NCBI RefSeq assembly: GCF_900141815.1
Contig: NZ_FQYR01000007.1
Coordinates: 62,001-126,000, forward strand
Reading direction: 5' to 3'
Length of the DNA stretch: 64,000 nt
Source of the DNA: Rubritalea squalenifaciens DSM 18772
GTDB taxonomy: Bacteria > Verrucomicrobiota > Verrucomicrobiia > Verrucomicrobiales > Akkermansiaceae
Each line of letters opens with the position of its first letter. Position 1 is the first letter of the stretch. Positions 1 to 64,000 of the stretch are shown here, in pieces. A program made the position numbers and the translations under genes. The notes under the pieces were generated by a model that had not been told where the DNA came from, searched no databases, and saw only the letters and a program-made list of their open reading frames with translations.

Positions 1-2
1 GC

Positions 3-1151
3 GGTGAAGTACCACTCTACGACCTCGCCTACCACAAGGACGCCCAGAAGCACATCGTCAATCCAGGCAAGGCCGTGAAGATGAACCGCATCCACCTCGA
101 AGAAGATGTGGCCAAATCCACCCACCTCGCCAACGCTTCCACTATCGACTACAACCGTGCCGGCACACCTCTCATGGAGATCGTGACCGAGCCGGACATC
201 GATTCCGCTGAGGAAGCCTACGCCTACCTCAAGTCCCTCCAGCAGATCCTCCAGTACGGCAAGATCTCAGACGCCGACATGGAGAAAGGCCAGATGCGCT
301 GTGACGTAAACATCTCAGTCCGCAAGAAAGGCACAGACGAACTCGGCACCAAGCTTGAAATCAAGAACCTCAACTCCATTTCCGCCGTCCGTCTAGCAAT
401 CTACTACGAGATTGATCGCCAGATCGAAGAACTCGACATGGGCATCGAGCAACAGCAGGCCACCCTGCGCTGGGATCCGAATACCGGTCAGACCTCCGTC
501 ATGCGTATCAAGGAAGACTCCCACGACTACCGCTACTTTCCAGAGCCTGACCTTCTCCCCGTCCGCACCAGTGAGCTCGTAGAAAAAATGCGCTCCCACG
601 TTCCTGAACTTCCACATGAAAAACGCGACCGCTTCGTCGCTGATTACGGGGTAAGCACATACGACGCCGGTGTTCTCACCTCAGAGTTCGCCCTCGCCGA
701 CTACTTCGAAGCGGCTGCCACCGACAAGAAGACAGGCAAGAAGATCGCCAACTGGATCATTAACACTCTTCTCGGCAAACTCAACGACACCAGCCTCACA
801 CTCGCTGACAACCCTCTCAAACCTGAATCGATTGGCCAACTCGTCGCCCTGGTCGAATCAGGCCAAGTTGCCAACAACCAGGCCAAGGAAATTTTCGACG
901 TTCTTTGGGAAAACCCAGACAAAGAACCTGCCGCGATCGCCAAGGAGCTTGGCTTCGAGCCTGCAGATAGCTCGGAAATCGAGGGAATCGTCGACGAAGT
1001 CATTGCAGCCAACCCCGATAAAGTGGCCGAGATTCAAGGAGGGAACCCTAAGATGGCCAACTGGCTTACCGGACAGGTCATGAAGGCCTCCAAAGGGAAG
1101 GCCAACCCGAAAATCGTCACGGAAATCATCCAGAACAAACTTGGTCTCTAG
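3..1151 (+). CDS. gatB: Aspartyl/glutamyl-tRNA amidotransferase subunit B (GatB), 5' end outside window
   Basis: This is the C-terminal ~380 residues of GatB, the kinase/tail subunit of the GatCAB complex, which converts mischarged Glu-tRNA(Gln) or Asp-tRNA(Asn) in the cytoplasm. The open frame runs in from the window edge (in frame from base 3), so the methionine at 75 is not a real start. Recognisable family blocks are the RIHLEEDVAKS stretch, DYNRAGTPLMEIVTEPD, the MRCDVNISVR segment and the DYRYFPEPDL block. The YqeY-like tail follows, ending in a Lys/Asn-rich helix (GKANPKIVTEIIQNKL). A strong terminator lies 30 bases after the stop, so gatB ends its transcript. A GatCAB system suggests that glutaminyl- and/or asparaginyl-tRNA is made indirectly in this organism. 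Confidence 0.97.
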   Translation, partial: GEVPLYDLAYHKDAQKHIVNPGKAVKMNRIHLEEDVAKSTHLANASTIDYNRAGTPLMEIVTEPDIDSAEEAYAYLKSLQQILQYGKISDADMEKGQMRCDVNISVRKKGTDELGTKLEIKNLNSISAVRLAIYYEIDRQIEELDMGIEQQQATLRWDPNTGQTSVMRIKEDSHDYRYFPEPDLLPVRTSELVEKMRSHVPELPHEKRDRFVADYGVSTYDAGVLTSEFALADYFEAAATDKKTGKKIANWIINTLLGKLNDTSLTLADNPLKPESIGQLVALVESGQVANNQAKEIFDVLWENPDKEPAAIAKELGFEPADSSEIEGIVDEVIAANPDKVAEIQGGNPKMANWLTGQVMKASKGKANPKIVTEIIQNKLGL

Positions 1152-1180
1152 ATTTCTGAGACTGCATCATCTTCATTGAG

Positions 1181-1208
1181 GGGCGGATTCATCGAATCCG
1201 CCCTTTTT
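1181..1208 (+). terminator. Rho-independent terminator of gatB
   Basis: A perfect 10-bp stem (GGGCGGATTC / GAATCCGCCC) with a three-base ATC loop is followed directly by five T residues. It sits 30 bases after the gatB stop codon. The next plus-strand gene starts about 220 bases later, and I see no gene in the intervening bases. Confidence 0.9.
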
Positions 1209-1426
1209 GCGTTCCAGCTTGAGACTTAAAATCCAGTAATTCCCTTTTTTCAGTCATGTAGGCTAATAGAACCGGTGGTCTTATCGTTTACTTGAGTGGT
1301 ACCGGTTGCTATGTCTTTCACATTGTGTCCTCCCAGCAACAGATAGGCAACTAAGCCAGCAAATGAGCTACCAAGATGAATGTTATTGGTAACCTCTCTT
1401 CAAAAAACACCAACGCATACATACCT

Positions 1427-2428
1427 ATGAGACCCAATCTCACCAAAACCTTAGTTCCAGCTCTCCTCTTCTGCATGTTGCCACAAGCCAATGCAGACGA
1501 ACTCACCAATGCCGAACGAGAAAAACTCTCCAAGCGTCTGGAGGAACTCCTCCACAAAAGTCAGGAGACCCTCACTCAGAGACAGGCCACCGCCTATAAA
1601 GCCTACAAGCAAGCCATCCAATCTGAGACTGCTGCTATGGAACTTTACCTCAATTGCGTGGAACTCGCTGATTTCGAAAACCAGGGGAAGAAAAGCAGTG
1701 ATTTCCGTGATTGGAAAAGGAATCAAAAAGACCGCTATTCTGATCCATCTTTCAAGTGCGCCTTGCGCCACCAACTGAATTGGCTCGTGCTCACGATCGA
1801 GGCTGCACGATCAGAAGAAGACATCAACAAGCTGGGACCAAAAGCCAGACAGGCACTTCAGAACATCTTCAAGGATGCCAGTAAACTTAAAGGCCAAGAA
1901 AACATCCTCAGACAAGGTGCCAGCTCATCCGTCTTTGCCAGAGCCTATGGATTTGGCGCCATGAAGGTAGAAAATTGGCCTAGCTCCCCTCTCGCCATCA
2001 GCGAGATCTACGAAAAACTCATTTTCCCACCACTACGCGACGCCGGAAAAGCCAGCTTACTACGCTCTGCATGGCTAGAGCGCCTCAACTATGAGGAACA
2101 AGCTCTACTTGAGTGGGCACATGTGCCTAAAGATAAATCCATCGGCATGAAGAAGGATATGCTTCCTCCGGCCTATGAAAAATACATGGCCGAGAAAAAA
2201 CCCAAACTAGTCTGGAAAATGGAGAAAGAGGTTTTCCTGGCTGGCGATGAGGCCGGAGCCGCTACCCGCATGCTCACTCACATCTCAAAGTTTATCAGTC
2301 ACAACGATGCAACTAAATGGGCTGAAGAACTACAGTCCATGATTGCTCCCCAAAAAGCAGCCTCAACCGAAGTCGCTCCTGACGAGTCAAAGAGCAAGTC
2401 TGGCTACATTGAGCTTCCTGTCGAATAG
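1427..2428 (+). CDS. Secreted protein of unknown function
   Basis: I do not recognise this 333-residue protein. The chosen start (ATG at 1427) gives a clean signal peptide: MRPNLTK, a hydrophobic TLVPALLFCML core, then PQANA before DELTNAE. The frame is open from 1376, but that start would put 17 polar residues ahead of the signal. The mature protein is mostly charged and helical. It opens with a predicted coiled-coil-like stretch (NAEREKLSKRLEELLHKSQETLTQRQ), has two isolated cysteines, and ends in a Ser/Lys/Glu-rich tail. It is therefore likely periplasmic. No catalytic motif is visible. It stands alone between the gatB terminator and the convergent dxr gene. Confidence 0.75.
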   Translation: MRPNLTKTLVPALLFCMLPQANADELTNAEREKLSKRLEELLHKSQETLTQRQATAYKAYKQAIQSETAAMELYLNCVELADFENQGKKSSDFRDWKRNQKDRYSDPSFKCALRHQLNWLVLTIEAARSEEDINKLGPKARQALQNIFKDASKLKGQENILRQGASSSVFARAYGFGAMKVENWPSSPLAISEIYEKLIFPPLRDAGKASLLRSAWLERLNYEEQALLEWAHVPKDKSIGMKKDMLPPAYEKYMAEKKPKLVWKMEKEVFLAGDEAGAATRMLTHISKFISHNDATKWAEELQSMIAPQKAASTEVAPDESKSKSGYIELPVE

Positions 2429-2454
2429 AGACAGCTATCGCACACCGGCTTAAG

Positions 2455-2496
2455 ATTCTTGCTCAGCATGAACCTATTTCTATTCTGAGCAGGAAT
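2455..2496. terminator. Possible bidirectional stem-loop between convergent genes
   Basis: A 12-bp stem (ATTCTTGCTCAG / CTGAGCAGGAAT, one T-G wobble) with an 18-base loop lies between the stop of the plus-strand secreted protein (2428) and the stop of minus-strand dxr (2511). Neither flank has a clear T-run, so it may be an mRNA end-stabiliser rather than an intrinsic terminator. Confidence 0.4.
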
Positions 2497-2510
2497 CAAA
2501 TCAAAGGCTG

Positions 2511-3665
2511 TTACACCAAGCTGGCCGCATACTCTCTGGCGTCAGCATCAGCCTTGATCAGCTCATCTAGAGTTATACCTCTGCCCACCGTGTGAGCATC
2601 CATGGTTTGCCCAACAAGCCTCCAGATATCAGTGAAGCCTATCTTACGATCCACGAAGGCATCCACAGCCACTTCATTAGCTGCATTGAGCACCGCGGGC
2701 AAAGTCCCCCCGACACTCCCAGCCCTGACGGCCAGATCAATCGCCGGGAATACATCCCTTCTGGCAGCCTCAAATTCCAACTTTCCGAGCTCAGCAAAGT
2801 TCAAAGGCTTCAGCCCATTACTGACCCGCTCAGGCCATGTCACCGCATACTGGATTGGGAAGCACATGTCTGTCGTACTAAGTTGAGCCAAGACACTGCC
2901 GTCAATAAACTCCACCATGGAGTGCACGATACTTTGAGGATGGACAATCACATCCACCCGATCCATCTCCACATCAAACAACCAACGCGCCTCAATCATT
3001 TCGAGACCTTTGTTGAACAGAGTTGCAGAATCTATCGTGATCTTGCGCCCCATCTCCCAGGTCGGATGTTTGAGCGCCTGCTCTAACTGCACACCTTCCA
3101 ACCTGTTAGCCTCCCAGGTACGGAAAGGCCCACCTGAGGCTGTTAGTATAAGACGTGAAATCTCTTTCTCACCTCCACGATGTCCGTCTAGACACTGAAA
3201 AATCGCATTGTGCTCACTATCCACAGGGAGCACTTTCACCCCCTTCTTCGCAGCCGCCCCCATGACTAGCTCACCAGCCATCACAAGGATTTCCTTACTC
3301 GCCACAGCAAGTTCCTTACCTTCTTCGATCGCCGCCAGAGCCGGATACAGTCCTGCAGTACCGACGATGGAAACGAGCACCATGTCAGCCCCCTCTAAAC
3401 GAGAGAGCTCCACTAATCCTTCAAGACCTGTGTAGATTTTTACATCGTTTGGAATGGCCGCGCGCAACTCCGATTCCTTGGATTCATTGTAAATGGCAAC
3501 ATGCTTCACCCCTGTCTCCCTCACCTGCTGAGCCAATGAAGACACGCTGTTCGCGGCAGCTAGCCCTACGACCTCCATTCTCTCAGGAATCTCCTGAGCC
3601 ACTTTCAGAGCACTGGTACCGATCGAGCCAGTCGACCCCAGAATGACCACTTTCTTTCTCTTCAT
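2511..3665 (-). CDS. dxr: 1-deoxy-D-xylulose 5-phosphate reductoisomerase
   Basis: This NADPH-dependent enzyme of the MEP (non-mevalonate) isoprenoid pathway converts DXP to MEP in the cytoplasm. The N-terminal dinucleotide motif GSTGSIGTSAL, the metal and substrate loop VDSEHNAIFQCL, the SGGPFRTW loop and the HPTWEMGRKITIDSATLFNKGLEMIEA block are all present. At 384 residues the length is normal. I chose the ATG at 3665 because AGGTGA lies about 6 bases upstream; the frame stays open to a GTG at 3674, which abuts the cdsA stop. The gene is last in the hemB-cdsA-dxr run. It supplies isoprenoid precursors that the squalene/phytoene synthase in this window would use. Confidence 0.96.
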   Translation of the reverse strand: MKRKKVVILGSTGSIGTSALKVAQEIPERMEVVGLAAANSVSSLAQQVRETGVKHVAIYNESKESELRAAIPNDVKIYTGLEGLVELSRLEGADMVLVSIVGTAGLYPALAAIEEGKELAVASKEILVMAGELVMGAAAKKGVKVLPVDSEHNAIFQCLDGHRGGEKEISRLILTASGGPFRTWEANRLEGVQLEQALKHPTWEMGRKITIDSATLFNKGLEMIEARWLFDVEMDRVDVIVHPQSIVHSMVEFIDGSVLAQLSTTDMCFPIQYAVTWPERVSNGLKPLNFAELGKLEFEAARRDVFPAIDLAVRAGSVGGTLPAVLNAANEVAVDAFVDRKIGFTDIWRLVGQTMDAHTVGRGITLDELIKADADAREYAASLV

Positions 3666-3674
3666 CACAATCAC

Positions 3675-4583
3675 CTATACAAACCACATCAGATACAAGA
3701 ACGCGACCGGAGCCGTGAAACAAATACTATCAATCAAATCCAAGGCCCCGCCAATGCCAGGCAGTGTGTTACCACTGTCCTTCACACTCAAACTGCGCTT
3801 GATGACACTCTCCGCCAGATCACCAACAACAGTTAGGAGTGGCAGAAGAACTCCGAGAATAATGACATGCGTCCAGCCCCCGAAGATTGCTAATTCCTGA
3901 GCTTTCCATGCATAGAGAGCACAGCCAACTCCAAGCGAGATTACAATCGAGCCATAGAAACCTTCCCAAGTCTTACCTGGGCTAATGTGAGGAATCATCT
4001 TGTTCTTCCCGATCAAAGTTCCCGTGCAGTAGGCGCCAATATCTGTACACTTTGTCACGGCCACCACCCAGAGCACCAACCACGCTCCTGGCACTTCAGG
4101 CATATTAGCTTTAAACTGCACCAGTCCGGGCAGAAAGCAAAGCTTGGCCACAAAACCAAACAGTATCGGTATATAAATGAAACCCAGCACGGTTGTAGCC
4201 ACCTCGATGAGCGGCTTCATGCCATCAACAGCCTTGCGCAATTGCCAGATAAACGCACCTAACACCAGGATACTGATGAATACCGTGTCGAGATAATGAA
4301 CCGTCGCGTAGCCAAAAACTCCCTCTCTGGCAAAAACGATGCTCACGGAAATCGCATAAAGCGCACTGAGCGTCACGCCCCACTTTTGCATACTGGGAAT
4401 CTCTCCCAGCTTGGTCATGCGAAAATATTCAAGACTGGAGGCTATCGAGAGAAAAGCGATCAGCCCCATAAATGCCCAAGCATTGCCGCTAAAAAAAGTA
4501 GCGGAAACGATGACAGCCAGAAGTACGGTACTGAACAACCTCGCACCAAATACCTGTGCCTTACTTTTCTTAGCTTCACTCAT
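3675..4583 (-). CDS. cdsA: Phosphatidate cytidylyltransferase
   Basis: This integral membrane enzyme makes CDP-diacylglycerol from phosphatidic acid and CTP for phospholipid synthesis. About eight hydrophobic segments are visible. The C-terminal family signature starts well (SVIKRSLSVKDSGNTLPG) but continues IGGALDLID where the usual form is HGG..DRID, so the signature His and Arg are Ile and Leu here. I chose the ATG at 4583 (MSEAKKSKAQVF), 302 residues; an upstream in-frame start at 4628 would add 15 residues that lack family character. The gene is 9 bases upstream of the dxr start codon and so is very likely co-transcribed with it. The cdsA-dxr order is common in bacteria; no uppS is next to it here. 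Confidence 0.9.
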   Translation of the reverse strand: MSEAKKSKAQVFGARLFSTVLLAVIVSATFFSGNAWAFMGLIAFLSIASSLEYFRMTKLGEIPSMQKWGVTLSALYAISVSIVFAREGVFGYATVHYLDTVFISILVLGAFIWQLRKAVDGMKPLIEVATTVLGFIYIPILFGFVAKLCFLPGLVQFKANMPEVPGAWLVLWVVAVTKCTDIGAYCTGTLIGKNKMIPHISPGKTWEGFYGSIVISLGVGCALYAWKAQELAIFGGWTHVIILGVLLPLLTVVGDLAESVIKRSLSVKDSGNTLPGIGGALDLIDSICFTAPVAFLYLMWFV

Positions 4584-4688
4584 GCTTGCGCCGTGTATCC
4601 AACACTCCTCAGACCGATCTGCCAACATTTTTCACAGCAGACCTGTCCTAGAGGGCCTCACGTATCAGCGTAGACTCAAGAAAACCAA

Positions 4689-5654
4689 CTACTTCAACCT
4701 TTTCGCAACATCTTTGGCAAAGTAGGTCAAAATCACATCAGCTCCTGCACGCTTGATCGCCATCAGGCTCTCCATTACCACGGCGTCCTCATTCACCCAG
4801 CCAGCAGCAGAAGCGCTCTTGATCATAAGATATTCTCCGCTGACTTGGTATGCGGCCACAGGAAGAGTAGTCGCCTCCTTCACCTTGGCGATAATGTCGA
4901 GATAAGCACCTGCCGGTTTCACCATCACCATATCGGCGCCTTCCTCCTCGTCCAGCATGACCTCGCGGATGGCTTCACGTACGTTCGCGTAATCCATCTG
5001 ATAGGTCTTTTTGTCACCGGCTTTAGGAGCGGAATCAAGTGCACCACGGAAAGGCCCATAGTAGGCTGAGGCGTACTTCGCGGAGTATGCCACAATGGAT
5101 ACACCGTGATATCCTGCACCATCAAGCTCCTCACGGATCGCCTGCACACGGCCATCCATCATGTCACTTGGGGATACGATATCCGCACCCGCCTCAGCAT
5201 GGCAAAGAGCCTGCTTGCATAGCACCTCGACAGTTTCGTCATTGAGAATTTCACCATCCTGCACAATACCGTCGTGACCGTCTGCATTGTAGGGATCGAG
5301 CGCGATGTCAGTCATCACACAGAGATCAGGATAAGCGGCCTTGAGCGCCTTGATAGCGCGAGGCACTAAACCGTCAGGATTGAAACACTCCTCGGCTTGG
5401 CTCGTTTTCAGTTCCTCCTTGATCGCTGGGAAGATCACCACTGCCGGCACACCCAGATCGTAAGCTTCACCAGCCTCCTTGACCAAACCTTCGATACTCC
5501 ATCGCTTGCAACCCGGCATCGCGGCTATATCCACATTCTCATCGGAATCATGGACGAAAAGTGGATAGATGAAATCCCCCGCAGATAGAGTCGTCTCTCT
5601 AACGAGGTCCCTGATAGCGGCGCTTTTGCGGTTACGGCGTGGTCTGATCAACAT
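4689..5654 (-). CDS. hemB: Delta-aminolevulinic acid dehydratase (porphobilinogen synthase)
   Basis: HemB condenses two 5-aminolevulinate molecules to porphobilinogen in tetrapyrrole synthesis. The two Schiff-base lysine regions are present (VAYSAKYASAYYGPFR and MVKPAGAYLDI), together with GADIVSPSDMMDGR. The metal region reads DIALDPYNADGHDGIV, with Asp/Ala where zinc-type enzymes carry three cysteines, so this is the magnesium-responsive, non-zinc type by family knowledge. At 321 residues the length is normal. It lies 23 bases downstream of cysS and 105 bases upstream of cdsA on the same strand. A second haem-related gene, hemW, is at 33341. Confidence 0.96.
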   Translation of the reverse strand: MLIRPRRNRKSAAIRDLVRETTLSAGDFIYPLFVHDSDENVDIAAMPGCKRWSIEGLVKEAGEAYDLGVPAVVIFPAIKEELKTSQAEECFNPDGLVPRAIKALKAAYPDLCVMTDIALDPYNADGHDGIVQDGEILNDETVEVLCKQALCHAEAGADIVSPSDMMDGRVQAIREELDGAGYHGVSIVAYSAKYASAYYGPFRGALDSAPKAGDKKTYQMDYANVREAIREVMLDEEEGADMVMVKPAGAYLDIIAKVKEATTLPVAAYQVSGEYLMIKSASAAGWVNEDAVVMESLMAIKRAGADVILTYFAKDVAKRLK

Positions 5655-5677
5655 GATGATTTAAACGTAATGTGAGC

Positions 5678-7099
5678 TTAGATTTTTTCCAGTGAATAGC
5701 CATCGCTTCCATCCTTAGCCATCCAGCCCAGGTCACGAAGTCTGTCGCGGAGCTCATCGGACTTCGCCCAGTCCTTGCTCTGCTTGGCAGCCCAGCGCTC
5801 TTCGGCGAGAACCTTCACCTCCTCCGGCACTTCAAGCGCTTCCTCTTCTTCTACCACAGGCAACTGGATACCTAAAGCTGCGAGAATGAAGTGAAGCCCC
5901 TTCCACTGTACCAGCGGATCCGGCTCGTTCTGGGCACGACGGAGAGCACCGAACATGGCACCGATAGCACGCTGAGTATTAAGATCCTCATTGAGACCCA
6001 ACCAGGCATTGTCGAATAAACCTTTATCCTCCAACCCAATCAGCTCTTCGTAGGATGGAGCCTCATCCACGCCAGCAGCCTCTGCCAACGCACGTTCGGC
6101 CTTTACCAGCTTACCAAGTGCCTCGCGAGCCGCGTGGATACTATCGAGAGTGAAGTTCAGCTGCTTGCGGTAATGAGCACCGATGAGGGTAAAACGGACT
6201 TCCGCCGGAGTCGCGCCTTTTTCTAGAAGATCATCGAGACGATAGAAATTCCCCAGACTCTTGGACATCTTCTTCCCTTCGACAAGAAGGTGGGTAATGT
6301 GGAACCAGTGGGCTGCAAAATCACCACCGCAGGAGCACTTGCTCTGGGCGATTTCGTTCTCGTGATGTGGGAAGACGAGGTCTTCACCACCGGAGTGCAA
6401 GTCAAAGCTTTCACCTAGATACTCGCGAATCATCGCAGAGCACTCGAGGTGCCAGCCAGGGCGGCCTTCACCCCAAGGGCTTTGCCAGAAATTTGCACCG
6501 TCTTCATCACGACGCGCCTTCCAGAGCACAAAATCAGCCACGCTGTCTTTCTCGTACTCATCGCTGTCATTGGCGCGCTGGTTCTGCGTGTGGCCAAGAT
6601 CTAACTCACGTTCGTCTAGGTGAGAGAGCTTGCCATACTCAGGGTAGGAGGAAATCTTGAAATACACGCTGCCGTCCTCCGCCGCGTAGGCGTGACCTTT
6701 TTCGATCAGCTCTTCGATCATGGTGATCTGCTGAGGGATATGATCCACAGCACCTGGCTCAATGTGTGGCTCCAGACAGTTCAGCGCAGCGCAGTCGGCA
6801 TGGAATTTCTCGGTCCAGCCAGTAGTAAAATCCTTGAGCGTCTGGCCGGCTGCCTGTGAGTCACGTATGGTCTTGTCGTCCACATCCGTGAGATTTCTCA
6901 CGTGCTTGGTCTTGGTGCCACCGAGCTCCAGAGTGCGACGAAATACATCCTGAACCACGAAGGTGCGGAAGTTACCGATGTGGGCAGGCCCATACACGGT
7001 GGGTCCACAGGCATAGAAACCAAAAGTATCTCCGTCCAATGGCTTCAGCTCGCTGACCTCACGCTTCAGTGTATCGTACAAACGCATATGCGTCCCCAT
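5678..7099 (-). CDS. cysS: Cysteinyl-tRNA synthetase
   Basis: This class I aminoacyl-tRNA synthetase charges tRNA(Cys). It shows the CGPTVYGPAHIGNFRT block (zinc Cys plus the HIGH-type motif), WHLECSAM, the zinc-binding GGEDLVFPHHENEIAQS segment and the KMSKS motif (KKMSKSLGNF). The C-terminal anticodon-binding part ends in RDRLRDLGWMAKD, typical of the family. Three ATGs are close together (7108, 7099, 7087). I prefer 7099 because AGAGGAG lies 9 bases upstream of it, giving 473 residues. It is 49 bases downstream of the ybdG-type channel gene and 23 bases upstream of hemB. Confidence 0.95.
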   Translation of the reverse strand: MGTHMRLYDTLKREVSELKPLDGDTFGFYACGPTVYGPAHIGNFRTFVVQDVFRRTLELGGTKTKHVRNLTDVDDKTIRDSQAAGQTLKDFTTGWTEKFHADCAALNCLEPHIEPGAVDHIPQQITMIEELIEKGHAYAAEDGSVYFKISSYPEYGKLSHLDERELDLGHTQNQRANDSDEYEKDSVADFVLWKARRDEDGANFWQSPWGEGRPGWHLECSAMIREYLGESFDLHSGGEDLVFPHHENEIAQSKCSCGGDFAAHWFHITHLLVEGKKMSKSLGNFYRLDDLLEKGATPAEVRFTLIGAHYRKQLNFTLDSIHAAREALGKLVKAERALAEAAGVDEAPSYEELIGLEDKGLFDNAWLGLNEDLNTQRAIGAMFGALRRAQNEPDPLVQWKGLHFILAALGIQLPVVEEEEALEVPEEVKVLAEERWAAKQSKDWAKSDELRDRLRDLGWMAKDGSDGYSLEKI

Positions 7100-7148
7100 A
7101 CCCCGCATCTCCTCTCTTGAAAAGCCTATTCAGCCTTAAATGGGACTG

Positions 7149-8495
7149 TTACAGCGTGTGCTTGAATCGGTCAAAGTCCATGCCACTCGGGCGCTGGAAG
7201 ATACGAAGACCAAAGAATTTCGAGACTGAAATCAGGTGATCAAAGATATCACTTTGGATTCCCTCATAGGCCACCCAAGCATTGTTGTTGGTAAAGGCGT
7301 AGACCTCAATCGGAAGGCCATTCTCACCAGGCTGAAGCTGGCGCACCAGAATCGTGTGCTTCTCATCAATTCCCGGGTGATTGGTCAGATACTCCCAGAC
7401 ATAAGCGCGGAAGGTTCCAATATTGGTCATTGCGCGGGCATTAATCAGATCATCCTCGTGCGCCTTCTTCTCAGCATTCCAGGCTGCAATCTCCTTCTCC
7501 TTCTTCTCAAGATAGCCTTTAAGCAGGCTAATCTCGCGCATCTTGGCCATCATATCCTTGTTAAGAAATGTGACACTCTGCATATCAAAATTGAGAGAAC
7601 GTTTGATTCGGCGCACCCCACTCTCACTCATTCCACGCCAGTTCTTGAAGCTATCGGAAATGAGTGCGTAGGTGGGCACAGTACTGATCGTCATATCCCA
7701 GTTTCGCACTTTCACCGTGGTCAATGCCACTTCCATCACCTCGCCGTCGGCTCCGAACTTGGGCATCTCAATCCAGTCCCCCGGCGTCACCATCTGATTC
7801 GCACTGAGCTGAACGCCAGCTACCAACCCTAGGATCGCATCCTTAAAAATCAACATGAGAATCGCTGTGGCAGCACCCAAGCCTGAGAAAATCAACATGG
7901 GTGATTCCCCCATGATACTGGCGACAATTAAGATAATACCTATCAGCACCAAAATAATTTTGAGAACCTGAAGAAAGCTCTTCATCGGCAGCTTCTTGGA
8001 AACTTCAAAACGCATGTAGATCCTTTCCCCCGTGTTCAAGATCGAGTTGAAACACAGCATGGAAAAGACCACCGTCAGGATTTTAGCCACGACGACAATC
8101 CCGTCGCGAACATAGATGATGCTATTGGTTTTGCTCTCCAATCCAAAGGCAATCGGATTAAACACATCACCCACATATTTCCAGATAATCACTGTCGGTA
8201 CCACCAACGCGATCCATCGGAATATGCGACTTCTCAGAAACTCGTCATCCCAATCAGTGTTTGTGGCGTGTACCAGCTTCTCAACGACTCGGAAAACGAC
8301 ACGCTTAACCACCAAATAGATAACAAAAGAGACCAAGAGTAGGCCCAAAAACAAAACACCGTCCACCGCCAACTGAGCTGGCAGAGAAATCGTCTCATTC
8401 GCTATATATTCCACACCTTGTTCATTCGTGTATTCGACCTTCTGGACTTCTCCGAAGAAGAGCTCACGAAGCTGGTGATGCCATTTATTTTCCAT
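7149..8495 (-). CDS. ybdG: MscS-family mechanosensitive channel, YbdG (MscM) type
   Basis: This inner-membrane mechanosensitive channel would release solutes on hypo-osmotic shock. Five hydrophobic segments fill the N-terminal half. The pore helix and beta domain follow (GAATAILMLIFKDAILGLVAGVQLSAN, then GDWIEMPKFGADGEVMEVALTTVKVRNWD and PTYALISDSFKNWRGMSESGVRRIKRS). That last block is characteristic of the YbdG subgroup rather than classical MscS. A ~50-residue charged insertion (KGYLEKKEKEIAAWNAEKKAHEDD) sits in the cytoplasmic domain. I chose the ATG at 8495 (448 residues). It overlaps, in antisense, the longest possible form of the divergent lipoprotein frame, which is why the later lipoprotein start is preferred. 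A second, much larger MscS-family channel is at 24066. Confidence 0.92.
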   Translation of the reverse strand: MENKWHHQLRELFFGEVQKVEYTNEQGVEYIANETISLPAQLAVDGVLFLGLLLVSFVIYLVVKRVVFRVVEKLVHATNTDWDDEFLRSRIFRWIALVVPTVIIWKYVGDVFNPIAFGLESKTNSIIYVRDGIVVVAKILTVVFSMLCFNSILNTGERIYMRFEVSKKLPMKSFLQVLKIILVLIGIILIVASIMGESPMLIFSGLGAATAILMLIFKDAILGLVAGVQLSANQMVTPGDWIEMPKFGADGEVMEVALTTVKVRNWDMTISTVPTYALISDSFKNWRGMSESGVRRIKRSLNFDMQSVTFLNKDMMAKMREISLLKGYLEKKEKEIAAWNAEKKAHEDDLINARAMTNIGTFRAYVWEYLTNHPGIDEKHTILVRQLQPGENGLPIEVYAFTNNNAWVAYEGIQSDIFDHLISVSKFFGLRIFQRPSGMDFDRFKHTL

Positions 8496-8577
8496 GGAAT
8501 TGAAGTACAAATGGATCTCGATAGATTCAAGTGATATCCCTGTCTCAATAAACCTTTACCCTCTCCTTCTCACCACT

Positions 8578-9384
8578 ATGTTCTCATCCATGAGACTTTC
8601 CTTGCTGCGGCTCGTCTACGCTATTGCCCTATGCACACTGTGCTGCCTGTCGTCTTCCTGCCTTGATGGACAGGAGGAGATTACGGTTCTTGAGGATGGG
8701 TCCGGGTCAGCACAGATCTCCTATAACATTCCTACACGCGCGCTAAACGAAGATGATGCCACGAGTCTGGAGGTTTATCTGAATAAGATAGCCGATAAGC
8801 ACGACAGTCTTAAGCTTACTCATTTTTCCAAATCTGCTTCTGGTTTTGGCATGCAGCGCATTGAAGCCAGACTTGAATTCACCTCCATCATAGAAGTCGC
8901 AGAAATCTACGAAAACGAATTATGCGGTCCAGAAGCCCCGAAACTCAACCCGGAGATGCAAGCTCTGCTAGATAAAGCCTGCGCCCTTATGGGGAAGTTT
9001 GAAGTGTCTGTTCGTGGTCTGGATATCGACATCAAACGGGAAGTGAATCTCAAGCCATTGTTTGAGGGGAAGATCAAGAACCCGGAGATTCTCGGGGAAT
9101 CAGAATTCCGCTACATCCTACACCTGCCCAAAGCTGTCAGCGATAGCAACGCCACCCTCATTTCCGAAGACAAGAAAAGCCTCCAATGGTCTATCAAGCT
9201 CAAAAACTACGTCAATCAGCCCATCATCATGCAGAGTTCCATCCCTCTACCTTGGTGGATTCCAGCATCACTCGTAGCCATACTCTTTATCATCCTGCTT
9301 GGCTTCATCTGGCTGATAAGGCGAATCAGACAGAAAAAGGACACAACAGCAGCCGATCTGCCTTGTCCTGATTCCCCACAATGA
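8578..9384 (+). CDS. Lipoprotein with C-terminal membrane anchor, LppM-like
   Basis: The start at 8578 (or 8590) gives a lipoprotein signal: MRLSLLRLVYAIALCTLCCLSSSC with the lipobox LSSSC, followed by LDGQEEITVLEDGSGSAQISY. That opening, a short acidic strand followed by DGSG, resembles the LppM/DUF3153 type of envelope lipoprotein; this is a weak, by-eye resemblance. The body (about 200 residues) has no enzyme motif. It ends in a second hydrophobic helix (WWIPASLVAILFIILLGFIWLIRR) and a charged tail, so the protein would be held at both ends. The gene is divergent from ybdG and 13 bases upstream of the M32 carboxypeptidase, with which it may be co-transcribed. Confidence 0.75.
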   Translation: MFSSMRLSLLRLVYAIALCTLCCLSSSCLDGQEEITVLEDGSGSAQISYNIPTRALNEDDATSLEVYLNKIADKHDSLKLTHFSKSASGFGMQRIEARLEFTSIIEVAEIYENELCGPEAPKLNPEMQALLDKACALMGKFEVSVRGLDIDIKREVNLKPLFEGKIKNPEILGESEFRYILHLPKAVSDSNATLISEDKKSLQWSIKLKNYVNQPIIMQSSIPLPWWIPASLVAILFIILLGFIWLIRRIRQKKDTTAADLPCPDSPQ

Positions 9385-9397
9385 TAGGTCTACCTCT

Positions 9398-10882
9398 ATG
9401 TCAGATGCCTACAACTCTCTCGTTGCACTCAATCAAGAAATCACGCTAATCGGCACCACAGCATCCACTCTCGGTTGGGACCAGGAAACCTACATGCCGG
9501 AAGGCGCCATTGCACACCGTTCCAAGCAGCTAGCCTACCTGTCAGGTAAAGCCCACGAACTCAGAACATCTGACCAATACAGATCGCTACTGGAAAGCTG
9601 TGAAGATGAAACTCATCTCAACCCAACTATCGCCGCCAACATTCGTGAGTGGAGACACCACTTCGACAGAGCCACCAAGCTTCCTAAAGAGCTCGTCGAG
9701 CGCAACTCCGAGACAACCTCGCTAGCCAAGCCCGCTTGGGCGAAAGCACGTAAGGACAATAATTTTGCTGAATTTGCTCCACACCTCCACAAGCTACTCG
9801 ATCTTGCTCGCGAGAAAGCCGAACTCTGGGGATACGAGGACGAAAAGTACGACGCTCTTCTTTCTGGTTACGAGCGAGGTGCCAAAACCTCGGACATCGC
9901 CGCCATTTTTGATCAATTCCAGCCCGGCATCACGCAACTAGCCAAAGAAGCTGTCGAGAAGTGCCAGGCGAATCCTGCACGCACCATCGACGGCAATTTC
10001 CCAGTCGAGCAACAACAAATCCTCAATCGCGAAGTCGCTGAGTCCATCGGTTTCGATTTCAATAATGGCAGAATCGATACCACTACGCACCCATTCTGTA
10101 CTACACTAGGCCCACAGGATGTACGCCTCACCACCCGCTACTATCCAAATGACTTCACAGCCTCACTCTTCGGCGTGATGCATGAAACCGGCCATGGTCT
10201 CTATGAGCAAGGACTTCCCGCCAGCGAGTTCGGCCTCCCCTCGGGGAATTCCGTCTCCCTTGGCATCCATGAATCTCAATCACTGCTCTGGGAAGCCCAT
10301 GTAGGACGCTCTCGAAGCTTCTGGAACCGCTGGTTCCCACGAGCCCAAGAACTTTTTGACGACCTGAAGGACTGGAGCTTGGAAGAATTTCTCTACTCCA
10401 TCAATCAAGCCAAGTACTCCTTCATTCGTGTCGATGCCGATGAAGCCACTTATGATTTACACATCCTACTCCGCTTCAACCTAGAACGCCGACTTCTTAA
10501 TGGAGACATTACTGTAGAAGAAGTTCCAGACGCCTGGAATGCACTCTTCCAAGAAATGTTCGGCCTCACCCCACCATCTGACACAAAAGGATGCCTCCAA
10601 GACATTCACTGGTCCATGGGTGGACTAGGCTATTTCCCAACCTATACAATGGGTAACCTGAACGCGTCACAACTCTTCAACGCAGCTATCAAGGATTCTT
10701 CCATCAAAACAGCTTATGAAGCAGCAGACTTCAAGCCTCTCCTTGATTGGATGCGTCGAGAAATCCACTCCAAAGGCAGCACCCTGCTACCTCAGGAGCT
10801 CATGAAATCAGCGAGCGGCGAAACCACGAACCCTGAATACCATTTAGCTCACCTCAAAAAACGCTTCATCGACCGTGCATAA
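9398..10882 (+). CDS. M32-family metallocarboxypeptidase
   Basis: This zinc carboxypeptidase (thermostable carboxypeptidase 1 family) removes C-terminal residues from peptides and is expected in the cytoplasm, as no signal peptide is seen. The zinc motif HETGH is at residues 262-266, and the third ligand Glu is at about residue 292 in the HESQSLLWE motif. Family blocks before and after are DVRLTTRYYPNDFTASLFGVM, IRVDADEATYDLHILLRF and DIHWSMGGLGYFPTYTMGN. The length, 494 residues, matches the family (about 500). It follows the lipoprotein gene by 13 bases. Confidence 0.95.
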   Translation: MSDAYNSLVALNQEITLIGTTASTLGWDQETYMPEGAIAHRSKQLAYLSGKAHELRTSDQYRSLLESCEDETHLNPTIAANIREWRHHFDRATKLPKELVERNSETTSLAKPAWAKARKDNNFAEFAPHLHKLLDLAREKAELWGYEDEKYDALLSGYERGAKTSDIAAIFDQFQPGITQLAKEAVEKCQANPARTIDGNFPVEQQQILNREVAESIGFDFNNGRIDTTTHPFCTTLGPQDVRLTTRYYPNDFTASLFGVMHETGHGLYEQGLPASEFGLPSGNSVSLGIHESQSLLWEAHVGRSRSFWNRWFPRAQELFDDLKDWSLEEFLYSINQAKYSFIRVDADEATYDLHILLRFNLERRLLNGDITVEEVPDAWNALFQEMFGLTPPSDTKGCLQDIHWSMGGLGYFPTYTMGNLNASQLFNAAIKDSSIKTAYEAADFKPLLDWMRREIHSKGSTLLPQELMKSASGETTNPEYHLAHLKKRFIDRA

Positions 10883-10936
10883 TGTCTCAGTTCCCTGATA
10901 ACTAGACGTAAGAACTCACGTAACACCGACTGTATT

Positions 10937-11848
10937 ATGACCACTCGACGTAATTTCCTCACTACTACATCACTGGCCACGGCTGCTCTCGCCACACGCA
11001 CCTTTGCCCAAGACAAAGCAGAAAATGTTCAATTATCTCCAGAACGCATCAAACTATCCCTGAAAATTGGCATGATCGGCTTCGGCAAGAACCCGGATGA
11101 AAAATTCAAAGGGATTCAAGAACTCGGCTATGACGGCATGGAGCTCAACTCACCTGGCGGATTGGACAAGAAGGCCTGCCTTGCTGCCTCCCAGAAGTAT
11201 AACTTCCCAATCCACGGCGTAGTCGATTCCACCCACTGGCGCGTCCAGCTTTCCTCTGAATCGGAGGAAACCCGTGAAAAGGCCCTCAAAGACCTCATCA
11301 CCGCAATTGATGACTCTGCCCTAGTAGGCGGTAATGCGGTTCTCGTTGTACCAGCAGTCGTCAACAACAAGACTACCCACCAACAAGCCTGGGAACGTTC
11401 CATTGAGGTGCTGCACAAGGCCATCCCTCATGCGGCCATCAATGGTCAGCGCATCCTCATCGAGAATGTCTGGAACAACTTCCTCTACGACCCCAAAGGC
11501 GGCAACAATCAAACAGCTGAAAAACTCGTCAAGTACCTCGATGAAATCAACAGCCCATGGGTTGGCAGCTACTTCGATATCGGCAATATCCAGAAGTTCG
11601 GCAAGCCAGCCGACTGGATCCGAGCCCTCGGTAGCCGCATCGTCAAACTCGACGTCAAGGATTGGGGAGTCAAAGGCGGCTTCACCAAAATCGGCGAAGG
11701 CGATGTCGACTGGCTCGACGTACGCCGCGCCCTCACCGAAATCAACTACTCTGGCTGGGCTACTGCCGAAGTAAGAGGAGGAGACAAGGATTACTGCGCA
11801 GGCATCCTCGCCCGCATGCGCAAGAATCTCCTCGGCATTGAAGGCTAA
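10937..11848 (+). CDS. Tat-exported sugar isomerase/epimerase-like TIM-barrel protein
   Basis: The N-terminus MTTRRNFLTTTSLATAALATRTFAQ is a twin-arginine (Tat) signal, so the folded protein is exported. The mature part has the xylose isomerase-like AP endonuclease-2 TIM-barrel pattern: GYDGMELNSPGG, AVLVVPAVV, ILIENVWNNF, GSYFDIGNIQKFG, IVKLDVKDWG and GDVDWLDVRRALTEINYSGWATAEVRGGD. The metal-binding Glu, Asp and His/Asp positions of these barrels are plausibly E in LIENVW, D in SYFDIGN and E in TAEVRG. The substrate is unknown; in this phylum such exported barrels often act in sugar or cyclitol breakdown (inference). It is followed by a long palindromic terminator. Confidence 0.85.
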   Translation: MTTRRNFLTTTSLATAALATRTFAQDKAENVQLSPERIKLSLKIGMIGFGKNPDEKFKGIQELGYDGMELNSPGGLDKKACLAASQKYNFPIHGVVDSTHWRVQLSSESEETREKALKDLITAIDDSALVGGNAVLVVPAVVNNKTTHQQAWERSIEVLHKAIPHAAINGQRILIENVWNNFLYDPKGGNNQTAEKLVKYLDEINSPWVGSYFDIGNIQKFGKPADWIRALGSRIVKLDVKDWGVKGGFTKIGEGDVDWLDVRRALTEINYSGWATAEVRGGDKDYCAGILARMRKNLLGIEG

Positions 11849-11876
11849 ACCCCAGCCTCCTCAGCAGGCTCAACTC

Positions 11877-11935
11877 AAATTCTAAACATAAAAAAGCACC
11901 AAGCTAAGCTTGGTGCTTTTTTATGTTTAGAATTT
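11877..11935. terminator. Perfect 59-bp palindrome acting as bidirectional terminator
   Basis: Two 29-base arms, perfectly complementary, flank one central A (11906). The core arm is AAAAAAGCACCAAGCT and the other arm gives TGGTGCTTTTTT, so both strands carry a GC-containing stem followed by a run of six T. It lies between the plus-strand TIM-barrel gene (stop 11848) and the minus-strand gene C2 (stop 11947). The same GCACCAAGC core appears in the terminator of paralogue C1 near 14789. Confidence 0.85.
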
Positions 11936-11946
11936 AGCAGCAAAGA

Positions 11947-13290
11947 CTACTTATTCTCTGAATCAGTAGCATTTCCGAAAAACTCTACGGTGCGCTTCAA
12001 AGTAAAAGTCGAGTAGACCAAGCGAAGCTTCTTAGTCGTAATTCCTACAGGATTACCAGACCCATCTAGCACCTCCTCTGTAAACGGAGTTTCAGTGATA
12101 ATTTCCACCGTGTAATCACCGTCGACAAGCTCACTATGATCCCAGCTTTCAGCGGCAATAATCTGAGTTTCACGCTGCGGCGTTACCGTATTGAAGTTTG
12201 TCGGGTCATAGTCATTTGCTACCACCTCCTGAAGAATGATTTGTTCTCCAGTGTAGTTCTCTACAGCTTGACCCTGATAGATTCTCACATAGGTCTTACT
12301 TGTCGGATATAAATCCACCAGATCGACAATGAGAGTTGGGAATTTGTTTAGCGTACGTCCACTCAGTGTGAATGGTTCATCCGCCAGTTTGGCAAGAAGC
12401 GAAGCATCAGCAATCGGCCATACCTGGACTTTTTCTTCATCGATAATCTGCCAATCCGCCTGTTTTAGGTTACCGTGCTCATCCACCACAAATTCGAATT
12501 CGTTAGGAAGCCCCAGCACCCGGATATACTCTTCCCCCTTCTGCTTGAACTCTAAATCACTGTAAAGCGATGTCAGAGTACTACACTGCAGGGTATAATA
12601 TTGGATTCCATCTTTAATCTCAGACTTAGGCGAGAATGATACGCGCTCTTCAGTATCCACATCTTCGAAATACCAAGTGTCCCCCTCTCTCACTATGTAT
12701 ATCTGCTCTACCACTCTCTTGAGATCTCCATACTCAGAGATTCGATCACGCCCTTCCTCGTACTCTGAGGTTAGAACCTCCAAGAGCACCTTACGACTGG
12801 ACTCTGGCGCTGTGGTGTCACCGATCAAGTTCGTGATATAGATCTTTCCCTGATATTTCTCATCGGCTCGGGTACGAGTAACTCCCTCGTACTGGTCCTC
12901 GGAACTTGTTACGATCTCCACCTGCGGTCGGTAGGGGTGTACCAGTTTTTCCTTCAGGTTGTACAAGTTGGTATCCGGTGTCATCCCGGAGCCAAAGAGG
13001 ATAAAGCGTGATCCGTATTTATCGATTGGCATAGAAGAAATGACATCTCCTGATTCGACACCCACTCCGTCTGGACCAGCCACATCGATCTGAACCACGG
13101 TAGCCTGCTCATACAAGTTAGTCTCCGGATTGGTCCACATCCATGCGCCTAGGTCTGAGTCATAAGTGGCCTGTGCTGGCGTGATTTGCAGAATAAAGTC
13201 TGTAGCGGCACTCACCGTACTGACTTGAGAAAATAGCGAGATAACCGCTAGCTGGCATGCTGCCAGTAATTTGATCCCTTTTTTATACAT
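11947..13290 (-). CDS. Secreted protein C2 of the duplicated A-B-C operon, unknown function
   Basis: I do not recognise this family. The 447-residue protein has a signal peptide (MYKKGIKLLAACQLAVISLFSQVSTVSA before ATDFILQIT). The mature part has few cysteines, is rich in Asp, Glu, Tyr and Val, and reads like a beta-rich surface or periplasmic protein. It is roughly 90% identical by eye to C1 (14845-16188), with the same length. Divergence concentrates around residues 205-240, where C2 reads SEIKDGIQYYTLQCSTL and C1 TEYKDGVSYYTLTCNTL. A TAGGAATCAATACT ribosome-site region precedes the ATG and is conserved in C1. In this copy the gene upstream is a broken B, with the same 15-base spacing as B-C1. 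Confidence 0.8.
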   Translation of the reverse strand: MYKKGIKLLAACQLAVISLFSQVSTVSAATDFILQITPAQATYDSDLGAWMWTNPETNLYEQATVVQIDVAGPDGVGVESGDVISSMPIDKYGSRFILFGSGMTPDTNLYNLKEKLVHPYRPQVEIVTSSEDQYEGVTRTRADEKYQGKIYITNLIGDTTAPESSRKVLLEVLTSEYEEGRDRISEYGDLKRVVEQIYIVREGDTWYFEDVDTEERVSFSPKSEIKDGIQYYTLQCSTLTSLYSDLEFKQKGEEYIRVLGLPNEFEFVVDEHGNLKQADWQIIDEEKVQVWPIADASLLAKLADEPFTLSGRTLNKFPTLIVDLVDLYPTSKTYVRIYQGQAVENYTGEQIILQEVVANDYDPTNFNTVTPQRETQIIAAESWDHSELVDGDYTVEIITETPFTEEVLDGSGNPVGITTKKLRLVYSTFTLKRTVEFFGNATDSENK

Positions 13291-13305
13291 AGTATTGATT
13301 CCTAT

Positions 13306-13574
13306 CTATTGCTTAGCTCTTTCGTCACCCAAAGCTTCATGGATACTATAGTCTTGAGCGTATCTGTCTTGAGAATGGGTTTCTCAGCCACGTATGTGCG
13401 CCTGGAGCTACCGACCAAGACTGCCTATATCTAGTCTCTGCCTACTGCCAAACCATCTCTGGATTTCACCTCTCAAATGACAGGAGTAGTTCGTTATGCC
13501 GTAAAGACTGGCTCCCGAAGTAACACCAGAGATGCCCTTCATAAGCGTCAGAGCAAGAAATTCATAGAGGACAT
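13306..13574 (-). pseudogene. Decayed copy of gene B in the second A-B-C operon
   Basis: The stretch between A2 and C2 aligns with the intact B gene and its flanks (16204-16680). The 3' end is kept (CTATTG.TTAGCT.TTTCGTC around the stop codon, one base deleted). A middle block around 13375-13430 matches (GAGAATGG.TTTCTC, then C.TGGAGCT), and so does the 5' end (CAGAG.AA..., ATG at 13574). About 200 of 477 bases are missing, and the frame from the old ATG reads MSSMNFLL then stops (TGA). The A2-side hairpin and the spacing to C2 match the intact operon. A functional short peptide is unlikely. Confidence 0.8.
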
Positions 13575-13598
13575 AAAGTTTAGATTAAGCCTGTAGAA

Positions 13599-13625
13599 TC
13601 AGACCCAGATCATTACTGGGCCTGA
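13599..13625 (-). promoter_or_regulatory. Conserved A-B intergenic hairpin (second copy)
   Basis: A 10-bp stem (TCAGACCCAG / CTGGGCCTGA, plus-strand sense) with a 7-base loop lies between A2 and the broken B gene. The single difference from the first-copy hairpin at 16708 is an A-C mismatch if the plus strand is read as RNA, but a G-U wobble on the transcribed minus strand. That is consistent with selection for an RNA structure in the A-B-C transcript. No T-run follows, so it is more likely an mRNA processing or stability element than a full terminator. Confidence 0.55.
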
Positions 13626-13646
13626 ATTCCAACAATGACGATTAGA

Positions 13647-14498
13647 CTACTTTTTCTCATCATCAACATTAGGATCAGAATCATCCCACTTGTTCTTACT
13701 CTGCTGGGCAGGGTTAGAGGAATCTACACCATCAATATTGTTACCGTGACCGTTGTTGTTCTTGGTCGAATCTTCACCAGTATTGGAAGAATCAGTTGAG
13801 GTGGGGTCCGTTTCTTTTTTCTCCTGTCCAGGAGGCTTGGCGGAAGTCTCGCCAGGGGTGGAATCATCCGTCCAGACACCTGTATTTACGGAAGGCTCTG
13901 TTCCTTCTATGCCTTCGCGCTTGAGAATCCAGTTAATGCTAGTGTGATAGCCTTCACGAACCAAACCATTGACTTGAAGGTCACCTGTAGGCACAGGTGG
14001 CTCCTTCATGGAAACTCCGTGTACGATGATGTAGCTCTCGACATCACTTTCCATGTTTGTCGTCTCGCTACAGCTCACAGATACATCCTCGTTTTTGAAG
14101 ATAATTGGAGAATCAAAAAGTACACTCTCAGAAGCATCGTCTTCGATATTGTAAGCAGTCAGACTGGCACTCGAAACAACCCACTTGCTGCCACTCTTCG
14201 TTCCTAAGATAGAAGCCTGGGCTGTGGACTGGCCTGTATACTGATCGTTACCAGTAGAGGTTACCAGCTGTCCAGAGGACGGGTGAATTTTACCATCGTA
14301 CGGCTTACCTGCGACTAGAAGCCAAGAATAGCCTGTTACCTTATATTCATAAAAGTTGCCAAGAGCTATACTCTCTTGGATGCTGGCTCCTTGATAACTT
14401 TCTGCGGTCTCCATGCCTGGAGCGGCCAGCGTTAGATCAGCATGTGAAGCTGCTGTCAGCAAACCTGCAGCTCCCAGGGTAGTAATCACTGTTTTCAT
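13647..14498 (-). CDS. Secreted protein A2 of the duplicated A-B-C operon, unknown function
   Basis: I do not recognise this 283-residue family. A signal peptide is visible (MKTVITTLGAAGLLTAASHA before DLTLAAPGMETAESYQG). The body (to about residue 210) is beta-like, with a conserved SYIIVHGVSMKEPPVP and LVREGYHTSINWILKREGIEG block. The C-terminal 75 residues are a low-complexity, Asp/Asn/Ser/Gly-rich tail (NNNGHGNNIDGVDSSNPAQ, then DDSDPNVDDEKK) that could bind cations; this is inference. It is about three quarters identical by eye to A1 (16756-17646), which has a 13-residue longer tail. The pair and their operon arrangement mark a tandem duplication. No Shine-Dalgarno sequence precedes the ATG. 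Confidence 0.8.
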   Translation of the reverse strand: MKTVITTLGAAGLLTAASHADLTLAAPGMETAESYQGASIQESIALGNFYEYKVTGYSWLLVAGKPYDGKIHPSSGQLVTSTGNDQYTGQSTAQASILGTKSGSKWVVSSASLTAYNIEDDASESVLFDSPIIFKNEDVSVSCSETTNMESDVESYIIVHGVSMKEPPVPTGDLQVNGLVREGYHTSINWILKREGIEGTEPSVNTGVWTDDSTPGETSAKPPGQEKKETDPTSTDSSNTGEDSTKNNNGHGNNIDGVDSSNPAQQSKNKWDDSDPNVDDEKK

Positions 14499-14844
14499 TT
14501 TTTCGGGGGGATTTGGTTAAGACGCCCAAGCTGACTGATTGATAAAAAATCGACAAACACGAGCAATCAGTGACCTTCTTAAAGGATAACCCCCTAAATT
14601 TCAACCATTAAATACCAATCCCCCACAATCTCGATGATTGGCGTGAGCCCAGATCAGACATTACACATCAAATTATGTTAGAGCTCAGACATACCCATTG
14701 CTCATAATACTGCAGCCATCAGGCAACCAAATAGTATAGCAAAGAACCTCAAGGACATAACCCTCACGGCCTAAACTTAGAAATAAAAAAAGCACCAAGC
14801 AATCGCTTGGTGCTTTCATTAAATATGTCGGTACTAATAAGCGA
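14499..14844. other. Intergenic region between A2 and C1
   Basis: This 346-base stretch holds the C1 terminator (14789-14816 plus A/T flank) and the 5' region of the second operon copy. I see no gene. A short minus-strand open frame at 14685-14876 overlaps the end of C1 and has no protein-like features. The promoter of A2 should lie here, but no convincing -35/-10 pair was found. Confidence 0.5.
14784..14816 (-). terminator. Rho-independent terminator of C1
   Basis: A 12-bp stem (AAAGCACCAAGC / GCTTGGTGCTTT) with a 4-base loop is followed, on the minus strand, by a further T-rich stretch. It lies about 30 bases downstream of the C1 stop and shares its core with the terminator of C2, so it was copied with the operon. 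Confidence 0.85.
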
Positions 14845-16188
14845 CTACTTATTCTCTGAGTCTGTCGCGTTACCAAAGAACTGGACAGTACGCTTCAAGC
14901 TAAAGGTCGAATAAACCAGTCTAAGCTTCTTTGTATTAATCCCCACAGGATTACCGTCTGCGTCCACCACTTGCTCTGTGAATGGCGTTTCAGTGATGAT
15001 TTCGACTGTATACTCACCATCCTCAAGCTCGCTGTGGTTCCAGCTTTCAGAGGAAATGATCTGGGTTTCACGCTGAGGCGTTACCGTGTTGAAGTTGGTC
15101 GGGTCATAGTCATTGGCCACCACTTCCTGAAGAATGATTTGCTCTCCTGTGTAGTTCTCGACGGCAGGTCCCTTGTAGATACGAACATATGTCTTACTCG
15201 TTGGATAGAGATCTACTAGATCGACAATCAGTGATGGGAACTTATTCAGTGTACGTCCACTCAAGGTGAATGGCTCATCCGCCAATTTTGCGAGTAGTGA
15301 CGCATCAGCAATCGGCCATACCTGGATTTTCTCCTCATCGATAATCTGCCAGTCGGCTTGCTCTACGTTGCCGTGTTCATCTACCACATACTCGAATTCG
15401 TTAGGAAGCCCTAGAACACGGATGTATTCTTCCCCTTTCTGTTTGTACTCAAACTCGCTAAGAAGAGAAGACAATGTGTTACAGGTAAGTGTGTAGTAGC
15501 TTACTCCGTCCTTGTACTCAGTCTTAGGTGAGAAAGACACACGCTCTTCACTATCCACATCTTCAAAGTACCAAGTATCACCTTCGCGTACAATGTAGAT
15601 CTGCTCAACCACCCTCTTGAGGTCGCCATACTCAGAAACTCGATCACGGCCAGCCTCATACTCTGAGGTTAGCACTTCCAAGAGCACCTTACGGCTTGAT
15701 TCCGGCGCTGTTGTGTCACCGATCAAGTTCGTGATATAGATCTTTCCCTGATATTTCTCATCGGCACGAGTACGGGTCACTCCCTCATACTGATCCTCGG
15801 AACTTGTTACGATCTCCACCTGTGGGCGGTAGGGGTGCACCAGCTTTTCCTTCAGATTGTACAAGTTGGTGTCCGGTGCAATGCCAGAACCAAAGAGGAT
15901 AAAGCGCGAGCCATATTTATCGATCGGCAGAGATGAAATAACATCACCAGTCTCAACACCAACACCCTCTGGTCCAGCCACATCAATCTGAACCACAGTA
16001 GCCTGCTCATACAAGTTGGTCTCCGGATTAGTCCACATCCATGCGCCCAGGTCTGAGTCATAGGTGGCCTGCGCCGGCGTGATCTGCAGAATAAAGTCTG
16101 TCGCGGCGTTCACCGTACTGACTTGAGAAAATAGTGAGATGGCGGCTAACTGACATGCAGCCAGAAATTTGATCCCTTTTTTGTACAT
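14845..16188 (-). CDS. Secreted protein C1 of the duplicated A-B-C operon, unknown function
   Basis: This is the paralogue of C2 (447 residues, about 90% identical by eye) with the same signal peptide design (MYKKGIKFLAACQLAAISLFSQVSTVNA). The mature protein starts ATDFILQITPAQATYDSDLGAWMWTNPETNLYEQATVVQ. It has no enzyme motif that I can identify and no membrane helix after the signal, so it is exported or periplasmic. GAGAGGAATCAATACC before the ATG is a plausible ribosome site. It starts 15 bases after the stop of B, so B and C1 are almost certainly co-translated from one mRNA with A1 upstream. A terminator follows the stop. Confidence 0.82.
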   Translation of the reverse strand: MYKKGIKFLAACQLAAISLFSQVSTVNAATDFILQITPAQATYDSDLGAWMWTNPETNLYEQATVVQIDVAGPEGVGVETGDVISSLPIDKYGSRFILFGSGIAPDTNLYNLKEKLVHPYRPQVEIVTSSEDQYEGVTRTRADEKYQGKIYITNLIGDTTAPESSRKVLLEVLTSEYEAGRDRVSEYGDLKRVVEQIYIVREGDTWYFEDVDSEERVSFSPKTEYKDGVSYYTLTCNTLSSLLSEFEYKQKGEEYIRVLGLPNEFEYVVDEHGNVEQADWQIIDEEKIQVWPIADASLLAKLADEPFTLSGRTLNKFPSLIVDLVDLYPTSKTYVRIYKGPAVENYTGEQIILQEVVANDYDPTNFNTVTPQRETQIISSESWNHSELEDGEYTVEIITETPFTEQVVDADGNPVGINTKKLRLVYSTFSLKRTVQFFGNATDSENK

Positions 16189-16203
16189 GGTATTGATTCC
16201 TCT

Positions 16204-16680
16204 CTATTGGTTAGCTTCTTTCGTCTCCTCGGATTCCTTCTCCTTGTAGGGGGTGACGGTGATCGGGTTCTTCTTGTATACCGCGATGATCATTTTGCCC
16301 TGACGCTGGAGATTTTCGATCTTGGTCTTATCTATTGGCTTCAGTCCTCGTGCCTGCTCAAGGCTCACCTCCATAAGGTGAAGCCAGCTGTAGTTACTCT
16401 TGTAAAAAGAAGACCATTTCACGAACTCACCTTCCGGCTTCTTCGCGACTTTGGATTTGAGTGCGTCAGGCGTATAGAGAATGGCTTTCTCTGGAACGAC
16501 CGTATGCTTGGAGCTGCTGACTAAAATGGCTGACACCTTGTAGATGTTAACTTTTTCAGCAATCTTAGGCTTTTTACGTTGAGTCGGCTGAGCCGGCTCG
16601 GCATTGGTTAAACTTGATACTCCAATGACTAGCAGAGATACAAGCTGAAGAGACAGAGTAAAACTTTTATGCAGAGACAT
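16204..16680 (-). CDS. Secreted protein B of the A-B-C operon, unknown function
   Basis: This 158-residue protein has a signal peptide (MSLHKSFTLSLQLVSLLVIGVSSLTNA before EPAQPTQRKKPK). The mature part is basic near the start (QRKKPKIAEKVNIYKVSAILVSSSKHTVVPEKAIL) and charged at the end (KEKESEETKEANQ). No family is recognised and no catalytic motif is visible. It lies 75 bases downstream of A1, separated by the conserved hairpin, and 15 bases upstream of C1. Its counterpart in the second operon copy is a pseudogene (13306-13574). That operon therefore runs without B, or the single B serves both copies. Confidence 0.75.
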   Translation of the reverse strand: MSLHKSFTLSLQLVSLLVIGVSSLTNAEPAQPTQRKKPKIAEKVNIYKVSAILVSSSKHTVVPEKAILYTPDALKSKVAKKPEGEFVKWSSFYKSNYSWLHLMEVSLEQARGLKPIDKTKIENLQRQGKMIIAVYKKNPITVTPYKEKESEETKEANQ

Positions 16681-16707
16681 AAAACTTAAATGAAACTAGT
16701 AGACGAA

Positions 16708-16734
16708 TCAGACCCAGCATATTACTGGGTCTGA
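16708..16734 (-). promoter_or_regulatory. Conserved A-B intergenic hairpin (first copy)
   Basis: A perfect 10-bp stem (TCAGACCCAG / CTGGGTCTGA) with a 7-base loop sits between the A1 stop (16756) and the B start (16680). No T-run follows on the minus strand. Its conservation in the second operon copy, where the neighbouring B gene has decayed, suggests a role for the A transcript itself, such as a 3' stabiliser or partial attenuator giving more A than B-C. Confidence 0.6.
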
Positions 16735-16755
16735 CTTGAAACTTAGGAAGTAACT

Positions 16756-17646
16756 CTAATTTTTCATTGAGCCAGGAGTATTTACACGATCTCCACCTGA
16801 TGCTTCATCATCAACGTCAGGATCTGTGTCATCCCACTTGTTCTTACTCTTCTGGGCAGGGTTAGAGGAATCTACACCATCAACATTGTTACCGTGACCA
16901 TTGTTGTTTTTGGTTTTATCTTTACCACTATTACATGCATCAGTAGCGGTAGGATCAGATTCCTCTTCTTTTTCACCCGGAGGCTTGGCCGAAGTCTCAC
17001 CTGGTGTGGATTCATCCGTCCACACACCAGTATTTACGGATGGCTCGGTTCCTTCGATGCCTTCACGCTTCAGAATCCAGTTTAGACTGGTGTGATAGCC
17101 CTCACGGACAAGACCATTCACCTGAAGATCGCCTGACGGTACTGGCGGCTCTTTCATGGAGACACCGTGGACAATGATGTAGCTTTCAACGTCATTTTCC
17201 ATGTTGGTCACCTCACGGCAACCAACGGTCACGTTTTCGTTCTTAAAGATGATTGGGGAGTCGAAGAGCACGCTGTCAGAAGCATCATCTTCGATGTTGT
17301 AGGCAGTGAGTCTCGCATTTTCAACTACCCACTTGGTGCCACTCTTGCTACCTGCGATGGAAGACTGAGCGATAGATTGTCCAACATACTGCTCGTTTCC
17401 AGTAGCTTTTACCAACTGGCCTGAGGAAGGGTGAATTTTACCATCGTATGGCTTGCCAGCGATAAGAAGCCAAGAATAGCCTGTTACTTTGTATTCGTAA
17501 AACTGACCAAGATCGATGGATTCCTGAATGTTAAGTCCCTGATAGCTTTCAGCGGTTTCCATACCTGGCGCAGCCAGGGTGAGGTCGGCATGGGCTGCTA
17601 CTGTAAGTAGACCTGCTGTTCCAAGGGTAGTAATGACGGTTTTCAT
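16756..17646 (-). CDS. Secreted protein A1 of the duplicated A-B-C operon, unknown function
   Basis: This 296-residue paralogue of A2 carries the signal peptide MKTVITTLGTAGLLTVAAHA before DLTLAAPGMETAESYQG. It has the same beta-like body, the VESYIIVHGVSMKEPPVPSGDLQVNGLVREGYHTS block and the Asp/Asn/Gly-rich tail (NNNGHGNNVDGVDSSNP, DDTDPDVDDEASGG). NNGHGNN..DGVD..NP tails recall, from memory only, the C-termini of some surface proteins of marine bacteria. It is the first gene of the A1-B-C1 operon. A possible sigma-70 promoter lies about 95-125 bases upstream, and no Shine-Dalgarno is seen before the ATG. Confidence 0.8.
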   Translation of the reverse strand: MKTVITTLGTAGLLTVAAHADLTLAAPGMETAESYQGLNIQESIDLGQFYEYKVTGYSWLLIAGKPYDGKIHPSSGQLVKATGNEQYVGQSIAQSSIAGSKSGTKWVVENARLTAYNIEDDASDSVLFDSPIIFKNENVTVGCREVTNMENDVESYIIVHGVSMKEPPVPSGDLQVNGLVREGYHTSLNWILKREGIEGTEPSVNTGVWTDESTPGETSAKPPGEKEEESDPTATDACNSGKDKTKNNNGHGNNVDGVDSSNPAQKSKNKWDDTDPDVDDEASGGDRVNTPGSMKN

Positions 17647-17739
17647 GGTTTTGTATGTGGTTGGCGTTAATCTTCATCTGGCCATCGCGTAAATAGGGGG
17701 AGGCGCGATTAAAAATGACCACTATTGAATAACGTCTGC

Positions 17740-17769
17740 ATTATGTACTTAGAATTAAACAGATTGCAA
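17740..17769 (-). promoter_or_regulatory. Candidate sigma-70 promoter of the A1-B-C1 operon
   Basis: Read on the minus strand, TTGCAA (17769-17764) and CATAAT (17745-17740) are separated by 18 bases. They would start a transcript with a leader of roughly 85-90 bases before the A1 ATG at 17646. Match quality is moderate and the call is by eye. Confidence 0.4.
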
Positions 17770-18141
17770 GTAAATTGATTGATCGGGAAAGCCCTTTGCC
17801 TCGTCTAAATACAGCAGATAAGTCGCTGTTGCCGCTTTTGGGAAACTCTATGTCATCCCAGACAATCCTAACAAGTACTTGAAAGCCCCATAGTTAAAGC
17901 CCCCACCAGAACACATGTCATTCTATTCATTTTCAATCTACCCTTCTTGACGTATTTCGTCACCCTACTAACCCAAGTAAAAAAAAATTCACAAATACAT
18001 CATAAAACCCCCTATCTGAGTAAGCGAGCATTGCTCAACACAGGCAATCACCACCACCTCACTCTTTAATATTTGACGATATTTACACAATTTGAACCCA
18101 ACCCGAAAAATGAATAGAGATTCACACTATACCACAAGCCA

Positions 18142-18179
18142 ACAAAAAACCGCTCGGATCTCATGGGAACCGAGCGGTT
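18142..18179 (-). terminator. Rho-independent terminator of the mcsA-mcsB-clpC operon
   Basis: A perfect 10-bp stem (AACCGCTCGG / CCGAGCGGTT) with a 12-base loop is followed on the minus strand by a run of T (AACAAAAAAC on the plus strand). It lies about 30 bases after the clpC stop. Confidence 0.85.
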
Positions 18180-18206
18180 GAAATCATTCAGTCTGGATAG
18201 TCGCTA

Positions 18207-20729
18207 CTAGGTAGTCGCTGTCTCACCATTCTTCGGCTTGTTCTTCACAGCCTTGAAGACAAGCTCTTCGGCGTCCTTCTTGCGAGACACCTTGACCGTG
18301 TCCCCTTCTTTGACATCTCCCTTGAGGAGAGCTTCAGCAAGTGGATCTTCCATGTAGCGCTCGACAGCACGACGCATTGGGCGTGCACCATAGTTCGGAT
18401 CGTAGCCCTTCTCGATAAGTAGCTCTCTGGCTGATTTTTCGAGTTTGAGGGTGATGCCTTTCTCGCTGAGACGCTTGAAGAGCTTCTCGCTCTCGAGATC
18501 GACAATCACATCGAGATCTTTCTTCTCGAGCATGTGGAAGACGACCAGGTCATCGAGACGGTTGAGGAACTCAGGACGGAAGGCCTTCTTGGACTCTTCC
18601 ATGATCTTCTTCTTCATACCTTCGAAATCAGCCTCGTCTTCATTCATGGCTCCGAAACCGAGGGATGTCTGACGCTTCACTGTAGACGCCCCCGCATTAG
18701 AAGTAAGAATGATGATCGTATTACGGAAGTCGATCTTGCGACCAAAGCTATCCGTAACCACACCTTCCTCAAGAATCTGGAGAAGAAGATTCATCACGTC
18801 AGGGTGAGCCTTTTCCACTTCGTCGAAAAGAATGACGGAATATGGTCTGCGACGAACAGCTTCGGAAAGCTGACCACCCTCTTCATAACCCACGTATCCT
18901 GGAGGCGAGCCGATCAGACGGCTAGTGGAGAACTTCTCCATGTACTCGGACATGTCGATCTGAATCAGGGAATCCGCATCACCGAACATGAACTCAGCCA
19001 AGTTACGGGCAAGATATGTCTTACCCACACCTGTAGGCCCGAGGAAAAGGAAGGAGCCGATTGGTCTGCGTGGATCCTTTAGGTCAGCACGGGAACGGCG
19101 CAGAGCCTTACTAATGGCGACAACAGCCTCGTCCTGGCCAATGACCTTGGACTTCAGCTCGTCTTCCATCTTCAGGAGCTTGTCTGCTTCCTTCTGCTCC
19201 ATGCGCTGCAATGGGACACCAGTCCACTTGGAGATGACAGACATGATCTCATCATCCCCCACAGGCACTGTCTTCTCTTCGCTCTCCGCCTTCCAGTTTT
19301 CGAGAATATCTTCAAGTTTCTGCTTGGTCTTCTTCTCTTCATCCCGGAGCGCAGCGGCTTTTTCGAAATCTTGCTCGTTGATCGCAGCAACCTTGTTCTT
19401 GTTGATCTCAGCAATCTCGACCTCAAGACTTTTCACTTCTGGTGGTCGAGTCATCTGGCCGATACGGGCTTTCGCTCCAGCTTCATCCAGTACGTCAATC
19501 GCCTTGTCCGGCAGATAACGCCCAGTAAGGTAGCGGGAAGAAAGTTTTACAGCTGCCTCAATCGCCTCAGGCGTGTATGTTGCCTTGTGGTGAGTCTCGT
19601 ACTTTTCTTGAAGGCCTTTGAGAATCTCGATGGCATCCTCTTCACTTGGCTCTTCCACTTTCACTTGCTGGAAGCGGCGCTCAAGAGCGGAGTCCTTTTC
19701 GATAAACTTGCGATATTCATTCAGAGTCGTCGCACCGACGCACTGAAGTTCGGAACGGCTGAGAGCTGGTTTGATGATATTAGAAGCATCCATCGCACCT
19801 TCAGCTGAGCCAGCACCGACGATGGTGTGAAGCTCATCGATGAAGAGAATCACATTCTTCACCTTGCGGATCTCATCCATCACGGCTTTGATGCGCTCCT
19901 CAAACTGACCACGGTATTTGGTACCAGCAACCATGAGAGCCAGGTCAAGTGTAACCACTTTCTTGTCTCTCAAGATCTCAGGCACATTGCCCGATACGAT
20001 TTCTTGGGCAAGCCCTTCAACAATCGCAGTTTTACCAACACCTGCTTCACCTACGAGAACCGGGTTGTTCTTGGTTCTACGGCAGAGAATTTGGATCACG
20101 CGCTCAATTTCAGACTCACGTCCAATGACTGGATCAAGTTCACCATCGATAGCCATCTTGGTGAGATCACGGCCGAACGCTTTGAGGGCTGGAGTCTTGG
20201 TCTTGCCTTCGGGAGAATCATCACCTTCAGAACCCGGCGCTTCTTCCTCTTCTTCGAAAACTTCGAACACATCTTCGTCGTCTTCCGGATTAAAATTAGG
20301 ATCAATCTCAGCAAGCACCTCTTGGCGCGTACGCTGGATATCGATATCCAAACTCTGAAGCACACGAGCTGCGACACCTTCTCCTTCACGCAGCAGGCCT
20401 AACAGCAAATGCTCAGTCCCCACATAGGAGTGATTGAGTTGCTTGGCTTCCTTGTTCGCGAGGTTTAGCACCTTCTTAACGCGTGGAGTATAAGGGATCT
20501 GGCCGGAAATTTTTTGCTCTGGACCTGAACCCACTTGTTTCTCCACTTCAATGCGGACTGTTTCGAGTTCCAGCCCCATTCGCTCAAGTACGTTCACTGC
20601 TACCCCTTGGCCGAGCTTAATGAGCCCGAGCAAAAGGTGCTCCGTACCCACGTAATTGTGGTTGAATCTCTCTGCCTCCTTGCGTGCTAATGCCAGGACT
20701 TGCTGTGCTCTGGGAGTGAAATTATTCAT
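18207..20729 (-). CDS. clpC: ATP-dependent Clp protease ATP-binding subunit ClpC
   Basis: This AAA+ unfoldase feeds substrates to ClpP. Its 840 residues carry two N-terminal Clp_N repeats ([22 protein letters not shown] and [22 protein letters not shown]), AAA module 1 with Walker A GEAGVGKT and [13 protein letters not shown], and a UVR-type middle segment ([18 protein letters not shown]). AAA module 2 follows with GPTGVGKT and [14 protein letters not shown], then the LGF loop (SLGFGA) that docks ClpP, and the ClpB-D2 small domain. The start overlaps the mcsB stop by 4 bases, so the two are translationally coupled. The UVR motif and the McsA/McsB partners mark it as ClpC rather than ClpA or ClpB. 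No clpP is in the window. Confidence 0.97.
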
Positions 20730-21850
20730 TCGTTCGGGTGGTCGCCGTCGGGGCCATCCCCTTCAGCTTGGTTATTCGTATTATTATTAACAGGCGCATC
20801 CAAAGATTGCAACCGATCGCGTAATATTTCTGCACGAATAATATCACGCTTCTCGGGTTCTAATTCGGTACCTGCAATCATCTGAAGGTGTGCCGGCTGA
20901 ATCTCCATCATCAGAGAATCACACATGTGCATGGTCTCTTCCGGGAAGAAGCCCAGGTCTGCCCCCAGTCGTATCAATGAGATATGAGCAAATGCCTCTA
21001 TGGAGTCGAAGAGTTGAGCATAACTGAGAATGCCATAGGCACGGCCTATTTTATCAGAAATCATCCCCTTCTCTTCCTCCATCATTTTCAGGCGCGCATT
21101 GCGTTCATGATTCGCCACTTGGTTGATCACACGCTCAAGACGGTTGATAATCGCGTCTTCACTTTCGCCCAAAGTTGATTGATTGGAGATTTGGAACAAA
21201 TGCCCCAGGGACTCTGTGCCTTCACCAAACAATCCGCGTACAGCCAGACCGATCTTGCTCACAGCCTGCAGAACTTGACCGATCTGATCAGAGAGAACCA
21301 AGGCCGGCAGGTGCAGCATGGCAGAGGCACGCATTCCAGTCCCCAGATTCGTAGGACATGCTGTGAGATAACCCAGCTGCCTGTCGAAAGCAAATTCCAG
21401 CTCCTGTTCGAGACTCTCATCCACCTCATTGAGCAGATCATGCGCCTCACGTAGGTGAAGACCTGCACGAATGGACTGCATGCGCAAGTGATCCTCTTCA
21501 TTGATCATGAGTGAGAGCCTCTGCCCCCTGTCGATCACGGCGGCACTACCTGCCGCGCGGGCAGCTTGCTCACGACTGATCAAATGGCGCTCGACCAAAA
21601 CCTGTTTTTGCATGGAATCAAGTTCGCTCAATTCCTGCGAGAATGCCTTTTTCATCCAGCGAAGATCCTCTACCACTGGACGAATCTGATTCATCACCTC
21701 AACGCGTTCCGTCTTTTTAGCCCAGCCGGGGAATGAGACATCCCTCAAGTTACGGGCCAGCCGGATGCGGCTAGTAATCACAACCGCATTATCCGCGTTT
21801 TTGCCAATCATCCAGTCAGCTGGATGCTTCATTAATGTTGAAAATCTCAT
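20726..21850 (-). CDS. mcsB: Protein arginine kinase McsB
   Basis: McsB phosphorylates arginine side chains on proteins, marking them for ClpCP. It belongs to the phosphagen kinase fold. Visible family blocks are VVITSRIRLARNLRD, LSLMINEEDHLRMQSI, YLTACPTNLGTGMRAS (nucleotide/phosphate-binding and active-site Cys region) and ARLKMMEEEKGMISDKIGRAYGIL. The length, 374 residues, is slightly above the Firmicutes form (about 360) because of an Asn/Gly/Asp-rich tail ([20 protein letters not shown]). I used the ATG at 21850; a TTG at 21853 and an ATG at 21832 are alternatives. It lies 7 bases after mcsA and overlaps clpC by 4 bases. Confidence 0.95.
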   Translation of the reverse strand: MRFSTLMKHPADWMIGKNADNAVVITSRIRLARNLRDVSFPGWAKKTERVEVMNQIRPVVEDLRWMKKAFSQELSELDSMQKQVLVERHLISREQAARAAGSAAVIDRGQRLSLMINEEDHLRMQSIRAGLHLREAHDLLNEVDESLEQELEFAFDRQLGYLTACPTNLGTGMRASAMLHLPALVLSDQIGQVLQAVSKIGLAVRGLFGEGTESLGHLFQISNQSTLGESEDAIINRLERVINQVANHERNARLKMMEEEKGMISDKIGRAYGILSYAQLFDSIEAFAHISLIRLGADLGFFPEETMHMCDSLMMEIQPAHLQMIAGTELEPEKRDIIRAEILRDRLQSLDAPVNNNTNNQAEGDGPDGDHPNE

Positions 21851-21857
21851 CAAGGTA

Positions 21858-22370
21858 CTAGCCCTCCTTCGTTGAACTTGGTTTTGCCTCTTCCTCCAAC
21901 TCCTTGATCTCGTCCCTCAGCGTAGCAGCCTCCTCATACTTTTCTGACTGAATTGCCTCGTCGAGTTTCTGCTTGAGTCGCTCCAGACGCTGCTTTTTCT
22001 CCAAAGCATCCATCATACCCTCGGGCACCTTGCCAACATGGGTGGTCCCGCGATGCATCTTGGAGAGCATGCCTTCTACTTCACCGCGAAATACCGTGTA
22101 GCAATGACTGCATCCTAGACGGCCCACTTTTTTAAAATCCGCTATAGTAAAGCCACAGTGGTCACAACTATCTAAAGACATCGGTATATTCGCCACGGCC
22201 GCCTGCTGAGGCTCCTTGTCAAGAATCACATCCACCATCGAGAAAGCACTGGGATCCATGATGCCCTTATTCTCGGCACAGCTTTCACAAAGACAGATCT
22301 TCTTCATCTGACCATCTATCAGCTGCGTGTAGTAAACCGTCGCTTTTGCATCACAAAGTTCGCACTTCAT
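21858..22370 (-). CDS. mcsA: McsA-type zinc-finger/UVR-domain activator of McsB
   Basis: McsA-like proteins bind and activate the arginine kinase McsB. Four zinc-binding CxxC-type motifs are present: CELC, CESC, CDHC and CSHC (CXXC pairs at about residues 3-6, 32-35, 69-72 and 87-90). A C-terminal UVR motif follows ([26 protein letters not shown]). I chose the ATG at 22370 ([16 protein letters not shown]), preceded by GAGG, because family members begin with the first Cys pair; the frame extends 7 codons upstream. It is the first gene of the mcsA-mcsB-clpC operon. Unlike in Bacillus, no ctsR repressor gene precedes it: the upstream neighbour is divergent ruvB. Confidence 0.92.
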
Positions 22371-22476
22371 CTCTGCCCTCAGCCTAGTCACGCCCCAGCA
22401 GGTTTGCGAAGTATTTTTTTCGCCTCAAATCCAATCCCAGCTTGAAACTTCACACCCACCCCACAAAACTCACAAC

Positions 22477-23493
22477 ATGTCCGAGTCATTCTACGAGCAA
22501 TCATCCAAAGCTCCTGACACCCTATTCGATCTCTCGCTACGTCCACCAGCATTTAGTGAGTTCCACGGACAAGACAAAGTCAAAGAGCGGCTTATGCTCA
22601 TGGTAGAAGCCGCCCAAGGCCGCGGAGACGTCCTCGAGCACATCCTCCTCTCAGGCCCTCCTGGACTGGGGAAAACAACCCTAGCCAATATTATTGCCGC
22701 AGCAGCCGGTACCAATCTTCATACAACTTCCGGCCCACAAATCGAAAAAGCGGGCGATCTCGCCGGTGTCCTGACCAATGTACAGAAGGGAGACATCCTC
22801 TTTATTGATGAAATCCACCGTCTTCATCCCGCCATCGAGGAATACCTCTACCCAGCCATGGAGGACTTCCGTCTGGATATTATCATCGACTCCGGCCCAT
22901 CCGCACGCTCTATCCAGCTCAACCTGCCTAAGTTCACCCTAGTCGGCGCCACGACTCGTGCGGGCATGCTCACTTCCCCGCTTCGCTCTCGCTTCGGTCT
23001 GGTCAACAGACTAGACTATTACTCCCGCGAAGAACTCGCCGTCATCATTCAGCGCTCCGCAGGACTCCTTGACATCGATATCCGTCCAGACGGAGCTACA
23101 GAAGTGGCCTCCCGCTCCCGTGGCACCCCTCGTATCGCCAATAACCTGCTTCGTTGGGTACGCGATTTCGCTCAAGTACGAGGCAATGGCACCATTGATG
23201 GTGATACAGCCAATGCCGCCCTTGCCATGATTGAAATCGATGAGGATGGCCTGGATGAAATGGACATCCGCATTCTCGAAGCTGTCATCTACAAGTTCAA
23301 CGGCGGACCAGTAGGATTGTCTTCGATCGCCGTAGCCGTCGGTGAAGACGCCTCCACCCTGGAGGAAGTCCACGAGCCATTTCTCATCATGCAAGGCTTC
23401 CTTAAGCGTACTCCGCGAGGCCGCGTTGCACTGCCTGCTGCCTACACCAAAATAGGCGCAACACCCCAAAACAAGCAGAACGAATTGTTCTGA
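22477..23493 (+). CDS. ruvB: Holliday junction branch-migration ATPase RuvB
   Basis: RuvB is the hexameric motor that, with RuvA, drives branch migration during recombination and repair. It shows the [18 protein letters not shown] entry, Walker [16 protein letters not shown], Walker [44 protein letters not shown], and the C-terminal winged-helix block ending in [19 protein letters not shown]. At 338 residues the length is typical. The gene is divergent from mcsA with about 100 bases between starts; ruvA and ruvC are not adjacent. Confidence 0.97.
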
Positions 23494-23609
23494 CCACTTA
23501 ATAGTTTAAACATCTTAACTATCAAGGCCTCACCCGGAACTAGCTTGTTACCAGCACAAAACATTCCCAGAGAAATCCACTTTTCCTACAATTAAAGGGA
23601 TAAAATTCC

Positions 23610-23637
23610 TTGACCTATTCCTGATCCGCTGTATACA
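23610..23637 (+). promoter_or_regulatory. Sigma-70-type promoter of rpmB
   Basis: TTGACC (23610-23615) and TATACA (23632-23637) are separated by 16 bases and lie 34 bases upstream of the rpmB ATG, giving a short leader of about 25-30 bases. This is the clearest promoter match seen in the window. Confidence 0.6.
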
Positions 23638-23670
23638 TCCGCGCCCCAGCAACAACAGTTTTCAAAAGTT

Positions 23671-23934
23671 ATGGCAAGAGTATGCAGCATCAGAGGCTCC
23701 AAGGTTCGCGTAGGACGTAGAATCCACCGTTCCGGTCTCGCTAAGAAAAAGGGTGGTATCGGTCGTCACGTGACTAAGACCGTGAAGCGCACCGTGGCTC
23801 CAAACCTTCAGACTAAGCGTATCTACGTTCCTGAGCTTGACCGCTACGTAAAGGTTAAGCTGACCGCTAAGGCGATCAAAACCATCAACAAGAACGGCGC
23901 TTACGTCACTCTTAAGAAAGCAGGCATCATCTAA
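23671..23934 (+). CDS. rpmB: 50S ribosomal protein L28
   Basis: This basic 87-residue protein has the L28 pattern: MARVCSIRGSKVRVGRRIHRSG, a Lys-rich loop, then TVAPNLQTKRIYVPELDRYVKVKLTAKAIKTINKNGAY. Only the first of the usual zinc-binding cysteines is seen (Cys5), so it looks like the cysteine-poor (C-minus) form. It is a single-gene transcript with its own promoter upstream and a terminator downstream; rpmG is not adjacent. Confidence 0.93.
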   Translation: MARVCSIRGSKVRVGRRIHRSGLAKKKGGIGRHVTKTVKRTVAPNLQTKRIYVPELDRYVKVKLTAKAIKTINKNGAYVTLKKAGII

Positions 23935-23958
23935 GCCCACTTTCCAAAAGATTTTACC

Positions 23959-23993
23959 AATACACCATCCGTCCTCGGGTGGTGTATTTTTTT
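23959..23993 (+). terminator. Rho-independent terminator of rpmB
   Basis: The stem AATACACCA / TGGTGTATT extends inward by CCG/CGG-type pairs and is followed by seven T residues. It lies about 25 bases after the rpmB stop. Confidence 0.85.
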
Positions 23994-24065
23994 GTGCCTA
24001 TTCCCCTCAATCACGAGGAATGATAGACAGAAGCTAAACTAACATGTAGTTTAGGGCACTACGAC

Positions 24066-27000
24066 ATGAGATTCACTCTAGCGCCTACATCCCTTCTACT
24101 TACGCTTTCTCTCTTTTTGGCTGCGCCTCTGCATGCCCAAAAAAGCCTCAGTGAGCTCAATAGCCAGATTACTCAACTTGAGAAATCCCCCGCCGAAAAC
24201 AAGCAGGTTCTGGATTTATTGAAAAAGGCTCGCTTGAAAGCCGAAGGACATGAGTCCAATCTCAATACCATCCAAGAATATAAAACTCGGATCACCAAAG
24301 CACCGGAGGAACTCTCCAAGCTGCGCTCAAACCCACCTAAACCGAGCTTCCCGGCCAATCCTCCAGAAGACATCGAACGAGGAAAACTGGAAACAAAGCT
24401 CGATGAAATTCATTCCGAGTTAGAGAACCAGCGTCAAAAGCACAAAGACCTCCAGAGCGAGCAAAGCTACAGGGCCACTCAAACCAACCGGATTCCAAAT
24501 GAGATCAGCAAAACGCGCAATGAGCTCAATGATCTTAAACTCCGCAGCGATATTAGCTCCAATGGCAGCCCGCAAGAGAGAGCCGAGCAGGAATACCAGC
24601 TTCAGCGTAAACAACAGCTCGAGTCCCACCTGAATCTGCTCAAGACCACCCAGGACCTGTATCTCGCAGAAGCAGACTTACTACGCACCAAGCTTCAAGT
24701 TGCTGCTAACAACATCAAAGCGCTCACTGAGATTCAGGCCAATTGGCAAAAAGCTCAGCAACAGCTCAGTATCAAGGAAAGCGAAGAAGCACTGAAAAAA
24801 GCCCGCATCCTTGCAGCCACCCTCTCCAATTTCCCCGAACTAGCCGAAATCGCTCAAGACAACGCGAAGATGGCGGAAATGAGATCCGGCAGTAACGGGC
24901 TCAGCGCAAAGATCGCCAGCATCAATAATTACAGGAACAATCTGGAAGAACAGATTGACCGTATAACCAAGCAGAGAGCAACAGCTAAGAACCGCATTCA
25001 ACTCCTAGAGGATGCCAAGCTAGAGATCGATAGCGAGACTGGACGCTTATTACGCATCCAGCGCTCAAATATCCCAGATGCCGACAGGCTCAGAGATGAT
25101 TTAAAAAATCAACTCTCGGAGTCAGCCATCGCCCAGCTGGAACTCCTTAAACTGGAAAACCGCTCTGCCACCGAACTCATCGACCTCGACTCTCAAATTG
25201 AGGCACTCCATGATCAGTACAAAGATAATGGAGTTGATAAGGAAACGATTAAGGAACTCATGGCTCAGAAGAGAGAGCTCATGGGCAGACTCGTTCTCGA
25301 CTACAGAAGCTACTACCAGGATCTGACCAAAACGATTGGCACTACCAAAGAAGCTATCAATGTATGCTCCAGCTACGCCCTATTTCTAGACAAGAAACTC
25401 CTCTGGATTCCCAGTGCCGAGAAAATCAATGGCAGTGATTTCACCGATGAGATCAATGCTATCGTACATGCATTCTCCCCTACGGAAGGTGGAGAGTGGC
25501 TACTGGACATGTGGACAGACTTAAAAGATCGCTGGTACCTCTGGGCGCCAGTCCTCTTGCTCGTTCTTATCCTGATACTGAAAAAGGCCAAAATCATTAA
25601 GAATCTCACAGACGAGGGTAAGCGAGCCACCAAGAGAAACTGCTCGTCCTTTATGCCGACCGTCAAGGCCCTGCTGAATGTTCTGGCTCTCACCATTCCC
25701 ATCCCCCTACTGTCTACTTTCTTGGCTTGGCGTACAGAAGTCACCTCTCCGTATTTCAACGCTCTCTTGGCTTTGGCTGCTTTTAGCTTGGCTGTTGGAG
25801 TTTTACGCCGCCTCAGCCGTCCATACAGTATCTTGGAAGCCCACATCCATTTGGGGAAAGAAAGGACATCTACCATTTACAAACACCTCAGATGGTATCT
25901 TCCAGCTGGTATTCCCTTGGTCTTTGTCACCTACCTGCTACTTAACCTAAATCAGACAAATGACAGTGGACGCATCATGTTCATTATCACGGTCGCAGTT
26001 AGCAGCGTAGCACTTTTCCTGATCACCAAACCTTCTAACAAAGTTCTCTACTCCGGCAACCATCCGAGCAAGCTGGCCAAGATCGCCTGCGTCCTCTCTG
26101 TAGCCATACCGGCAGCTCTAATCATCGGCTCCTACCTTGGCTATCTGTCCTCAGTACTGACCATCCACAATCAACTGCTCTCCTCCCTAGTCATCATACT
26201 TTCCACACTTCTAGTGGTGGCTTTGCTATTACGGTGGGGCTTGGTTTCCCGCCGTAATCTGGCGATCCGCCAGGCACTGAAACGCCGTGAAATAGCGCTA
26301 GCGGAACGCAAGAAGAAAGAGCAGGAGGACGGGGAATCCTCTGAATCCTCAAGCGACATCCCAACCCTCGAAGAAGTCAAAGCAAAGGCTGTGGATGTGG
26401 CCGAAGTGGAGGAGAAAACGACTCGCCTCATCAAGATCGGTGCTGCCTGCGCATTAGCATTCAGCCTGTGGGCTGTCTGGTCTACCTCACTTCCAGCCCT
26501 GTCCTTCTTAGATGATGTCACCCTCTGGGGAGATCACCCTACAGCTAAGACAGAGGGCACAGCAGTGAATACCCCAACTGACATGCTGAAAAATGTCACA
26601 CCTGGATCCCCTGATTCCTCGCAAGATAACAGCGCCGATAGTTCAACTTCGAACAATGAATCCAGCACCCCGTTACCGGATATATTGGATGCCGAGAAGA
26701 ATCGGGTCAGCCTCCAGGACCTTCTCATCTTCTTCATAGCCCTATTCCTGACCTTCACAGCAGCCCGGAACATCCCGAGCCTGTTAGAACTCACCTTGCT
26801 CAGCAAACTCAACCTGAAGCCTGGTGGCAGCTTTGCCGTCACCACAGCGATCACCTACACCATCGTGGTGGTCGGTATCATCATCGCCTTTGCCCGCATC
26901 GGCATCACCTGGTCCAAGGTTCAGTGGATTGCGGCAGCCGTCACCCTGGGCATCGGTTTTGGTCTCCAAGAGGTGTTCGCGAACTTCGTGGCTGGCCTCA

Positions 27001-27521
27001 TCCTCCTGTTCGAGCGCCCGATTCGCTTGGGTGACTACATCACGGTCGGAGACGTTTCCGGCCGGGTCACCCAGATTCGTATCCGCGCCACCACTATCCA
27101 GCAGCTCAACAACCGTGAGCTGGTTGTTCCCAACAAAGAGTTCATCACAGGACAAGTGGTCAACTGGACGCTCAAGGACGCCCTGCTTCGAGCCGAAGTG
27201 ACTGTCGGCATCGCCTACGGCTCAGACACAGAACTTGCCAGAAAAGAGCTGCTTAAAGTAGCTGAAGAGAATTCTCGCGTGGTCAAAAGCCAGAAGCCCG
27301 ACGTAATCTTCCAGGATTTCGCAGATTCCACACTCAACTTTACGCTTCGCTGCCATGTGAATGGTATTGAGGACTTTATTCCCGTGCAGTCAGAACTGCG
27401 CTTCGCGATCGACAAGGCTTTCCGCGAACACGACATCGAGATCGCCTTCCCACAGCGCGATATCCACATCCGCTCGGTCACCAATCTGTCAGAGGCTCTG
27501 AATCAGCAGGACAAGGAATAG
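24066..27521 (+). CDS. Large MscK/KefA-type mechanosensitive channel
   Basis: This 1151-residue protein has a signal peptide (MRFTLAPTSLLLTLSLFLAAPLHA) and a long periplasmic coiled-coil region (about residues 25-470). It then has roughly ten membrane segments, beginning at LWAPVLLLVLILILKK and interrupted by a charged cytoplasmic loop (RREIALAERKKKEQEDGESSESSS) and an acidic Ser/Asn-rich loop before the last bundle. The C-terminal MscS domain is clear: WIAAAVTLGIGFGLQEVFANFVAGLILLFERPIRLGDYITVG, then RATTIQQLNNRELVVPNKEFITGQVVNWTL. Length and layout match MscK-like channels of Gram-negative bacteria, which gate on membrane tension. The ATG at 24066 lies 131 bases after rpmB and is separately terminated from it. 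Confidence 0.92.
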   Translation: MRFTLAPTSLLLTLSLFLAAPLHAQKSLSELNSQITQLEKSPAENKQVLDLLKKARLKAEGHESNLNTIQEYKTRITKAPEELSKLRSNPPKPSFPANPPEDIERGKLETKLDEIHSELENQRQKHKDLQSEQSYRATQTNRIPNEISKTRNELNDLKLRSDISSNGSPQERAEQEYQLQRKQQLESHLNLLKTTQDLYLAEADLLRTKLQVAANNIKALTEIQANWQKAQQQLSIKESEEALKKARILAATLSNFPELAEIAQDNAKMAEMRSGSNGLSAKIASINNYRNNLEEQIDRITKQRATAKNRIQLLEDAKLEIDSETGRLLRIQRSNIPDADRLRDDLKNQLSESAIAQLELLKLENRSATELIDLDSQIEALHDQYKDNGVDKETIKELMAQKRELMGRLVLDYRSYYQDLTKTIGTTKEAINVCSSYALFLDKKLLWIPSAEKINGSDFTDEINAIVHAFSPTEGGEWLLDMWTDLKDRWYLWAPVLLLVLILILKKAKIIKNLTDEGKRATKRNCSSFMPTVKALLNVLALTIPIPLLSTFLAWRTEVTSPYFNALLALAAFSLAVGVLRRLSRPYSILEAHIHLGKERTSTIYKHLRWYLPAGIPLVFVTYLLLNLNQTNDSGRIMFIITVAVSSVALFLITKPSNKVLYSGNHPSKLAKIACVLSVAIPAALIIGSYLGYLSSVLTIHNQLLSSLVIILSTLLVVALLLRWGLVSRRNLAIRQALKRREIALAERKKKEQEDGESSESSSDIPTLEEVKAKAVDVAEVEEKTTRLIKIGAACALAFSLWAVWSTSLPALSFLDDVTLWGDHPTAKTEGTAVNTPTDMLKNVTPGSPDSSQDNSADSSTSNNESSTPLPDILDAEKNRVSLQDLLIFFIALFLTFTAARNIPSLLELTLLSKLNLKPGGSFAVTTAITYTIVVVGIIIAFARIGITWSKVQWIAAAVTLGIGFGLQEVFANFVAGLILLFERPIRLGDYITVGDVSGRVTQIRIRATTIQQLNNRELVVPNKEFITGQVVNWTLKDALLRAEVTVGIAYGSDTELARKELLKVAEENSRVVKSQKPDVIFQDFADSTLNFTLRCHVNGIEDFIPVQSELRFAIDKAFREHDIEIAFPQRDIHIRSVTNLSEALNQQDKE

Positions 27522-27671
27522 AGAGAAACCAACCAGTGCATCCTGCATAGCTGGATTTAGAAGCAGACCAGTCATTCTCCCTAGCGAACAACAACTTCCG
27601 GGTGAAATGGTGCATGTATCTACTCTGCCATCAGGGTAGAATACACAGATACAACAGATACCACTCTGACT

Positions 27672-29273
27672 ATGAAACATTGCACCCTAGCCACCTGTCT
27701 CGCACTAGCCTGCTCCACGAGCTTGGCATTCGCTGCTAAGCCCCTTTACCAGGAATCCTTTGAAGATATCGACAACAAGGAACTCAAGAGCCAAAATTCA
27801 ACCTGGCAGGTAACCGAAGCATCCGTCACCAACCGCTTCGCCAAGTCCGGCAAGCACTCACTTCATGTTCACGGAGGCAAGCAGGCTGTACGTCTTCATG
27901 TCCCTTCTGATGCCCAATCAGCAAAAGGTATCAGTTTCTGGGCCGAGCGCTGGTCGGGCAAAGCTCCATTCGAATGCACGCTGAGCGCTACAGTGGACGG
28001 CAAAAAGGTAAAGGTATCCCAACTGGACTTGGTCATCGTGACAGGTGCACGTTTCAAATCACACATCCAGCTGCCATTGCCAGAGGGTGGCAAAATTAGC
28101 GACATCACCTTTGAGGTCGTTTCCGCTGATAAGACTGGTCTCTTGCTCGATGACATTGAGCTTCTCTCGGAGGCACCAGCAAATCCTACAGAAATCCCAC
28201 GACTCCTCCCTCCTCCTACTGAACCACTGAAGCTCCTTTCTTCAGCTACCGTCTTCAAAGGCGGAGAAGACAAGACCAACACCTACCGAATTCCCTCCAT
28301 CATCACAGCAAAGAACGGTGACCTTATCGCAGCCTGTGATGCACGTAGGAACAATGCAGGAGACCTGATTCACTTTGGTTCACGAGACATCGATATCGTC
28401 ATCAAGCGCAGTACCGACAACGGCAAGACCTGGGGCCCTATGGAAATTGTCGCCGACTTCCCGGCCAAGCACGGTGGTACGGATCCTTCCATGGTACTTG
28501 ACAGGGAAACTGGTGAGATCTTCATCTTCTTCTCTTACATGGCGAAACCACCCTCAAAGGAATTCCGTTTCATGGTTTGCAGCAGCAAGGACCACGGTAA
28601 AACCTGGTCCGAACCTCGTGACATTACGGAAGATATTTCCAAGCCTGAGTGGAAGAACTCCTTCAAATTCATTTCCTCCGGTCGTGCCAGCCAGACGGCT
28701 GAAGGCAAGCTCATCCACAACTACGTAATCCTCGGCAAAGGTGTAAAAATCTTCTCCAGCGATGACCACGGCAAGACCTGGAAACTAGAGGATGCTGAGA
28801 TCAAGCCGGCTGACGAATCCCGTGTCCTTGAACTCACTGACGGTCGACTGATGGTGAATTCGCGTGTTGGCGGCGGCTACCGCTGGGTGCATGTATCAGA
28901 GGACAAAGGTAAGACCTGGTCCTCCAAGAAAGAGCACCAGCTCATCGACCCTCGATGCAACGGCGCCATCATCCGCTACACCGCCAAGAAAGATGGCTAT
29001 GCCAAAGACCGCCTTCTTTTCTGCAATGCGGGCTCCCAGAAAGGCCGTAAGAATCTCACTGTCCGCATCAGCTACGATGAAGGCAAGACCTGGAGCGAGG
29101 GCAAAGTCATCGACTCAGGCCCGTCCGCCTACTCCGAGATCACCATCCTCGAAGACGGCTCCATCGGCGTCTTCTACGAGCCAGGCTACAAGTCCCTCAA
29201 GTTCGTACGCTTCACTCTCGAAGAACTCACTGACGGCAAGGACAAGCTGAGCAAGCCCTACGAAATCAAATAA
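27672..29273 (+). CDS. Secreted exo-alpha-sialidase, GH33 type, with N-terminal jelly-roll-like domain
   Basis: This 533-residue neuraminidase has a signal peptide (MKHCTLATCLALACSTSLAFA). An N-terminal, about 140-residue domain (LYQESFEDIDNKEL to LLLDDIELLSEAP) looks like a carbohydrate-binding jelly roll. The six-blade catalytic domain follows from about residue 190. Sialidase hallmarks are TYRIPSI (catalytic Arg near 206), ACDARRNN (Asp near 223), SAYSEI (Tyr near 487) and five Asp boxes of the form S.D.GKTW near residues 247, 304, 362, 409 and 467. It would release terminal sialic acid from glycans outside the cell or in the periplasm. It is convergent with trpB across a shared terminator. 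No sialic acid catabolism genes are in the window. Confidence 0.9.
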   Translation: MKHCTLATCLALACSTSLAFAAKPLYQESFEDIDNKELKSQNSTWQVTEASVTNRFAKSGKHSLHVHGGKQAVRLHVPSDAQSAKGISFWAERWSGKAPFECTLSATVDGKKVKVSQLDLVIVTGARFKSHIQLPLPEGGKISDITFEVVSADKTGLLLDDIELLSEAPANPTEIPRLLPPPTEPLKLLSSATVFKGGEDKTNTYRIPSIITAKNGDLIAACDARRNNAGDLIHFGSRDIDIVIKRSTDNGKTWGPMEIVADFPAKHGGTDPSMVLDRETGEIFIFFSYMAKPPSKEFRFMVCSSKDHGKTWSEPRDITEDISKPEWKNSFKFISSGRASQTAEGKLIHNYVILGKGVKIFSSDDHGKTWKLEDAEIKPADESRVLELTDGRLMVNSRVGGGYRWVHVSEDKGKTWSSKKEHQLIDPRCNGAIIRYTAKKDGYAKDRLLFCNAGSQKGRKNLTVRISYDEGKTWSEGKVIDSGPSAYSEITILEDGSIGVFYEPGYKSLKFVRFTLEELTDGKDKLSKPYEIK

Positions 29274-29303
29274 CAGGGTCCACCTCGCCTTTTACTCATA
29301 AAG

Positions 29304-29340
29304 AAAAGCTCAACCTGCATTCGCGGGTTGAGCTTTTGCT
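29304..29340. terminator. Bidirectional terminator between sialidase gene and trpB
   Basis: A perfect 12-bp stem (AAAAGCTCAACC / GGTTGAGCTTTT) with a 10-base loop; both strands read a GC-rich stem followed by T residues. It sits between convergent stops at 29273 and 29366. Confidence 0.85.
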
Positions 29341-29365
29341 TTTAATAGATCTTGTTGCTCTAGGA

Positions 29366-30562
29366 TCAGTCCTTGAGAAGATACTTGGCCGCCTGCTCTA
29401 CGTCCTTGTCACCGCGCCCTGAGAGGTTAGCGATGATGATAGAATCTTTCGGCATGGAGCCTGCAATCTTGCTCACGTATGCCATCGCATGGGAGCTTTC
29501 CAGCGCAGGGAGAATGCCTTCTGTGGAGGAGAGTTCCTTGAAGGCTGCGAGCGCTTCATCGTCTGTCGCATAGTCGTAGTCTGCACGACCGATATCCTTG
29601 AGATATGCGTGCTCTGGACCGACGGCTGCGTAGTCGAGACCCGCACTCACAGAGTGAGTCAGCTCGATCTGGCCGTCCTCATCAGCGAGCAACCAGGTCT
29701 TGGTACCCTGCAGCACGCCAAGCTTGCCGCCCTGGAAGCGAGCTGCATGGCGCTCTTTGACGATACCATCACCACCAGCTTCCACACCCATCATCTTGAC
29801 GCTTTCGTCGCCGATGAATGGGTGGAATAGACCGATCGCATTGGAACCGCCACCTACACAGGCAACCAGTAGATCTGGAAGACGACCTTCCGTCTCAAGA
29901 ATCTGCTCACGAGCTTCGAGGCCAATCACGCGGTGGAAGTCACGTACCATCATCGGGAACGGGTGGGATCCAAGTGCAGAGCCCAGAATGTAGTGGGTAT
30001 TATCCACAGTTGCTACCCAGTCACGCATAGCCTCATTTACTGCATCCTTGAGAGTTGCCTGACCCGTAGTCACAGGGCGGACTTCTGCTCCCAGGAGACG
30101 CATGCGAGCCACGTTGAGAGCCTGGCGCTCCATATCGACAGCGCCCATGTAGACGATGCACTCGAGACCGAAGCGGGCACAAACGGTAGCAGTCGCCACA
30201 CCGTGCTGGCCAGCACCCGTCTCGGCGATAATGCGCTTCTTGCCGATTTTCTTGGCGAGAAGGATCTGGCCAATGGCGTTATTGATCTTGTGAGCACCGG
30301 TGTGAAGAAGGTCTTCACGCTTCAGGTAAATCTTTGCACCACCCAGCTTCTCGGTCCATCGCTCCGCAAAGTAGAGAGGCGTTGGGCGCCCGCAGTACTG
30401 GCGCAGCAGGTAGTCCAGCTCCTTCTGGAATTCTGGATCAGCCTTGGCTTCTTCATAGGACTTGGCAAGGTCTTGAAGTGGAGCCATCAAAGTCTCTGGC
30501 ACGAACATACCACCGTATGTCCCGAAGTGACCGCTGGAATCTGGTAATTGGGTGTTACTCAT
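29366..30562 (-). CDS. trpB: Tryptophan synthase beta chain
   Basis: TrpB is the PLP enzyme that joins indole and serine to make tryptophan. Family blocks seen are [51 protein letters not shown] (the PLP lysine is in HKIN), [37 protein letters not shown] and [10 protein letters not shown]. At 398 residues the length is normal. trpA and the other trp genes are not adjacent, so the pathway is dispersed. The gene is flanked downstream by the shared bidirectional terminator. Confidence 0.97.
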
Positions 30563-30723
30563 AGCGTTTGCCCTACCTAAGCCAGCAAGACGGAATGTTC
30601 AAGCCACATAAGTTCACCATTGGGCACAAATTTACAGCGGCCCTCTCAATACCCCATTCCAAGCCCCGTAGAGCACTGAGTTTTAGGTTGACCTATGTCC
30701 CTTAAACTAACAATTATCGGCTA

Positions 30724-31797
30724 ATGATTAGAAAAGCTCTTATCTTTACTGTGTGTCTAGCTTCCCTTCCCTTGCTGGCTCGCCCCTGGACCAATTCAAG
30801 CGGCAAGACAATCGAAGCCGAATTTAAATCCCTGGACGGAGACGTGGTCGTCCTTGAGATGAAGGGTAAGCAATACCGGGTACCTCTGAGTTCTCTCTCC
30901 GAAGAAGATCAAGAATTTGCCCGCAATGCAGCAAAAGATACCGAGAAAGACAGTGCTGAGGCCCCGTCTTCTGAGCCAAGCAATCCAGGCGAATGGAAAA
31001 TCAATGAGACTGCCATCTCCACTGGCAAGATCAGTCAAGTCACCTTAAAACTCTCTCCTGAAAACGCCGAGTTCGCTGAAAAAGGCAACAAGCGCTGGAG
31101 AAAGAAAGTCGCGGAGGAAAACCCAAACCCATGGCTGGCCAAGATGCATGACGGCAAAGCCATCACGGAATGCACCATGCAGATCGGCCTTCCCGACGGC
31201 TTCGATCCAAGCAAGCCCACCCCCATTTTCATTGTTTACGTAAGTGCCGATGTAAAAACACACAACCAGTATTCCAAGGCGTACTGGAATAGCTGCAAAA
31301 CCAACAACACCATCCTGCTTTCGGTGGATTCCATCCCCGACACCTTGGCGGGATTCAATACTCCGAACATGATGGCTATGACCAAGGAATGTCTGCAAAC
31401 TCTGGAAAAAACCTGGCCCGGTGCGAAGACCTGGCCAGTCATGGTTGGCGGCTTTTCCGGAGGAGCGAAGTACTCCCAATGGATGTCTGCCCTCCTCTCT
31501 GAAGATGGCTATGACGTTCGGGGACTTTTCCTCGGTGGCTGCAATGGCTGCTTCTTTGAGTACGCGGTAGACGGTCTGCGCGTCAACAAACGCACCTACC
31601 GAAAGATCAAATGCTTCATGAGCGCAGGAAAGAAAGACAACCTTGTCAATGAGTCGCACCGCAACTCCGTAGCAAGTGCCGCTAAGGAGGCTGATTGTAA
31701 GGACACCCGCCTGGAACTCTACGAGGGTGGGCACGGCCTACACAAAGAGCACGTCACCGAGGCCATCAAGTGGTTCCTGATTCCTGAGGAGAAGTGA
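30724..31797 (+). CDS. Secreted SHD1-domain alpha/beta-hydrolase-like protein
   Basis: After a signal peptide (MIRKALIFTVCLASLPLLA) comes an SHD1 (SLA1 homology 1)-like module: RPWTNSSGKTIEAEFKSLDGDVVVLEMKGKQYRVPLSSLSEEDQEFA. Such modules are frequent in exported Planctomycetes and Verrucomicrobia proteins. An acidic Ser/Glu linker leads to a C-terminal alpha/beta hydrolase fold. Its nucleophile elbow is likely GGFSGGAKYSQWM (Ser near residue 247), with a His candidate in EGGHGLHKEHV. The closest familiar type is an esterase or poly-ester/acetyl-xylan-esterase-like enzyme, but the substrate cannot be named from sequence. It is a single gene, convergent to nothing close. Confidence 0.8.
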   Translation: MIRKALIFTVCLASLPLLARPWTNSSGKTIEAEFKSLDGDVVVLEMKGKQYRVPLSSLSEEDQEFARNAAKDTEKDSAEAPSSEPSNPGEWKINETAISTGKISQVTLKLSPENAEFAEKGNKRWRKKVAEENPNPWLAKMHDGKAITECTMQIGLPDGFDPSKPTPIFIVYVSADVKTHNQYSKAYWNSCKTNNTILLSVDSIPDTLAGFNTPNMMAMTKECLQTLEKTWPGAKTWPVMVGGFSGGAKYSQWMSALLSEDGYDVRGLFLGGCNGCFFEYAVDGLRVNKRTYRKIKCFMSAGKKDNLVNESHRNSVASAAKEADCKDTRLELYEGGHGLHKEHVTEAIKWFLIPEEK

Positions 31798-32011
31798 TAG
31801 TTTTCACACTCGAAAGACACAGATGCAACAAACTCCAACATTTTTCATCTTCATAGAATAAAAATGGGAACTATCTTGCCCGTCATGTAGTGGGAAAATA
31901 AGAGTGTTAATAGAGCCTATCCTATCGTTAGATAGAAATTGGATTCGATTTAATTCAGAAGGTCTAGAATTGGTAAGTGAATAAATGTGGCTCTCAAAAG
32001 TCACAACCAAC

Positions 32012-32380
32012 ATGGGAGTAGCTAAAAAATATCGTAGGAAAATCACAGTCGGAGGTCGCAAATTTCTATGGCATGTCACCGAAGACTTGGATGATTTCCC
32101 AACAACGGTCGATGGTAACCTTCATGCACTAAATATCATCTCGCAGGACAAGAAGTTCATTGTCCGTTTCCATCTGCACCAAGGCATTTCGGAACAACGG
32201 CACCTCACAGTTATTGGCGCAGAGTTTGGGGATTCACTTGAGACTGGATGTTGGAGACGATTTCTCTGTCCTGACTGGTGTCCAGATGGAGTCATTACAC
32301 CTTCCATAGTACGCAGCGTTATTGAATGGAGCCTCGACACAGCCCCCAGAACCAAAGCTGAACTTGATCCCCTCCTTTAA
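32012..32380 (+). CDS. Hypothetical protein
   Basis: This protein of about 122 residues is of unknown function. The start could also be the ATG at 31985, but MGVAKKYRRKITVGGRKFLWHVTEDLDD at 32012 opens the part with regular strand-like composition. No signal peptide or membrane helix is seen. The pattern KITVGGRKFLWHV, then FIVRFHL, HLTVIGAEFG, CPDWCPDGVITPSIVRSVIEWSLD is regular enough to be a real, small cytoplasmic domain; its two Cys in CPDWC could bind metal. Its stop overlaps the stop of the convergent squalene/phytoene synthase by 4 bases. Confidence 0.6.
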   Translation: MGVAKKYRRKITVGGRKFLWHVTEDLDDFPTTVDGNLHALNIISQDKKFIVRFHLHQGISEQRHLTVIGAEFGDSLETGCWRRFLCPDWCPDGVITPSIVRSVIEWSLDTAPRTKAELDPLL

Positions 32381-33294
32381 AACAACAAAGCCTGCCAGAT
32401 GCACTTGCGTACCTCTTTACGGGTTACCTTGACTCCGTCATAGAGTTGGTCCCAGTCGGCTTCATCCAGGAGATCTAGGGTTTTTAGGGCGATTAAGGCG
32501 GGCAGAACCGTTGCCATTCTCGCCCGCTTGCCTCTGAGTGACTTTGCGTACTTGAGGCCGTCTTTGATAGACTTCCGGGCTTTCGCTCTCCAAATGGCAG
32601 CTTCCTCAAGAAGCTGGTCGTGGCTCAGCGCCCCTTCGACTGGCAAATAACTGCGTCCATTGGCATAGTCTTCCGGGATATCCCTGAGAATATTGACCAA
32701 CTGCAGCCCCTTACCATAGGAGATCCCCAATTTGATGAGATCTTCTTTCTCAATCCCCGAAAAGCGATGATCTGTCTGGAAACCTACTCGGGTCCAGAAC
32801 TCCCCCACTGATCCTGCCACTTGGAAGCAGTATGTCTCCAGCTCATCCGCAGTAGCCAATCGGTCTTCTCCATCAATCCCGAAGCGCTGGATATCGCTCA
32901 TCTGTCCAGCCACAATATGCTCCATCACCGCAGCTATTTCATTCCAGGACCATTCCCATACGCTGTCATACCAGGAGAACACCTCGCCCAGCCTTTCCAG
33001 CAAGAGACGCTCTTTTTCATTGGTCTGATACTCCAAAAACTCTTGGTTCATCTTATCCAGCAGCTTCTTCCTCGCCTCAGGATCACGCATTGCAGTGAGA
33101 AACAAATTCAGACACTCATGCCTGAGTTGTGCAGGAACTTCTGCCGTATCCGCGATGGTATCGCTTGCCCGGGCGAGCAAATAGCCTAGACTCACAGGTT
33201 CGCGCATCAAGCGGGGCAAGAGACGAATGGTCAGGTAAAAGGACCTGGATACCCCCTTCAACACACTCTGACCTAGTTCTGATTCCTGCTGCAC
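32377..33294 (-). CDS. Squalene/phytoene synthase family protein
   Basis: This trans-isoprenyl diphosphate synthase condenses two prenyl diphosphates head-to-head (FPP to squalene, or GGPP to phytoene). Both Asp-rich motifs are present: ARASDTIAD near residue 45, and QLVNILRDIPEDYANGRSYLP near residue 195. The length of 305 residues is normal. The bacterial types (HpnC/HpnD-like, CrtB-like, farnesyl-diphosphate farnesyltransferase) cannot be told apart by eye. It matches the known presence of squalene and carotenoids in some marine Verrucomicrobiota. No desaturase or hopanoid gene is adjacent. It is divergent from hemW with 46 bases between starts. Confidence 0.88.
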   Translation of the reverse strand: MQQESELGQSVLKGVSRSFYLTIRLLPRLMREPVSLGYLLARASDTIADTAEVPAQLRHECLNLFLTAMRDPEARKKLLDKMNQEFLEYQTNEKERLLLERLGEVFSWYDSVWEWSWNEIAAVMEHIVAGQMSDIQRFGIDGEDRLATADELETYCFQVAGSVGEFWTRVGFQTDHRFSGIEKEDLIKLGISYGKGLQLVNILRDIPEDYANGRSYLPVEGALSHDQLLEEAAIWRAKARKSIKDGLKYAKSLRGKRARMATVLPALIALKTLDLLDEADWDQLYDGVKVTRKEVRKCIWQALLF

Positions 33295-33340
33295 GCGCTA
33301 CATAAAACAGATCTGATCCAACTTTAGAAACGAAATCTTC

Positions 33341-34441
33341 GTGATCCTCTATCTTCACATTCCATTTTGCCACCGCATCTGCCCCTACTGCTCATTCTAC
33401 AAGCACACGCCGGGCGATACGGACATGCGTGCCTTTATCGACGCCATCATCCATGATGCCCGCTATCAGGTAGCCGAAATTGGCGACAGGAAACCTACCA
33501 CCCTCTATCTGGGCGGCGGTACTCCCTCCATGCTCTCCCCCACGCACCTCCGCCTGCTCTTCGATCATCTCAATAATGTTTTTGATCTAACACAGCTGAA
33601 AGAACTCACTTTTGAAGCCAACCCTGCGACCTTTGATCTCAAGAAGGCGCAACTCTTCAAATCACTCGGTATCACCCGCGTCTCACTAGGCATCCAGTCC
33701 TTCGATGACGTGGTGTTGAAAACACTGGGACGCGAGCATAACCGTGAGGAAGCTGCCGCTTCTGTTCCCATTCTCAGGGAAGCTGGCATTCCCGAGATAA
33801 ATATCGATCTGATGTTCTCCATCCCCGGCCAAAGCCTGGAATCCTGGAGAGATACTCTGGCCACGGCTATCTCGCTGAAGCCAGATCACATTTCGGCTTA
33901 CAACCTGACCTATGAAGAGGACACCGCGTTCATCGACAAACTAACTGCCGGGGAATACCACGATGATCCAGACATCAATGCCCAGTACTTTACCTTGGCG
34001 CACGAGCTGCTGACTGAGGCTGGTTTCGAGCATTACGAAACCTCAAACTATGCCCAGCTAGGAAAACGCTCCACCCACAACCATTCCTACTGGACAGGAG
34101 CAGATTATCTCGGACTCGGACCCTCTGCTGTATCTACCATTGGTGGACTGCGCTGGAAAAACACCCCGGACACGGACAAATACATTTCTCAAATCGAGCA
34201 CGTAGGTCACGCCAAGACAGAGATCGAGCACCTCAGTGAAGAAGATCTGCGTATCGAGCGCGTGGCCATGCTCTTACGCACCTCAGATGGGCTCCCTCTC
34301 GACCTCCTCAAACCTGATGAACTGCAGCGAGCTAACATTTTAGCCGAGGAGCAACTTGCAGAAATCACAAGTGAGCGTACGCTCAGGCTCTCAGGACGCG
34401 GCCCTCTACTCGTGGACTCCGTGACCGAACATCTACTCTAA
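33341..34441 (+). CDS. hemW: HemW-type radical SAM haem chaperone
   Basis: The N-terminus MILYLHIPFCHRICPYCSFYK carries the radical SAM cluster motif CX3CX2C (Cys 10, 14 and 17), followed by TLYLGGGTPSML and the HemN/HemW C-terminal region (NHSYWTGADYLGLGPSAVSTI). HemW (formerly called oxygen-independent coproporphyrinogen oxidase-like) delivers haem to respiratory proteins; the extra HemN residues for decarboxylation are not evident. The start is GTG, since no ATG lies upstream in frame before the radical SAM block. No clear ribosome site is seen. At 366 residues the length is usual for HemW, and shorter than true HemN (about 450). Confidence 0.9.
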   Translation: MILYLHIPFCHRICPYCSFYKHTPGDTDMRAFIDAIIHDARYQVAEIGDRKPTTLYLGGGTPSMLSPTHLRLLFDHLNNVFDLTQLKELTFEANPATFDLKKAQLFKSLGITRVSLGIQSFDDVVLKTLGREHNREEAAASVPILREAGIPEINIDLMFSIPGQSLESWRDTLATAISLKPDHISAYNLTYEEDTAFIDKLTAGEYHDDPDINAQYFTLAHELLTEAGFEHYETSNYAQLGKRSTHNHSYWTGADYLGLGPSAVSTIGGLRWKNTPDTDKYISQIEHVGHAKTEIEHLSEEDLRIERVAMLLRTSDGLPLDLLKPDELQRANILAEEQLAEITSERTLRLSGRGPLLVDSVTEHLL

Positions 34442-34562
34442 AGACGATTACAAACCCTTTTTTGTATTCAAAAGGACGCAAATTTAGCATTCACGGCTCC
34501 GCCAAAACATGCTTATCTCCCCACTTTCCCGCACAAAGAGGAACTCAAATAGCAAGAATCCC

Positions 34563-35459
34563 ATGCAACATCTACTATCCATCGAAGAACTCAATGCCGA
34601 GAAGCTCAATGCACTCATCGACCTGGCTGTCGATCTCAAGGCGACTCGAGGCAACCATCCTGAGCTTCCACTTTCTGGCCAGACATGGGCGATGATCTTC
34701 ACCAAGTCCTCCACCCGTACCCGAGTCTCTTTCGAGGTTGGCGTCCGTGAACTCGGTGGCTCCATCATGTTCCTTTCCTCCAATGACATTCAGCTTGGTC
34801 GCGGCGAACCGATCAAAGACACAGCCCGCGTACTGGGGCGCATGGTTCACGGCTGCATCATCCGCACCTTTGACCAGCAGGACGTCATCGATTTCTCAAA
34901 CTACGGAAACATTCCTACCATCAATGCTCTTACCGACGCCGAGCACCCATGCCAGATCCTGGCTGACCTCCTAACCGTGAAGGAAAAACTCGGCACCTGG
35001 GAAGGCAAGAAGTGCGTGTTCATTGGTGACGGCGATAACAACATGTCTCGTTCTTGGATCTGGGCAGCCAAGTATCTCGGCTTCGAGTTGGTGATCGCCT
35101 CTCCTGAGACATGCCTTCCTCCAAGTGATTTCATGGAGAAAGTAAATGCTCCTAACGTCTCGCTGACAACCGATCCTGTAGAAGCCATCAAGGGCGCTGA
35201 CGTCATCAACACGGACGTCTGGCTCTCCATGGGCCAAGAAGGCCAGAAGGAAAAGGAAGCTCTCTTCGGCCCCTATCAGGTGAATGAAGAGATCCTCAAG
35301 AATGCTGCTGAAGGCCACATCGTTCTCCACTGCCTCCCAGCTTACCGTGAAAAAGAAATCACTGAGCAAATTCTTGAACTCCACGCGGACACGATCTTCC
35401 AGCAGGCGGAGAACAGGCTGCATGCCCAGAAGGCTGTCTTGGCAACGATTGCTAGATAA
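34563..35459 (+). CDS. argF: Ornithine carbamoyltransferase
   Basis: This enzyme transfers the carbamoyl group to ornithine to make citrulline in arginine synthesis. The carbamoyl phosphate motif STRTR (KSSTRTRVSFEVGVRELGG), HPCQ (TDAEHPCQILADLLT), the ornithine-binding DVWLSMGQE and the HCLPAYREKEIT block are all present. I chose the ATG at 34563 (MQHLLSIEELNAEKL), 298 residues, because the 18 residues encoded upstream from 34509 are not family-like. A terminator follows directly. Other arg genes are not adjacent. Confidence 0.95.
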   Translation: MQHLLSIEELNAEKLNALIDLAVDLKATRGNHPELPLSGQTWAMIFTKSSTRTRVSFEVGVRELGGSIMFLSSNDIQLGRGEPIKDTARVLGRMVHGCIIRTFDQQDVIDFSNYGNIPTINALTDAEHPCQILADLLTVKEKLGTWEGKKCVFIGDGDNNMSRSWIWAAKYLGFELVIASPETCLPPSDFMEKVNAPNVSLTTDPVEAIKGADVINTDVWLSMGQEGQKEKEALFGPYQVNEEILKNAAEGHIVLHCLPAYREKEITEQILELHADTIFQQAENRLHAQKAVLATIAR

Positions 35460-35479
35460 GACCAAAAAGTCATTCTCAC

Positions 35480-35514
35480 AGCGTGGCACTCTCTCAAGAG
35501 GCCACGCTTTTTTA
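35480..35514 (+). terminator. Rho-independent terminator of argF
   Basis: The stem AGCGTGGC / GCCACGCT, with inner CTC/GAG pairs, is followed by six T residues. It lies about 20 bases after the argF stop. Confidence 0.85.
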
Positions 35515-35562
35515 TTGCCCGATTCACCGTGCGTTATCCTCTATTTGTGCTAAGAAGAGGAC

Positions 35563-36111
35563 ATGTTACGTATCCTCAAGAAGCTACTTTCCAAGCTCTC
35601 TCATCATCACGACCACGAGGATGGACTCCCCCTCCCAGTTCCAGAAACCTTGAATCTGGATACCTTTTCACTAGGACACAGCAAGATAGGCCAATCTCCA
35701 AACCCAGCCGATTCCTTCTACACCAACGAGCCCATATTTTGGATCAAGAATCCTGACGAAGGGATCGAGCTAGGTATCCAAGACAACACTCTGGAGTTTG
35801 TTTTTCTAACTATCGAGAAATACTCTCAGCCAATCATCTATCAGGGTGCACAACACACCTTGAGCACGGAGATTACGCTGGAGGAATTTCTGGTAGATTT
35901 CGGAGAGCCCTATTTCAATAGCTCGGAAGATGAGAATACGATTCTCTTCTATGAGCCCCTGCCCGGTATGATCGAGATCCAGGCAGAGTTTTATGAAGGC
36001 AAACTGAGCCACCTGCTCGTGACCAGTGAATCGGTCATGGCCGACGAAGAGCGTCGCCTCGCCTTCAATGTTGAGAAACCGTGGCCACCGCAACCCAGCC
36101 AAGCGGGCTAA
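35563..36111 (+). CDS. Hypothetical acidic cytoplasmic protein
   Basis: A 182-residue protein of unknown function. It begins with a short basic helix and a His cluster (MLRILKKLLSKLSHHHDHED) and has no signal peptide. The rest is acidic, with alternating hydrophobic residues typical of a beta-rich domain (PIFWIKNPDEGIELGIQDNTLEFVFLTIEKY; ENTILFYEPLPGMIEIQAEFYEGKLSHLLVTSE). An AGAAGAGGAC stretch before the ATG may be its ribosome site, though spacing is short. Its stop overlaps the stop of the convergent di-iron/ATP-grasp gene by 4 bases. Confidence 0.65.
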   Translation: MLRILKKLLSKLSHHHDHEDGLPLPVPETLNLDTFSLGHSKIGQSPNPADSFYTNEPIFWIKNPDEGIELGIQDNTLEFVFLTIEKYSQPIIYQGAQHTLSTEITLEEFLVDFGEPYFNSSEDENTILFYEPLPGMIEIQAEFYEGKLSHLLVTSESVMADEERRLAFNVEKPWPPQPSQAG

Positions 36112-38144
36112 CTAACTCTCCAGAGTGCTAAAAACTCCTCTGCTTGCGAGGAATCATTGATGATGTAATCACCGGCACCAAAGCCTTTCTTTGGTTCGCC
36201 TGGATTCAAAGTATCGAGCCATGCGTCAAAGTCTTCAATCTGAGACTTCCTGAGAATCTCATATCTTCCACCTAGCCCTGATGCCGTCTTGCGAAGTAGC
36301 TCCAAAGCTACTCTGCCCATCGTAATCCGGGAGTTCACCTCCACCACTGGACGTAGAACATAATTACCCGACTTGTCACAATAGACCATGGCATCGATTC
36401 CAATGGGCCCCACAAAACCTGATCCGTCTAACAACTTAGCCAAAGCTTCAGGAATTTTCTCTTTATAGAGACTGGTAACGTCAGCATCCCGGAAAAGGAA
36501 AGTTTTCAAATCCTCGTCCAAGTGATGTGACCAACGGGGTCTGGCTTCGATACCTCGGAAACGCCCCAGATCATCATTGAGCACCAGAGCCATTCCTATG
36601 TGCTTAATCTCACCACTGGGTTTCACTTCATACTGAGAAGAGAAATCCATCACCCTGTCTAACCATGGCTCAACCACCACGCCTCCTTGCTCGGACAAAA
36701 CTCTCTTCAACCAACCACGCATGCTATCGGTCCACTCCCCGTCGATAACACGGCAATGCCCTCGACCAGCTGCACTGAAAGGAGCTTTCATAAGAGCATT
36801 ACCCGCGTAAGCCTGAACTGCTTCAAACACCTCGTTCTCATCCTCCAACCACTGGCCGCAAGCTCCACCCAGTAATTCTTCCATCTTTACCCCAAGTTGC
36901 TTGGAGAAAAAGCGGTCCTCGAAGTTCTCTCTCCACTTCCACTGAACCTGAGAAGACATGTCATGAGAAAACTCCTTCATCACTTGGGAAGCTCTTCCAC
37001 CCCAAGCCCAGGGTCTCAAGCCACCTATCCGTCTCTGCTTCAGATCTTCATCCTCACCAATCACGACAAACTCAGGCATCGCAAAACCCCACTTGCGTAA
37101 GTTTTTCAGGTGATCGCGGCTGGGCATTTTGTTCACCAGCACCACATCATCCCGGCGAGCCCAAGCAATCGGCAGAACGTCCAAATCTTCTTCAAGAAGA
37201 ACCACATTACGCTTTGGCTGAAACGGCTTACCCAGCTTCTGCGCAAGAACTTCCCCCTCTACGTTCGGATTGAACCAATGAATCACGGGAGTACGACCAC
37301 GAGACTGCTCTTCAACCTCCAGTTTTTCGACCCACTCTGGATCCAAGCCCGCCCGCAGTCTTCCCTCGGCATTGTAAGGCGCCACTCCTTTAGCTCTCAC
37401 CAATGACAATGGGAAATAGAGCTGCTTCTTGAAACTTTCCCAATCGGTATCTCCTTCTTGCTTCCATTTGCGGAACCACTTCAGACCATGCCCCACATGT
37501 CCGATCTCATCTTCGTAGATTTTCTCTAAGACCCTTGCCGTCCCATTGTCGCCAACCTCACGGAACAATTTCGCGTAGAAGACAGAATAGTCCAGATTCG
37601 CCTGTTCAAAGACCAGACTCAGCCGGCTCACAAAGTCCATCGGGGACTCCATCGGTGCCACGACACGCCAGAAGTAGTCATTCACAGGCAACTCACCAAA
37701 CTCCACCCCGCATTCCCTCATTCTGCGCATATACATGAGGGTATGAGCCTGTTCTTCCTTTAAGGTCTCAAACACCCCCATACGGAACTCCTTAGGAGCA
37801 TTGGGGAATTTTAATAAGACAAGAGCCATGAGCTCTGTCGCTAGTAGTTCATGGTTGGCCAAGAAATGAAGCATCTTCCCACGCTCTACATCGTCATCGA
37901 GACGGTTGAGCCCAGGAAAGTCCGCTTTTACTCCCTTTTCAGAGATTCGCAACTCACTTGGCCGACCGGGACCTGAAGGCATGGAGAATCCAGCATCTGG
38001 AGACAAATCCGTGATTTCACGCGGGTTCAGCAAAAGCTTTTCTTCAAGGCTCTCGCTATACAAAACCCGCTCTGCGAATTCACGTAGTTCCATACCCCTC
38101 CATAGCCGAACCCAGACAATCCGCAACTCCCTTTCACCTGACAT
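36108..38144 (-). CDS. DUF455 di-iron (MiaE-like) domain fused to an ATP-grasp-like domain
   Basis: This 678-residue protein has two parts. Residues ~10-260 are a DUF455/ferritin-like four-helix domain with a complete set of likely di-iron ligands: Glu in NHELLATELMAL, ExxH in LKEEQAHTLMYM, Glu in VFEQANLDYS and ExxH in YEDEIGHVGHGLKWF; the motif PVNDYFW is typical of DUF455. The C-terminal ~400 residues look ATP-grasp-like: NALMKAPFSAAGRG (nucleotide lysine), VVVEPWLDRVMDFS, then GIDAMVYCDKSG and RPVVEVNSRITMG (metal/ATP Glu and Asn). The start at 38144 is supported by AGAGGG just upstream; the frame is open to 38180. Substrate and reaction are unknown. It is divergent from the Deg protease (starts about 60 bases apart). 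Confidence 0.75.
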   Translation of the reverse strand: MSGERELRIVWVRLWRGMELREFAERVLYSESLEEKLLLNPREITDLSPDAGFSMPSGPGRPSELRISEKGVKADFPGLNRLDDDVERGKMLHFLANHELLATELMALVLLKFPNAPKEFRMGVFETLKEEQAHTLMYMRRMRECGVEFGELPVNDYFWRVVAPMESPMDFVSRLSLVFEQANLDYSVFYAKLFREVGDNGTARVLEKIYEDEIGHVGHGLKWFRKWKQEGDTDWESFKKQLYFPLSLVRAKGVAPYNAEGRLRAGLDPEWVEKLEVEEQSRGRTPVIHWFNPNVEGEVLAQKLGKPFQPKRNVVLLEEDLDVLPIAWARRDDVVLVNKMPSRDHLKNLRKWGFAMPEFVVIGEDEDLKQRRIGGLRPWAWGGRASQVMKEFSHDMSSQVQWKWRENFEDRFFSKQLGVKMEELLGGACGQWLEDENEVFEAVQAYAGNALMKAPFSAAGRGHCRVIDGEWTDSMRGWLKRVLSEQGGVVVEPWLDRVMDFSSQYEVKPSGEIKHIGMALVLNDDLGRFRGIEARPRWSHHLDEDLKTFLFRDADVTSLYKEKIPEALAKLLDGSGFVGPIGIDAMVYCDKSGNYVLRPVVEVNSRITMGRVALELLRKTASGLGGRYEILRKSQIEDFDAWLDTLNPGEPKKGFGAGDYIINDSSQAEEFLALWRVS

Positions 38145-38204
38145 CGCCCTCTCATTCTGAAATCTATCTTTCAAAATCAAACCAACCGACTAACGTCCAT
38201 ATCT

Positions 38205-39710
38205 ATGAAATTACTGACATCAGTCACTTGCTCGGCTCTGCTGCTTACCCAAGCAGCCACCCAAGCCCAAGAAACAGCCACCAAACCCGAATCTCCAGAG
38301 ACTGTCGCCAAGGCGCTACAACTCGCTGATATTTACAAATCAGTGGTTCGTATCGAGGTAGCTACGCAAGTCCCGGACTACAGAACTCCTTGGAATGCTG
38401 GTCGCTTCAGTGGTGGCACAGGGACAGGCTTCTTGATCGGTAAGAATAAATTTATGACCAATGCTCATGTGGTTTCCGATGCTCGCCGCGTCCTCATCAC
38501 CATGCATGGCTCATCCCGCAAGCACGCTGCCCGCGTCCTGCATGTGGCTCATGACTGCGATCTGGCCTTGCTGGAAGTCGAGGATTTCACTCCTTTTGAA
38601 GATCTCCCTCATCTGGAAATTGGCGATGTGCCAGCACTTGAGTCCCAAGTCCGCGTGATTGGCTACCCTGTGGGTGGCGAGCGCATTTCCGTGACTCGCG
38701 GTGTCGTCTCCCGAATTGATTTCCGCCCCTATTCCCACACCCGCGCAGACTCCCACTTAGTGGTCCAGATCGATGCCGCCATCAACCCGGGCAACTCTGG
38801 CGGCCCAGTTCTCCAGAACGGCAAAGTGGCTGGTGTCGCCTTCCAAGGCCTAACCTCTGCAGACAACACCGGCTACATGATTCCGACACCTGTCGTAAAA
38901 CGCTTCCTCAAGGATATCGAGGACGGCAAGTATGATCACTACGTGGAGATCGGCACTTACGAGTTCGAGCTATTTAACCCTGCCATGCGCAAGGTCTATG
39001 GCTTGGGTCCAGATTCTCCAGGTGTACTTATCACCAAGGTCACTCCGGGCAGCTCCGCAGACGGGATCCTGCAACCTGGAGATATCCTCACTGCAATCGA
39101 TGGCAATACGGTCGACTCATCTGGCAACGTAGTCTTTGCCGGTGAGCGGGTGAACATGAACGAAATCGTTGAACGCAAATTTGTGGGCGACACCGTCAAA
39201 CTCAACTTTACCAGGGAAGGCAAAGAGCAGACAGCCGATGTCACTCTCAAGACCCTTCCAGCTGCACGCATGTATGCCATTCAGTACGGTCAGAAGCCGC
39301 GCTACACCATTCAGGGCGGCCTGGTATTCCAGCCGCTAAACCTGAATCTCTATTCCGCACACAAGTTTAAGAACCCACGAGTACGCAGGCTCTTTGCCGG
39401 CTACCTCAAGGACGGTATCTTCCAAGACCGACAGGACATCATCATCCTAACCAACGTGCTCGAGGATCCCATCAACTCCTTCGTGACGAGCTTTGAGGGC
39501 AACGCACTTGCCTCCATCAACGGCACCAAAGTCACCACGCTGGAGCAGGCTCATCAGTTGCTCAACCCTGAGAAAATGCCTGAATTCTTCGTGCTCGAGT
39601 TTGACGGAATTGATCGTCCCTTGATTCTTCCGGGCAAGCAGCTCAAGCAGGCCAATGAGCGCGTCCAGCGCAACTACGGTGTCTCCAAATCTCACAATCT
39701 GGAGAACTAA
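38205..39710 (+). CDS. Periplasmic Deg/HtrA-type serine protease with PDZ domains
   Basis: The protein has a signal peptide (MKLLTSVTCSALLLTQAATQA) and a trypsin-like domain with an intact triad: His88 (MTNAHVV), Asp119 (HDCDLALLEV) and Ser198 (NPGNSGGPV). A PDZ domain follows (about 255-350; GVLITKVTPGSSADGILQPGDILTAIDG), then a beta region (YTIQGGLVFQPL) and a second PDZ-like domain (NALASINGTKVTTLEQAHQLL). This order resembles the Deg9-like branch (plant DEG9) more than classical DegP. Protein quality control in the envelope is the likely role. It is followed after 42 bases by a paralogue that lacks the triad, so the two are probably expressed together. Confidence 0.9.
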   Translation: MKLLTSVTCSALLLTQAATQAQETATKPESPETVAKALQLADIYKSVVRIEVATQVPDYRTPWNAGRFSGGTGTGFLIGKNKFMTNAHVVSDARRVLITMHGSSRKHAARVLHVAHDCDLALLEVEDFTPFEDLPHLEIGDVPALESQVRVIGYPVGGERISVTRGVVSRIDFRPYSHTRADSHLVVQIDAAINPGNSGGPVLQNGKVAGVAFQGLTSADNTGYMIPTPVVKRFLKDIEDGKYDHYVEIGTYEFELFNPAMRKVYGLGPDSPGVLITKVTPGSSADGILQPGDILTAIDGNTVDSSGNVVFAGERVNMNEIVERKFVGDTVKLNFTREGKEQTADVTLKTLPAARMYAIQYGQKPRYTIQGGLVFQPLNLNLYSAHKFKNPRVRRLFAGYLKDGIFQDRQDIIILTNVLEDPINSFVTSFEGNALASINGTKVTTLEQAHQLLNPEKMPEFFVLEFDGIDRPLILPGKQLKQANERVQRNYGVSKSHNLEN

Positions 39711-39752
39711 ACCTTTATCACCCACCATATAATTTCCACCAATTTCATCCTC

Positions 39753-41216
39753 ATGAAACTGATTCAAATTACCGCAATTTTCCTGATGGGAATGGTCACC
39801 GCCATGGCTAATGACCTCTCCAAGTCCATCATCAAGGTGTCTACCACCCTGCAAAGCTACAATGCCTCTCAACCTTGGGAAAAAACGGCACCATCCAAGC
39901 GCCGCGGTCTCGGAGCTGTTCTCAACGGTCAGAAAGTACTGACCACCGCTGAGATGGTAGCTAACTCCAACTTTATTGAGCTGGAGACCGCTGATGGCTT
40001 GCACACCTTCCCCGCCAAAGTCAACGCCGTGGACTATGAAGCCAATCTTGCTCTGGTTGTCCCCACCACAGACAAAGGAAAGGAAGCTTTGTCCAAGGCC
40101 AAACCATTTGAACTTTCCTCACCCGTGGAGCTGAAAGATGAAGTGGAGATCGTGCAGCTCGAGGACAACGGCATGACCATCGTCACCGAGGGCCGCCTCC
40201 AGGGAGCTGACATCGTCTCCAGCTTTGTAGACGGTCATTATTTCCTCACTTATGAGATCAAGGCATCGCTCCAAAGCGCAGCTAATTCTTACACAATCCC
40301 CGTATTGCACAAAGGCAAGTTACTTGGACTTCTCACCAGCTATTCATCCAAGGACCAGCTCCTCGACGTGATTGCCCCGGAAATCGTAGCAGCCTTCCTT
40401 AAAGACGCGGCTGACGGTGACTACGTGGGCTTCCCGTCTCTCGGCATTGCATCCACTGCCACTACAGATCCTAACTTCCGTGACTGGCTCAAGCTATCTG
40501 ACGAACAAGGCGGGCTCTACATCACCAGAGTGCAGCCAGACAGCCCGGCTTCCAAGGCTGGCATTGAAAAAGGCGATGTCCTTCTCGCCATCGATGGGAA
40601 CGAGATCGACCGCAAAGGATTCTACCGCGCCAATGGCTACGGACAGCTCTACTGGACTCACCTCATCCGTGGTGTAAAGTCCACTGGAGACACCGTGACA
40701 ATGACCGTACTGCGTGACGGAAAGAAATCCCAGCACAGTGCCGTTCTCACCCGCACACCTGAAGGAATCATCCCTTCCCACACCTATGATAGAGCACCAC
40801 GTTTCTTGGTAAAAGGTGGACTTATCTTCCAGGAGCTTTCCAGCTCTTACCTGCAAGCCTTCGGCAAGGATTGGGAAAACCGCGCACCGATCAACCTTCT
40901 CGATGCCCTGAACCACCCTGAAGACTACGAAGAAGGCCGCAACCGCATTGTTTTCATCTCTGCCACCATCCCCACCCCAGCCACTCTCGGCTACGAGAAG
41001 GTGAACAGCGCGATTGTCACCAAAGTCAATGGACAAGACATTGCCGATATCCCGTCCCTGATCCAAGCGCTCTCCAAACCAAACGAGCAAGGCATTCATA
41101 CGATCGAAATCGATGAAAGCCCAAACAAGATCTACTTGGATTCTAAAACCTCAGATACCGTAGATCGTCAGCTCCTCTTGAGAGGTCTTCCATCCCTTTC
41201 CCGCGAAACGGAGTAA
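39753..41216 (+). CDS. Catalytically dead Deg-type paralogue (pseudoprotease) with PDZ domains
   Basis: The 487-residue sequence aligns end to end with its upstream neighbour: signal peptide (MKLIQITAIFLMGMVTAMA), trypsin-like domain, PDZ (GLYITRVQPDSPASKAGIEKGDVLLAIDGNEID), FLVKGGLIFQEL and a second PDZ-like segment (SAIVTKVNGQDIADIPSLIQAL). The catalytic His is Glu67 (LTTAEMVAN against MTNAHVVSD), the Asp is Asn98 (YEANLALVV against HDCDLALLE), and GNSGGP is replaced by ANSYTIP. It cannot be an ordinary serine protease. It may bind substrates or regulate the active neighbour as a mixed oligomer (inference). A terminator follows the gene. Confidence 0.85.
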   Translation: MKLIQITAIFLMGMVTAMANDLSKSIIKVSTTLQSYNASQPWEKTAPSKRRGLGAVLNGQKVLTTAEMVANSNFIELETADGLHTFPAKVNAVDYEANLALVVPTTDKGKEALSKAKPFELSSPVELKDEVEIVQLEDNGMTIVTEGRLQGADIVSSFVDGHYFLTYEIKASLQSAANSYTIPVLHKGKLLGLLTSYSSKDQLLDVIAPEIVAAFLKDAADGDYVGFPSLGIASTATTDPNFRDWLKLSDEQGGLYITRVQPDSPASKAGIEKGDVLLAIDGNEIDRKGFYRANGYGQLYWTHLIRGVKSTGDTVTMTVLRDGKKSQHSAVLTRTPEGIIPSHTYDRAPRFLVKGGLIFQELSSSYLQAFGKDWENRAPINLLDALNHPEDYEEGRNRIVFISATIPTPATLGYEKVNSAIVTKVNGQDIADIPSLIQALSKPNEQGIHTIEIDESPNKIYLDSKTSDTVDRQLLLRGLPSLSRETE

Positions 41217-41245
41217 GCCCCAACAAACAGAGTAAACAGTTCATT

Positions 41246-41280
41246 ATGCCTCAGACAAATACGTCTGAGGCATTTCTATT
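41246..41280 (+). terminator. Terminator after the Deg pair
   Basis: A perfect 11-bp stem (ATGCCTCAGAC / GTCTGAGGCAT) with a 6-base loop is followed by TTCTATT. It lies 30 bases after the stop of the pseudoprotease. Confidence 0.8.
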
Positions 41281-41380
41281 ATGGGCCCACTATCGCTACA
41301 GGCTTAAAACTTACCCAAAAATGCCTTGATTACTGCGCATAAGGGGTTCATAAGCCGCTTCCCAGAGTAAATTTTCCACC

Positions 41381-42256
41381 ATGGCTAACAAACTAAAAAT
41401 AGCACTCCCAAAAGGTTCCCTGCAGGATCCAACACTCGATCTCCTCGAAAAGGCAGGCTACAACATCTACACGTCTAGCCGTGGTCTTCGCCCGTCTTCA
41501 GACGATGATGATCTGGATATCTACATGATCCGTGCTCAGGAAATCGGCGGTTACATTGATTCCGGCTTCCTCGACTGTGGCATCACTGGACTCGACTGGG
41601 CCTACGAAAACCGTGCCGACCTTGTCGACATGGCTGAACTTCCCTACTCCCGCGCGACGACACGCCCGACCAAGTGGGTCCTCGTAGTACCAGAAAATTC
41701 CCCAATTCAGTCCGTTCACGACCTCGAAGGCAAGCGCATCGCCACAGAAGGCGTTGGCATCACCGAGCGCTACCTGGAAGAAAAAGGCGTTAAGGCCGAC
41801 ATCGAATTCTCGTGGGGAGCCACGGAAGTTAAAGTTCCTGATCTCGTAGACGCTATCGTAGACGTTACCGAGACTGGAAACTCCATCCGTGCGAACAAAC
41901 TGCGCATCGTGGACACACTTCTCACCTCATTCCCACACTTCTATTCCAGCAAGCAAGCTTACGAAGACGACTGGAAGCGCGGCAAGATGGAGCGCCTCGT
42001 TCTGATGCTCAAGGCAGCCCTCGAAGCCCGCGACAAGGTGGGACTCAAGATGAACCTTCCAGAAAAATCCTTGCAACAGGTCCTCGATACACTACCTTCC
42101 CTCCGCCGACCTACTATCGCTCAGCTCGCTGAAGACGGTTGGGTTGCCGTGGAAACCGTGATCGAAGAGACAGTTTCCCGCAAGATCATCCCTACGCTCA
42201 AGGAGCTGGGTGCAGAAGGTATCATCGAGTACCCTCTGAACAAGATCGTCAAATAA
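41381..42256 (+). CDS. hisG: ATP phosphoribosyltransferase, long form
   Basis: HisG catalyses the first step of histidine synthesis, joining PRPP and ATP. It shows the LKIALPKGSLQDPTLDLLEKAGY start, DSGFLDCGITGLDW, the RIATEGVGITERYLEEKGV segment and VDVTETGNSIRANKLRIVDTLL (PRPP site). At 291 residues it is the long form with the C-terminal regulatory domain (the YPLNKIVK end), which in this family makes the enzyme histidine-inhibited and independent of HisZ. It is followed after 29 bases by a tiny basic protein gene; no other his gene is adjacent. Confidence 0.96.
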   Translation: MANKLKIALPKGSLQDPTLDLLEKAGYNIYTSSRGLRPSSDDDDLDIYMIRAQEIGGYIDSGFLDCGITGLDWAYENRADLVDMAELPYSRATTRPTKWVLVVPENSPIQSVHDLEGKRIATEGVGITERYLEEKGVKADIEFSWGATEVKVPDLVDAIVDVTETGNSIRANKLRIVDTLLTSFPHFYSSKQAYEDDWKRGKMERLVLMLKAALEARDKVGLKMNLPEKSLQQVLDTLPSLRRPTIAQLAEDGWVAVETVIEETVSRKIIPTLKELGAEGIIEYPLNKIVK

Positions 42257-42285
42257 CCATTCTCAACTGAAACCAAATACAAATT

Positions 42286-42390
42286 ATGGGTAGCCTAAAG
42301 AAGCGCCGTAAGGCCAAAATCAACAAGCACAAGCGCTCCAAGCGCTCCAAGGCGAATCGTCACAAGAAGCGCCTTCGTTACAAGTCATAA
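42286..42390 (+). CDS. 34-residue AURKAIP1/COX24-type basic protein
   Basis: This short frame, 29 bases after hisG, encodes MGSLKKRRKAKINKHKRSKR followed by 14 more residues; 18 of 34 residues are Lys or Arg. The MGS.KKRRK.K..KHK..KR pattern is that of the bacterial AURKAIP1/COX24 domain, the family that includes mitochondrial ribosomal protein mS38, so it probably binds the ribosome or rRNA. Codons are regular (Lys AAG, Arg CGC/CGT), as expected for a strongly expressed gene. A strong terminator follows about 55 bases later. The call rests on pattern and composition only. Confidence 0.8.
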   Translation: MGSLKKRRKAKINKHKRSKRSKANRHKKRLRYKS

Positions 42391-42440
42391 TTGATTTGTA
42401 GCACTGGAAGTGACCTTCCCATAAGAAGACCTTCCCCGTA

Positions 42441-42474
42441 AAAAGCCCGTGAGGATTTACCTCACGGGTTTTTT
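42441..42474 (+). terminator. Rho-independent terminator of hisG and the AURKAIP1-type gene
   Basis: A perfect 9-bp stem (CCCGTGAGG / CCTCACGGG) with a 5-base loop, preceded by A residues and followed by TTTTTT. Confidence 0.88.
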
Positions 42475-42535
42475 GGTTTCATAAGTCTTCACTTCCCTGC
42501 CTCCATAGACCTCTTCCCACCTCTCCCTCATAGAT

Positions 42536-42570
42536 AAAAAAAGCCCGCCAGAGAAGACTCTGGCGGGCTT
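42536..42570 (-). terminator. Rho-independent terminator of the SNF2 gene
   Basis: A perfect 13-bp stem (AAGCCCGCCAGAG / CTCTGGCGGGCTT) with a 4-base loop; on the minus strand it is followed by a T run (AAAAAAA on the plus strand at 42536). It sits 23 bases after the SNF2 stop and forms a back-to-back pair with the terminator at 42441. Confidence 0.88.
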
Positions 42571-42592
42571 GGAATTAAAATTTTAGTAGGGA

Positions 42593-45500
42593 TTATTCCT
42601 CATCACCCAGCATTTCTCCACCGTGGTTGAGGATGAACTGGAGATCTTCTACACCAAGGTTGCTTGCAAAACCTTCGTCACCAAGAACGTTGGTCACAAG
42701 CGCGGTCTTCTGGTGCTGGAGAACACGGATCTTCTCTTCTACCGTGTCTCTGGTAAGAAGACGGTAGGCAATCACCTTGTTCTTCTGACCAATACGGTGC
42801 GTACGGTCAATCGCCTGGTTTTCCACCGCCGGGTTCCACCATGGATCGTACAGGATAACGTAGGATGCAGAAGTCAGGTTCAGACCAGCACCACCAGCTT
42901 TAAGGGAAAGCATGAATACGGATGGATCCTTGGTTGTCTGGAAGCTCTCGATCACTCCCTTTCGGTCTTTAGTCTGGCCGGTGAGGTAGTGATATGGACG
43001 GCTCTCAGTTTCAAGGCGGGCCTTGATGATATCCAGCATGGATACGAACTGGGAGAACACGAGCACCTTGTGACCTTCATCACGCAGCTGGTCGAGCAGG
43101 TAGAACAGAGCTGTCATCTTGGCACTCTCTTCCTTGAGATACTTCGGATCGATTAAGCCCGGGTGACAGCAGATCTGTCTGAGACGCATCAACCCCTGAA
43201 GGATGGCGAATGAGTTCTTCTTCACTGCTTCGTCGGAATCGAGACCCAAGAGAGCCTTCTGGATTCGCTTGAGCTCGGCCTTGTACATCTCTGCCTGCAA
43301 GCCTTCCATGCTAGCGAATACCTCCTCTTCCGTTCTCGGCGGAAGATCCTTGGCCACCTGTAGCTTGGTACGGCGGAGAAGGAACGGACGAAGTCTCGCA
43401 GCAAGGCGTGTCTGGGAGGACGGATCCTTGCGCTTGTCGAAGCGCTTCTTGAAGTAGGCACGTGAACCAAGAACACCTGGCATGGCGAAGGCCATCAGTG
43501 ACCACATGTCCATGAGACGGTTCTCAATCGGTGTACCTGTGAGGACAAGTCGGTTTGCCGCATTGAGTTCACGGGCAGACTTGGCAGCCTTGGAATCTGG
43601 GTTCTTGATCTGCTGACCTTCGTCCAGAATGACAGTGAGCCACTTGATGGTATTCAAGTCCTCGCCGCATACACGAAGTTGAGCGTAGTTAAGAACAACG
43701 AGATCCAAGTCATTTTGAGCCTCATCTATAATGAGGTCATCACGTGTACGGAGCACCTTGACTTTGAGCTCTGGAGCAAATTTCTCTGCCTCAGTGGCCC
43801 AAACATCAAGAACGGACTTAGGACAGACAACCAATGCTGGCTTCTTAATGGCGTTCTTCTCCTTCATGTTCTGCTCACGCAGCCAGAGCACATAGGTAAT
43901 GGACTGAATCGTCTTACCCAGACCCATGTCGTCAGCAAGAATACCACCGAAGCGGTTTGTGGAGAGATAAGCGAGGAATCGGAAACCTTCCACCTGGTAT
44001 GGTCGAAGTGTTGCATTGAGTCCCTCTGGAACATCCGCATCCACATCCACCTGAATATCCTGTGCGGAATCCTTGATTCGCTTCCATGCCTTGGGATCGA
44101 ACACCTCAGCAGCTTTCGGATCAGCAAGCTGAAGGGCGTGCATGCGGTGAGTCTCGCCTGAGAGATCGAATGGATCCAGACCGAGGCGGGTTACTGCCTC
44201 ACGCTGGTCGTCATCGAGCTTGATTTCAAGACGCATCCAACCACCGTCTTCCATACGGACATAGCCACCGCGGGCAGCCACTAGCTGGCGGATCTGAGCT
44301 TTGGTGAGATTGACACCTTCCACATCGATCACGATCTTCAGGTCGAACCAGTCGATATCCTGGTTCACAACTTCGAAACGGATCGCTGCGGTTACTGGGT
44401 CGGCAAGGAGAGTCTTGAGCTTGAAGTCCATTTCCACATCCACGGACTCAGGCATCTTGTTGGCCCACTCAGCAAACTTTTCAGGGAATTGCTTGGTGAC
44501 CCTGGTCTTGAACTCGCCAAGCTTCTCATCATAAGTAAGCCCCATCTCCTGAAGGAGTGAAGGAACCGGATAAAGATCTTCACGAGCAAAGCGAAGCAGC
44601 TGCTTGCCTTTGACGGGCTTCTGTTCGACGAGCTCCCAGCCTTCTTTGACTAGCTTCTCTGTGCGGCGCTCTTTCTTCTCCAGAGCATTCACATTGATCA
44701 CTAGGTGCTCGGTCTCAGCAGCAGTGAGACCCTGCTCAATGCGCATCTCGAAGCGTGGGTAGAGATCCAGATCAAGCACACGCTTCTTGAGGGACTCAGG
44801 AAGCTTGGCACCAATCTTGCGGAGGAATTCCACACCTTCCAGGGAGTCAACCACCTGCTTAGGAATCATGTAACGAGGCATTACCTCGGTATCATCCAAC
44901 CAGCGTGGAGGCCCAGGGAAGACAGTTTCATCAGATTGATAGAGTTCTTCACGTCCAGGTAGAATACGAACGCTGTGGGAAACATTCTCCCCTGACTTCG
45001 TAACCAACTGGAGCGCGAAACTATCCGGATAGTATGGATCATCTTCACAGACCCAACGAAGTGCGTCCTTGGTCACTTTATAGTGCTTGTCGTCCAAGTT
45101 GACGATGTGCCCCTTGAGTGCCGACTGACGGAACAGACGATTCATGAAGCGGCAAGCCTCTTCAGTGTCCAAATCCATCGTAGTGGCATTTTCACCATGG
45201 TAGAATGCAAGATAATGCTCCCAGATTACCTGGCTTTGAGCATCCATGCGGAGAGCGGCTTCTTCAAACAAGCCGACGAGACGCTCGATATCGTTCTTCT
45301 CACGGATTGGCATCCACTCACCATCCTCTTCCCTGACCTCAACGCGTGCTTCGTTGATCGTGGAAACAACTCGGAAATCAGTCTTGAGAGGCTTTTCCTG
45401 AGGAGGGCGCTCATTGACGCTTTCGATACGGTCGTACCACTCAGCGATCTCACGCTCCTTCTCCCAGTCCTGCATTTTCTTCTGAACTGCTTCCAGGTCA

Positions 45501-46111
45501 GTGATGCAGTTCATGAAGTCCGGATAAGGGAGCTTCTTCTTGTAAAAGGCGTAGGCAATATAGTTCCAGAACTCAATGATGTCCCCTGGAGGCATCGGCC
45601 AGAGTTCTAGCGGATCATAACTGACAATCTCCCAACGAGGGTTCAAACGTACCATGTCGTGATCATGGATTTCACCCTCGATCACATATCGGCGGTAGCG
45701 CTTCTCCACCTTGCTAACAAAGTCAGCCTCTTTATCATCGACCTCACGGTCGAGTTTATCTTCGATCAAATCGATGATCGGGGTATCATCAAATTCATTA
45801 GGACTTTCAGGCAAGTCCTCACCACGGTGCATACGCTCCATCATGGTAGCGTATAGACAAGCACCTGCAGTGATCTCATCTTCAGCAGTACAGCTACCGA
45901 ACCAACGGTTGCCCTGCAGACGGAGACTCGTACGGAAAACACCGCCACGGTCCTCCACTCTTCCCTGGATGAAAAGGTGGTTACCAAAAATCTGGGTAAC
46001 CGCTCCCTCCTGCTGGAGAGTCTCGCCTCTGTTGCGAGCTTCCTCCGGGAAACTATTTAGGAAGTTAAGTGTTGCTCTATCAGGATTCATTTCGATCTGT
46101 TGCGATTGCAT
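42593..46111 (-). CDS. SWI2/SNF2-family DNA-dependent ATPase
   Basis: This 1172-residue protein has a C-terminal SNF2 motor with all motifs: [20 protein letters not shown] (I), [12 protein letters not shown] (Ia), [11 protein letters not shown] (II), [21 protein letters not shown] (III), [15 protein letters not shown] (IV) and [40 protein letters not shown] (V-VI). The N-terminus has a SWIM-like region ([27 protein letters not shown]) whose zinc ligands look degenerate. The middle ~500 residues are an uncharacterised acidic region. It probably remodels protein-DNA complexes or acts with RNA polymerase, as bacterial HepA/RapA-like SNF2 proteins do; its partner is unknown. The gene stands alone. 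Its 5' leader can fold over the ribosome site (see leader entry). A later ATG at 46090 is an alternative start. Confidence 0.93.
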   Translation of the reverse strand: [1172 protein letters not shown]

Positions 46112-46192
46112 TCAGTGCGCCTTCCCAAGGGCGCAAAAGACCGACCAACCGCCGCTCATAAAGAACGACGGTTGGTCGATCATGGGAAGGCG
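46112..46192 (-). promoter_or_regulatory. Structured 5' leader of the SNF2 gene
   Basis: On the minus strand the last ~80 bases before the ATG contain two nested stems. The outer stem (CGCCTTCCCA at 46192-46183 with TGGGAAGGCG at 46127-46118) includes GGAAGG, which sits 8 bases before the ATG and is the only Shine-Dalgarno match. The inner 13-bp stem (CGACCAACCGTCG with CGGCGGTTGGTCG, one G-U, arms 46178-46166 and 46154-46142) is followed by GTCTTTT, so it could also work as a weak terminator. A competing short hairpin (GCGCC...GGCGC, 46135-46118) would also use the GGAAGGCGC strand. This looks like a control element acting on transcription or translation; it matches no riboswitch class I recognise. 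Confidence 0.5.
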
Positions 46193-46354
46193 ATGTTATA
46201 AGCCGAAATGGGTTTCGCGCAAGAAAAAGAAAGAATCAAATTTCTTGGACAAGTGTTTAAATTTCCTTGCTTTGCACAACTAAGCAGTTGCCATGTATAC
46301 ACATCGCCTGAACGAGCACTTTAGGCTAGAGCCCTAGATCGCCCCCTGAAGCAC

Positions 46355-47206
46355 CTACAAATGTACAACTCGTTGAATTGTCTGGCCTATCCCCTCTGCC
46401 CCCAACTCCACACAGTCCCCAGCTTGTAGGAACTTTGGAGGCTCGAAGCCCATTCCTACCCCTGCCGGAGTACCCGTAGCTATAATATCCCCGGGAAACA
46501 GGGTCATAAATTGCGAGATATAGCTAACGATATAGTCTACTGGGAATATCATATCGCCAGTCCAGCCATTCTGCCTAAGCTCCCCATTCACACGGCTCCA
46601 TAGGCGAATCCCCTGAGGATCAGCTATTTCATCCCTTGTGACCATGACTGGTCCCATAGGAGCAAAAGTATCAGCGCTCTTTCCTTTGACCCACTGACCA
46701 CTGCGCTCCTTCTGAAAGGCTCTCTCCGAATAATCACACATCAGTGAATATCCAGCGACATAATCCAGAGCATGCTGCCTATCCACATAACTGGTGGTTC
46801 TACCGATGATTACGGCCAGCTCCACCTCATAATCCAACTTATTGGATCTCTGGGGGATAACGACATCATCGTTAGGCCCGCAATAGGCACTGGTGGATTT
46901 CATGAAGAGAACTGGCTCATCCGGTACCTCCCCACCAAATTCCTTTGCGTGCTCAGCGTAATTCTTACCGACACAAATGATCTTCGAAGGCCGGGCTATA
47001 GGAGGGCCTAGTCGCATTTCAGGCGCCACCTCTCGTCCACCTTCACACCCGCCAGCTACCCACTCCCTCAGAGAATCTAGACCTCCGCAAGCGAAGAACC
47101 CCTCGTCGTAATCATGGAATTCCTCGCCCGCATCTATAATCCGGCCATCCTCCAGCATAACTGCTGGCTCTTCATATCCGTCCTCGCCGTAGCGCACTAA
47201 TTTCAT
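46355..47206 (-). CDS. Fumarylacetoacetate hydrolase (FAH) family protein
   Basis: This 283-residue enzyme has the FAH-fold metal-binding block KLDYEVELAVIIGR (Glu, Glu and a downstream Asp), preceded by KIICVGKNYAEHAKEFGG and followed by CDYSERAFQKERSGQWVKGKSADTFAPMGP and PGDIIATGTPAGVG. The WVKGKSADTFAPMGP block is typical of the subgroup that contains 2,4-diketo-3-deoxy-L-fuconate hydrolase and ureidoglycolate lyase-annotated enzymes. Sugar-acid breakdown is a reasonable guess (inference). The neighbours are fhs upstream (52 bases) and the SNF2 gene downstream, so context does not fix the substrate. Confidence 0.85.
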   Translation of the reverse strand: MKLVRYGEDGYEEPAVMLEDGRIIDAGEEFHDYDEGFFACGGLDSLREWVAGGCEGGREVAPEMRLGPPIARPSKIICVGKNYAEHAKEFGGEVPDEPVLFMKSTSAYCGPNDDVVIPQRSNKLDYEVELAVIIGRTTSYVDRQHALDYVAGYSLMCDYSERAFQKERSGQWVKGKSADTFAPMGPVMVTRDEIADPQGIRLWSRVNGELRQNGWTGDMIFPVDYIVSYISQFMTLFPGDIIATGTPAGVGMGFEPPKFLQAGDCVELGAEGIGQTIQRVVHL

Positions 47207-47257
47207 AGGTAGCTCAAGCTACACTATGAGTCAGTGGGCAGCAAGTTAGAACAAAGA

Positions 47258-48928
47258 TCAAAACAGACCAACAACCTTGCCGTCAGACCCGATGTCTATC
47301 CGGTCAGCTGCTGGTACCTTCGGCAGTCCAGGCATGGTCATAATGTCTCCACAAATCATGACAACAAATTCAGCCCCTGCAGATAAACGCACCTCTCTGA
47401 TCTTCACCACATGATCCTTTGGCGCACCTAACAGCTTAGCATCGGTGGAGAAGCTATACTGTGTTTTAGCCACACAAATCGGATAATTCCCATAATCTGC
47501 TTGTAGCTTCTTAATCTTAGAGCGCACCTTGGTATCGGCTACAATATCACTGGCCCCATAAACTTCACGGGCCACCTGCTTCATTTTATCCCAAAGCGGT
47601 GTCTCATCATCGTAAATGAATCGGAAATCAGCCGGTACTTCCTCAATAGTCTGGACCACAGCACGCGCCAAATCCTCGGCCCCCTCTCCACCTTTGGCCC
47701 AATGCTCAGCGAGTACGATTTTGACATCCAGATGAGCCATCTTACGCTTCACCAGCTCGATCTCAGCATCAGTATCGAAAGCGAAATGGTTGATAGCCAC
47801 CACACATGGCAGCCCGAATTTTTCCCTGACATTGCTGACGTGCTTCTCCAGATTCACCAGCCCCTTTTCAAGAGCTTCCAGATTTTCCTCCTTGAGAGTC
47901 GGCAGTTCAGCACCGCCGTGATATTTCAGAGCCTTGATAGTTGCCACTACCACAGCAGCATCTGGCTTGAGACCAGACTTACGGCACTTAATATCAATAA
48001 ACTTCTCAGCTCCCAAGTCAGCACCAAAGCCAGCCTCCGTCACGACATAGTCGGACAATTTCAGAGCGGCTTTCGTTGCCACAACGGAATTACAGCCATG
48101 AGCAATATTTGCAAACGGGCCTCCGTGAATGAAAGCCATGTTACCCTCCAAGGTTTGTACGATATTTGGTTGGAAAGCATCCTTCAGAAGAACCGTCATG
48201 GCCCCATGGGCATTCAGGGCTCGAGCGCGAACCGGCTGATTATCACGGGTGTGCCCCACAATGATATTCCCTAGCCTCTCTTTCAGCTCATCAAGACTAG
48301 TAGAGAGACAGAAAATCGCCATGACCTCACTCGCTACAACAATATCAAAACCATCCGTACGCGGGAAACCGTTTGCCGCCCCACCTAGACATACGGTGAT
48401 CTCACGTAGAGCCCGATCATTCATATCCACGACACGCCGCCAGCTCACCTTGCGCTGGTCAATCCCCAAGGCATTCCCATGATGGATGTGATTATCCACC
48501 AGGGCAGCCAAAAGATTGTTAGCCAATCCAATCGCATGAAAATCACCAGTAAAGTGCAGGTTAATATCCTCCATAGGAACGACTTGAGCATAGCCACCAC
48601 CTGCTGCTCCTCCTTTCATACCAAAACAAGGCCCCAAGGATGGCTCACGGAGACATACTGTAGCCTTCTTACCTATTTTGTTAAGACCATCAGTTAGACC
48701 TACACTAGTGGTAGTCTTTCCCTCACCTGCAGGTGTGGGACTAATAGCAGTCACCAAGATCAACTTACCATCTGGCTTGTCTTTTAGAGTTTCTAGATAA
48801 TCCAGCGAAACTTTGGCTTTATAGTGGCCATGTGGGATGAGGCTCTCCTCTGGAATCCCAAGTTTTTCATGGGCCAATGGGAGTATTCGTTCCATAGTCG
48901 CTTGCTGAGCAATCTCGATATCAGTCAT
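47258..48928 (-). CDS. fhs: Formate-tetrahydrofolate ligase
   Basis: Fhs makes 10-formyl-THF from formate, ATP and THF. The nucleotide loop [65 protein letters not shown] and the C-terminal [17 protein letters not shown] are all characteristic. I chose the ATG at 48928 ([19 protein letters not shown]); an in-frame upstream start at 48940 adds four residues. With 556 residues the length is normal. The gene is divergent from a molybdopterin oxidoreductase of the formate dehydrogenase superfamily, which suggests, but does not prove, a link to formate metabolism. Confidence 0.97.
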
Positions 48929-49081
48929 GCGCGCATTCAAACAAGTTCACACTGCCTGTCCAACCATAACTAACTTACCTAGGTTTTAAATTGATTGAGC
49001 GTGTATGACACCCGAAATCGTACTGACGAAATTTGCAAAATCTGCTCTTCATTTCACGCCGATCAGGGTTAACATCATTTT

Positions 49082-51355
49082 ATGCAATCGGAAGACGCTC
49101 CAATGAAACGCAAAGCCCCAAAGACATGGGCTGCAGGCCGCCCGGCAGTCATCTCATCTATGAAGCACGTGATGTCTACCGCAGGCCCTGTAAGAGGTAC
49201 AAAAGCGCTCCTCGAACTGAACCAGATGGATGGCTTTGATTGCCCTTCCTGCGCCTGGCCTGATCCCGATGACCACAGAGCTATTACCGAATTTTGTGAA
49301 AACGGCGCAAAGGCTATCGCCTCTGAGGCGACCTCAAAAATTATCGATGAGAGATTCTTCCGAGAGCATTCCATCGAACAACTTCTCGGTCATTCAGACT
49401 ACTGGCATGACCAACAGGGCCGCCTTACCCACCCAATGATCTTAGAGGAAGGAGCAACTCACTACAAAGCCATCAGCTGGGAGGACGCCTTTCAGCTCAT
49501 CGCGAAAGAACTCAAAGCGCTCCCCGATCCCAATCAGGCTGTCTTTTACACATCCGGCCGCACCTCCAACGAGGCTGCTTTTCTCTATCAGCTATTTGTC
49601 CGCCACTATGGAACAAACAACCTCCCTGACTGTTCTAACATGTGTCATGAATCATCCGGTTCAGCCCTGGGGGCTGCTATCGGAATAGGCAAAGGCACAG
49701 TAAGTCTCCATGACCTCGAACAAGCAGATGTCATTATTTGCGTAGGCCAAAACCCAGGCACTAACCACCCCCGCATGCTTTCCACCCTAGAGGCATGTGT
49801 GAAGAACGGAGGCGAAGTGGTCGCCATCAACCCGCTCAGAGAAGCTGGATTGATGGGCTTTGCGCATCCGCAGAAAGTTTCTGGTATGTTCAACCATGCC
49901 ACCAAGCTTGCTACTCAGTACTTGCAGGTGAAAATCAATGGAGACATGGCGATCTTCCGTGGACTCGCCAAGATCTTCTTCGAGCGCGAAGAAAAAAATC
50001 CTGGCCACATCTTGGACCATACCTTCATTGAGCAACACACCGCTGGATTCTTTGAGTACAAGGAATCGTGCGACGCTACCTCATGGGAACAAATCGAAGA
50101 TTACTCTGGCATCAGCCGTGCCGAAATGGAGACGCTCGCAGACAGCATCCTGCACCGGGATAAGAAGCTAGTTACCTGCTGGGCCATGGGTCTCACTCAG
50201 CATGAGAATGCGGTAGACACCATTCGCGAAGTCACCAATCTTCATCTCCTTATTGGCGCCATTGGCCGAGAAGGCGCAGGCCTTTGCCCGGTACGAGGTC
50301 ACTCCAACGTACAAGGTGACCGCACCATGGGAATCTTTGAAAAGCTCCCAGAATGGTTCCACCAATCGCTGGAAAAGGTTTTCAAATTCGAGTCTCCACG
50401 CCCACATGGTTTCGATGTAGTTGAAGCCATCCACGCGATGCACGAGGAAAAAGCTCACGTCTTCTTTGCCATGGGAGGAAACTTCCTACAAGCCGCCCCA
50501 GACACAAACTATACGGCGGAAGCATTGAGAAAATGCAGGCTGACCTGCCATGTGGCGACTAAGCTCAACCGCTCACACCTCGTCACTGGCAAGACAGGGC
50601 TTATCCTGCCTTGTTTGGGTCGTACCGACCTCGACATGCAATCCTCCGGCCCTCAGTTTGTGACTTGTGAGAATTCCATGGGGGTAGTCCACATGTCCAC
50701 TGGTAGACTTACCCCGCCGTCTACAGACCTTCTGTCCGAGCCTGCCATCATCGCAGGGATCGCAGAAGCCACTGTTGGTGATACATCTATCATCAACTGG
50801 AGCGCCCTAGCATCCAACTACAACCTGATTCGCGACTTCATCGAGGAGGTCATTCCCGGCTTCGATAACTTTAATGAGCGTGTACGCGAACCAGGGGGCT
50901 TCTACCTTCATAATAGCGCAAAAGAGCGCACTTGGAATACAGAGACTCAGAAAGCCAATTTCAACTCTGCTGCCCTATCCATCTTCCAAGTAAAAGATAG
51001 CAAACGCCTTATCCTTCAGACGCTCCGCTCTCACGACCAGTACAATACCACCATTTATGGTCTGGACGACCGCTATCGAGGCATCGGGAACGAGCGCATG
51101 ATTCTATTTCTCAATCCTGAGGACATGCAGGAACTCGGCATCAAGCCAGCTCAAAAGGTCCGCATCACCTCACACTGGAAAGATGGAGAGAGACATGCCG
51201 AAGGGTTCTATGCAATCCCCTACGAAATGCCTCGCGGAGCCGCAGCCGCATATTTCCCCGAGGCCAACGTCTTGGTGCCAGCCTCCTCGACTGCAAAGAT
51301 TTCTAACACCCCTACTTCCAAAGCGATTGAGATCACTCTGGAAGTCATGCTGTGA
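49082..51355 (+). CDS. FdhF/YdeP-family molybdopterin oxidoreductase
   Basis: This 757-residue single-subunit protein of the molybdopterin oxidoreductase superfamily belongs to the YdeP (TIGR01701-like) branch. Family features are GLDCPSCAWPDP-like FDCPSCAWPDPDDH near residue 52, FYTSGRTSNEAAFLYQLF, CSNMCHESSGSALGAAIGIGKGTV (Cys-His, cofactor region), GQNPGTNHPRM, GLCPVRGHSNVQGDRTMGI and the C-terminal cap LQTLRSHDQYNTTIYGLDDRYRGIG. The canonical N-terminal 4Fe-4S Cys set of true formate dehydrogenases is reduced to the CPSC segment. No signal peptide is seen, so it is cytoplasmic. In E. coli, YdeP is linked to acid resistance, but the substrate is unknown. An ATG at 49103 is an alternative start. 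Confidence 0.9.
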   Translation: MQSEDAPMKRKAPKTWAAGRPAVISSMKHVMSTAGPVRGTKALLELNQMDGFDCPSCAWPDPDDHRAITEFCENGAKAIASEATSKIIDERFFREHSIEQLLGHSDYWHDQQGRLTHPMILEEGATHYKAISWEDAFQLIAKELKALPDPNQAVFYTSGRTSNEAAFLYQLFVRHYGTNNLPDCSNMCHESSGSALGAAIGIGKGTVSLHDLEQADVIICVGQNPGTNHPRMLSTLEACVKNGGEVVAINPLREAGLMGFAHPQKVSGMFNHATKLATQYLQVKINGDMAIFRGLAKIFFEREEKNPGHILDHTFIEQHTAGFFEYKESCDATSWEQIEDYSGISRAEMETLADSILHRDKKLVTCWAMGLTQHENAVDTIREVTNLHLLIGAIGREGAGLCPVRGHSNVQGDRTMGIFEKLPEWFHQSLEKVFKFESPRPHGFDVVEAIHAMHEEKAHVFFAMGGNFLQAAPDTNYTAEALRKCRLTCHVATKLNRSHLVTGKTGLILPCLGRTDLDMQSSGPQFVTCENSMGVVHMSTGRLTPPSTDLLSEPAIIAGIAEATVGDTSIINWSALASNYNLIRDFIEEVIPGFDNFNERVREPGGFYLHNSAKERTWNTETQKANFNSAALSIFQVKDSKRLILQTLRSHDQYNTTIYGLDDRYRGIGNERMILFLNPEDMQELGIKPAQKVRITSHWKDGERHAEGFYAIPYEMPRGAAAAYFPEANVLVPASSTAKISNTPTSKAIEITLEVML

Positions 51356-51387
51356 AAGAAGACAAACAAGTATCTATCAAAACTCAT

Positions 51388-51414
51388 AAGCCCGTAGACG
51401 ATCACTACGGGCTT
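51388..51414. terminator. Stem-loop between YdeP-type gene and thioesterase
   Basis: A perfect 10-bp stem (AAGCCCGTAG / CTACGGGCTT) with a 7-base loop lies 33 bases after the oxidoreductase stop and before the convergent thioesterase stop (51507). The T-run is weak on both sides. Confidence 0.55.
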
Positions 51415-51506
51415 CACTCCTCTGCGACGCCTAAATCCCTTGGCGGCGCCACACTGCAGATCATTATACGCATGTTCCGTCGCCTCTGGTCGAAACCCTG
51501 ACTTCA

Positions 51507-51932
51507 TCAGGCTCCCAACTGGCCAACATCCTCCCAGTCGGCTACATATTCACTGAGTGTCTGACGCCACTCATCGGAGATAACACGCGACTTCCCCTCC
51601 ATATCAATGAGAACAGTCGTAATCCTACCCTCGGCAGCCAAGCGTTCTCCCACATAGATCCTGAAGCCATAGCTAAGAGACTTTGATCCAACCTCTAACA
51701 ATCTGAATTGAATCGCGGCAATATCCCTGTAACGCAGAGGGCTACGGTAATCAATCTCCACATGGACTTTGGGGAACCCCCCATCCCTATCTACTGCCGG
51801 CACACCGATATCATGCAACAGGGCATGTTCCGCCTCTTCCACCATACATAGCACTTTGCTGAAATGCACGATGCGAGCCATGTCTGTATCGCAGAACTGA
51901 ACTCTTCGCTCATAGACAGGAAATTCCTTCAT
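51507..51932 (-). CDS. YbgC/4-hydroxybenzoyl-CoA thioesterase family protein
   Basis: This 141-residue hotdog-fold acyl-CoA thioesterase carries the active-site segment RVQFCDTDMARIVHFSKVLCMVEEAEHALL, where the Asp in CDTDMARIVHF is the usual catalytic residue, and VEIDYRSPLRYRD. The enzyme would hydrolyse acyl-CoA or acyl-ACP in the cytoplasm. It lies about 100 bases downstream of fabF on the same strand but behind a strong terminator, so it is probably transcribed separately. Confidence 0.88.
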   Translation of the reverse strand: MKEFPVYERRVQFCDTDMARIVHFSKVLCMVEEAEHALLHDIGVPAVDRDGGFPKVHVEIDYRSPLRYRDIAAIQFRLLEVGSKSLSYGFRIYVGERLAAEGRITTVLIDMEGKSRVISDEWRQTLSEYVADWEDVGQLGA

Positions 51933-51974
51933 GCCCGCAACCTAACACTCTTCAGACAGAAAGTCACTGGGGAA

Positions 51975-52009
51975 AAGAAAGTGGCCGCACCCAAAGGATG
52001 CGGCCACTT
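51975..52009 (-). terminator. Rho-independent terminator of fabF
   Basis: An 11-bp stem (AAGTGGCCGCA / TGCGGCCACTT), with additional CC/GG pairs inside, is followed on the minus strand by TTCTTTTCC. It sits about 20 bases after the fabF stop. Confidence 0.82.
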
Positions 52010-52029
52010 GTAAATCTGAATCTTGAAAA

Positions 52030-53277
52030 TCAGGAAAACCTCTTCACGAGCACGGTAGCGTTGTGGCCACCAAAGCCGAAGGAGTTGCTGAGAGCAGCCT
52101 CGACTTTCATTTCGCGAGCTTCGTTCGCGCAGTAGTCGAGATCACACTCTGGATCTTGATCCTGAAGGTTGATCGTAGGAGCTACGACACCTTCCTTGAT
52201 AGCCATCAAGCAGGCAGCAATTTCCACACCACCGGCAGCCCCAAGAAGGTGACCAGTCATGGACTTGGTGGAACTTACTACGAGACCATTCTTCGCATAG
52301 TCTCCGAAGGCAAGCTTGATTGCAGTAGTCTCAGATATATCACCGAGTGGAGTAGAGGTACCGTGAGCATTCACATAAGTGATGTCCTCGGCATTCATAC
52401 CAGCATGCTTCATAGCCATGTGCATGGCGCGGCATGGACCGGAACCATCTGGAGATGGAGCACTGAGGTGGTGAGCATCTGCACTCACACCGTAGCCCAC
52501 AAGCTCAGCATAGATGGTTGCACCACGCTTCTTAGCATGCTCAAGCTCCTCGAGAATCACGACACCAGCACCTTCACCCATGACGAAACCATCACGGCCC
52601 ACGTCGAACGGACGGGAGGCGGCTTCTGGATCATCATTGCGTGTACTGAGAGCCTTCATGTTGGAGAAGCCACTGAGGCCCATTGGCAGCATGGTCGCTT
52701 CTGCACCACCAGCAATGAAGGCATCGGCATCGCCGAACTTGATCATTCTCCAAGCCTCACCAATGTTGTGGTTGGAAGTCGCACAAGCAGTCACGATCAC
52801 CATGTTTGGTCCACCGAAGCCATACTCCATGGAAATCATACCACTGGCGATATTGGAGATCATCATCGGGATCACGAAAGGAGACACACGAGCTGGACCT
52901 CTCTGGATCAGCTTCTCGTGCTCACGCTCTAGGGTACCCAAGCCACCGATACCGGAACCGACCATCACACCAACGCGTGTCTTGTCCACAGCTTCAGGGT
53001 CCATACCAGAATCTTCCATAGCCATCTTGGAGGCAGCCATGGCAAGCTGGGTGTAGCGGTCCGCACGGCGTGCGTCCTTAGGATCTTTGAAAAATGGCTT
53101 AGCGTCGAAATCTTTGACCTCACCGCCAATTTTCACCGGATAGTCGGTGGTATCAAGCTGGGTGATCTGGCCGATGCCGCTCTTGCCAGCTTTCATACCC
53201 TCCCAGGTACTCTTCAGGTCATTACCTAGAGGGCTGACTACTCCGATGCCGGTGATTACTACTCTGCGTTCGTTCAT
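52030..53277 (-). CDS. fabF: Beta-ketoacyl-ACP synthase II
   Basis: FabF elongates acyl-ACP with malonyl-ACP in fatty acid synthesis. It opens RRVVITGIGVVSPLGNDLKSTWEGM. The catalytic Cys lies in VTACATSNHNIGEA, and the two His in NAHGTSTPLGD and SMTGHLLGAAGGVE; the family Phe/Gly ending SNSFGFGGHNATVLV is intact. At 415 residues the length is typical. A second fatty-acid gene, the fabZ part of lpxC-fabZ, is near 57 kb, but acpP and fabG are not adjacent. Confidence 0.97.
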   Translation of the reverse strand: MNERRVVITGIGVVSPLGNDLKSTWEGMKAGKSGIGQITQLDTTDYPVKIGGEVKDFDAKPFFKDPKDARRADRYTQLAMAASKMAMEDSGMDPEAVDKTRVGVMVGSGIGGLGTLEREHEKLIQRGPARVSPFVIPMMISNIASGMISMEYGFGGPNMVIVTACATSNHNIGEAWRMIKFGDADAFIAGGAEATMLPMGLSGFSNMKALSTRNDDPEAASRPFDVGRDGFVMGEGAGVVILEELEHAKKRGATIYAELVGYGVSADAHHLSAPSPDGSGPCRAMHMAMKHAGMNAEDITYVNAHGTSTPLGDISETTAIKLAFGDYAKNGLVVSSTKSMTGHLLGAAGGVEIAACLMAIKEGVVAPTINLQDQDPECDLDYCANEAREMKVEAALSNSFGFGGHNATVLVKRFS

Positions 53278-53329
53278 AGAAAAATTGTCTTCGGCGGGAT
53301 TATCAATGCGATCTGGGATTGTGCAAGCA

Positions 53330-53572
53330 TCATCCTAAGCTTCGGTCTCTTCCGCGCTGAGTATCACGCCCGCAGTTGGGACATGGCACGATTTTAGAAC
53401 TTCCACGATCCTCAAACAAACAGCCGCATACCGGGCAACTGATGATCTCCTTGTTCCGATTCTTGAGATAGCGCCTGTCTCGCGCACGAGAGCCCAGAAT
53501 CATGAAAAAAAGGAGCAATAGAGTCACTGCCATGATCCACAAGCCCAGCTCTTCTATGGTCATTTCAATCAT
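53330..53572 (-). CDS. Small membrane protein with a zinc ribbon
   Basis: An 80-residue protein with one N-terminal hydrophobic helix (LGLWIMAVTLLLLFFMILGSRARDRRYLK). It is followed by a two-Cys-pair zinc ribbon (CPVCG...CPNCG) in the cytoplasmic part. Its ATG overlaps the stop of the preceding TonB-like gene (8-base overlap), with GAGG 8 bases before it, so it is translationally coupled as the last gene of the exbB-exbD operon. Function unknown; the position suggests an accessory part of that transport or energy system. Confidence 0.75.
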   Translation of the reverse strand: MIEMTIEELGLWIMAVTLLLLFFMILGSRARDRRYLKNRNKEIISCPVCGCLFEDRGSSKIVPCPNCGRDTQRGRDRSLG

Positions 53573-54341
53573 TACCGTTCCTCTTTCTACCTACGCGAAC
53601 CACCATTTCACCGGCCTGCATCTCTATGTCGGCGGCTTTAAACTTCAGCCCTCTGAGCCAATTCTCCAGTAACTTGGAAAACTCTCCATTGCCTGGCTCG
53701 ACGGGGGCCAGGTAGACCACATTTCCTGCACGATCCAAACTAATGAACCATCTAAACTGCTTCCCAAACTCCTCCGCTGGTATATCTTGCTCAAAAACCT
53801 CAATCTGCGGAGGCCTACGCTTCGACAAATCCCCTAGCATTTCAGTATCCAACTGAAGCTTGATCGGCGCTTCAGGCACTAACTCCCTCTCCCCTTTGGA
53901 GAGCTCCGGCAAGACCTGCTCAGCCACCTTGAAAATACTTGGAGAAGTGAGACGTTGCTGGCTAGCAGGCATCTCGCGCCACTCAGTTTCACGAATCGAG
54001 GATGTCGCCAGTGCCAAAGTCAGCTCATCCTCGACTCGCTGCAAATGTTCCTGATCATCAGCCGGGTCCCAGCGGGCTGGAAATGGAGATTTCTGATCAA
54101 CCCACAGGCTAAGTCGTTCATCATTTTCCGGCACCAGCATAATTTTGGCCACCCGCCTCTGAAGCGGTTTACTCTTACGCACGTTGATATTCAGCCCAAT
54201 GAAAGCTAGGGTAAAAATCCCTCCGGTCAGAAAAATAGCGAGGGTCATCCCGCCTCGGTTTCCGGCCAGACCACCGCGCCAGCGGAAGACCATTCCTGCC
54301 TCCCGGTCACGAGTCAGCTTTTTGCGCCTCGATAAAAACAT
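53565..54341 (-). CDS. TonB-like single-span protein of the exbB-exbD operon
   Basis: This 258-residue protein begins with a basic cytoplasmic segment (MFLSRRKKLTRDREAGM), then one membrane helix (about residues 32-52; MTLAIFLTGGIFTLAFIGLNI) and a ~200-residue periplasmic part. The end (RWFISLDRAGNVVYLAPVEPGNGEFSKLLENWLRGLKFK) resembles the strand-helix-strand pattern of TonB C-terminal domains, where an Asp-x-x-Gly turn is followed by a helix. It lies 5 bases after exbD, so it is the likely third component of the Ton/Tol-type machine. No proline-rich spacer is present, unlike classical TonB. Sequence identity to known TonB must be low. Confidence 0.65.
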   Translation of the reverse strand: MFLSRRKKLTRDREAGMVFRWRGGLAGNRGGMTLAIFLTGGIFTLAFIGLNINVRKSKPLQRRVAKIMLVPENDERLSLWVDQKSPFPARWDPADDQEHLQRVEDELTLALATSSIRETEWREMPASQQRLTSPSIFKVAEQVLPELSKGERELVPEAPIKLQLDTEMLGDLSKRRPPQIEVFEQDIPAEEFGKQFRWFISLDRAGNVVYLAPVEPGNGEFSKLLENWLRGLKFKAADIEMQAGEMVVRVGRKRNGND

Positions 54342-54346
54342 GCCCG

Positions 54347-54769
54347 TTAATCACCTCCGCGCATTTTCGCCACCCACCAGCATCGATATCCAGCCCTGAG
54401 CAGCTCGTAGCTGAGATCTTCACCAAAGCTATCAGGCACAGCCCTGTCCACTTTCATGTGGACAACAGGAGCCCCACCAGATTTCCAAGACTCAGCCTCC
54501 TTGGCCACATAATCCAAGAGCATGTCTCGTCTCACTTTGGTTTTGCCTACCCAAATCTGAGGTTCTTGGCCAGCTGTGACGGTCACCACAATAGGGTTAA
54601 GAAAACGCTGCATCCGGAAATCGTTTTCCGGCAACTTCACCTCAACACCAGCAAGTGGCACAAAGCTCGGCCCAAGTAACGGAAATATAAGAACCAGAGC
54701 GATGAGATCCAAGAGAGGAAGGGCGTGCAGCATCCCAGGCCTCTCAGGCAATGACATCTGAAGCTTCAT
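54347..54769 (-). CDS. exbD: ExbD/TolR-family biopolymer transport protein
   Basis: This 140-residue protein has one N-terminal membrane helix (LPLLDLIALVLIFPLLGPSFV) that carries the conserved Asp (LLDLIALVL) needed for proton use. The periplasmic domain follows (VEVKLPENDFR..., then VVTVTAGQEPQIWVGKTKVRRD and VVHMKVDRAVP). It would work with ExbB as the proton channel that energises a TonB-like partner. Its start overlaps the exbB stop by 4 bases and the next gene begins 5 bases after its stop. Confidence 0.85.
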   Translation of the reverse strand: MKLQMSLPERPGMLHALPLLDLIALVLIFPLLGPSFVPLAGVEVKLPENDFRMQRFLNPIVVTVTAGQEPQIWVGKTKVRRDMLLDYVAKEAESWKSGGAPVVHMKVDRAVPDSFGEDLSYELLRAGYRCWWVAKMRGGD

Positions 54770-55461
54770 TTCTTAGATCCTTTAGCGGCTTCCTTGTCCA
54801 CTTTCTCACTCTGACGGGCTTGCTCACTGAAAGCCACAATCTCGCTCTTTTGCTCGCGAGCATCGCAAATTACATTCACCAACTCAATGGCTGCGCGCTC
54901 GATACGATGGATCAAACGCTTGGCTCTACCGAGGAAGTATAGATACATTAGGTAAGCTGGAACAGCTACCATCAGTCCAAAAGCCGTTGTCACCAGGCTT
55001 TCATAGACGCCCTGAGTCATTTTCTGGGTAGAATCGACCGTTGAGGCATCACTCATGGCTTGGAAAGTATAGATCAGACCAGTCACCGTCCCCATCATTC
55101 CGACGAGCGGAGCCACCAAAGCCACCGTGTAGAGGCCACGCAGATTCTTCTCGATACGAGGAACCTCGAGCTGCCCTGCTTCACGAGCAATGTCCCTGAG
55201 ATCAGCACGGGACAAATGATGCCTCATCAAAGTAGCATGGGCCACGCGAGCGACGGGACCCGGAGCGCGGGCTGCCTCGTGCATGGCTTCACCATAGGCC
55301 TTTTTGCGAACATGATTGGATAAGCCTAAAATAAGATCACCCACATGAATCCGAGTACGCTGAAAAAAGAGAATGCGCTCTAATGTAACCACCGTAGCTA
55401 CAAAAGCCAGTGCCAACAGGACCCATACAAAGGCGCCACCTTCTTTAATCAGCTCAATCAT
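54766..55461 (-). CDS. exbB: ExbB/TolQ/MotA-family proton channel protein
   Basis: This 231-residue protein has three membrane helices: FVWVLLALAFVATVVTLERILFF, then ALVAPLVGMMGTVTGLIYTFQAM, then ESLVTTAFGLMVAVPAYLMYLYF. The second and third carry the family motif LVGMMGTVTGLI..F and the small-residue-rich helix typical of TolQ/ExbB. It starts a four-gene operon (exbB, exbD, TonB-like, zinc ribbon) on the minus strand. The upstream neighbour is nadC, 97 bases away. Confidence 0.9.
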   Translation of the reverse strand: MIELIKEGGAFVWVLLALAFVATVVTLERILFFQRTRIHVGDLILGLSNHVRKKAYGEAMHEAARAPGPVARVAHATLMRHHLSRADLRDIAREAGQLEVPRIEKNLRGLYTVALVAPLVGMMGTVTGLIYTFQAMSDASTVDSTQKMTQGVYESLVTTAFGLMVAVPAYLMYLYFLGRAKRLIHRIERAAIELVNVICDAREQKSEIVAFSEQARQSEKVDKEAAKGSKK

Positions 55462-55557
55462 TTCGCGAAGACTACTGAATTCAGGACTTATAGGAAAGCC
55501 TGATTTGATAAATAAGACTCATTAACTATTCTTAAGATAACTCCCGCCAACCCTCGA

Positions 55558-56406
55558 CTAGAGTTCCACAAACTCAAGTGAAATATCCAGAGCCACCGCC
55601 GAGTGAGTAATCGCCCCTACGGAGATGAAATCCACGCCTGTACTCGCAATGGAAGAAACCCTGTCGAGCACTACCCCACCGCTGGCTTCCAGCTTGGGCT
55701 TATCGTGAGAACCTCTCATCGACACCGCCTCGGCCATCTGCTCATTCGTCATGTTGTCGAGCAGGATGTAATCCACGCCTTCCATCTGAAGGAATGCCTC
55801 TACTTGCTCCAAGCGGTCAGCCTCCAATTCGACTTCCACACCTGGCTTGTCTTGTTTGAGCTGTTTGATGGATTTTTGTAGGAGTTCAAGACCACCTTCT
55901 GCCACCAAGTGGTTATCTTTTACCATAGCCCGGTCATACAATCCCATACGGTGATTGGTCCCGCCACCGGCTACTACGGCCATTTTTTCAAGCAACCGCC
56001 ATCCCGGCGTAGTCTTCCTAGTATCAAGAATCTCTGCTTTGGCATCTTTGGTCTCAGCGACAAATTGTGCCGTCTTCGTGGCTATCCCTGAAAGGCGCTG
56101 CATGAAATTCAGGGCTGTACGCTCTGCGGTGAGTAAGGATCTCGCTGACCCGGAGATCTCCATCGGCCTGGCTCCTACGGTCACACGGCTCCCCTCAGGG
56201 AGTAGACGCTTCACCACGATATCTGAGTCCACTTTCTTAAAGACCGCTTCCACAACGTCCAAACCGGCTACCACACCATCCTCTTTCACGAGCATGAAAG
56301 CCCGGGCCATCTTGTTAGCAGGCACAAAATACTCGGAAGTCACGTCGCCGTCCCCGATATCCTCAGCCAGCGCCATGTCAATCAGCTGTTCCACATGTGG
56401 ATTCAT
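55558..56406 (-). CDS. nadC: Nicotinate-nucleotide pyrophosphorylase (quinolinate phosphoribosyltransferase)
   Basis: NadC converts quinolinate and PRPP to nicotinate mononucleotide in NAD synthesis. It shows ALAEDIGDGDVTSEYFVP at the N-terminus, SARSLLTAERTALNFMQRLSGIATKT, ILDTRKTTPGWRLLEKMAVVAGGGTNHRMGLYDRAMVKDNH (PRPP/quinolinate-binding Arg/His residues) and EASGGVVLDRVSSIASTGVDFISVGAITHS. The 282-residue length is normal. nadA and nadB are not adjacent. It is divergent from lpxC-fabZ. Confidence 0.96.
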   Translation of the reverse strand: MNPHVEQLIDMALAEDIGDGDVTSEYFVPANKMARAFMLVKEDGVVAGLDVVEAVFKKVDSDIVVKRLLPEGSRVTVGARPMEISGSARSLLTAERTALNFMQRLSGIATKTAQFVAETKDAKAEILDTRKTTPGWRLLEKMAVVAGGGTNHRMGLYDRAMVKDNHLVAEGGLELLQKSIKQLKQDKPGVEVELEADRLEQVEAFLQMEGVDYILLDNMTNEQMAEAVSMRGSHDKPKLEASGGVVLDRVSSIASTGVDFISVGAITHSAVALDISLEFVEL

Positions 56407-56491
56407 GCAGGAAACATAACGGGCAATTTACGGGAGAAAACACAAAACTTGAAACTTGCATGTTGTCCCCGCCAAGTTTTCACTCCAAGCC

Positions 56492-57805
56492 ATGCCGACT
56501 GACATGCAACATACACTCGCCAAGCCAGCTACGCTGGAGGGCTCATCCCTGCACACTGGCGAGAAAGTGACTCTCACCATCAAACCAGCTCCGGTTGACT
56601 CCGGCTTTCAATTCCGCCGCATCGACCTTCCAGACCAGCCATTCATCGATGCCGATGTCGATAAGGTTCAAACTGTTGAGCGTGCTACCACCTTGGCTGA
56701 AGGTTCCGTGAAAGTGCATACCGTCGAGCACGTTCTCTCCGCTCTCACTGGTATGGGCGTAGACAATGCTCTGATCGAAATGGACGCTAATGAACCCCCT
56801 ATCGGTGACGGTTCCTCCGCTCCATACGTCGAACTCATCAAGCAAGCAGGCCTAGAGCAGCAGGATGCACCACGCAAAGTCTGGGAAATCCGCGAGCCTA
56901 TCCACCTTGAAACTGGTAACGGTTCCACACTCACCGTCGTTCCTGACAAGGAGTTCCGCGTCTCCGTGACCAATGTTGGTCCTGACGGCCGCTTCACACA
57001 GTTTTTTTCTACCGTCGTCACTCCTGAGACTTATGAAAAGGAAATCGCTCCTGCTCGTACATTCGTCTATTACGAGGATGTGAAGCCACTTCTCGACAAA
57101 GGTCTCATCAAAGGCGGCTCCATCGAGAACGCTGTCGTTATCCGCGGTGAGGAAATCATGAGCAAGGAGCCAATGCGCTTCAACAACGAGTTTGCCCGCC
57201 ACAAGGCACTTGATGTCATTGGTGACCTCATGCTCTCTGGCAAGCGCATCACTGGCCACGTCATCTGCATCAAGCCTGGTCACGGCCCTAACACCAAGAT
57301 GGCTTCTACTCTCAAGCGCGAATACACCCGCATGCGCTCCATGGTTCCACCATTGGCGATTCCAAAGGGCGAGGCAGTGCTCGATATCAACGATATCCTC
57401 AAAATCCTTCCTCACCGTTACCCGTTCCTGCTGGTCGACCGCATCGTCGACTTCGAAGGCGACAACAAGTGCACTGGTGTGAAGAACGTCACCATGAACG
57501 AGCCATTCTTCCCAGGTCACTTCCCAGGTCACCCTATCATGCCAGGTGTTCTTCAGGTAGAAGCCATGGCTCAGGTAGCTTCCGTTCTTATGCTTCGTCT
57601 TCCAGAGAACCAAGGCAAGATCGGCTACTTTATGTCTGCAGACAACGTCAAGTGGCGCCGCCCAGTACTTCCTGGCGACACACTCTTCATCGAAGCTGAG
57701 ATTCTCAAGATGCGCCGCTCTATCGGCTACGCAACTTGCCGCTGCATCGTGAACGGAGATGTTGTTTCCTCAGGTGATCTTAAGTTCTCCCTGATCGACA
57801 ACTAA
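56492..57805 (+). CDS. lpxC: Bifunctional LpxC-FabZ (UDP-3-O-acyl-GlcNAc deacetylase / 3-hydroxyacyl-ACP dehydratase)
   Basis: One chain of 437 residues carries two enzymes. The N-terminal ~290 residues are LpxC, the zinc deacetylase of lipid A synthesis: TLEGSSLHTGEKV, the HTVEHVLSAL zinc motif, EFARHKALDVIGDL and the KPGHGPNTKMAS base region. The C-terminal ~140 residues are FabZ: ILKILPHRYPFLLVDRIVD and MNEPFFPGHFPGHPIMPGVLQVEAMAQVA (catalytic His/Glu). I chose the ATG at 56492 (MPTDMQHTLAKPATLEG); the open frame starts with a TTG at 56456, which is less likely. The fusion implies a Gram-negative outer membrane. A terminator shared with the convergent sulfatase-esterase gene follows. Confidence 0.95.
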   Translation: MPTDMQHTLAKPATLEGSSLHTGEKVTLTIKPAPVDSGFQFRRIDLPDQPFIDADVDKVQTVERATTLAEGSVKVHTVEHVLSALTGMGVDNALIEMDANEPPIGDGSSAPYVELIKQAGLEQQDAPRKVWEIREPIHLETGNGSTLTVVPDKEFRVSVTNVGPDGRFTQFFSTVVTPETYEKEIAPARTFVYYEDVKPLLDKGLIKGGSIENAVVIRGEEIMSKEPMRFNNEFARHKALDVIGDLMLSGKRITGHVICIKPGHGPNTKMASTLKREYTRMRSMVPPLAIPKGEAVLDINDILKILPHRYPFLLVDRIVDFEGDNKCTGVKNVTMNEPFFPGHFPGHPIMPGVLQVEAMAQVASVLMLRLPENQGKIGYFMSADNVKWRRPVLPGDTLFIEAEILKMRRSIGYATCRCIVNGDVVSSGDLKFSLIDN

Positions 57806-57829
57806 GCCGTCGCTTTATCCCTCTTTTAA

Positions 57830-57868
57830 AAAAGCCGCAACAGTTTGACTGTTGCGGCTTTTCTTTTG
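57830..57868. terminator. Bidirectional terminator between lpxC-fabZ and sulfatase-esterase gene
   Basis: A perfect 14-bp stem (AAAAGCCGCAACAG / CTGTTGCGGCTTTT) with a 5-base loop carries T-runs on both strands. It lies between the convergent stops at 57805 and 57884. Confidence 0.9.
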
Positions 57869-57883
57869 AGAGATCTATACTGT

Positions 57884-60076
57884 CTAGAGATCGAGTTTCT
57901 TAAGTTCAGCGTCGAGCGCTTTCCCCCAGATCTCGTAAGAGCCAGCATTGAGGTGAAGCATATCAGGCATCACCTTTTTGCTCAAGGTTCCCTTCTCATC
58001 CAGAAACTGCTCAGAGATATCGACGAAATGCACTTTGCCATCAGTAGAGGCAAATTCCTTGATCTCCTTGTTCACAGCAATGTTGTGCTGTCTCAACTTG
58101 TCCTCAGCTGTGGCACCACGAGGAAATATCCCGAAGAGAACGACATCCATTTCAGGCTTACGGTCCCGCAGAAGCTTGACGATATGCTGAATACCCACAG
58201 CAGTCTCGTGAGGCTTATCGACATTTGACTTGGCATTGTTCGTGCCAATCATAATCACAGCCGCCTTTGGCGCATCATCTGTTGGCATTTCCTCCATCAG
58301 AAGTCGCCACAATACATGCTGTGTGCGGTCTCCACTGAACCCCAGATTGATTGCCTTCCGCGGGGCGAGATACTTTGCCCATGCAGCTTTGCCTGCACCT
58401 TCCCACCCCTGGGTGATCGAGTCCCCAATCATGAGCACTTCATGACCACCAGCTTTCGCTGTTTTCTTTGCCTTATTGTGACGGTCTTTCCACCACTTCT
58501 GGTTCATACGAGAAGCAGGAACCGTGGCATCATAGACCTCATACTCAGCACGCACCTCAAAGTAGAGCTTCTTCATTCTAGCAAAGACATCAGCGTACTC
58601 TGCATCGTCGTGGAATGATTGCATCTCCTTAGGATCCTTCTCCAGATCAAACAAGTTCCACTCGTTGGTGTTAGGGAAGCGCATGATTTTGTAGCGCTGG
58701 GTACGTACACCATCATGCTTGGCCACATGGTGAGTCCTCTCACCTGTGTATTGGTAATAGATAGCCTCACGGAAATCCTCAGGCTTGCTCAGCTCAGATT
58801 TCAGCACAGGCACGATACTCTTGCCCTGCATGTGTGCGGGAGCCTCTACGCCAGCAACATCCAAAAAGGTAGGTCCATAATCAATGTTCTGAATCATCGC
58901 CTTTGGTCTGCTACCCGGCTTGATCACTCCTGGCCAGCGAATCAGGAACGGCATTTCCAGAGACTCCTCAAACATCCAGCGTTTATCGTACCAACCGTGC
59001 TCACCCAGATAGAATCCCTGATCGGATGAATAAATCACGATGGTATTCTCAGCCAGACCAGCCTCGTCTAGATAATCAAGAAGTTTGCCAATACCTTCAT
59101 CCACCCCCTTTACACAGCGGAGATAATTCTTCATGTAGCGCTGATATTTCCATCGGGTCACATCCTGATCGGTCAGCTTACCCGCTTTCATATCGGCGAT
59201 AAATTTCTGGTTCAGCGGCTCGTAATGGGCATCCCACGCCTCACGCTGATCTTCGGTCATGCGCTTATAGTCACCAAAGCCATAACCAGCTGTGAAATGC
59301 TTCGGAAACAGATTTTCACCGTGAAACTTCATATCGTGTCCCCAACTAAAGTGGTTAGCGATACTCATCTCATTCTCAGCCAGAGTCTTTGACCTGTTCT
59401 TGTAGTCATCAAACAAGGTGTCTGGCTCGGGAATAGTAACTCCATCAAACAGCTTGAAGTGTCGGGGAGCTGGACTCCAGGAGCGGTGAGGTGCCTTGTG
59501 CTGGCACATCAGCACGAATGGCTTGTCCTTATCTCTCCCCTCTCTCAGCCATTTCAGAGCCTGCTCGGTCACCACATCATTACAATGACCTTGGTATCTC
59601 TTACGCTTTCCATCAGGCATTTGCATCATGTCAGGGTTGTAGTACATCCCCTGACCGGGCAGGATCTCCCAGAAATCAAAGCCTTGAGGCAGGGAATGCA
59701 AGTGCCACTTACCGATCATCGCAGTCTGATATCCCGCCTTTTGCATCAATCCCGGAAAGGTGGTCTGCGTGCCATCAAACACCGAGTTATTGTTATCCAT
59801 GAATCCATTGCGGTGAGAATGCATGCCAGTAAGGATGGCTGCACGCGATGGTCCACAGATAGAGTTACAGCAGAATGAATTCTCGATCAGTGCCCCCTCC
59901 TTGGCGAGCCGATCAATATTAGGAGTAGGAGCAATATCTTTGAGACGACCTCCATAAGCTGAGATCGCCTCAGTTGCATGGTCATCGGAGAAAATAAACA
60001 GGATGTTTGGCCGCTCGGCTGCAGTAGCCATCACAGAGCCCAACAGTAGTGTACATAGGCGAGTTCGTAACTTCAT
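57884..60076 (-). CDS. Secreted sulfatase fused to an SGNH/GDSL esterase
   Basis: This 730-residue protein has a signal peptide (MKLRTRLCTLLLGSVMATAA). Residues ~22-510 are a formylglycine sulfatase: metal-binding IFSDDHATEAISAYGG, the maturation site Cys74-Gly-Pro-Ser-Arg78 (the C-x-P-S-R form), AMIGKWHLHS and VIYSSDQGFYLGEHGWYDKRWMFEESLEMPFLIRWPG. Residues ~545-730 are an SGNH hydrolase: LMIGDSITQGWEG (Ser 553), INLGFSGDRTQHVLWRL, MIGTNNAKS and DMLHLNAGSYEIWGKAL (Asp/His). One enzyme could therefore remove both sulfate and acyl esters from a marine polysaccharide. The anaerobic or FGE-type maturase needed is not in the window. Confidence 0.92.
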   Translation of the reverse strand: MKLRTRLCTLLLGSVMATAAERPNILFIFSDDHATEAISAYGGRLKDIAPTPNIDRLAKEGALIENSFCCNSICGPSRAAILTGMHSHRNGFMDNNNSVFDGTQTTFPGLMQKAGYQTAMIGKWHLHSLPQGFDFWEILPGQGMYYNPDMMQMPDGKRKRYQGHCNDVVTEQALKWLREGRDKDKPFVLMCQHKAPHRSWSPAPRHFKLFDGVTIPEPDTLFDDYKNRSKTLAENEMSIANHFSWGHDMKFHGENLFPKHFTAGYGFGDYKRMTEDQREAWDAHYEPLNQKFIADMKAGKLTDQDVTRWKYQRYMKNYLRCVKGVDEGIGKLLDYLDEAGLAENTIVIYSSDQGFYLGEHGWYDKRWMFEESLEMPFLIRWPGVIKPGSRPKAMIQNIDYGPTFLDVAGVEAPAHMQGKSIVPVLKSELSKPEDFREAIYYQYTGERTHHVAKHDGVRTQRYKIMRFPNTNEWNLFDLEKDPKEMQSFHDDAEYADVFARMKKLYFEVRAEYEVYDATVPASRMNQKWWKDRHNKAKKTAKAGGHEVLMIGDSITQGWEGAGKAAWAKYLAPRKAINLGFSGDRTQHVLWRLLMEEMPTDDAPKAAVIMIGTNNAKSNVDKPHETAVGIQHIVKLLRDRKPEMDVVLFGIFPRGATAEDKLRQHNIAVNKEIKEFASTDGKVHFVDISEQFLDEKGTLSKKVMPDMLHLNAGSYEIWGKALDAELKKLDL

Positions 60077-60197
60077 GAGTGATTTATCGTTCGATAGTGA
60101 GAGTGAAAGAACGACTCTATGAAGAATAAACTATCAATTTGAAGAGAATTTCTCGGCATCATACACAGCCGCCCCAACATTGCCTGTTTATCGATGA

Positions 60198-61193
60198 CTA
60201 GCGCGGCGGGTGTGGAGGATGAGGCGGATGTCCGTCTCCATCCGGCCGACGATGGTCGCCGCGATGATCTGGCCGACGATGATCTTCACGCCGGTCTGGT
60301 CTTCCCCTCTCATGGTGCGGGCCTCGCTCTCTCCCCCCACGAGGACCACCACGATGCTCAAAGCTTGGATCAGGTTCGCCGCGGAAAAGTCGAGGTATGA
60401 ACGGAAAATCCTCAGTCAAAACATAATAATAGGTACCATCAGGAAATTCTGGAGTCACCCCCTCACGCCCGTTGCATTCATCCAGATCTCCAGCCCCTTG
60501 CACGTACTCAAAATCCTGAGCAAAACTCCCGTCAGGTTTACCGCCTGGCCCACCATCACGCTTTCCCGTCTTGAGCTTGTAGCTGGACTTTAGCTTTATC
60601 AGAGAGCTTTTGGAATCGGATGCCTCTTTATGCCCATAAAGAGCGTAGATGGGATAGCCATCAGCAGCCCAGCCAATCAGCGTCATCTCTTGTTTGTTCG
60701 CCTTTAACTCTATCAGCAAGCCATTGGGCATGCCATGGTAATGATACGCTCCAGTGGGCTGAACATGGGCATGATTTTCATCTAATCCCAAATTCAGTTT
60801 GCTGGTAAGCGCCTCATAAGACCAACGCCTATCATTATTCCACGTCTCTGCTGTTCCTGGATCAAATACGACACCATTGACGGCTACTCCAAATACCTGT
60901 CCCAGAGCATTCCTTGGCCTATCCAGCTTCTTTGGTGTCACAGGCACCTCGAATCGATAGTTCTGAACCCTGATTTCATTAGGGTTGTGTCGATTTGGAA
61001 AACTGCCAGTACTGTGTACAGGAATCCCATTGGCTGTGATCACCCGCTTATCACCTTCCACTTTGATTTGGACTTCATTCTTAGCCTCCCCCACGGAGGC
61101 TTTTCTTGAGGTTTTCTCATGCACTCCCTCATGAGCATGCAGCAACCCGCAAATACATCCGGAGCTCACTACCACTGTTATCAATTTCTTCAT
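60198..61193 (-). CDS. Secreted YHYH-domain protein with Arg/His/Pro-rich tail
   Basis: This 331-residue protein starts MKKLITVVVSSGCICGLLHAHEGVHEK (signal peptide; the frame is open to a GTG at 61196). The YHYH domain is marked by HAHVQPTGAYHYHGMPNGLL and IGWAADGYPIYALYG, ending with DECNGREGVTPEFPDGTYYYVLTEDFPFIPRLFRG. The last ~55 residues are low complexity: repeats of RRPDHRGDHRRPDGDGHPP, ending PPHPPHPPR, probably cation- or polyanion-binding (inference). The domain's function is unknown. It lies between two sulfatase genes: 121 bases downstream on the same strand is the sulfatase-esterase, and the larger sulfatase is divergent. Confidence 0.85.
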   Translation of the reverse strand: MKKLITVVVSSGCICGLLHAHEGVHEKTSRKASVGEAKNEVQIKVEGDKRVITANGIPVHSTGSFPNRHNPNEIRVQNYRFEVPVTPKKLDRPRNALGQVFGVAVNGVVFDPGTAETWNNDRRWSYEALTSKLNLGLDENHAHVQPTGAYHYHGMPNGLLIELKANKQEMTLIGWAADGYPIYALYGHKEASDSKSSLIKLKSSYKLKTGKRDGGPGGKPDGSFAQDFEYVQGAGDLDECNGREGVTPEFPDGTYYYVLTEDFPFIPRLFRGEPDPSFEHRGGPRGGRERGPHHERGRPDRREDHRRPDHRGDHRRPDGDGHPPHPPHPPR

Positions 61194-61413
61194 CACGAGG
61201 ACTATAACACTGACTGACTTAATAGAACATTATTGCACAGGAGAATTTTTCGGGCCCTCAAGCATGAACATTTTGTACAATTTAACCCCCTCTCTAGCCC
61301 TGATTTTGGCGATTAAACAATTCTAGCCTGAGAATCTTCTTCTCATAATGATTAAACGCCCCTGAAAAACACTACAAACACATCACAATTAGCACCTTAT
61401 CTATCCACCAACG

Positions 61414-64000
61414 ATGACGCGTCTTCTCTCTCTTGTCTTTGCGACCTTATGCCTATTTGGCACGAGTAAAGCTGCTGCACCTAGACCCAATATCATTTTC
61501 ATCCTATGCGATGATCTTGGCCCAGGTGATTTAGGTATCCTTTGGCAAAATGCTCGCAGCACGAATCAAAAATTTCCCACGCCCCATCTAGATCAGTTTG
61601 CCCATGAGGGTATGATTCTCTCGCGTCACTACTGCCCCGCCCCCGTCTGTGCCCCATCTAGAGCATCTCTCTATCTGGGCCGCCACCAAGGCCATGCAAA
61701 TGTGAGGAACAACTCGTTTGATAAGGAGCTAGATAACAACCACACCCTTGGTTCAGTCATGAAGCAGGCTGGCTATGCCACATCACTTATCGGTAAGTGG
61801 GGACTCCAAGGTGGGTCTGGTTTTCCAGGTCATCCCCAGAACAGAGGGTTTGACTATTTCTTCGGTTATCTGGCTCACCTTGACGCGCATTACCACTACC
61901 CCAATGAAGGCGGTAAACCTTTCTATGATGGCTATACCAATATCCAAGCCAACCTTCAGAAATGTTATTCTACGGATCTGATCACCGCTCGTACTAAGAA
62001 ATGGATCATCGATCACCAGGGATCAAATCCCAACCAACCTTTCTTCACAGTCGTCACTTACTCCGCACCTCATGCAGGTCTTCGGGTACCTACTAACTCC
62101 CATCTTACCTCAACTAGTAACTATCCAAGCGGTGGTGGCCTGACAGGGGGAGTCCAATGGATCGGCACACCGGGCAACATGATCAATACGGCAGCAGGAA
62201 CCTACGACACAGGCATACATCCAGACTATACGACTGCCACCAATGACACAGGTAGTGCATGGCCAGACAACGCCAAACGCCACGCCACCATGGTTCGCCG
62301 TATCGATGATGGTGTGCAGGACATTATCCAAACCCTGAAGGATCTCAATCTAGACGAAAATACACTCATCGTCTTCACCTCAGACAATGGGGCTCATAAC
62401 GAAGGCGGTGCGGATAACGTAGGAGCCTACAACCCTACTTACTTCGACAGCTTTGGCCCCTATGACGGCATCAAGCGTGACTTGTGGGAAGGAGGCGTAC
62501 GCATGCCTACTCTGGTACGCTGGCCCTCAGGCATCACCAGCCCAGACACGGCAAGCGCCCACCCATCTCAGTTCCATGACTGGATGGCGACCTTCTGTGA
62601 TCTTGCCGGGGTGCCATCTCCAGCACTCTCCGATGGAATCTCACTCGCACCTACCCTAACAGGATCTGGATCTCAGAAAAATGGAGTGGTTTATTGTGAG
62701 TACTCAGTAGGCGGCTCTACTCCAAACTATGCCGAGTTTGAATCTTTCAAGAGAGGAAAATCTCGAAACCAGATGCAATTCATCCATATTGGTGATTACA
62801 AGGGTGTACGCTACAATATCGGCTCACACAGCGACGACTTTCTCATCTACGATGTTGTCAATGACTCCAAGGAAACCACCGACCTGAATGGTCAGTCAGG
62901 AGTACCCAGCCAACAGGATTTTAAAAATGCCGTACTTCGCGTCAGAAGAGCAGGTAGCGGCTATGGTCGCCCCTATGACTCAGCTCAGATTCCACCACTG
63001 ACCCCATCACCTGTCACCAATGGACTGGTATACAGGAGCTACGAAGAGTCCTACCCATGGGTTCCTCAGTTTGAGACAAACTCAGCCAGTAACTCTGGCG
63101 ACACGCTTACTCTGGATCTCACAAAACGGACCAGAGACGATGACATCGGTATCGAGTTCACCGGTTATTTGGATGTCCCCAGCTCTGGCACTTACAAATT
63201 CTATCTCAACACGGATGGCAAAGCCATTGTCCGACTTCACGACGCACTTTTAATCGACGCGGACTTCAACTACAGCTCCGGTAGCGAAGTCAATTCAGGC
63301 AATATCCCTCTGCAGGCAGGCAAGCACCCGATCTCCATTCGCTACATTCACTCAGACACGACCAGTCACAGCTTGAACCTGCTCTGGGAAGGCCCCTCTA
63401 TCTCCAAGCAAGCCATACCTGCAAGCCAATACTACAGAGATGGCAACCCTGCTCCCTCCCCACCCGAGGCCAATGATGACCTCAATGTAGCTATTCCCAC
63501 GAATACCAGTATACTCATTGATGTTTTGAATAATGACCAAGACCTTGATGGTTTACCGCAGGCTTTAAGCATTCAGAGTATCACCCAGCCTAGTCATGGC
63601 ACCGCTGTCATTGAATCCAGTCAGATACGCTATACGCCATCCACTGATTATGCTGGTTCTGACAGTTTCACCTATACGATTACAGATGGAGAGAGTACTG
63701 ACAGCGCCACCGTCACCCTATCGATCCAAGACAACCATGCGCCCGTAGCCACAGCTGACTTTCTCTTACTGCGTTCAAATACGAGTAAATCCATTGATGT
63801 CCTCGCAAACGACAACGACTCTGACGGACCAAACCCCATAGCTCTGGAATCAGTGGGCACTCCCCTTCATGGTTCTGCCACCATTTCCAATGGAGTCATT
63901 CTCTACACTCCATCTAACAACTACACCGGCTCAGATGAGTTTACATACCAAGTCAGCGATGGAGCAAAGAGTAGCACTGGCCAAGTAAGAGTACAAATCT
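61414..64000 (+). CDS. Secreted sulfatase with PA14-like and tandem Ig-like repeats, 3' end outside window
   Basis: The frame opens at ATG 61414 with a signal peptide (MTRLLSLVFATLCLFGTSKA) and remains open to the window edge (862 residues seen). Residues ~24-480 are a formylglycine sulfatase: NIIFILCDDLGPGDLG, the maturation motif Cys79-Ala-Pro-Ser-Arg83, TSLIGKWGLQGG and IVFTSDNGAHNEGG. A PA14-like sugar-binding module follows (about 540-660; IEFTGYLDVPSSGTYKFYLNTDGKAIVRLHD). At least two cadherin/Ig-like tandem repeats come next, each with an ND-rich start (SILIDVLNNDQDLDG; SIDVLANDNDSDG) and a YTPS..Y.GSD.FTY..SDG end. The layout suggests a cell-surface enzyme for sulfated polysaccharides. 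Its C-terminal anchor is not visible. Confidence 0.9.
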   Translation, partial: MTRLLSLVFATLCLFGTSKAAAPRPNIIFILCDDLGPGDLGILWQNARSTNQKFPTPHLDQFAHEGMILSRHYCPAPVCAPSRASLYLGRHQGHANVRNNSFDKELDNNHTLGSVMKQAGYATSLIGKWGLQGGSGFPGHPQNRGFDYFFGYLAHLDAHYHYPNEGGKPFYDGYTNIQANLQKCYSTDLITARTKKWIIDHQGSNPNQPFFTVVTYSAPHAGLRVPTNSHLTSTSNYPSGGGLTGGVQWIGTPGNMINTAAGTYDTGIHPDYTTATNDTGSAWPDNAKRHATMVRRIDDGVQDIIQTLKDLNLDENTLIVFTSDNGAHNEGGADNVGAYNPTYFDSFGPYDGIKRDLWEGGVRMPTLVRWPSGITSPDTASAHPSQFHDWMATFCDLAGVPSPALSDGISLAPTLTGSGSQKNGVVYCEYSVGGSTPNYAEFESFKRGKSRNQMQFIHIGDYKGVRYNIGSHSDDFLIYDVVNDSKETTDLNGQSGVPSQQDFKNAVLRVRRAGSGYGRPYDSAQIPPLTPSPVTNGLVYRSYEESYPWVPQFETNSASNSGDTLTLDLTKRTRDDDIGIEFTGYLDVPSSGTYKFYLNTDGKAIVRLHDALLIDADFNYSSGSEVNSGNIPLQAGKHPISIRYIHSDTTSHSLNLLWEGPSISKQAIPASQYYRDGNPAPSPPEANDDLNVAIPTNTSILIDVLNNDQDLDGLPQALSIQSITQPSHGTAVIESSQIRYTPSTDYAGSDSFTYTITDGESTDSATVTLSIQDNHAPVATADFLLLRSNTSKSIDVLANDNDSDGPNPIALESVGTPLHGSATISNGVILYTPSNNYTGSDEFTYQVSDGAKSSTGQVRVQI

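Follow-up and report, generated by a model that had tools for sequence, protein, structure and literature searches.

A tandem A-B-C gene block of Rubritalea squalenifaciens and its association with minor pilins and a divergent type IV filament machine in the Verrucomicrobiales

Results and discussion

The genes A, B and C, two sets of which lie side by side in the 64,000-nucleotide stretch of the Rubritalea squalenifaciens DSM 18772 genome analysed here (the window), probably encode exchangeable proteins that act like PilY1, as tip or primer, in a divergent and apparently undescribed type IV filament machine of the Verrucomicrobiales. The link of A-B-C to minor pilins and to this machine, judged from gene content and gene order, is strong, and we infer export, assembly, a tip position and adhesion for the three proteins. 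The tip reading is supported because A-B-C shares an operon with minor pilins, co-occurs with the machine and contrasts with it in copy number. A more detailed proposal, which we hold tentatively and almost as readily as its opposite, is that of a further type IV pilus-like machine, undescribed in Verrucomicrobiales, whose tip would be the three-protein A-B-C complex in place of PilY1, with B possibly of a new fold, and which would be served by up to about six such modules, some born by tandem duplication and each with a surface, polymer or partner cell of its own as target.

The duplicated A-B-C block

All genes of the block are on the minus strand, in the order A-B-C and then A2-(decayed B)-C2, and the tandem duplication of a three-gene operon that the initial annotation had read here is borne out by the open reading frames, the repeats and the alignment of the two blocks. 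The first set comprises A1 (16756-17646, 296 aa, with a signal-like N-terminus as judged by eye and a GHGNN-type Asn/Asp-rich C-terminal tail), a hairpin detected as a repeat and by shuffle folding (16705-16742, z -5.2), B (16204-16680, 158 aa) and C1 (14845-16188, 447 aa), followed by a terminator-like hairpin (14771-14820, z -4.4). The second comprises A2 (13647-14498, 283 aa), the counterpart of the post-A1 hairpin (13596-13633, z -4.3), a B2 pseudogene remnant placed by block alignment at about 13310-13600, and C2 (11947-13290, 447 aa), which shares with a convergent gene a terminator-like perfect 29-base inverted repeat (11877-11935, z -10). Both hairpins and both terminators, the latter already suspected to be related, fold better than 200 of 200 shuffles. 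Compared with B, the remnant shows one gap of about 200 bases and many mismatches, and it holds no open reading frame of at least 80 aa.

Direct repeats of 300 nt run across the two blocks at 80-83% identity, and in the full alignment the duplicated unit takes in the A-B hairpin as well as the 15-base stretch between the B stop and the C start, features that had been described as common to both copies. C1 and C2 are identical at 406 of 447 residues (91%), in keeping with the earlier estimate of equal length and about 90% identity. For A1 and A2 the duplication stands, but the estimate of about three quarters identity was too low for the proteins (237 of 283 aligned residues, 84%) and their DNA is 79% identical. 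With dS of about 0.8-1.5 and dN/dS of 0.045-0.078 between the copies, the duplication is old and both copies are constrained by purifying selection. An assembly artefact, which the initial annotation had named as fatal to its reading, is excluded by these values and by a DNA divergence of 17-21%. Searches of the genome (96.7% complete) found only these two copies each of A and C.

In the C tree the window's C1 and C2 are a sister pair (100/100), and likewise the two C proteins of the congeneric genome G022 (100/100). The window's C is closer to that of another genus (G025, 44% identity) than to those of its own (G066, 26%; G022, 23%), in contrast to PilB, PilC and the secretin, which follow genus. 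ABC may thus have been exchanged horizontally, which is only a lead, since G066 groups in the tree with G025 and the window's two C proteins, and a single clade for the genus is not rejected by the AU test (p 0.066).

Linkage to three minor-pilin genes

In Verrucomicrobiales, A-B-C usually lies upstream of three prepilin-like genes, f2, f4 and f3. A scan of named records with f3 gave 121 relatives, the best 80 of which were taken and correspond to 77 loci (a single-protein scan of genome contigs with C1 returned no relatives). Within these 77 loci, drawn from the best 80 of 121 relatives, the flank contains C in 63, B in 64 and A in 55, and lacks C in 14; among recognised genes, A-B-C-f2-f4-f3 follow one another on one strand in 41 loci and B-C-f2-f4-f3 in 50, the largest gap within the latter runs having a median of 112 bases and a maximum of 715. 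Conservation of the A-B-C order in other Verrucomicrobiota, an expectation raised by the initial annotation, is seen in these named Verrucomicrobiales loci. Three f3 loci lie in records titled Chthoniobacter or Chthoniobacteraceae.

The residue Gly-1 is present in 73 of 80 f4, 72 of 76 f2 and 78 of 82 f3 proteins, and Glu5 in 79 of 80 f4 and 74 of 76 f2, as against none of the 80 f3 proteins with a residue at that position (two further f3 are gapped there). This Gly-1/Glu5 signature of f2-f4-f3 is that of the I-J-K or PilV-W-X minor pilins. PF07963 was above its cut-off in one of two f4 proteins tested, and an f4 profile gave weak pilin matches in the PDB (E 0.09), where profiles of f5 and f3 gave none. 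In type II systems the largest protein of the GspI-J-K pseudopilus tip, GspK, lacks Glu5, and f2-f4-f3 resembles that tip in being three consecutive prepilin-like genes, of which the final one is the largest and encodes no Glu5. PilX, for its part, is several times smaller than f3.

A divergent machine encoded elsewhere

The window's genome has ABC, f2-f4-f3 and the machine in three separate places, with minor pilins and machine at loci L065 and L164. The gene for a dedicated PilB-like ATPase has PilT-, PilC-, secretin- and pilin-like genes as neighbours, in a locus distinct from those of the more usual PilB/GspE and PilT ATPases, which these genomes also carry. At L164 the assembly ATPase carries the T2SSE domain (PF00437, 268 bits, E 1e-79), the platform protein is of the PilC/GspF family (PF00482, E 3e-29), the secretin matches PF00263 (E 8e-34) and PF03958, and both pilins exceed the PF07963 cut-off (prepilin G/xxxxE motif). 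By these domain assignments it is the machine at L164, not ABC itself, that has the ATPase, platform, secretin and prepilins of the type IV filament superfamily; a prepilin peptidase could be common to it and the usual pilus. The earlier reading of A-B-C as one system fits the evidence, except that A-B-C alone is incomplete, being the outer part of a larger system whose three minor-pilin-like proteins and filament machine are encoded elsewhere in this genome.

The new PilB-like ATPase scores 311 bits with the PilB model TIGR02538 (cut-off 675.65), under which the usual ATPases of the genome also fall (599, 572 and 514), and slightly less with GspE (288, cut-off 630). The PilT-like second ATPase is best matched by TIGR01420 (244.6 bits, cut-off 319.1), which two other PilT proteins of the genome pass (427). 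The best match of the secretin is GspD (136 bits, cut-off 351) and that of the platform GspF (124 bits, cut-off 424); the usual GspE- and GspF-like proteins also miss their cut-offs, by less (597 of 630 and 393 of 424). Equivalog cut-offs were dropped as proof of the machine's divergence, as they are not reached by the genome's usual ATPases either. Where PilM-N-O would be expected lie proteins of 645 and 178 aa, the latter with weak GspM-like matches only; one machine pilin has a 13-bit match to TIGR02596 (cut-off 70), and the Amuc_1098 family (cut-off 750) gives the new secretin 68 bits. Of 24 chosen genomes, 12 have C and f3 and 12 do not; a class of T2SSE matches at 261-274 bits was found in all 12 of the former and none of the latter, whereas a class at 420-464 bits was found in all 24, with or without ABC. 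The new pair is of the same superfamily, and in the same genomes, as the usual type IV pilus and type II ATPases, and differs from them in locus, in score and in the presence of the usual ones where ABC is absent.

The GspD- and GspF-leaning scores, both under cut-off, and an f3 without Glu5, as in GspK, favour a reading in which a type II secretion-like machine has A, B and C as its cargo, pushed through the secretin by an f2-f4-f3 pseudopilus and then released or loosely held at the surface, outside any filament. Cargo genes could also multiply and diverge as ABC has done, with extra ABC sets often lacking extra minor pilins. We nevertheless consider it unlikely: the locus has a PilT-like second ATPase and its main ATPase scores slightly better as PilB than as GspE, while ABC sits mostly in one operon with minor pilins and genome G014 has several B-C-minor-pilin sets, an arrangement more usual for tips. 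The linked A-B-C genes likewise set the system apart from type II secretion, as does the lack of GspC and GspL among the ten machine proteins scanned.

Co-occurrence, copy number and divergence

Across 195 genomes of the family (raw counts, uncorrected for kinship), C was found in 84, f3 in 84 and both in 80; the PilB-like ATPase was found in 75, every one of them with C, all three markers in 73 and none in 107. Three orphan proteins would in this way be assigned to a defined machine that over a third of the sampled genomes possess. The exceptions are C without f3 (4 genomes), f3 without C (4), C without the PilB-like ATPase (9), f3 without it (11) and the ATPase without f3 (2). Two of the nine C-containing genomes without the ATPase have other machine-type genes beside C (L180, L181). 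In the window's genus all three markers occur in 4 of 12 genomes and none in 8 of 12, and a search of the phylum found C in 18 of 387 genomes, every one in the same order.

The machine is nearly always single copy, with one PilB-like match in 74 of 75 genomes, whereas C has multiple matches in 45 of 84 (some of them split matches) and a genome carries between one and about six ABC sets. G014, for instance, has one PilB-like match and five f3 genes, each with adjoining B and C, besides a sixth A-B-C set standing alone. In many genomes C outnumbers f3, and additional ABC sets are thus often unaccompanied by additional minor pilins. B is missing from some extra sets (the window's second copy, the third set at L025 and the first at L101). 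These genomes would offer a natural series of one machine with many tips.

More C than f3, together with the lack of linkage in the window's species, could also be expected if A-B-C were a surface layer or secreted polymer in its own right, found in the same lineages as the pilus machine but otherwise unconnected with it. We find this very hard to credit in the face of B-C-f2-f4-f3 runs in 50 of the 77 loci from the best 80 of 121 relatives, and of paired presence and absence even within one genus.

Mean pairwise identity falls from PilB (75%), PilC (56%) and the secretin (51%) to f3 (36%), C (30%), B (25%) and A (24%), A and B being the most divergent of 17 components compared. Fast divergence is not peculiar to A-B-C, since the 178-aa machine protein is at 27% and other machine proteins at 31-35%. 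The divergence of C is equalled by that of some machine parts, so that divergence alone is no proof of surface exposure, and A, B and C might instead stay in the periplasm, helping in assembly or priming or forming a scaffold around the secretin, without ever leaving the cell; a small B, absent from some extra sets, could be a shared assembly factor. This seems improbable, given that A and B top the list of divergence and that several variants of both A and C have been retained, as would be expected of surface parts. The initial suggestion of one system that forms a structure, at the surface or secreted, from variant subunits fits the evidence, with secretion judged from the N-termini by eye.

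Comparison with known systems and proposed role

PMC7541494 and PMC13190605 describe a PilY1/minor-pilin tip complex of type IVa pili, and the former describes three PilY1/minor-pilin clusters serving one machine in Myxococcus. A-B-C is comparable in that genes for non-pilins, here predicted to be secreted, accompany those for minor pilins, and in that one machine has several such sets in a genome; it differs in matching no PilY1 domain, in having three proteins rather than one and in having three rather than four minor pilins recognised in the operon. Tad/Kil pili likewise combine one filament machine with several interchangeable tips (PMC12075869), but the TadA model fits the two new ATPases poorly (36 and 48 bits), and both score much higher with the PilB and PilT models. 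Many pilins and pseudopilins were already noted in Verrucomicrobiota (PMC12487129), including 67 pseudopilin homologues in one genome (PMC13274419). No description of an A-B-C system was found in the open-licence literature, including the available portions of PMC10540074, PMC13274419 and PMC12487129.

If A-B-C does form the filament tip, the three proteins would cross the inner membrane by signal peptides as soluble exported partners and bind to the f2-f4-f3 complex, where they would initiate the filament and then emerge from the cell at its tip, doing PilY1's job in type IVa pili. One machine would then serve several interchangeable tips, and the window would hold two of them in tandem with one B in common. 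PilY1-less pilus tips would, if this is true, have arisen through the recruitment of three protein families new to this role, and the attachment of Verrucomicrobia to polysaccharides, algae or hosts could be tested gene by gene.

The A, B and C proteins

As the initial annotation had proposed, A, B and C match no recognised family: Pfam and NCBIfam gave none that was convincing (for the A relatives taken as a set, the search covered Pfam). Among relatives, Pfam at E 0.01 gave no family in 69 of 69 C and one weak unrelated DUF match in 1 of 30 A and 1 of 60 B; no PilY1 domain turned up in any of the three in the same search. Models TIGR02596-2600, which we take to be the Verru_Chthon cassette, gave no match at E 1 to the window's A, B and C or to sample f2, f3 and f4. 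PDB profile searches gave no match for A and E 0.55 or worse for C; that of B to uracil-DNA glycosylase inhibitor (E 0.023-0.035) was taken for chance.

The predicted core of B (residues 41-140, pLDDT about 91-98) had no structural match: Foldseek gave at best E 0.25 in the PDB and 1.6 among viral models, and no chain reached Z of at least 2 among 477 aligned. From these searches of a model neither a new fold nor its absence follows, and B may be a small assembly or linker subunit. C is predicted to have two Ig-like beta-sandwich domains (about 119-292 and 293-435), with Z of at least 5 in 741 of 995 chains (best 8.4), which allows it to be called Ig-like and nothing beyond that. Ig-like folds are too common to indicate adhesion; within the proposed tip, C would be a two-Ig-domain stalk or an adhesin.

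A would be the variable binding subunit, its tail possibly binding calcium. The tail, GHGNN..DG.DSSNPG, is a recurrent module found in 16 of 61 A proteins of named loci, and in one genome a module of the GHGNN type lies inside C.

Conservation of the A-B-C operon

In Verrucomicrobiales, the genes of the secreted-type proteins A, B and C usually lie in a conserved operon with three prepilin-like genes, the minor-pilin-like trio f2, f4 and f3. A profile search found relatives of C in 84 of the 195 sampled family genomes, and in the 20 C-bearing regions that we read, f2, f4 and f3 often come after A-B-C and f5, a conserved protein gene, often before. Scanning named genomes for f3 gave 77 loci, from the best 80 of 121 relatives, including Luteolibacter, Haloferula, Roseibacillus, Prosthecobacter and Verrucomicrobium records and many Akkermansiaceae and Verrucomicrobiales assemblies; C was present in 63 of them, B in 64, A in 55 and f5 in 43. 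The A-B-C order, which the initial annotation had proposed to look for in other Verrucomicrobiota, is indeed conserved there, all six genes (A-B-C-f2-f4-f3) being consecutive among the recognised genes in 41 of the 77 loci. The shorter run B-C-f2-f4-f3 occurs in 50, with a median largest gap of 112 bases. C is absent within the flank in 14 f3 loci, part of which are short contigs, and in G025 (locus L092) it is located elsewhere in the genome. The cassette was also seen in records titled Akkermansia muciniphila, Chthoniobacter flavus or Chthoniobacteraceae (L110, L152, L160 and L148, L151, L156). The f5 gene, mostly placed before A-B-C or f2 (e.g. L028:2307-3149 and L025:4502-5308), encodes a conserved protein with the pattern D-GPF ... 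ID-SPA, which we take to recall RlpA-like double-psi barrels; it has two matches elsewhere in the genome of the window (G000).

Two f4 proteins were tested for the prepilin motif: one passed the cut-offs of TIGR02532 and PF07963 and the other fell below both, for TIGR02532 just below. Most f2 and f4 sequences carry Gly-1 and Glu5. In f3, with a median ORF length of 705 residues, Gly-1 is found in 78 of 82 sequences and Glu5 in none of the 80 with a residue at that site. In type II and type IV systems the tip trio (GspI-J-K, PilV-W-X) has two Glu5 pilins and then a large one without Glu5, the same pattern as in f2-f4-f3. A passage of PMC7541494 touches on the missing Glu5.

A separate machine accompanies the operon

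T2SSE-type ATPases were listed in 24 chosen genomes, 12 with C and f3 and 12 without. A first class (420-464 bits) was found in all 24, and a second (261-274 bits) in all 12 genomes with C and f3 and in none of the 12 without. With the PilB model, the three class-1 ATPases of G000 reach 514-599 bits, and GspE gives slightly more for two of them; together with their PilC/GspF-like neighbours and two PilT that pass their cut-off, they are the usual machines. The class-2 ATPase is embedded in a conserved locus, which in G000 (L164, G000:C8:14000-33500) encodes, in order, a PilT-like ATPase, a small prepilin, proteins of 645, 178 (with a hydrophobic start) and 188 aa, a secretin, another 188-aa protein, the PilB-like ATPase, a PilC-like platform, a 139-aa protein, a second prepilin and further proteins. 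In several genomes the PilT-like gene of the machine is adjoined by an ABC-transporter-like trio that encodes an ATPase, a permease and a conserved protein (L164:4329-6621; counterparts in L166, L167 and L168).

Since the usual ATPases of G000 miss the curated cut-offs too, these prove nothing; the gap between the PilB score of the L164 ATPase and theirs (311 bits, against 514-599) nevertheless marks the new machine as divergent. The same ATPase gives 288 bits with GspE, the platform 124 with GspF and the secretin 136 with GspD, and such model scores do not place the machine in type IVa or type II.

A nine-row alignment of the PilB-like ATPase (rows 72-83% identical to the window species; threshold E 1e-110) detected the gene in 75 of the 195 genomes, all 75 of which have C and 73 also f3. 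All three markers are missing in 107 genomes, and C and f3 are concordant in presence or absence in 187. Nine genomes have C without the PilB-like ATPase; in two of these (G020 and G021) PilT-like or pilin genes of the machine kind lie beside C, and incomplete assemblies may therefore explain part of the exceptions. Within the genus of the window, G000, G022, G032 and G066 have all three markers and eight genomes have none. The parts are separated in G000, with A-B-C twice on contig C7, f2-f4-f3 on C4 (L065, about 336.9-340.0 kb) and the machine on C8. Taken as one system, A, B and C are very probably linked to the minor pilins and the machine.

Copy number and a possible tip role

Of the 75 genomes with the PilB-like gene, 74 hold a single match to it. 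By contrast, multiple C matches, in most cases up to six, are seen in 45 of the 84 genomes with C. G014 has one PilB-like match and ten C matches, split hits included; of its six B-C sets, four have f2-f4-f3, one f3 alone and one no minor pilins. The profile recognises A in three of the six, and in four (L174, L175, L176 and L179) the GHGNN motif of the A tail lies inside C, suggesting joint action of A and C and a tail that can be carried between proteins as a module.

Mean identities (9 to 12 genomes, best copy of each component) fall from PilB (75%) through PilC (56%), secretin (51%), f3 (36%), C (30%) and B (25%) to A (24%). The 178-aa machine protein averages 27% and several other machine proteins 31-35%, so that A-B-C are among the fastest-diverging parts, though not alone.

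By analogy with PilY1 and its minor pilins, and with Tad tips, A, B and C could be exported through N-termini that look signal-like by eye, attach to f2-f4-f3, and both prime the filament and make up its tip. We consider this tip role somewhat better than an even prospect; A-B-C would then act as PilY1 and its minor pilins do at a tip, although a search of A, B and C yielded no PilY1 domain. The chief rival reading would make A-B-C the cargo of a type II-like pseudopilus. In Myxococcus, one machine is served by three PilY1/minor-pilin clusters, for which tips with differing properties were proposed (PMC7541494), and Tad pilus tips give a further precedent (PMC12075869).

Protein families and the duplicated block

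A, B and C are three protein families absent from the libraries searched. None of A, B and C in the window passed a Pfam or NCBIfam model. Among relatives, Pfam at E 0.01 matched none of 69 C and, weakly, a single protein each of 30 A and 60 B, and NCBIfam gave one weak match in 69 C and none in 60 B. Profile searches of solved structures yielded no convincing relative of A, B or C, the best match of B being uracil-DNA glycosylase inhibitor (E 0.023). The predicted model of C1 (pLDDT 80) has a poorly predicted N-terminus followed by two Ig-like sandwiches; its structural neighbours include the bacterial surface/biofilm proteins RbmA, GbpA, antigen I/II domains and PorU, a likeness that, given Z ≤8.4, may simply reflect a widespread arrangement. 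For the B model (mean pLDDT 86.5, core up to 98), Foldseek against PDB and viral models and chain alignments returned no structural match.

ORF, repeat, alignment and folding checks bore out the five ORFs, the block duplication, the 15-base spacing and the hairpins described initially, and the identity of C1 and C2, put at about 90%, was computed as 91%; A1 and A2 are 84% identical. With dN/dS of 0.045-0.078 between the copies at a dS of about 0.8-1.5, selection kept both copies of A and of C, whereas B2 decayed. Genome searches found no further copies in G000. G022 also has two tandem sets (L069), and in the tree its C pair and that of the window are each a sister pair, indicating tandem duplication in both, or homogenisation of the copies afterwards. 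B is also absent from the third set of L025 and the first of L101, as from copy 2 of the window; a single B may thus serve several A/C pairs. Stable A-B hairpins are present in both block copies (16705-16742 and 13596-13633) and perhaps set the ratio of A to B and C. Between two convergent genes of the window, a perfect 29-base inverted repeat with 1 base between its arms (11877-11935; fold z -10) resembles a very strong bidirectional terminator.
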